From a bacterium (GTDB lineage Bacteria > JAMOTN01): a stretch of DNA of 17,148 nt. The DNA lies in assembly GCA_027062325.1 (NCBI GenBank), contig JAMOTN010000073.1, positions 1 through 17,148 of the forward strand. Direction: 5' to 3'. Made by a program: the position numbers and the translations under genes. This document shows positions 1 to 17,148 of the stretch, in pieces; within the stretch, counting starts at the first letter, position 1, and each line of letters begins with the position of its first letter. The notes under the pieces are model-generated. The model did not search any database and was not told where the DNA came from. It saw only the letters and a program-made list of their open reading frames with translations.

Positions 1-1108
1 GTTGCTTAGTCGTCTTTCTATTGTTTATCTCAGAAGGGGAAAAAGATTTACTAACGACTAAAAAAGCCTTCCAAGCCTCATCCTCATAAGAATTGGCTCC
101 CCAACCAGCACGCAAATTTACAGATAACTTGTCATTTCCAGAAGTAGAAAGAATAGACAACTTTTCTATGTCCTTTTGAATACTCAATACAGAATAGAAT
201 CTACGGCACACAGGCGTATTTATGTCTAAATTCATCTTCTTAATAAATTTTTTCAATTTTTCTTGATATTTCAGCAATTGAGAAAAAGTTAAATGTTCTA
301 GACTAATTAATGGCAATTTTAAAGCTTTTAAATTATTTTTAACCGAACGTAAATTGTAGTTATTTTCCTTTACCTCTGCTTGTGTTTTGGAAAGCTCAGC
401 TAATACCTCCAAAAGACTTGTTTTTGTGGTCTTGCCAGTGTTGAGTAGGGCTTCAGTTACTTTTTTCAACTCTTTCAAAAGTTTTATTTTTTCCTGCAAA
501 ACTTCCTTTTGTTTTAACAACACAGCATAAGACACAGAGAGTTTTATTGCTTGGAAAAGCGCATCCCACTTTGCCTGAGTAAACAACAACTTTTGCTTCT
601 CAACTTCGCGCCGGGCTGCCTCAACCGCATTTTTTATATTTACGTTAATAATCGGCACGTTGTAAAAAACCTGACGCGTCACAAAGTCTTTATGAGCCGG
701 AAACGGCATTTTTGGATTGATTGTGAATTCTTTTGCCATCGCATCTTCGCTTTGTCTTACCACTGTTAAAGAAAGCGTTAAAGAACCAGAACGATTAGAT
801 TTCGCTGCTTTGAACTGCTGTAAGGCCACTTTGTAGGACTGCTCAGCCTTTTTCACAAGTAAGGATTCCGTAATCTTATTCCATAAATTTTTATAAGAAA
901 TCTTCTCAGATTTTAGCGCTTTTTTTATGTTAGAATTTTCTTTTGAAGAAGAAAGGGAATTAGCTTCAGAAATTGGCAGTTTTTCTATCAATCGTGAAAT
1001 CTTATCCTTATGTATAGCCAATTCTTCTGCCTTTGATGATTTTGCAAAGGTTACAATTGACATACACAAGATAAACATTAAAAACAGCAAAGAGCTCAAA
1101 GTTCTCAT
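1..1108 (-). CDS. TolC-like outer-membrane efflux protein (OEP family), partial at 3' end
   Basis: Reading from an ATG at 1108, 369 codons stay open to base 1, where the gene leaves the window. Residues 1-22 form a signal peptide (a basic MR start, a long hydrophobic core, a small-residue end at VTFA). The mature part is rich in Lys, Glu, Leu and Gln with long helical heptad-like stretches, and has the OEP-typical step 'YNVPIINVNI' (about residues 155-164) followed by a long amphipathic helix pair. Family knowledge: OEP proteins form trimeric outer-membrane/periplasmic channels for RND or ABC exporters and type I secretion. The start is supported by a GGGAAGG ribosome binding site ending 9 bases upstream. 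A promoter with an operator-like palindrome lies just upstream, which suggests an inducible efflux operon continuing beyond base 1, where adaptor and pump genes would be expected (inference). The N-terminal 60 or so mature residues are a low-complexity Ser/Lys/Glu-rich linker. I am fairly sure of the family and unsure of the substrate. Confidence 0.75.
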   Translation of the reverse strand, partial: MRTLSSLLFLMFILCMSIVTFAKSSKAEELAIHKDKISRLIEKLPISEANSLSSSKENSNIKKALKSEKISYKNLWNKITESLLVKKAEQSYKVALQQFKAAKSNRSGSLTLSLTVVRQSEDAMAKEFTINPKMPFPAHKDFVTRQVFYNVPIINVNIKNAVEAARREVEKQKLLFTQAKWDALFQAIKLSVSYAVLLKQKEVLQEKIKLLKELKKVTEALLNTGKTTKTSLLEVLAELSKTQAEVKENNYNLRSVKNNLKALKLPLISLEHLTFSQLLKYQEKLKKFIKKMNLDINTPVCRRFYSVLSIQKDIEKLSILSTSGNDKLSVNLRAGWGANSYEDEAWKAFLVVSKSFSPSEINNRKTTKQ

Positions 1109-1158
1109 ATATCTACACCTTCCCTGTAAAACTTACATTCAAGCTTTATTCTTTGAAA

Positions 1159-1187
1159 AGGTTAGCAAACGAACGTTCGTTTGTCAA
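1159..1187 (-). promoter_or_regulatory. Sigma-70-type promoter of the TolC-like gene
   Basis: On the minus strand a perfect -35 hexamer TTGACA (1182-1187) is followed after exactly 17 bases by TAACCT (1159-1164), which matches the -10 consensus at the first, second and last positions. Transcription would start near 1152, giving a leader of about 44 bases before the ATG at 1108. The spacer is filled by a perfect palindrome (separate entry). Confidence 0.6.
1166..1183. promoter_or_regulatory. 18-bp perfect palindrome, likely TetR-family operator
   Basis: CAAACGAACGTTCGTTTG is identical to its own reverse complement over 18 bases. It occupies the -35/-10 spacer of the TolC-like gene's promoter and overlaps the last two bases of the -35 box. 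Established knowledge: TetR/AcrR-family repressors of efflux operons bind palindromes of about this length and often of this GAACGTTC core, and block polymerase from this position. No regulator gene lies in the window; it may sit further along the same operon. Confidence 0.6.
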
Positions 1188-1606
1188 GGGTTATTCATAA
1201 CAGGTGAATATTGCTGGCAGAAGACAGGAGTAGTATTGGTTATTTGCTGCAACGATAGAATTTTTGCATTTTCTTACAAATTTGTTAATAGTTCTGTTAG
1301 TTAAAGGTTTTATTTTTCATAGTGGAGTGTAAAGATTGGAAAAATTGACATAAAAATTTTATCAAAAATTTCCTTAGTTTTACTTGCACTTTACGTAATA
1401 TCTCATAAGCATATTCTGCACAATTCCAAATTTGATTTTCGAAAGATAAAAGTTTGTCTTCATATGAAATTTTCATCTGCATTAGGCATTGTGATAACAC
1501 TTCGTCCGCTTACAATTTTGATTTTGTCCGCAGCTTTATTTCTGCAATATTAATATCGATCTGGGGGATTGTACCGATGACTACAAGATTAAGGGACTAA
1601 TATGAA
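1188..1606. other. Intergenic stretch between TatD-family gene and TolC-like promoter
   Basis: No intact gene is supported here. The part nearest the TatD-family gene (1297-1596, minus strand) looks like a decayed coding fragment and is listed separately. The rest (1188-1296) is AT-rich and shows no ribosome binding site followed by a credible frame. I see no hairpin plus T-run that would be a convincing terminator for the TatD operon. Confidence 0.5.
1297..1596 (-). pseudogene. Possible remnant of an OEP/TolC-family gene
   Basis: One minus-strand frame is readable for about 100 codons between a TAG (1597-1599) and the TAA at 1297, with a single in-frame TAA at 1510-1512. The upstream piece contains 'VVIGTIPQIDINIAEIKLR' and the downstream piece, in the same frame, 'KISYEDKLLSFENQIWN' and 'YEILRKVQVKL'. 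The pattern of a Pro-containing beta step followed by one long polar helix and a Glu-Asn pair resembles the second half of OEP proteins, and 'IPQIDINI' parallels 'VPIINVNI' in the neighbouring intact TolC-like protein. There is no ribosome binding site and no N-terminal half. Best guess: a 3' fragment of a paralogue left by duplication or recombination. It could instead be chance open reading. Confidence 0.3.
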
Positions 1607-2464
1607 TCACAACAAATTAAAACAGTTAAGAGCATTTTGATTAGTAAAAGCTGCAACTGTCTCTAAATCTGTTTGCTTTATTTCTGCAATTTTTTGAACT
1701 ATTAAAGGCAAGAAAAGTGGGGAATTTACATATCCTCTGTAAGGAGTTGGTGCAAGGTAGGGTGAGTCTGTCTCCAGTAAGATTCGATCTAAAGGTAAAT
1801 ACTTTACAACTTCTCTTAGTGTGGTAGCGTTTTTAAAAGTTACCACTCCCCCTATTCCAAAATAACAATCAAATTTTTCTAAAAACCTCTTAGCCATTGC
1901 AACATTCGAAGAATAACAGTGCAGTACAATTTTTTTTAAATTTGAAAAAGAGGTTAGTATTGAAAATGCATCTTCATAGGCTAACTGTTCTCTCAAGTGC
2001 AAGATTAGAGTTTTTTCGGCTTTCGTGGCTACATTTACCATTGCTTCAAAAGTTTTTTTTTGAATCTGGGGTTCGGAGAAATTGTAATAGTAGTCCAAAC
2101 CAACCTCTCCGATGGCTACACATCCTTCAGTAGATGCTGCAGATAGCAAGGTGGATAAAAGAGATGTTTTATACTCCTTTGCATCATGAGGATGTATGCC
2201 AATTGCCCAAAAAATTTCAAGTTTTGGGCTAATATTTGATGCTAGAGTTTTTATTTTTGCAATCGAACTCACTGATTGCATGTTAACAGCTGGTATTAAC
2301 ACTTTGAAATGATTTTCTTCTAGAACTGTCAACAATTTGGAAAAATCAGGATCCTCTGCAATTCTTGGATCATCTAAATGGGCATGTGTGTCAAAGTAGG
2401 GCAAACGTTGTAGGTTGACTTTATTATTCCAATACTCTAAGGATATCCTCAATCCTCCTCTCAA
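1607..2464 (-). CDS. tatD: TatD-family metal-dependent deoxyribonuclease
   Basis: A cytoplasmic TIM-barrel hydrolase; family members are Mg-dependent DNases/exonucleases that act in DNA repair or degradation. The family motifs are present: DTHAHLDD with metal ligands H27 and H29, GIHP (89-92), GEVGLDYYY with E120, H156 in LHLRE, H182 in LHCYSS, and D233 in LLETDSPYLAP. Length (285 aa) is about 20 residues over the usual 255-265, all at the N terminus. The start is not certain: the TTG at 2464 overlaps the upstream dgkA stop as TTGA and could be used by translational coupling, but a strong AGGAGG (2453-2458) lies inside this reading frame, 7 bases ahead of an ATA codon and too near any NTG. 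It is the last gene of the transferase-dgkA-tatD operon and has no obvious functional tie to the two membrane-lipid genes. Confidence 0.92.
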   Translation of the reverse strand: MRGGLRISLEYWNNKVNLQRLPYFDTHAHLDDPRIAEDPDFSKLLTVLEENHFKVLIPAVNMQSVSSIAKIKTLASNISPKLEIFWAIGIHPHDAKEYKTSLLSTLLSAASTEGCVAIGEVGLDYYYNFSEPQIQKKTFEAMVNVATKAEKTLILHLREQLAYEDAFSILTSFSNLKKIVLHCYSSNVAMAKRFLEKFDCYFGIGGVVTFKNATTLREVVKYLPLDRILLETDSPYLAPTPYRGYVNSPLFLPLIVQKIAEIKQTDLETVAAFTNQNALNCFNLL

Positions 2465-2850
2465 GCTTCATCGCTCTCCTTACCACTAAGAAAGTAGTCA
2501 ACTATGCACAAAACTAAAGATGCAACTACAACTAGTATACTAAAAAATACGGCTCCACTTGCTGTGTCCTTGGCAAATTTTGCTTTTGGATTATAAGCCG
2601 GTTCTGCTAGATCAGTTACTGCCTCTAACGAGGAGTTTATTAACTCTGTAGATAATAAGTTGGCAATCGACATGAATAATATTACTTTATAAGCGAATCT
2701 TACGTGCTTTACCAAAAGTACAAAAATCAGAGTTGGAATACTTAAAGCTAACTCTATCTGAAAAGCTCTTTCTCTTCTTGCAGCGGCAACCACCCCTTCA
2801 AAAGCCCATTGGGCATTTTTAAAAAAGTTGTAGTGTTTAGATTTAGGCAT
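2461..2850 (-). CDS. dgkA: Diacylglycerol kinase, prokaryotic DgkA type
   Basis: A small integral-membrane kinase that phosphorylates diacylglycerol with ATP to phosphatidic acid at the cytoplasmic membrane. The 129-aa product matches the family length (about 120). An amphipathic N terminus (WAFEGVVAAARRERAF, 15-30) precedes three membrane helices (about 35-50, 53-72, 98-120). The signature TELINSSLEAVTD carries the family's active-site Glu, Asn and Glu (E69, N72, E76), and AKDTASGAVF carries K94 and D95. I chose the ATG at 2850 because AAGGAG sits 7 bases upstream; a TTG at 2877 overlapping the previous gene's stop would add nine residues with no good ribosome binding site. It lies 23 bp after the LtaS/OpgB-like transferase gene, an arrangement that fits recycling of the diacylglycerol made by that enzyme. 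Confidence 0.93.
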   Translation of the reverse strand: MPKSKHYNFFKNAQWAFEGVVAAARRERAFQIELALSIPTLIFVLLVKHVRFAYKVILFMSIANLLSTELINSSLEAVTDLAEPAYNPKAKFAKDTASGAVFFSILVVVASLVLCIVDYFLSGKESDEA

Positions 2851-2873
2851 AGGCACACTCCTTCCCCACAAAC

Positions 2874-4967
2874 TCAATGAACAGTTTTGAATTTGGAAAT
2901 AAGTTTATTGCACAACTCTTTCGATACCTGATCCCACCTATCCAACTTATGTTTATACATGAAGCTAGCTGTTTGGTAAAGAGATATAGCAAGACGAGGT
3001 ATATCTGGAAGTTTTCGAGAAAAGTTCGCCGTGTCGGAAAAATTCTTCATACCCCACTCTCCAATTTTTTCGTAGTCTGATGAATATAAATCGTAACTTT
3101 TGATCTTAAAGAATTTAACAACTCTATTTGGATCTAAAATTGTTAGAACTCCCTCTTTTACAAAACCAAGGCGTTGATAAACTCCGATAAAAGCCCGTGG
3201 TTTATAATCGGTAGCAAACACACTCTGACCATAGAACTTTGATGGATATGTCCAGTTCATCAGATCAAGAAGGGTGGGTAAAATATCTATCTGAGAGCAC
3301 ATTTTATCAACTCGTGTGGGTTTTATAAGGTAAGGTGCATAAAATAGACATGGAATTCTATACCTATGAATTGGTAGCTCAAGCTTTCCTGCACTCCTCG
3401 CATTGTGGTCTGCCACAAATATGAACACAGTATTTTTAAACCATGAATGCTTCTTAGCTTCTCTGATTAAATATCCAATGGCCCAATCGGCGTATTTAAC
3501 TGAACCAAGTTTACTTGGGGATTTTATATCGATTCTTCCTTCAGGATAGGTATATGGGCGATGATTGGAAACAGTCATCACAAAGAAGAAAAAAGGTCTG
3601 TGATGAGCTGCAGTTTTATCCGCTTCTTTTATGACTCGCCTAAAAAGATCTTCATCACACACACCCCAAATTGTCTTATGGGTTATCTCACTCGTTTTGA
3701 AATCGGTCTGATCAACTATGCCGAAACCATTGTGTGAAAAAAAGTAATTCATATTGTCAAAATAACCGTGTCCAGCGTATATAAACTTGCATTCGTAACC
3801 TGCTGCTTTGAATAGTTGTCCAAAAGTGAACATATTGTGACAGTCTGGCCTTTTAACAATACTTCTCCCAGGAGTTGGAGGAACTGACATCATGACTGCT
3901 TCCATTCCACGAACTGTGCGAGTTCCTGTTGCAAACAAATGAGTAAAAGTTAATGATTCTCCACTCAGTCTGTCAAGGTTTGGGGTTAGTCCTCTATTAT
4001 CTCCTAAGAAACCGCAAAAACAAGCACTTAAAGATTCTTCCATAACCAATATTACGTTCCATTTAGAAGTTTGGTTGTCAAAAGTGGGTTTGTTAGCTTG
4101 AGTCGGTTTAACAACACGCGTTATCGGTTGGGGAAGTGAAGAACAGCGAGAGCAATCCAGTAGATAGGATGAGTTTTTGAGCTTTAAAAAATCCCTTGTA
4201 ATTTTAAAAGCTTCATCGTCCTCTATAAAAGCAAAATAGCGTTTATAGTCTATGACATTGTGTCTAAACTCAGAAAAAAGAGAATAAATTCCAGACTTTG
4301 AAAGTTCCCGTACGTATACATCATTTGAAACTGTTTCTACTAATGGGTATCCATCATGACCATAAAATGTTGCTACTGCATACAAAACTGTCAAAACAAA
4401 AATAAAGGCTTTATACTTCAAAGTAGGAACATTTTCTTCTCTTGCGAAAGCACCAATTTTTTCAAAGAACCATAAAATCAAAACTGTGATTATGAAACAG
4501 CCGGCTAAAATTTTAAAGATAGGATATGACTCCTCAATATTTCCTACAACTTCGTGGGTGTACACAAGATAATCAACAGCTATGAAATCGAATCTACGTC
4601 CATACTCTTGCCAATAAAAGTATTCTGCTATGTAGGAAAACAAAAGTAGAAATGTGTTTATTCCCCAAAATAACCAGTTCAACACTCGAATTGGCCATTT
4701 GCCATACCATTTGTTTGGGATAATGACCAACCACAACACCACGGGAACTAACCAGTAGATAACTGCCAGAGCGTCGTAAAACCAACCTACCAAGAAAATT
4801 TTTAAAAGCGATTTAAAATTGTGTTCAAACAGTTTCCAATTATTTATGAGAATGAATACCCTAAATAAAATTCCAAGCGCCATGAAGAGTAAATACCAAA
4901 CTACTACAAGCTTAAACCTGTTTTTGGGAAACAGAAAATCCCACACTTTGCGAGCAATTTTTCTCAT
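2874..4967 (-). CDS. LtaS/OpgB-like membrane transferase of the alkaline phosphatase (sulfatase-fold) superfamily
   Basis: A 697-aa protein with an N-terminal five-helix membrane domain (about 19-41, 54-83, 94-116, 149-168, 187-202) and a large extracytoplasmic sulfatase-fold domain from about 303. Metal and catalytic motifs are visible: NVILVMEES (E311), ATGTRTVRGMEA with the likely catalytic Thr at 351, VSNHRPYTYPEG (H469) and FVADHN (D520, H521). The CxPxR formylglycine motif of true sulfatases is absent, so a Thr nucleophile and a phospho-transfer reaction are expected, as in LtaS (lipoteichoic acid) and OpgB/MdoB (phosphoglycerol transfer to periplasmic glucans). The acceptor is unknown; a phosphoethanolamine transferase role is also possible. 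The ATG at 4967 has a GGAG 8-10 bases upstream. The next gene, dgkA, would consume the diacylglycerol released. Confidence 0.85.
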   Translation of the reverse strand: MRKIARKVWDFLFPKNRFKLVVVWYLLFMALGILFRVFILINNWKLFEHNFKSLLKIFLVGWFYDALAVIYWLVPVVLWLVIIPNKWYGKWPIRVLNWLFWGINTFLLLFSYIAEYFYWQEYGRRFDFIAVDYLVYTHEVVGNIEESYPIFKILAGCFIITVLILWFFEKIGAFAREENVPTLKYKAFIFVLTVLYAVATFYGHDGYPLVETVSNDVYVRELSKSGIYSLFSEFRHNVIDYKRYFAFIEDDEAFKITRDFLKLKNSSYLLDCSRCSSLPQPITRVVKPTQANKPTFDNQTSKWNVILVMEESLSACFCGFLGDNRGLTPNLDRLSGESLTFTHLFATGTRTVRGMEAVMMSVPPTPGRSIVKRPDCHNMFTFGQLFKAAGYECKFIYAGHGYFDNMNYFFSHNGFGIVDQTDFKTSEITHKTIWGVCDEDLFRRVIKEADKTAAHHRPFFFFVMTVSNHRPYTYPEGRIDIKSPSKLGSVKYADWAIGYLIREAKKHSWFKNTVFIFVADHNARSAGKLELPIHRYRIPCLFYAPYLIKPTRVDKMCSQIDILPTLLDLMNWTYPSKFYGQSVFATDYKPRAFIGVYQRLGFVKEGVLTILDPNRVVKFFKIKSYDLYSSDYEKIGEWGMKNFSDTANFSRKLPDIPRLAISLYQTASFMYKHKLDRWDQVSKELCNKLISKFKTVH

Positions 4968-4990
4968 CTAGCCACTCCAATCTCAGCGCG

Positions 4991-4996
4991 ATTATA
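4991..4996 (-). promoter_or_regulatory. Consensus -10 box (TATAAT) before the transferase gene
   Basis: A perfect TATAAT on the minus strand would start transcription near 4984, 17 bases before the ATG. No good -35 hexamer is found 16-18 bases upstream, so an activator would be needed or the match is chance in AT-rich DNA. Confidence 0.35.
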
Positions 4997-5044
4997 AAAC
5001 TTCTCACTTTGAACTAATAGCGTTTTGATACGATCTAATACTAT

Positions 5045-5072
5045 TTTTTATTACTCCCTTGATAGCTGTCAA
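5045..5072 (-). promoter_or_regulatory. Candidate promoter overlapping an FNR/CRP-family-like palindrome
   Basis: A perfect -35 TTGACA (5067-5072) is followed after 16 bases by TAAAAA (5045-5050, four of six matches to the -10 consensus). The -35 overlaps TTGATAGCTGTCAA (5059-5072, plus strand), which differs by one base from the TTGAT-N4-ATCAA pattern of FNR-type regulators. Transcription would begin near 5038 and give a leader of about 70 bases to the transferase ATG. Confidence 0.4.
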
Positions 5073-5165
5073 CTCACTTCTGATCGTCTTTTCTTTGTAG
5101 CAGCAGAACTGTTCTGTTTTCTTCCAAAAAGCCATTCTTCAACATAAAGATACTTTTAAATCCCT

Positions 5166-5187
5166 ACTGTGAATAGGATTTCACAGT
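5166..5187. repeat. Inverted repeat, 8-bp stem and 6-base loop
   Basis: ACTGTGAA (5166-5173) and TTCACAGT (5180-5187) are perfect inverted copies around TAGGAT. On the minus strand it lies 139 bases after the mrp-like stop and is followed by AGGGATTTAAAAG, not by a T-run, so it may be a weak terminator, an RNA-stabilising hairpin or an operator. Confidence 0.4.
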
Positions 5188-5325
5188 CAGCTTGCCGCGT
5201 AACCCAGCAACCACAACAAACAATACTTTCTGCCTTTACCATAAGTCTAAACTTGTTAATTTCAGAATAATGAATTTCACACCCCCCACTTGTTTGCAAA
5301 TATGTATGAGAAAACAAGCGTCAAA

Positions 5326-6096
5326 TTATTTCTTTAACCGAGGAATCACTTTTTTCTGCACAAAATCAAATAACTCCTCAAATGCCTTTTCTTTTAGAAT
5401 TGGAAGTTTTAAATCAGGTTCCACCTTAAGTTTGGCACCATCAAAAATGTCAAACTTCTCTCCACATTTTGGACAAACCGCATAACTGAAATTTTCAACA
5501 ATTGCCAAAATTTCAAGATTTAAAGTCTTAGCAAAATCCATGCTTCTTTTTACATCTTCTACAGCCAAAGTTGCTGGTTGGTAAACAATTATCACTTTAG
5601 CATCTGGAATCATCTGAGCAAGGTTGAGAGATTCATCCCCAGTTCCCGGAGGTAAATCTATGAGTAAAATATCTACATCCCTCAGATCGCTAAATGCCAA
5701 TAACTCCTGAAAAAGCTTAAATTTCAGGGGACCTCTCCATATCAAAGCTTTCCCTTCATCCAAAATCATAGAGGAGCTTACAACCTTAATTCCATCAACT
5801 TCAGGAGGAATTATTGTGTAGTTATCTTCAGTCCCAACTGCCTTAGCTTTCAAAGATACAACTTTTTCTTTTATAGCATAAGCAATATTCGGACCTGTAA
5901 AGTCAGCATCAAAAACAGCAACTTTAAATCCTAACTTTTTAAGCGATAGAGCCAGCCATGCGCAAACAGTAGTTTTTCCCACTCCACCTTTACCGCTCAT
6001 AACTGCAATTTTTACTGGAATTTGGGATAAATTTTCCCTAATTTTGGGGAAAAGAGATAATCCACCTTTACTTGAGGAAGAAGTGTTCTTTTCCAT
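5326..6096 (-). CDS. mrp: Mrp/ApbC/NBP35-type iron-sulfur cluster carrier ATPase
   Basis: A cytoplasmic P-loop NTPase of the SIMIBI class that binds and passes on 4Fe-4S clusters as a dimer. The deviant Walker A motif SGKGGVGKTT (34-43), a switch I-like FDADFTGPN (62-70) and Walker B ILLIDLPPGTGDE (143-155) are all present, and the bridging cluster pair CPKC (C208, C211) is intact. Length is 256 aa, the short form without an N-terminal MIP18/DUF59 domain. The ATG at 6096 has an AAGGGGGCG ribosome binding site about 8 bases upstream. It follows the 151-aa membrane protein gene by 48 bp, with a TATAAT in the gap, so it may be transcribed both with the surface-protein operon and alone. The residue-rich Ser stretch at positions 6-9 is probably a disordered tail. 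Confidence 0.93.
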   Translation of the reverse strand: MEKNTSSSSKGGLSLFPKIRENLSQIPVKIAVMSGKGGVGKTTVCAWLALSLKKLGFKVAVFDADFTGPNIAYAIKEKVVSLKAKAVGTEDNYTIIPPEVDGIKVVSSSMILDEGKALIWRGPLKFKLFQELLAFSDLRDVDILLIDLPPGTGDESLNLAQMIPDAKVIIVYQPATLAVEDVKRSMDFAKTLNLEILAIVENFSYAVCPKCGEKFDIFDGAKLKVEPDLKLPILKEKAFEELFDFVQKKVIPRLKK

Positions 6097-6127
6097 TTCA
6101 CACGCCCCCTTTCTCTATTGCTTTCAT

Positions 6128-6133
6128 ATTATA
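6128..6133 (-). promoter_or_regulatory. Possible -10 box of the mrp-like gene
   Basis: A perfect TATAAT lies on the minus strand in the 48-bp gap before the mrp-like gene, with start of transcription expected near 6121 and a leader of about 25 bases. The -35 position is only T-rich and does not match TTGACA. Confidence 0.35.
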
Positions 6134-6144
6134 ACCCACCTAAG

Positions 6145-6600
6145 CTAATCGAAAAATTTTCCTGATGAGTATTTCCATATAAGTATTGTTTCTGAAATTA
6201 GAGAAAAAGCTACTACTCCAAATATCACGGAAGTAAACTCTTTAAAGAACAAAGATAACTCCAATAAAGCACTCTGGATTAGTATGAGTATTAGGGCATA
6301 CATCGCATTGCGAAAATTATGGCGTCCACCTGTTGAAAACCAAATTATTAGTAAAAGTTGAATGGTAGTGATGGTTTTTAATACCCCAGAGTAAGTTATA
6401 ACTAATCTGTCAATATTGTCCAAATTCTCTGCTAAAAAAAGCATTAGAGATATGTGGAGTCCAATCGTTATAAATTTATTTACCTTAACCTGCCATTTAG
6501 ATAAAGAATACTTCTTTAATAAAAACAAAGTTATTTGCAGCATAACTAACTCAAGTGCTGGAATCAACCACAGACTCAGCTTCCAATCTAACCGAAGCAT
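6145..6600 (-). CDS. Integral membrane protein of 151 aa, family not recognised
   Basis: I do not recognise this family. Five hydrophobic segments can be seen (about 9-28, 42-57, 72-89, 98-118 and 123-142), separated by short loops with basic (KKYSLSKWQVKVNK) and acidic (ENLDNIDR) character, and 'STGGRHNFRN' before the fourth helix. There is no catalytic motif. I chose the ATG at 6600 because AAGGAG ends 8 bases upstream; the GTG at 6609 would lie immediately after that ribosome binding site. The gene begins 23 bp after the pseudokinase-like membrane protein and is probably co-transcribed with it and with the giant surface protein gene. A role as membrane partner of that protein is inference only. 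Confidence 0.75.
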   Translation of the reverse strand: MLRLDWKLSLWLIPALELVMLQITLFLLKKYSLSKWQVKVNKFITIGLHISLMLFLAENLDNIDRLVITYSGVLKTITTIQLLLIIWFSTGGRHNFRNAMYALILILIQSALLELSLFFKEFTSVIFGVVAFSLISETILIWKYSSGKFFD

Positions 6601-6623
6601 AAGAGGCACTCCTTAAATAATTT

Positions 6624-7601
6624 TTAGACATTCATAATAGCTTCTATCTTAAATTTTAACCAAAATCCTTTATTTGTTTGAACTAACTCAATGCCAAACA
6701 TCTCAGCAACTTTTTTTTGAAAGTCAGAAGGTACCACCCCTTCTACTTCCACTACTACAAACTTGTCGTGTTTTCTTATCTCGATTCTAGTATTGTCTGG
6801 AATTTCAAAGAACAGAAGCTCTATTATATCTTTTGAAGATACAATTTCCACGTCTTCTCCTCTCACCAAAACCTCAAGTCTCAAATCTTTAAAGAGGGAA
6901 GTTAGAGTATCTCTCAATTTTACTTTCTCAAATTTGAAAAACTGTTCAACTTTGGGCATAGCTTCCTCTATCTTTTTAACTATCTCGAGAAACTTTGATC
7001 GTTCTTCTTCAGGTATATTAGCCAAACCAATGTTCAATCTCAATACAGTCAACTTATTTCGCAGTAAATCCATTACCTTCCAATAATTCATCTCTTCAAT
7101 CAATCTAAGCTCCCGATCCTTCAACTCCTTATATCTTTTTTCCTTTTCGGTAAGTCGTACCTCTTCCCAATCAAATTCCAAGGCAATCGCAAGAGCAATC
7201 ATCCACAAAGGAAATATTTGGTCTAAAAAACTTTCAAGTTGGGTAAGATTACTACTGGATAGCTTACCTTCTCTTATAAGACTATAGGCTGTTAATAGCG
7301 TAAAAAGTGAAGTCCCAAGAAACATCTGCTTAGGGTTATCTAAAATTATAGGCATGAGAAAGATCAACCAAGATTTATAAGTTGATAAGTATATGAAGGA
7401 GAAAACTATTGTTAGAGCAGCCAAGTTGTAGATCAAATCTGATCTTGCTTTCCACATAACGTACTTGCAGACAACTATTAAAGCCACCACAAACCAGAAC
7501 AACAGATCAAGATCATGAGTGTAAAACATCCAAAAGGCAACTATTATCGCCAAGTACCAAACTTTTTTTAAGCTAGCTTTTCCTAACATTTTCCAATTCA
7601 T
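6624..7601 (-). CDS. Membrane protein with degenerate histidine-kinase-like cytoplasmic region
   Basis: Six membrane segments (about 13-25, 32-48, 56-72, 77-88, 93-108, 126-143) are followed by a charged coiled-coil helix (144-175), which leads into 'YWKVMDLLRNKLTVLRLNI' (173-191). This resembles the HisKA pattern HELRTPLT with Asp178 in place of the His. A second helix (198-222) and a beta/alpha region (228-325) resemble the HATPase_c fold order: 'LRLEVLVRGEDVEIVSS', 'IELLFFEI', 'TRIEIRKHDKFVVVEVEG', and the ending 'IELVQTNKGFWLKFKI'. The N-box Asn, the DxGxG box and the GLG lid are missing, so ATP binding and phospho-transfer are unlikely; a sensory or scaffold pseudokinase is my reading. 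The ATG at 7601 overlaps the previous stop as ATGA and has GGGAGG 4 bases upstream. No response regulator lies nearby. Family assignment is by eye and needs a profile search. Confidence 0.65.
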   Translation of the reverse strand: MNWKMLGKASLKKVWYLAIIVAFWMFYTHDLDLLFWFVVALIVVCKYVMWKARSDLIYNLAALTIVFSFIYLSTYKSWLIFLMPIILDNPKQMFLGTSLFTLLTAYSLIREGKLSSSNLTQLESFLDQIFPLWMIALAIALEFDWEEVRLTEKEKRYKELKDRELRLIEEMNYWKVMDLLRNKLTVLRLNIGLANIPEEERSKFLEIVKKIEEAMPKVEQFFKFEKVKLRDTLTSLFKDLRLEVLVRGEDVEIVSSKDIIELLFFEIPDNTRIEIRKHDKFVVVEVEGVVPSDFQKKVAEMFGIELVQTNKGFWLKFKIEAIMNV

Positions 7602-7945
7602 TTTGCCTCCCAATACCAAACTACTCCCCAACTTATAATTGCACAAACAGCTGATATTAAAAGGACTTCAGGGAAATGTTGAAAAAATTCTGACGAGAGT
7701 AAACCCAAAGCTGTTCCTGCAGTCATAGCAGACATTAAGGCAACTCTTTTCAAATTCGGTTTTCCCCAACAGTAGGCTATCCAAGCAGTAATGAGAGAAA
7801 ATGCAAATGAGAGAAATTGTAGAGGTGCGGGATAAATTTTAAAAAATAGGAACAGAGCCAGCAAAATCAGCCCAACGGTAAATACGGATGCCCACGCTGC
7901 AACCAACAATGCCTTAGCGGTAAATTTTCTAAGATGAAAAGCCAT
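7598..7945 (-). CDS. Small four-helix membrane protein, family not recognised
   Basis: A 115-aa hydrophobic protein with four predicted membrane helices (about 13-36, 41-60, 67-84, 92-111), a basic N terminus (FHLRKFTAK) and a basic loop (GKPNLKR) between helices 2 and 3, which suggests both lie in the cytoplasm. I see no family motif. The start is fixed at or after the ATG at 7945, because an in-frame TAG lies two codons upstream. The ribosome binding site is poor: the nearest purine run, GAGG, is about 16 bases away, so translation may depend on coupling with the giant gene, whose stop is 27 bp upstream. Its own stop overlaps the pseudokinase-like gene by four bases, which argues that the two proteins are made together and may act together. 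Confidence 0.7.
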   Translation of the reverse strand: MAFHLRKFTAKALLVAAWASVFTVGLILLALFLFFKIYPAPLQFLSFAFSLITAWIAYCWGKPNLKRVALMSAMTAGTALGLLSSEFFQHFPEVLLISAVCAIISWGVVWYWEAK

Positions 7946-7972
7946 AATCTAATTTCATCACCCTCGGCTGCC

Positions 7973-10900
7973 TTAACGTGCTACAAATAACTTTCCAAAT
8001 CGTTTGTAGCTGTTTCCATCTGCAAATTCAATTTTTATCTTGAATAGGTACACTCCACGTTTTGCATCTTTAAAATCATCTGTGGTTAAATCCCATTCAA
8101 TCGTGAAAACTCTGTCTGCCGGAGTTTCGACAATTCTCTTTACTACCTCACCAGCAGAATCATAGATGGTCAGATAAACTTTGGTAGGAGTTTGATCTGC
8201 TGTGACAAATACTCTGAATGGAGGGGTCGATACCGGAACAGGACCCCATTTTACAGAATTTACAACACTCCTTCCTAAACTATAAAAGTTTCTTGTCAAC
8301 TCCGTAACATTACCAGCTCTATCAAATGCTCGGAGGGTTAATCTCCATTCGCCTTCAGGTAGATCAAGATCCTCTAACCTTCGTAAATAATAGTCGGATG
8401 CTTTGATAACACGAGTTGTAGGTTCCTCAAGACCAGATTTATCAGTTAAAGTATACTCAATTGTTGCCAGACCACTTCCCAAATCAATTCCAGCAATTAC
8501 AAGCTGAGGAGGTGAAGAGGATGAGCTTCTTGTTTGATTATCGCTGTTTCCAATATCTCTAACATTCAATAAAGTAATCTCAACTTTGGGTTTTTCCAAG
8601 TCTTCAATTGCCAAGAAAGAAACACCGGATGGTATGTAGTCTTTTATCCAACGACCATCTGAGGTTTTAATTCCAGTATAAGGAGGAAGTTTGGCACTAA
8701 CTGTAGCATTTTCGTATTCGATTACGTATTTAGCAGTAAGAGGACGGATGCCTGCTGCGTAAAGTGAAGTGGTAGGTGGAAGTGGAGTTGATTGTTCGCC
8801 ATCCTTTCCTGAATTGTCTTGGTTAACATCACCAGTTAAAGGAGCTACTGTTCTGATTAAGCTCCTTGAATTTTTTATAGTCTTGATTACAGCCTCAGCG
8901 TAAGAACGAGTTGCAACTTTAGAAAGAGCAGCTTCAAAGTCATCTGGTAAAGTATCTGAGACCATGTACATCTTAAAACGAGCATAGTCACTCTTGGCGG
9001 ATACTTTAAGTTCAAGCGAAGAAGCAAGTGAGATGGTTCTCGTTTGGGATGACTGTATGCTAAAGTCAAATATGGGTCGTTCACTTTCTCCAACTTTAAC
9101 CCATACATTTGCTGCTTCTGCCTCTGTTCTTACAGATGTTGTAGCAAATACTAGATCTGATTCATTGAGTTCAAAGTCGCTTATATAATAATTCAATGTT
9201 CCTTGAAGATGATCCACTTTTAATTCTTTCCAGCTGTGTAATGAGGGTAGCCAAACCTTGACTTCTGGAGTTCCATAGTTGTTTTCATCTTTTATTAGAA
9301 TAAACCATCGCTGTGTTCCAGGGGCTGAAAAATGCTCTGGGGCAGGAAATGCATTCCAAACATAGCGCTGCCATTGATATATCTCAAATGTCGGAGTTTT
9401 TACCTCAGAGGCAACTCCTGAATAAAGCACCGGAACATTTTGGAAGAGCAAGTGATAATCTACAGTAGATGACCAATAGTCAGGATCATTTGTCCATATA
9501 TAAGTTATACCTGTAAATACCCCTTTGTTGTTAAGATTCTCCCATTTAACAGTTGAGAACGAAAGAGGCGGTTTATCAGTAGAAGGAATGAGAAATGCTT
9601 TGACTTGCACCGCTGCTTCGGTAGTGGTAACAGGATAATTAAACTTAGCTACAGCCATTATACGTGCTAAATCTCCTATAACCTGCACATCAACTGAGTA
9701 ATCTTCACACTTAAAGTTTATAAAGTTTATGTTGAGTTTATTTCCGTTATAAGAATTACCATCCACATCTCCTGCAGGTATTTTCACTATACGTCCTGCA
9801 GTATCTTCAACATAAAGTGAAACTTTTACTTCACCGGTAACAGTATTGTCAGAATTGAATGGTATAAAGATTGAAATATTTTCGGGCTTTACAGATCCAA
9901 GATTCGTTACTTCCAAAGTTGTAACTTGAAGCAAACTCGCAGTCGGTACTGGAGTAAATGGTATTTCAGATCCATCCGCAATAATTTTAGTTATAGCATT
10001 TGCAGGGTAATCTGTAAATTGAGTAACATTGCGATAATCCAGTACTACTCTTATTCTATTTATTCCAGTGGATTGAGAGTCATAAAAAGCTTTTATTTTT
10101 ATTTCAACCGTTGTAACTCCAGAATTTGTAACCACAATTGAAGGTATACTCTCTGCAGTAGCTTTGTAAACGGGAGCAATAACTCTGAATTTTACAGGAA
10201 TTGTGGCAGAACAATTACCTGCTAAATCACAAGCGGAAATATAAACAGTTTGTTCTCCCAACTTATCACGTAACTGTGCTGCTGAAAAATTGACAGACCA
10301 ACCAACTTTGTAAGGACTCGTACTTCTCAAGAAAGAAGCTTCTTTAACAGGATCAGCTGGATCTAGCACATCGCACCTCAAGTAAGATTGAGAAGTAACA
10401 ACAGGTTCTGAAACTGCGGCTTCCACGGTTGCTTGTCCAAGAAGAGGATCAACATATCCTGGAAGAGTCTCTACACTGTAAACAGTAGCATTTGACAAAG
10501 ATGGAACAGTTGAGTCATCTATGGTTAAATCCGCATTTCCAACAGCCTCAACACTTGCAGCGCTCACAAAATAAGGGAATGAAGCAAGGGAAATATAGGT
10601 TGCGTCTGTAACTGCTGGATAAACCCCAGCAATTTTCAAATTTATTCCATTTCCTCCTATTCTGATTATTACTTCTCTTGTACTGCGACGACTTGTAACG
10701 TTTAGAAGGGTTGCTGCATCTCCAGGACTTGCTCCAGCAGGTTGAAACATCTGGGCTATCAACGCTGGAGTCACAGTAGTTATGTCTCTGTTTAGAAACA
10801 CAGCACGTGAAAAACGGAGTACTACATAATCACCTTCATCTACAACAGCATTGTGATTGTTGTCAATGAATTCTGCCTTTTCTAAAGCAGGAGCCGTTGT

Positions 10901-13900
10901 ATCCAGACATTTGATATCAATTCCAACTGCGTTAGTAGCCATTTTAGCTGCTGATCCATTAGTTCCAATAATGTTGGAAGAGTACCTTCCCTTATCATAG
11001 GTTGTTAGAAAAGTGTTGACATTCAAAGCTGCTCCTGTGATAGAAGTATATGCATCATCCCATATATTCAATTCTGGATTGTCTCCAAGTGTTATAACAA
11101 CAGAATTTACATTGTACTTAGTAATAGTAGCCCCTGCTCCAAAACTACCCGTGTCGTGAGATATTGACAGATAAGTAAGTGGATTGTTCCCAGATTCCAG
11201 TTCTTGAATAGACTTTGAGAACGTAACAACTATCCTGTCTCCCTTATCCAAACCGTTGTTGTCATCATCGTAGTAAATAGCTTTCACAGGATAAGGAGCA
11301 GACGCATCCTCAATTCTTAATGAGTAATCCAACAGATCCGGTAAATTACCGCTAGTGTCTTGGAAGGTAGCAGTTGTTCTTACATGTAATTGATCCCCCT
11401 CTGCCCAACCTGATACTCCATTACCATTGAAAACAATGGCAAGCTTGTTATCATTACCAGAATCCATCGTATTAAAGGTAGGATTATCACCAAAATTTAT
11501 TACTCCAACAGTTTCAAAACTGTTCAATATTTCGCCCGCTTCATCGATAGTGGTATCGTTTATAGGTCTATCAAATATCAATATCAAAACATCATCACTG
11601 TTATCATTTGGAGTTGCTCTCTGAGAAAAGCCATCTGATCTGTAAAGCACCTTTATCAAAGCAGGTCCACCAGGGACTTGGATGTTATGCCACTCATAGG
11701 ACGAAGGTACGCCTCCCCAGATAGACTTTATCTTTCCTGGAACGCAAGATATTTGAGTTTGATCATGAATTGGCAGCTGAGCAGAAGGAGCTACGTTTAT
11801 CTCTATTACGGAGTCATTGGGCGTGGCACCAGTTTCAATAACACTGCCAACTCCAAAACTACCTACTTCTCCTGAAACTTCAAAAATATAAGTAGCATCT
11901 TGACCTACACATGAAGAATCATCAATCGGTTTATCAAAAACTATTACTATTCTGTCATCCGAGACGTCGTAAGTTCCATTTCGGTTCCAAGTTATAGAAA
12001 CAATATGAGGGGCACTTAAATCTGGTAAAATTCCCAAAGTAACCTGTTGAGCAGCCAATGGATTTCCTCCTTGATCTCTAGCAGAGTCCGCCGCAAAATC
12101 TAGCTCAAGAGTTTGAGATAAGTTTTGTTCAATTTGATTAACTTGATCAGCTGTTAAATCTAACGTAACTGTTTTGTTATCACCACTCCACGTTGGAACT
12201 GCTCCATTTAAGTTCCCAAGAATTTCTGTTCCATCGGATTGACGCACTACTCTTATAAGGTTCAAGTTGAAAGTGGTTGGAGAAATGGGTTCTGAGAAGT
12301 GTATTACTATTCTGTTATTTGCTACTTCATAGGTTGCTCCTTCAACAGTAGGAGGTATGTTATCAGAAACGTTTACCATACCTGTATCATATACAGTTGT
12401 TCCTTGAGAGAGGACAACCTGTATATTTTGAGGCAGAAAACCTGTAGCTGGTGGAGTTATCCTAATTTCGCAAGTATCGTAACCACCAGCAGCAATATTG
12501 GCTGTAGTGTAAGAGGTATTCCAAACACCATTTTTCCCAAATTCAACAGTCCAACCTGCTAATCCCGGTGAAGATAACAGGTAAGAAAGCGCTGCATTAC
12601 CGGTATTTATAACCTTTATTTCAAGAGTTCCGGATTGTCCCGGATTTAAATTCAATATTCCAGAAGCCCCGCCACCCCCAACGGGATCTTTAATACCTTC
12701 ACCATTTCCAGATATAACCAAATCTGCCCCTGCAGTCAATCCCACATTCACAGTAATAGTAACAGAATCTGTGGTCGTAGCTAAACCAGTATTTGTAGAA
12801 GTTCCGGCCACGATTATATTGTAGGACCCTTGAGGGGTTGCATCCGGAACATGAACTTGAACAGTATTTGTCAATCTACTTGCTGCCAAAGAGCATATAC
12901 CGCTCCAAGAAGTAGCTCCACCAAATGTCACCGACCACCCAGCTGGGGCATTTACCGTGTTAACTGCAAAGTTTAAATCAACATTCCCAGCATTTATAAC
13001 CACTATATCAGTTGCCACTGTTTCACCAGCTGAAGCTGATAGTGTCACAGAACCACCTGCTCCTGTAAGACCAGAAGCACTAGTATCAATAACACCTTCA
13101 CCACTTGCTGAATTACTAACATCTCCAACAGCTAAGTCAACTTTAGCTTCAGGATGCCAATTTACAATCAGTGCTACAGACTCAGTAGAACCATCTGGTA
13201 AAGTGACTTTGAAATATATGTAGTAAACAGTATATGGAGTAGCTGCTGGAGTCTCTGGATCCGGAATAACTTCTAAAGTTATATCCTGTTTATTAGTTGG
13301 AGGCGTTCTGGTTAAAACAGAAGTTATGAAACTCGTAGCCTCAACACCGTTAAATCTGACACGCCATCCAACTGGAACATCATAGGCTCTTATTGTAAAT
13401 GAGGTATCGTAGTTACTCTCGTTTTCAACAGTCAAAGTTTGAATAATCGTTCCAGAAGATGGTGATGCATCAACAGTTACTTGACCTCCAGAAGTGCCAT
13501 CACCGTATTGGCCATCTCCATTTCCAGCAATTATCAAATCGCACGTTGCTTTTGCATTAACAGTGTAAGTTATTCTAACTGAGTCCACTCCTGTAGAAGT
13601 ATCCCCTTCTCTTGAAGCATTTACATATAGGGTTAAAGAATCTCCGGCTACAGCATCTGAAGGTGGGGTGATATCTACTCTGTAAATTGCCTCTCCTGTA
13701 AAGGCAGCCAAATCTGGCGAGTCTTTTGTTGGTCCTATAGCAAGACCTGTCCAGTTTTCATACACTCCAACATTCCATGTGGAGGGAGTTATTGTACCTG
13801 CAGGTGCACTACTTCCCCATGAAACTTCAAAACTTGTAGTCACATTTGACTCATTTTGAAGCTTAACATAAACACTCTTAGTTTGACCCGGATCTACACT

Positions 13901-16900
13901 CAAATTTATCGCTCCGCCACCACCGGAGAAGAGATTTGAGTCGTAAACATTATCTCCAATAGTAGTATCACCTGGTGATTCACCCAGCAAAAGATCCGCT
14001 TTTAAGCTTTCTCCAATGTAAATTCTCAAGACAACTTCTTGAGTTGAACCAAGGTTATTAGCACTATCTGGACCAATTACTATTTTGAATTCATATATAC
14101 CACTTGCTGGCAAAGGATTGGGAATCTTTACGTGCAAAGTGGCGTATTCCTCCTCATTAAAGATCTCCCATCTTCTTACTTCAGCTCCAGAGTAAGCAGT
14201 ACCGCTACCTGTTAAAACACTACCATCAGAACACTCCAAGGAAGCAGTCAAACCTGCTGCCGCAGTGTATTCAAATTTAAATCTGTCATTAGCATTCCCC
14301 CTGTTGCGTACCTTAATTCCAAAATTGTATATTGTACCTGCAGAAGGAGAATCAAGAGCAAACACTTTGTAATCTGGATCGTTATCTGTAACTCCCGCAT
14401 CAAGAGAATATATCTCTGCCGAAGTTTTACCAACGTATAATACCTCAATGGTGATACCAACACCATCGGTTGCATTAGCAAAATTTCCAGCTCCGTCTTG
14501 AAAATATGTATTAGCATTGTAAGCATGTTCAGAGGAGGCAAACACAACATAACTGTAAACTCCAGCAGTAGCAGCAGGAGAATTTGGTACCGTCACATTT
14601 ACCGAAAAACTGAATGGTGCAGACGTATAGGGACTCTGTTGATAAAATTGAGTTCCCGTCTCACCAATAACCCTTGGATCTGTAGATCCAGAAGCAGCAA
14701 GTCCTGAAGCACTCACAGCTCCGCTCCAGTCAGACAGTATATTTTCTCCAGAAACCACTCCAATATAATAGTTTTCTATTGTATTAGCTAAATTGTAGAG
14801 CCTGATATTGAATACAGCTGTATCTCCTGGCTTAACGGAAATTGTACTCCCTGCACCTGCAGTATCATAAGCAGGAGTTCCAATGGGATCAATCAAATAC
14901 ATATTGCGTGCCCTCTCTACGCCATCATCTCCAGTTACACTCAAATCTACTCCTGAATAAGGAGCAACCGTTAATTCTATTCGTCCTGCGTCTCTTATAC
15001 GATTTGGTATTGAAGCTTCAAAAGGTACGGAGTAATGCAACGCTTCAGTATGGTTTAATATATTTACTGTCAAATCTGTAGAAACTGTAGAGAAAGCTGC
15101 AGCAGCTGGATTAGGAGTTGCCGGTATAACTTCAACTGAAGGGTTTGGCACTGAAAATGGTGCAAATGTTATGGTGAGATCTGAGTTAGATCTGTTTTCA
15201 GCCGTAGCGTAAATTGTAGCATTACTTCCAGGCAATATTGCGTTTGGAATAGTAAACACTGCACCATTGTGAGGAGGAGTCACATCTGTATCAAAATTTC
15301 CGTAACCATTGCTATTAGTACCATCTCCTAAAACCAAATCAACGTCAAACACTGAACCTATTGTAACGTGCATGGTGGCATAATCCTCACCTGTAATAGT
15401 ATTATCACTGGCAGCTCTTGAAATAACATGAATAATAACTTCGTACAAAGTTCCGGCCACTATCTGATTATCCGCCGCATTAGGAATTGAAAAGTTAAAC
15501 TGTAGAAGTGCGCTCTTCAGCTTCCCAACACCATTGTAAGGAGGATAACTCAAATTCGCACTACTAGAAGTCCCCGGACCTGCTGACCACTCAGCTGTCC
15601 AGTTATTGCCATCTCCATCAAACACTAAGACCGATTCTATCTCTACAGATAAATCATCGTTAACGTCAGCTGTAACTTCCGCCGAAACCGTGCGTGTATA
15701 AGTTATGGAAGCAGCAGCTCCTGTGGCAGGTAGTAAGGTTTCAGTAGTTTCATTAAAAGGAGGGGTAGAAACATTCGGGAATTTGAGATTTATAGGAACC
15801 GTGGCAACTACTGGAACAGTGAAGTTCATCAAAGCCGTAACTCCAGCAGCGGTAATAGAACTACATTGAACAGTTATTTGGTAATCCCCAGCTTTCGGAG
15901 GATAATCTCCCACTCCACCTACGGCGGGAGTGCGGGGAATATCTATATTAAGAGCAACTTCTTCAGTTGCTTGGGGAGCTATATCAGATAAAGTTGTAGT
16001 AGAAGAGGGTTGAGTAATGGTTACTGTCCAACCAGAAGGGTAATTTGTTATGCTTAGATTAACACTTTGAGTTGCATTTGAAAGATCTCCATTCAATACT
16101 TCAAAGGTTGCACTCATGGGATAAGTCCCATCATACTCGACATCACTTTTACTAATTTGAGCACCATTTATGGATTGTAAGATCTTGCTTCCCGGATCCG
16201 CACTATCTCCTTCATGATTAACTCCGTCTATAACTATGTCTACATCATAAGTAGCTGGCACTATTACAGTAAATTTAATACTGTCTGTTCCATAATATTC
16301 AACATCACTGTTATAAGGATTGTTGTATCGTGTCCTAACATAAAAAGTATATGTACCTGCAGTAGCATAAGCTGGCACTGTAACTTCAATAGTGACCAAG
16401 CGCTGAGCTTCTCCATCTACTGTAACAGTTGTACTATTATTAGTACTCCCATCCCATAGGTCTGTGATTGTTCCGGTATCTAATGTTATTCTCCACCCAG
16501 CAAAAGCCTGTGCTGCATTTCCAAGTGTAGAACAAGCCATTTTTACAAGATCAAATCTTATATCTTGGGAAATAGACAATTCATTCTCAATAGTGGATAC
16601 AACTTGAAATACCGTATTATTTGCCACTTCAGATTGAGTCAATGTCTTTGAGACAGAGGATGCATTGCCTGCAACACTTAAGTCGTACTTGTTATCTCCA
16701 TAATCCACCACCGAACAATTATCCACAGTGTATATCACTAAGTCAGTTTGCCATTTTCTAACTTTGACTTTAAACCATGCTTTATCACTTATTCCAGGCT
16801 GTTTGGAATCCGCCCAAAATGGCACTACATAATCTCCGGGTGATAGCAATGATGGGTCAGCTGGTGTAGTCATTGTAAGATCAACTTCAATAGAAGTATC

Positions 16901-17148
16901 AGGGCCAGCACCAATAGTTACGGTATCTCCAGAAACAAGAGGACTCCCTGCATCGGATGGAGAAGTTTTATAAACTGCGCTAAATCCCCAACTTGAAAGT
17001 GTAGTCCAGTTTATTTTCACACTATCTGTGCTGGGAATTTCATTCTCAACAAAAAACACAGTATCTGTCGATAAAGGCAGGGAAGTTAAACTGTAATCAA
17101 CATATATCGTTTCCGTTCCATCATTGTAAACATCTTGTCCCTCAACAC
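7973..17148 (-). CDS. Giant multi-domain surface or secreted protein, N terminus outside the window
   Basis: The frame is open from the window edge (first full codon at 17146) to TAA at 7973, at least 3057 residues; the N terminus and presumed signal peptide are not in view. In order there are about ten beta-sandwich units resembling NEW3/CARDB-type modules (roughly residues 130-1585), about six Big_5-like Ig units (1590-2300), a region of about 650 residues with no family I recognise that includes 'DLAGN' and two Asp/Asn-rich loops like calcium-binding loops, and a C-terminal FlgD-Ig-like domain (about 2960-3057) ending 'KRFGKLFVAR'. Composition is Thr/Ser/Asn/Gly rich with very few Cys, typical of exported adhesive or surface-layer proteins. 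There are no transmembrane helix, LPxTG motif or catalytic residues that I can see. Three membrane-protein genes follow closely in the same direction. Likely roles are cell-surface structure, adhesion or matrix; this is inference. Confidence 0.88.
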   Translation of the reverse strand, partial: VEGQDVYNDGTETIYVDYSLTSLPLSTDTVFFVENEIPSTDSVKINWTTLSSWGFSAVYKTSPSDAGSPLVSGDTVTIGAGPDTSIEVDLTMTTPADPSLLSPGDYVVPFWADSKQPGISDKAWFKVKVRKWQTDLVIYTVDNCSVVDYGDNKYDLSVAGNASSVSKTLTQSEVANNTVFQVVSTIENELSISQDIRFDLVKMACSTLGNAAQAFAGWRITLDTGTITDLWDGSTNNSTTVTVDGEAQRLVTIEVTVPAYATAGTYTFYVRTRYNNPYNSDVEYYGTDSIKFTVIVPATYDVDIVIDGVNHEGDSADPGSKILQSINGAQISKSDVEYDGTYPMSATFEVLNGDLSNATQSVNLSITNYPSGWTVTITQPSSTTTLSDIAPQATEEVALNIDIPRTPAVGGVGDYPPKAGDYQITVQCSSITAAGVTALMNFTVPVVATVPINLKFPNVSTPPFNETTETLLPATGAAASITYTRTVSAEVTADVNDDLSVEIESVLVFDGDGNNWTAEWSAGPGTSSSANLSYPPYNGVGKLKSALLQFNFSIPNAADNQIVAGTLYEVIIHVISRAASDNTITGEDYATMHVTIGSVFDVDLVLGDGTNSNGYGNFDTDVTPPHNGAVFTIPNAILPGSNATIYATAENRSNSDLTITFAPFSVPNPSVEVIPATPNPAAAAFSTVSTDLTVNILNHTEALHYSVPFEASIPNRIRDAGRIELTVAPYSGVDLSVTGDDGVERARNMYLIDPIGTPAYDTAGAGSTISVKPGDTAVFNIRLYNLANTIENYYIGVVSGENILSDWSGAVSASGLAASGSTDPRVIGETGTQFYQQSPYTSAPFSFSVNVTVPNSPAATAGVYSYVVFASSEHAYNANTYFQDGAGNFANATDGVGITIEVLYVGKTSAEIYSLDAGVTDNDPDYKVFALDSPSAGTIYNFGIKVRNRGNANDRFKFEYTAAAGLTASLECSDGSVLTGSGTAYSGAEVRRWEIFNEEEYATLHVKIPNPLPASGIYEFKIVIGPDSANNLGSTQEVVLRIYIGESLKADLLLGESPGDTTIGDNVYDSNLFSGGGGAINLSVDPGQTKSVYVKLQNESNVTTSFEVSWGSSAPAGTITPSTWNVGVYENWTGLAIGPTKDSPDLAAFTGEAIYRVDITPPSDAVAGDSLTLYVNASREGDTSTGVDSVRITYTVNAKATCDLIIAGNGDGQYGDGTSGGQVTVDASPSSGTIIQTLTVENESNYDTSFTIRAYDVPVGWRVRFNGVEATSFITSVLTRTPPTNKQDITLEVIPDPETPAATPYTVYYIYFKVTLPDGSTESVALIVNWHPEAKVDLAVGDVSNSASGEGVIDTSASGLTGAGGSVTLSASAGETVATDIVVINAGNVDLNFAVNTVNAPAGWSVTFGGATSWSGICSLAASRLTNTVQVHVPDATPQGSYNIIVAGTSTNTGLATTTDSVTITVNVGLTAGADLVISGNGEGIKDPVGGGGASGILNLNPGQSGTLEIKVINTGNAALSYLLSSPGLAGWTVEFGKNGVWNTSYTTANIAAGGYDTCEIRITPPATGFLPQNIQVVLSQGTTVYDTGMVNVSDNIPPTVEGATYEVANNRIVIHFSEPISPTTFNLNLIRVVRQSDGTEILGNLNGAVPTWSGDNKTVTLDLTADQVNQIEQNLSQTLELDFAADSARDQGGNPLAAQQVTLGILPDLSAPHIVSITWNRNGTYDVSDDRIVIVFDKPIDDSSCVGQDATYIFEVSGEVGSFGVGSVIETGATPNDSVIEINVAPSAQLPIHDQTQISCVPGKIKSIWGGVPSSYEWHNIQVPGGPALIKVLYRSDGFSQRATPNDNSDDVLILIFDRPINDTTIDEAGEILNSFETVGVINFGDNPTFNTMDSGNDNKLAIVFNGNGVSGWAEGDQLHVRTTATFQDTSGNLPDLLDYSLRIEDASAPYPVKAIYYDDDNNGLDKGDRIVVTFSKSIQELESGNNPLTYLSISHDTGSFGAGATITKYNVNSVVITLGDNPELNIWDDAYTSITGAALNVNTFLTTYDKGRYSSNIIGTNGSAAKMATNAVGIDIKCLDTTAPALEKAEFIDNNHNAVVDEGDYVVLRFSRAVFLNRDITTVTPALIAQMFQPAGASPGDAATLLNVTSRRSTREVIIRIGGNGINLKIAGVYPAVTDATYISLASFPYFVSAASVEAVGNADLTIDDSTVPSLSNATVYSVETLPGYVDPLLGQATVEAAVSEPVVTSQSYLRCDVLDPADPVKEASFLRSTSPYKVGWSVNFSAAQLRDKLGEQTVYISACDLAGNCSATIPVKFRVIAPVYKATAESIPSIVVTNSGVTTVEIKIKAFYDSQSTGINRIRVVLDYRNVTQFTDYPANAITKIIADGSEIPFTPVPTASLLQVTTLEVTNLGSVKPENISIFIPFNSDNTVTGEVKVSLYVEDTAGRIVKIPAGDVDGNSYNGNKLNINFINFKCEDYSVDVQVIGDLARIMAVAKFNYPVTTTEAAVQVKAFLIPSTDKPPLSFSTVKWENLNNKGVFTGITYIWTNDPDYWSSTVDYHLLFQNVPVLYSGVASEVKTPTFEIYQWQRYVWNAFPAPEHFSAPGTQRWFILIKDENNYGTPEVKVWLPSLHSWKELKVDHLQGTLNYYISDFELNESDLVFATTSVRTEAEAANVWVKVGESERPIFDFSIQSSQTRTISLASSLELKVSAKSDYARFKMYMVSDTLPDDFEAALSKVATRSYAEAVIKTIKNSRSLIRTVAPLTGDVNQDNSGKDGEQSTPLPPTTSLYAAGIRPLTAKYVIEYENATVSAKLPPYTGIKTSDGRWIKDYIPSGVSFLAIEDLEKPKVEITLLNVRDIGNSDNQTRSSSSSPPQLVIAGIDLGSGLATIEYTLTDKSGLEEPTTRVIKASDYYLRRLEDLDLPEGEWRLTLRAFDRAGNVTELTRNFYSLGRSVVNSVKWGPVPVSTPPFRVFVTADQTPTKVYLTIYDSAGEVVKRIVETPADRVFTIEWDLTTDDFKDAKRGVYLFKIKIEFADGNSYKRFGKLFVAR
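7976..8272 (-). other. FlgD-Ig-like C-terminal domain of the giant protein
   Basis: The last 99 residues carry the pattern 'VYLTIYDSAGEVVKRI', 'IEWDLTTDDFKDAKRGVYL', 'FKIKIEFADG' and 'FGKLFVAR'. This matches FlgD-type Ig and related C-terminal domains that end many large secreted proteins, some of which serve as secretion or attachment signals. Whether it is a sorting signal here is not shown by the sequence. Confidence 0.65.
10200..12372 (-). repeat. About six Big_5-like Ig modules in the giant protein
   Basis: Units open near nt 12372, 12024, 11670, 11310, 10905 and 10525 with a D-x-x-x-P motif (DNIPPTV, DLSAPHI, DASAPYP, DTTAPAL, DDSTVPS; the third unit has GGPALI). They continue with an acidic loop and then 'RIVIHFSEPI', 'RIVIVFDKPI', 'VLILIFDRPI', 'RIVVTFSKSI' or 'YVVLRFSRAV'. 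This is the signature of the bacterial Ig-like Big_5 group found in surface proteins. Spacing is 350-405 bp. Confidence 0.65.
12400..16760 (-). repeat. About ten NEW3/CARDB-like modules in the giant protein
   Basis: Units open with a hydrophobic-Asp motif such as VDIVIDG, VDLVLGDG, VDLSVTGDDG, ADLLLGE, CDLIIAGNGDG, VDLAVGD or ADLVISGNG, at about nt 16745, 16243, 15790 (divergent), 15342, 14946, 14415 (divergent), 13993, 13538, 13138 and 12722. A Gly/Asp-rich loop follows, then a strand pair with the pattern 'VDPGQT', then an Asn-containing strand (ENESN, NRGNAN, NAGN, NTGN) and usually 'GWTVxF'. Spacing is 390-530 bp. Units are divergent at DNA level, so the array is old. Confidence 0.6.

Follow-up and report, generated by a model that had tools for sequence, protein, structure and literature searches.

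A predicted six-helix membrane protein, probably of histidine kinase ancestry, that lacks the phospho-acceptor histidine and the nucleotide-binding motifs

A 325-aa protein encoded in the window (the whole stretch of DNA analysed here, 17,148 nucleotides) is best explained as a degenerate, dead histidine kinase, because predicted secondary structure, Foldseek and VIA favour kinases and the catalytic residues are missing. Kinase ancestry is likely, not proven. That the protein is a catalytically dead six-helix histidine kinase derivative, which would act non-enzymatically like RocA, we hold to be slightly more probable than its opposite. The main evolutionary rival is unrelated ancestry and the main functional rival is a role in a structural complex.

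The 325-aa open reading frame is a real gene. It starts in an ATGA overlap (7598-7601) with the preceding 115-aa membrane gene and has a ribosome binding site, GGGAGG at 7606-7611, four bases 5′ of its ATG; this fits the translational coupling to a small membrane protein that the initial annotation describes. The gene and the parts of its product are as follows.

Positions 6624..7601, minus strand: pseudo-histidine-kinase-like gene, stop included, an intact 325-codon frame
Positions 7173..7601, minus strand: membrane domain of about six helices, residues 1-143, from the AlphaFold2 model and hydropathy
Positions 7086..7172, minus strand: charged coiled-coil linker, residues 144-172, which in the core model runs on into the first helix of the hairpin
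Positions 6930..7085, minus strand: DHp-like helical hairpin, residues 173-224, without His, in which LLRNKLTVL resembles an H-box
Positions 7083-7085, minus strand: codon of Tyr173, the alternative His position in MAFFT and one threading run
Positions 7068..7070, minus strand: codon GAT of Asp178, at the His position in the ungapped H-box register
Positions 6627..6929, minus strand: HATPase_c-like alpha/beta domain, residues 225-325, without the N-box Asn pair, D-box, G-boxes or lid

The membrane part agrees with the earlier proposal of six helices. The AlphaFold2 model places them at residues 11-27, 31-52, 56-72, 78-86, 90-110 and 116-142, and by hydropathy four of the hydrophobic segments are clear and two are weaker. 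The initial annotation had also seen the order of membrane domain, coiled coil, HisKA-like helices and HATPase-like region as retained; the membrane part and the order are indeed predicted, but the identity of the cytoplasmic fold, which we assign moderately to a DHp plus CA module, is less secure.

Loss of the N-box, DxGxG and lid motifs is evident from the translation: residues 225-325 contain no DxGxG, GxGxG, GxG, canonical N-box or lid, and neither do the other frames of the gene, so that an assembly frameshift hiding the motifs was rejected. Threading aligns the N-box stretch FFNLLSNA with FFEIPDNT, where the first Asn is lost and the second happens to be Asn. Residues 144-278 contain no His at all, which holds under any alignment. 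Judged from these residues, catalysis or phosphotransfer through a histidine by the 325-aa protein is very unlikely, and phosphotransfer of the ChpT or Spo0B kind was rejected because the protein has no His. The claim that Asp178 replaces the phospho-acceptor His stands only in part. Residue 178 is Asp, and ungapped extension of the match between LLRNKL and HELRTPL (DLLRNKL) sets it on the His, but the register is not secure. MAFFT at three settings opened a gap and put Tyr173 in the His column, and of two threading runs the core-model run gave Tyr173 with a gap while the full-model run gave a gapped stretch. Since free alignments place Tyr173 or a gap there, the exchange of His for Asp is only one of two possible registers.

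Loss of every catalytic motif, in a single-copy orphan, could also mean that this is a decaying kinase gene without function. However, the frame is intact across 325 codons, the coupling and ribosome binding site are clean, and the hydrophobic and amphipathic patterns are retained, so decay is very improbable.

From sequence alone, kinase ancestry has no support. A Pfam scan of the protein at E up to 5 matched neither HisKA/DHp nor HATPase_c models, and a search of its own genome with PF00512 (E up to 10) did not recover it. Nothing credible was found in NCBIfam, PHROGs or, by phmmer, PDB sequences, where matches to carrier proteins (E 0.15) were judged to be chance. Using hhalign against 28 real kinase cores gave a score of 5.1, under that of the best shuffles (10.7), and Smith-Waterman comparison with kinases gave Z from -0.9 to 3.1, nearly all below 3. 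Position 178 does not stand out in the H-box profile, as a fraction of 0.41-0.999 of shuffled sequences reach its score.

The argument for kinase ancestry comes from predicted structure. We used two single-sequence AlphaFold2 models, one full-length and one of the core, both of low pLDDT (43 and 47). They predict a membrane part of several helices, a coiled coil leading into a helix hairpin, and then an alpha/beta domain. With the core model, Foldseek ranks 1-7 and 9 are chains of the kinase DesK, ranks 1-7 covering 173-232 columns at E 1.7e-3 to 3.9e-3 and prob 0.66-0.93; with the full-length model, chains of DesK, EnvZ, QseC and CpxA are among weak matches. All of the first six VIA matches are histidine kinases (HprS, YycG, DesK, CpxA), three of them spanning both domains, at Z 5.3-5.7, although a Z below 8 also occurs between unrelated folds and may mean only a common arrangement. 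FtsK and arginine kinase score about as well as the kinase matches to the CA domain only (Z 4.2-4.4), and designed proteins come near. The kinase core expected by the initial annotation thus heads both lists, but at pLDDT 43-47 and Z below 8.

Threading was based on a kinase profile plus secondary structure, that of the kinases being hand-assigned from known topology. Using secondary structure from the full model, the score was 86.9 compared with 63.5 +/- 7.6 for block-shuffled sequences and 56.1 +/- 7.6 for residue-shuffled ones; 1/400 of the former and 0/400 of the latter attain it. Using that of the core model, the score of 69.7 was not above block shuffles, being reached by 141/400 of these and by 18/400 residue shuffles.

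An origin outside the kinases would make the cytoplasmic part a coiled coil, a hairpin and a small alpha/beta domain that resemble a kinase only through a common order of secondary structure. This would fit the failure of every sequence method to detect kinases, the low confidence of the models, the failed core-model threading and the nearness of FtsK, arginine kinase and designed proteins to the CA-only matches. It has to contend with the kinases that top the Foldseek lists of two models and the VIA list over both domains, and with a full-model threading score that outdoes nearly all shuffles. Taking both sides together, the structural evidence favours kinase ancestry to a moderate degree, by odds of roughly two to one, and we consider a non-kinase origin a serious but less probable reading.

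Searches for relatives covered about 465 distinct genomes, in sets of 98 and then 386 taken domain-wide and 82 from the phylum to which the closest GyrB belongs, and no homologue of the 325-aa protein was found among them. Viral contigs, phages and plasmids likewise gave no homologue, nor did a short-pattern scan of genome contigs, which sees only close relatives. No paralogue was found in its own genome, making the gene a single-copy orphan. A lone weak match (E 0.009), to a 462-aa frame in genome G018, was set aside as it looks like a membrane-fusion protein of the HlyD type aligned over the coiled coil. The best GyrB matches are 58-61% identical, with no near kin, and the neighbouring Mrp protein, used as a query on genome contigs, found only distant Deltaproteobacteria and one spirochaete.

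The 325-aa gene lies in a tandem row of giant gene, 115-aa gene, 325-aa gene and 151-aa gene, with gaps of 27, -4 and 23 bases, and a gene for an Mrp/NUBPL-type ATPase comes after the 151-aa gene. That two more membrane proteins are encoded in tandem with it also speaks for the dead-kinase reading.

Positions 7973-17059, minus strand: giant open reading frame, at least 3028 codons long, which carries NEW3 and Ig-like domains and ends in a FlgD_ig-like part
Positions 7598..7945, minus strand: 115-aa membrane protein of three to four helices, overlapping the 325-aa gene by ATGA, with no family match
Positions 6145..6600, minus strand: 151-aa five-helix membrane protein, with no family match

The giant frame, possibly longer because it is close to the contig edge, likely encodes a surface protein. 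For the 151-aa gene the ORF list gives GTG 6609, and ATG 6600 is the better start, with AAGGAG at 6609-6614. Elsewhere in the window (2461-4967, minus strand) the gene for a membrane protein of the sulfatase family, LtaS/phosphoglycerol-transferase-like, comes immediately before those for a prokaryotic diacylglycerol kinase and TatD.

No response regulator gene is encoded in the window, in agreement with the initial annotation. This fits, as does the tandem arrangement, a protein whose main role would be to hold together a membrane complex with the 115-aa and 151-aa proteins as a structural scaffold, perhaps one for exporting or anchoring the giant surface protein, with no part in signalling. 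However, conservation of the cluster could not be shown, and it is spacing only that suggests an operon including the giant gene. We would put the chance of such a role at about one in four in plain terms, somewhat below that of a non-kinase origin. Less probable again, and frankly speculative, is the reading in which a kinase fold that has lost its acceptor and nucleotide site is now a permanent component of a membrane complex of the 115-, 325- and 151-aa proteins serving the giant surface protein, in a bacterial lineage with no close relatives among the genomes searched; such a use we have not found described.

The genome, which is 84% complete, has one HisKA kinase (on contig C5, apparently soluble), together with a GAF-HATPase protein, CheA and a degenerate kinase on contig C34. 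No canonical membrane-spanning kinase that could be a partner in the RocA style was recognised in it, which counts against the dead-kinase reading. About eight genes contain receivers, against few recognisable histidine kinases. On C34 (L063:3462-5229; G000:C34) a HAMP protein of 215 aa has a helix hairpin but lacks a catalytic domain, and the next gene encodes 360 aa with a shortened DHp region and a weak HATPase_c domain (27 bits). After these come a gene resembling nucleoside transporters and one for an NtrC-like regulator, truncated where the contig ends; together this is perhaps a split or degenerate two-component system.

The initial annotation called degenerate kinases of this sort rarely described, which is only partly right as RocA, DivL and ChpT are known repurposed kinase folds. 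In group A Streptococcus, RocA combines six transmembrane helices with a DHp and a degenerate CA domain, and is an experimentally supported pseudokinase whose activity is unaffected by a His-to-Ala exchange and which co-immunoprecipitates with CovS (PMC7028121, PMC6193603). On its predicted structure, the 325-aa protein would have in common with the Streptococcus pyogenes protein the six membrane helices, a DHp or DHp-like part, a CA domain without kinase residues and the lack of a response regulator of their own. They differ in that RocA retains His246, although it can do without it, and can be recognised as a relative of sensor kinases (PMC7028121, PMC6193603), whereas the 325-aa protein, with no His in 144-278, is far more degenerate and has no detectable sequence kinship with kinases, and no partner kinase was recognised for it. 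In DivL of Caulobacter the phospho-acceptor His is replaced, as it may be here, and the protein works without kinase activity, but it has PAS domains and a nucleotide-binding catalytic domain and is a clear kinase homologue (PMC4211667). Proteins of the ChpT/Spo0B type have the DHp hairpin and reduced Bergerat-like domain that are predicted here, ChpT being without a normal ATP lid, but they keep the phosphate-carrying His and have no membrane domain (PMC3433190). DesK, the best Foldseek match, has the order of multi-helix membrane domain, coiled coil, DHp and CA that is predicted here, but its ATP site is complete, it has His188 and it is active as a kinase.

If the protein is a dead kinase derivative, then, as its catalytic residues are all lost, its signalling would depend on binding or on a change of shape. 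From the membrane helices the coiled coil would lead into a dimerising DHp hairpin and a shrunken HATPase-like domain unable to bind ATP in the normal manner. A signal arising in or at the membrane, which the co-translated 115-aa and 151-aa proteins perhaps relay, would shift the helix bundle, and this change would alter the binding of a partner without phosphotransfer, as is thought for RocA with CovS. We infer the dimerisation, the switching and the partner; conformational coupling with binding would be the most economical function for a protein made of a membrane domain, coiled coil and DHp-like part. Should this be right, dead sensor kinases, described in Streptococcus and Alphaproteobacteria, would reach a distant bacterial lineage, and a kinase scaffold could erode this far while its layout persists. 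Such proteins would then escape profile annotation and so may be undercounted.
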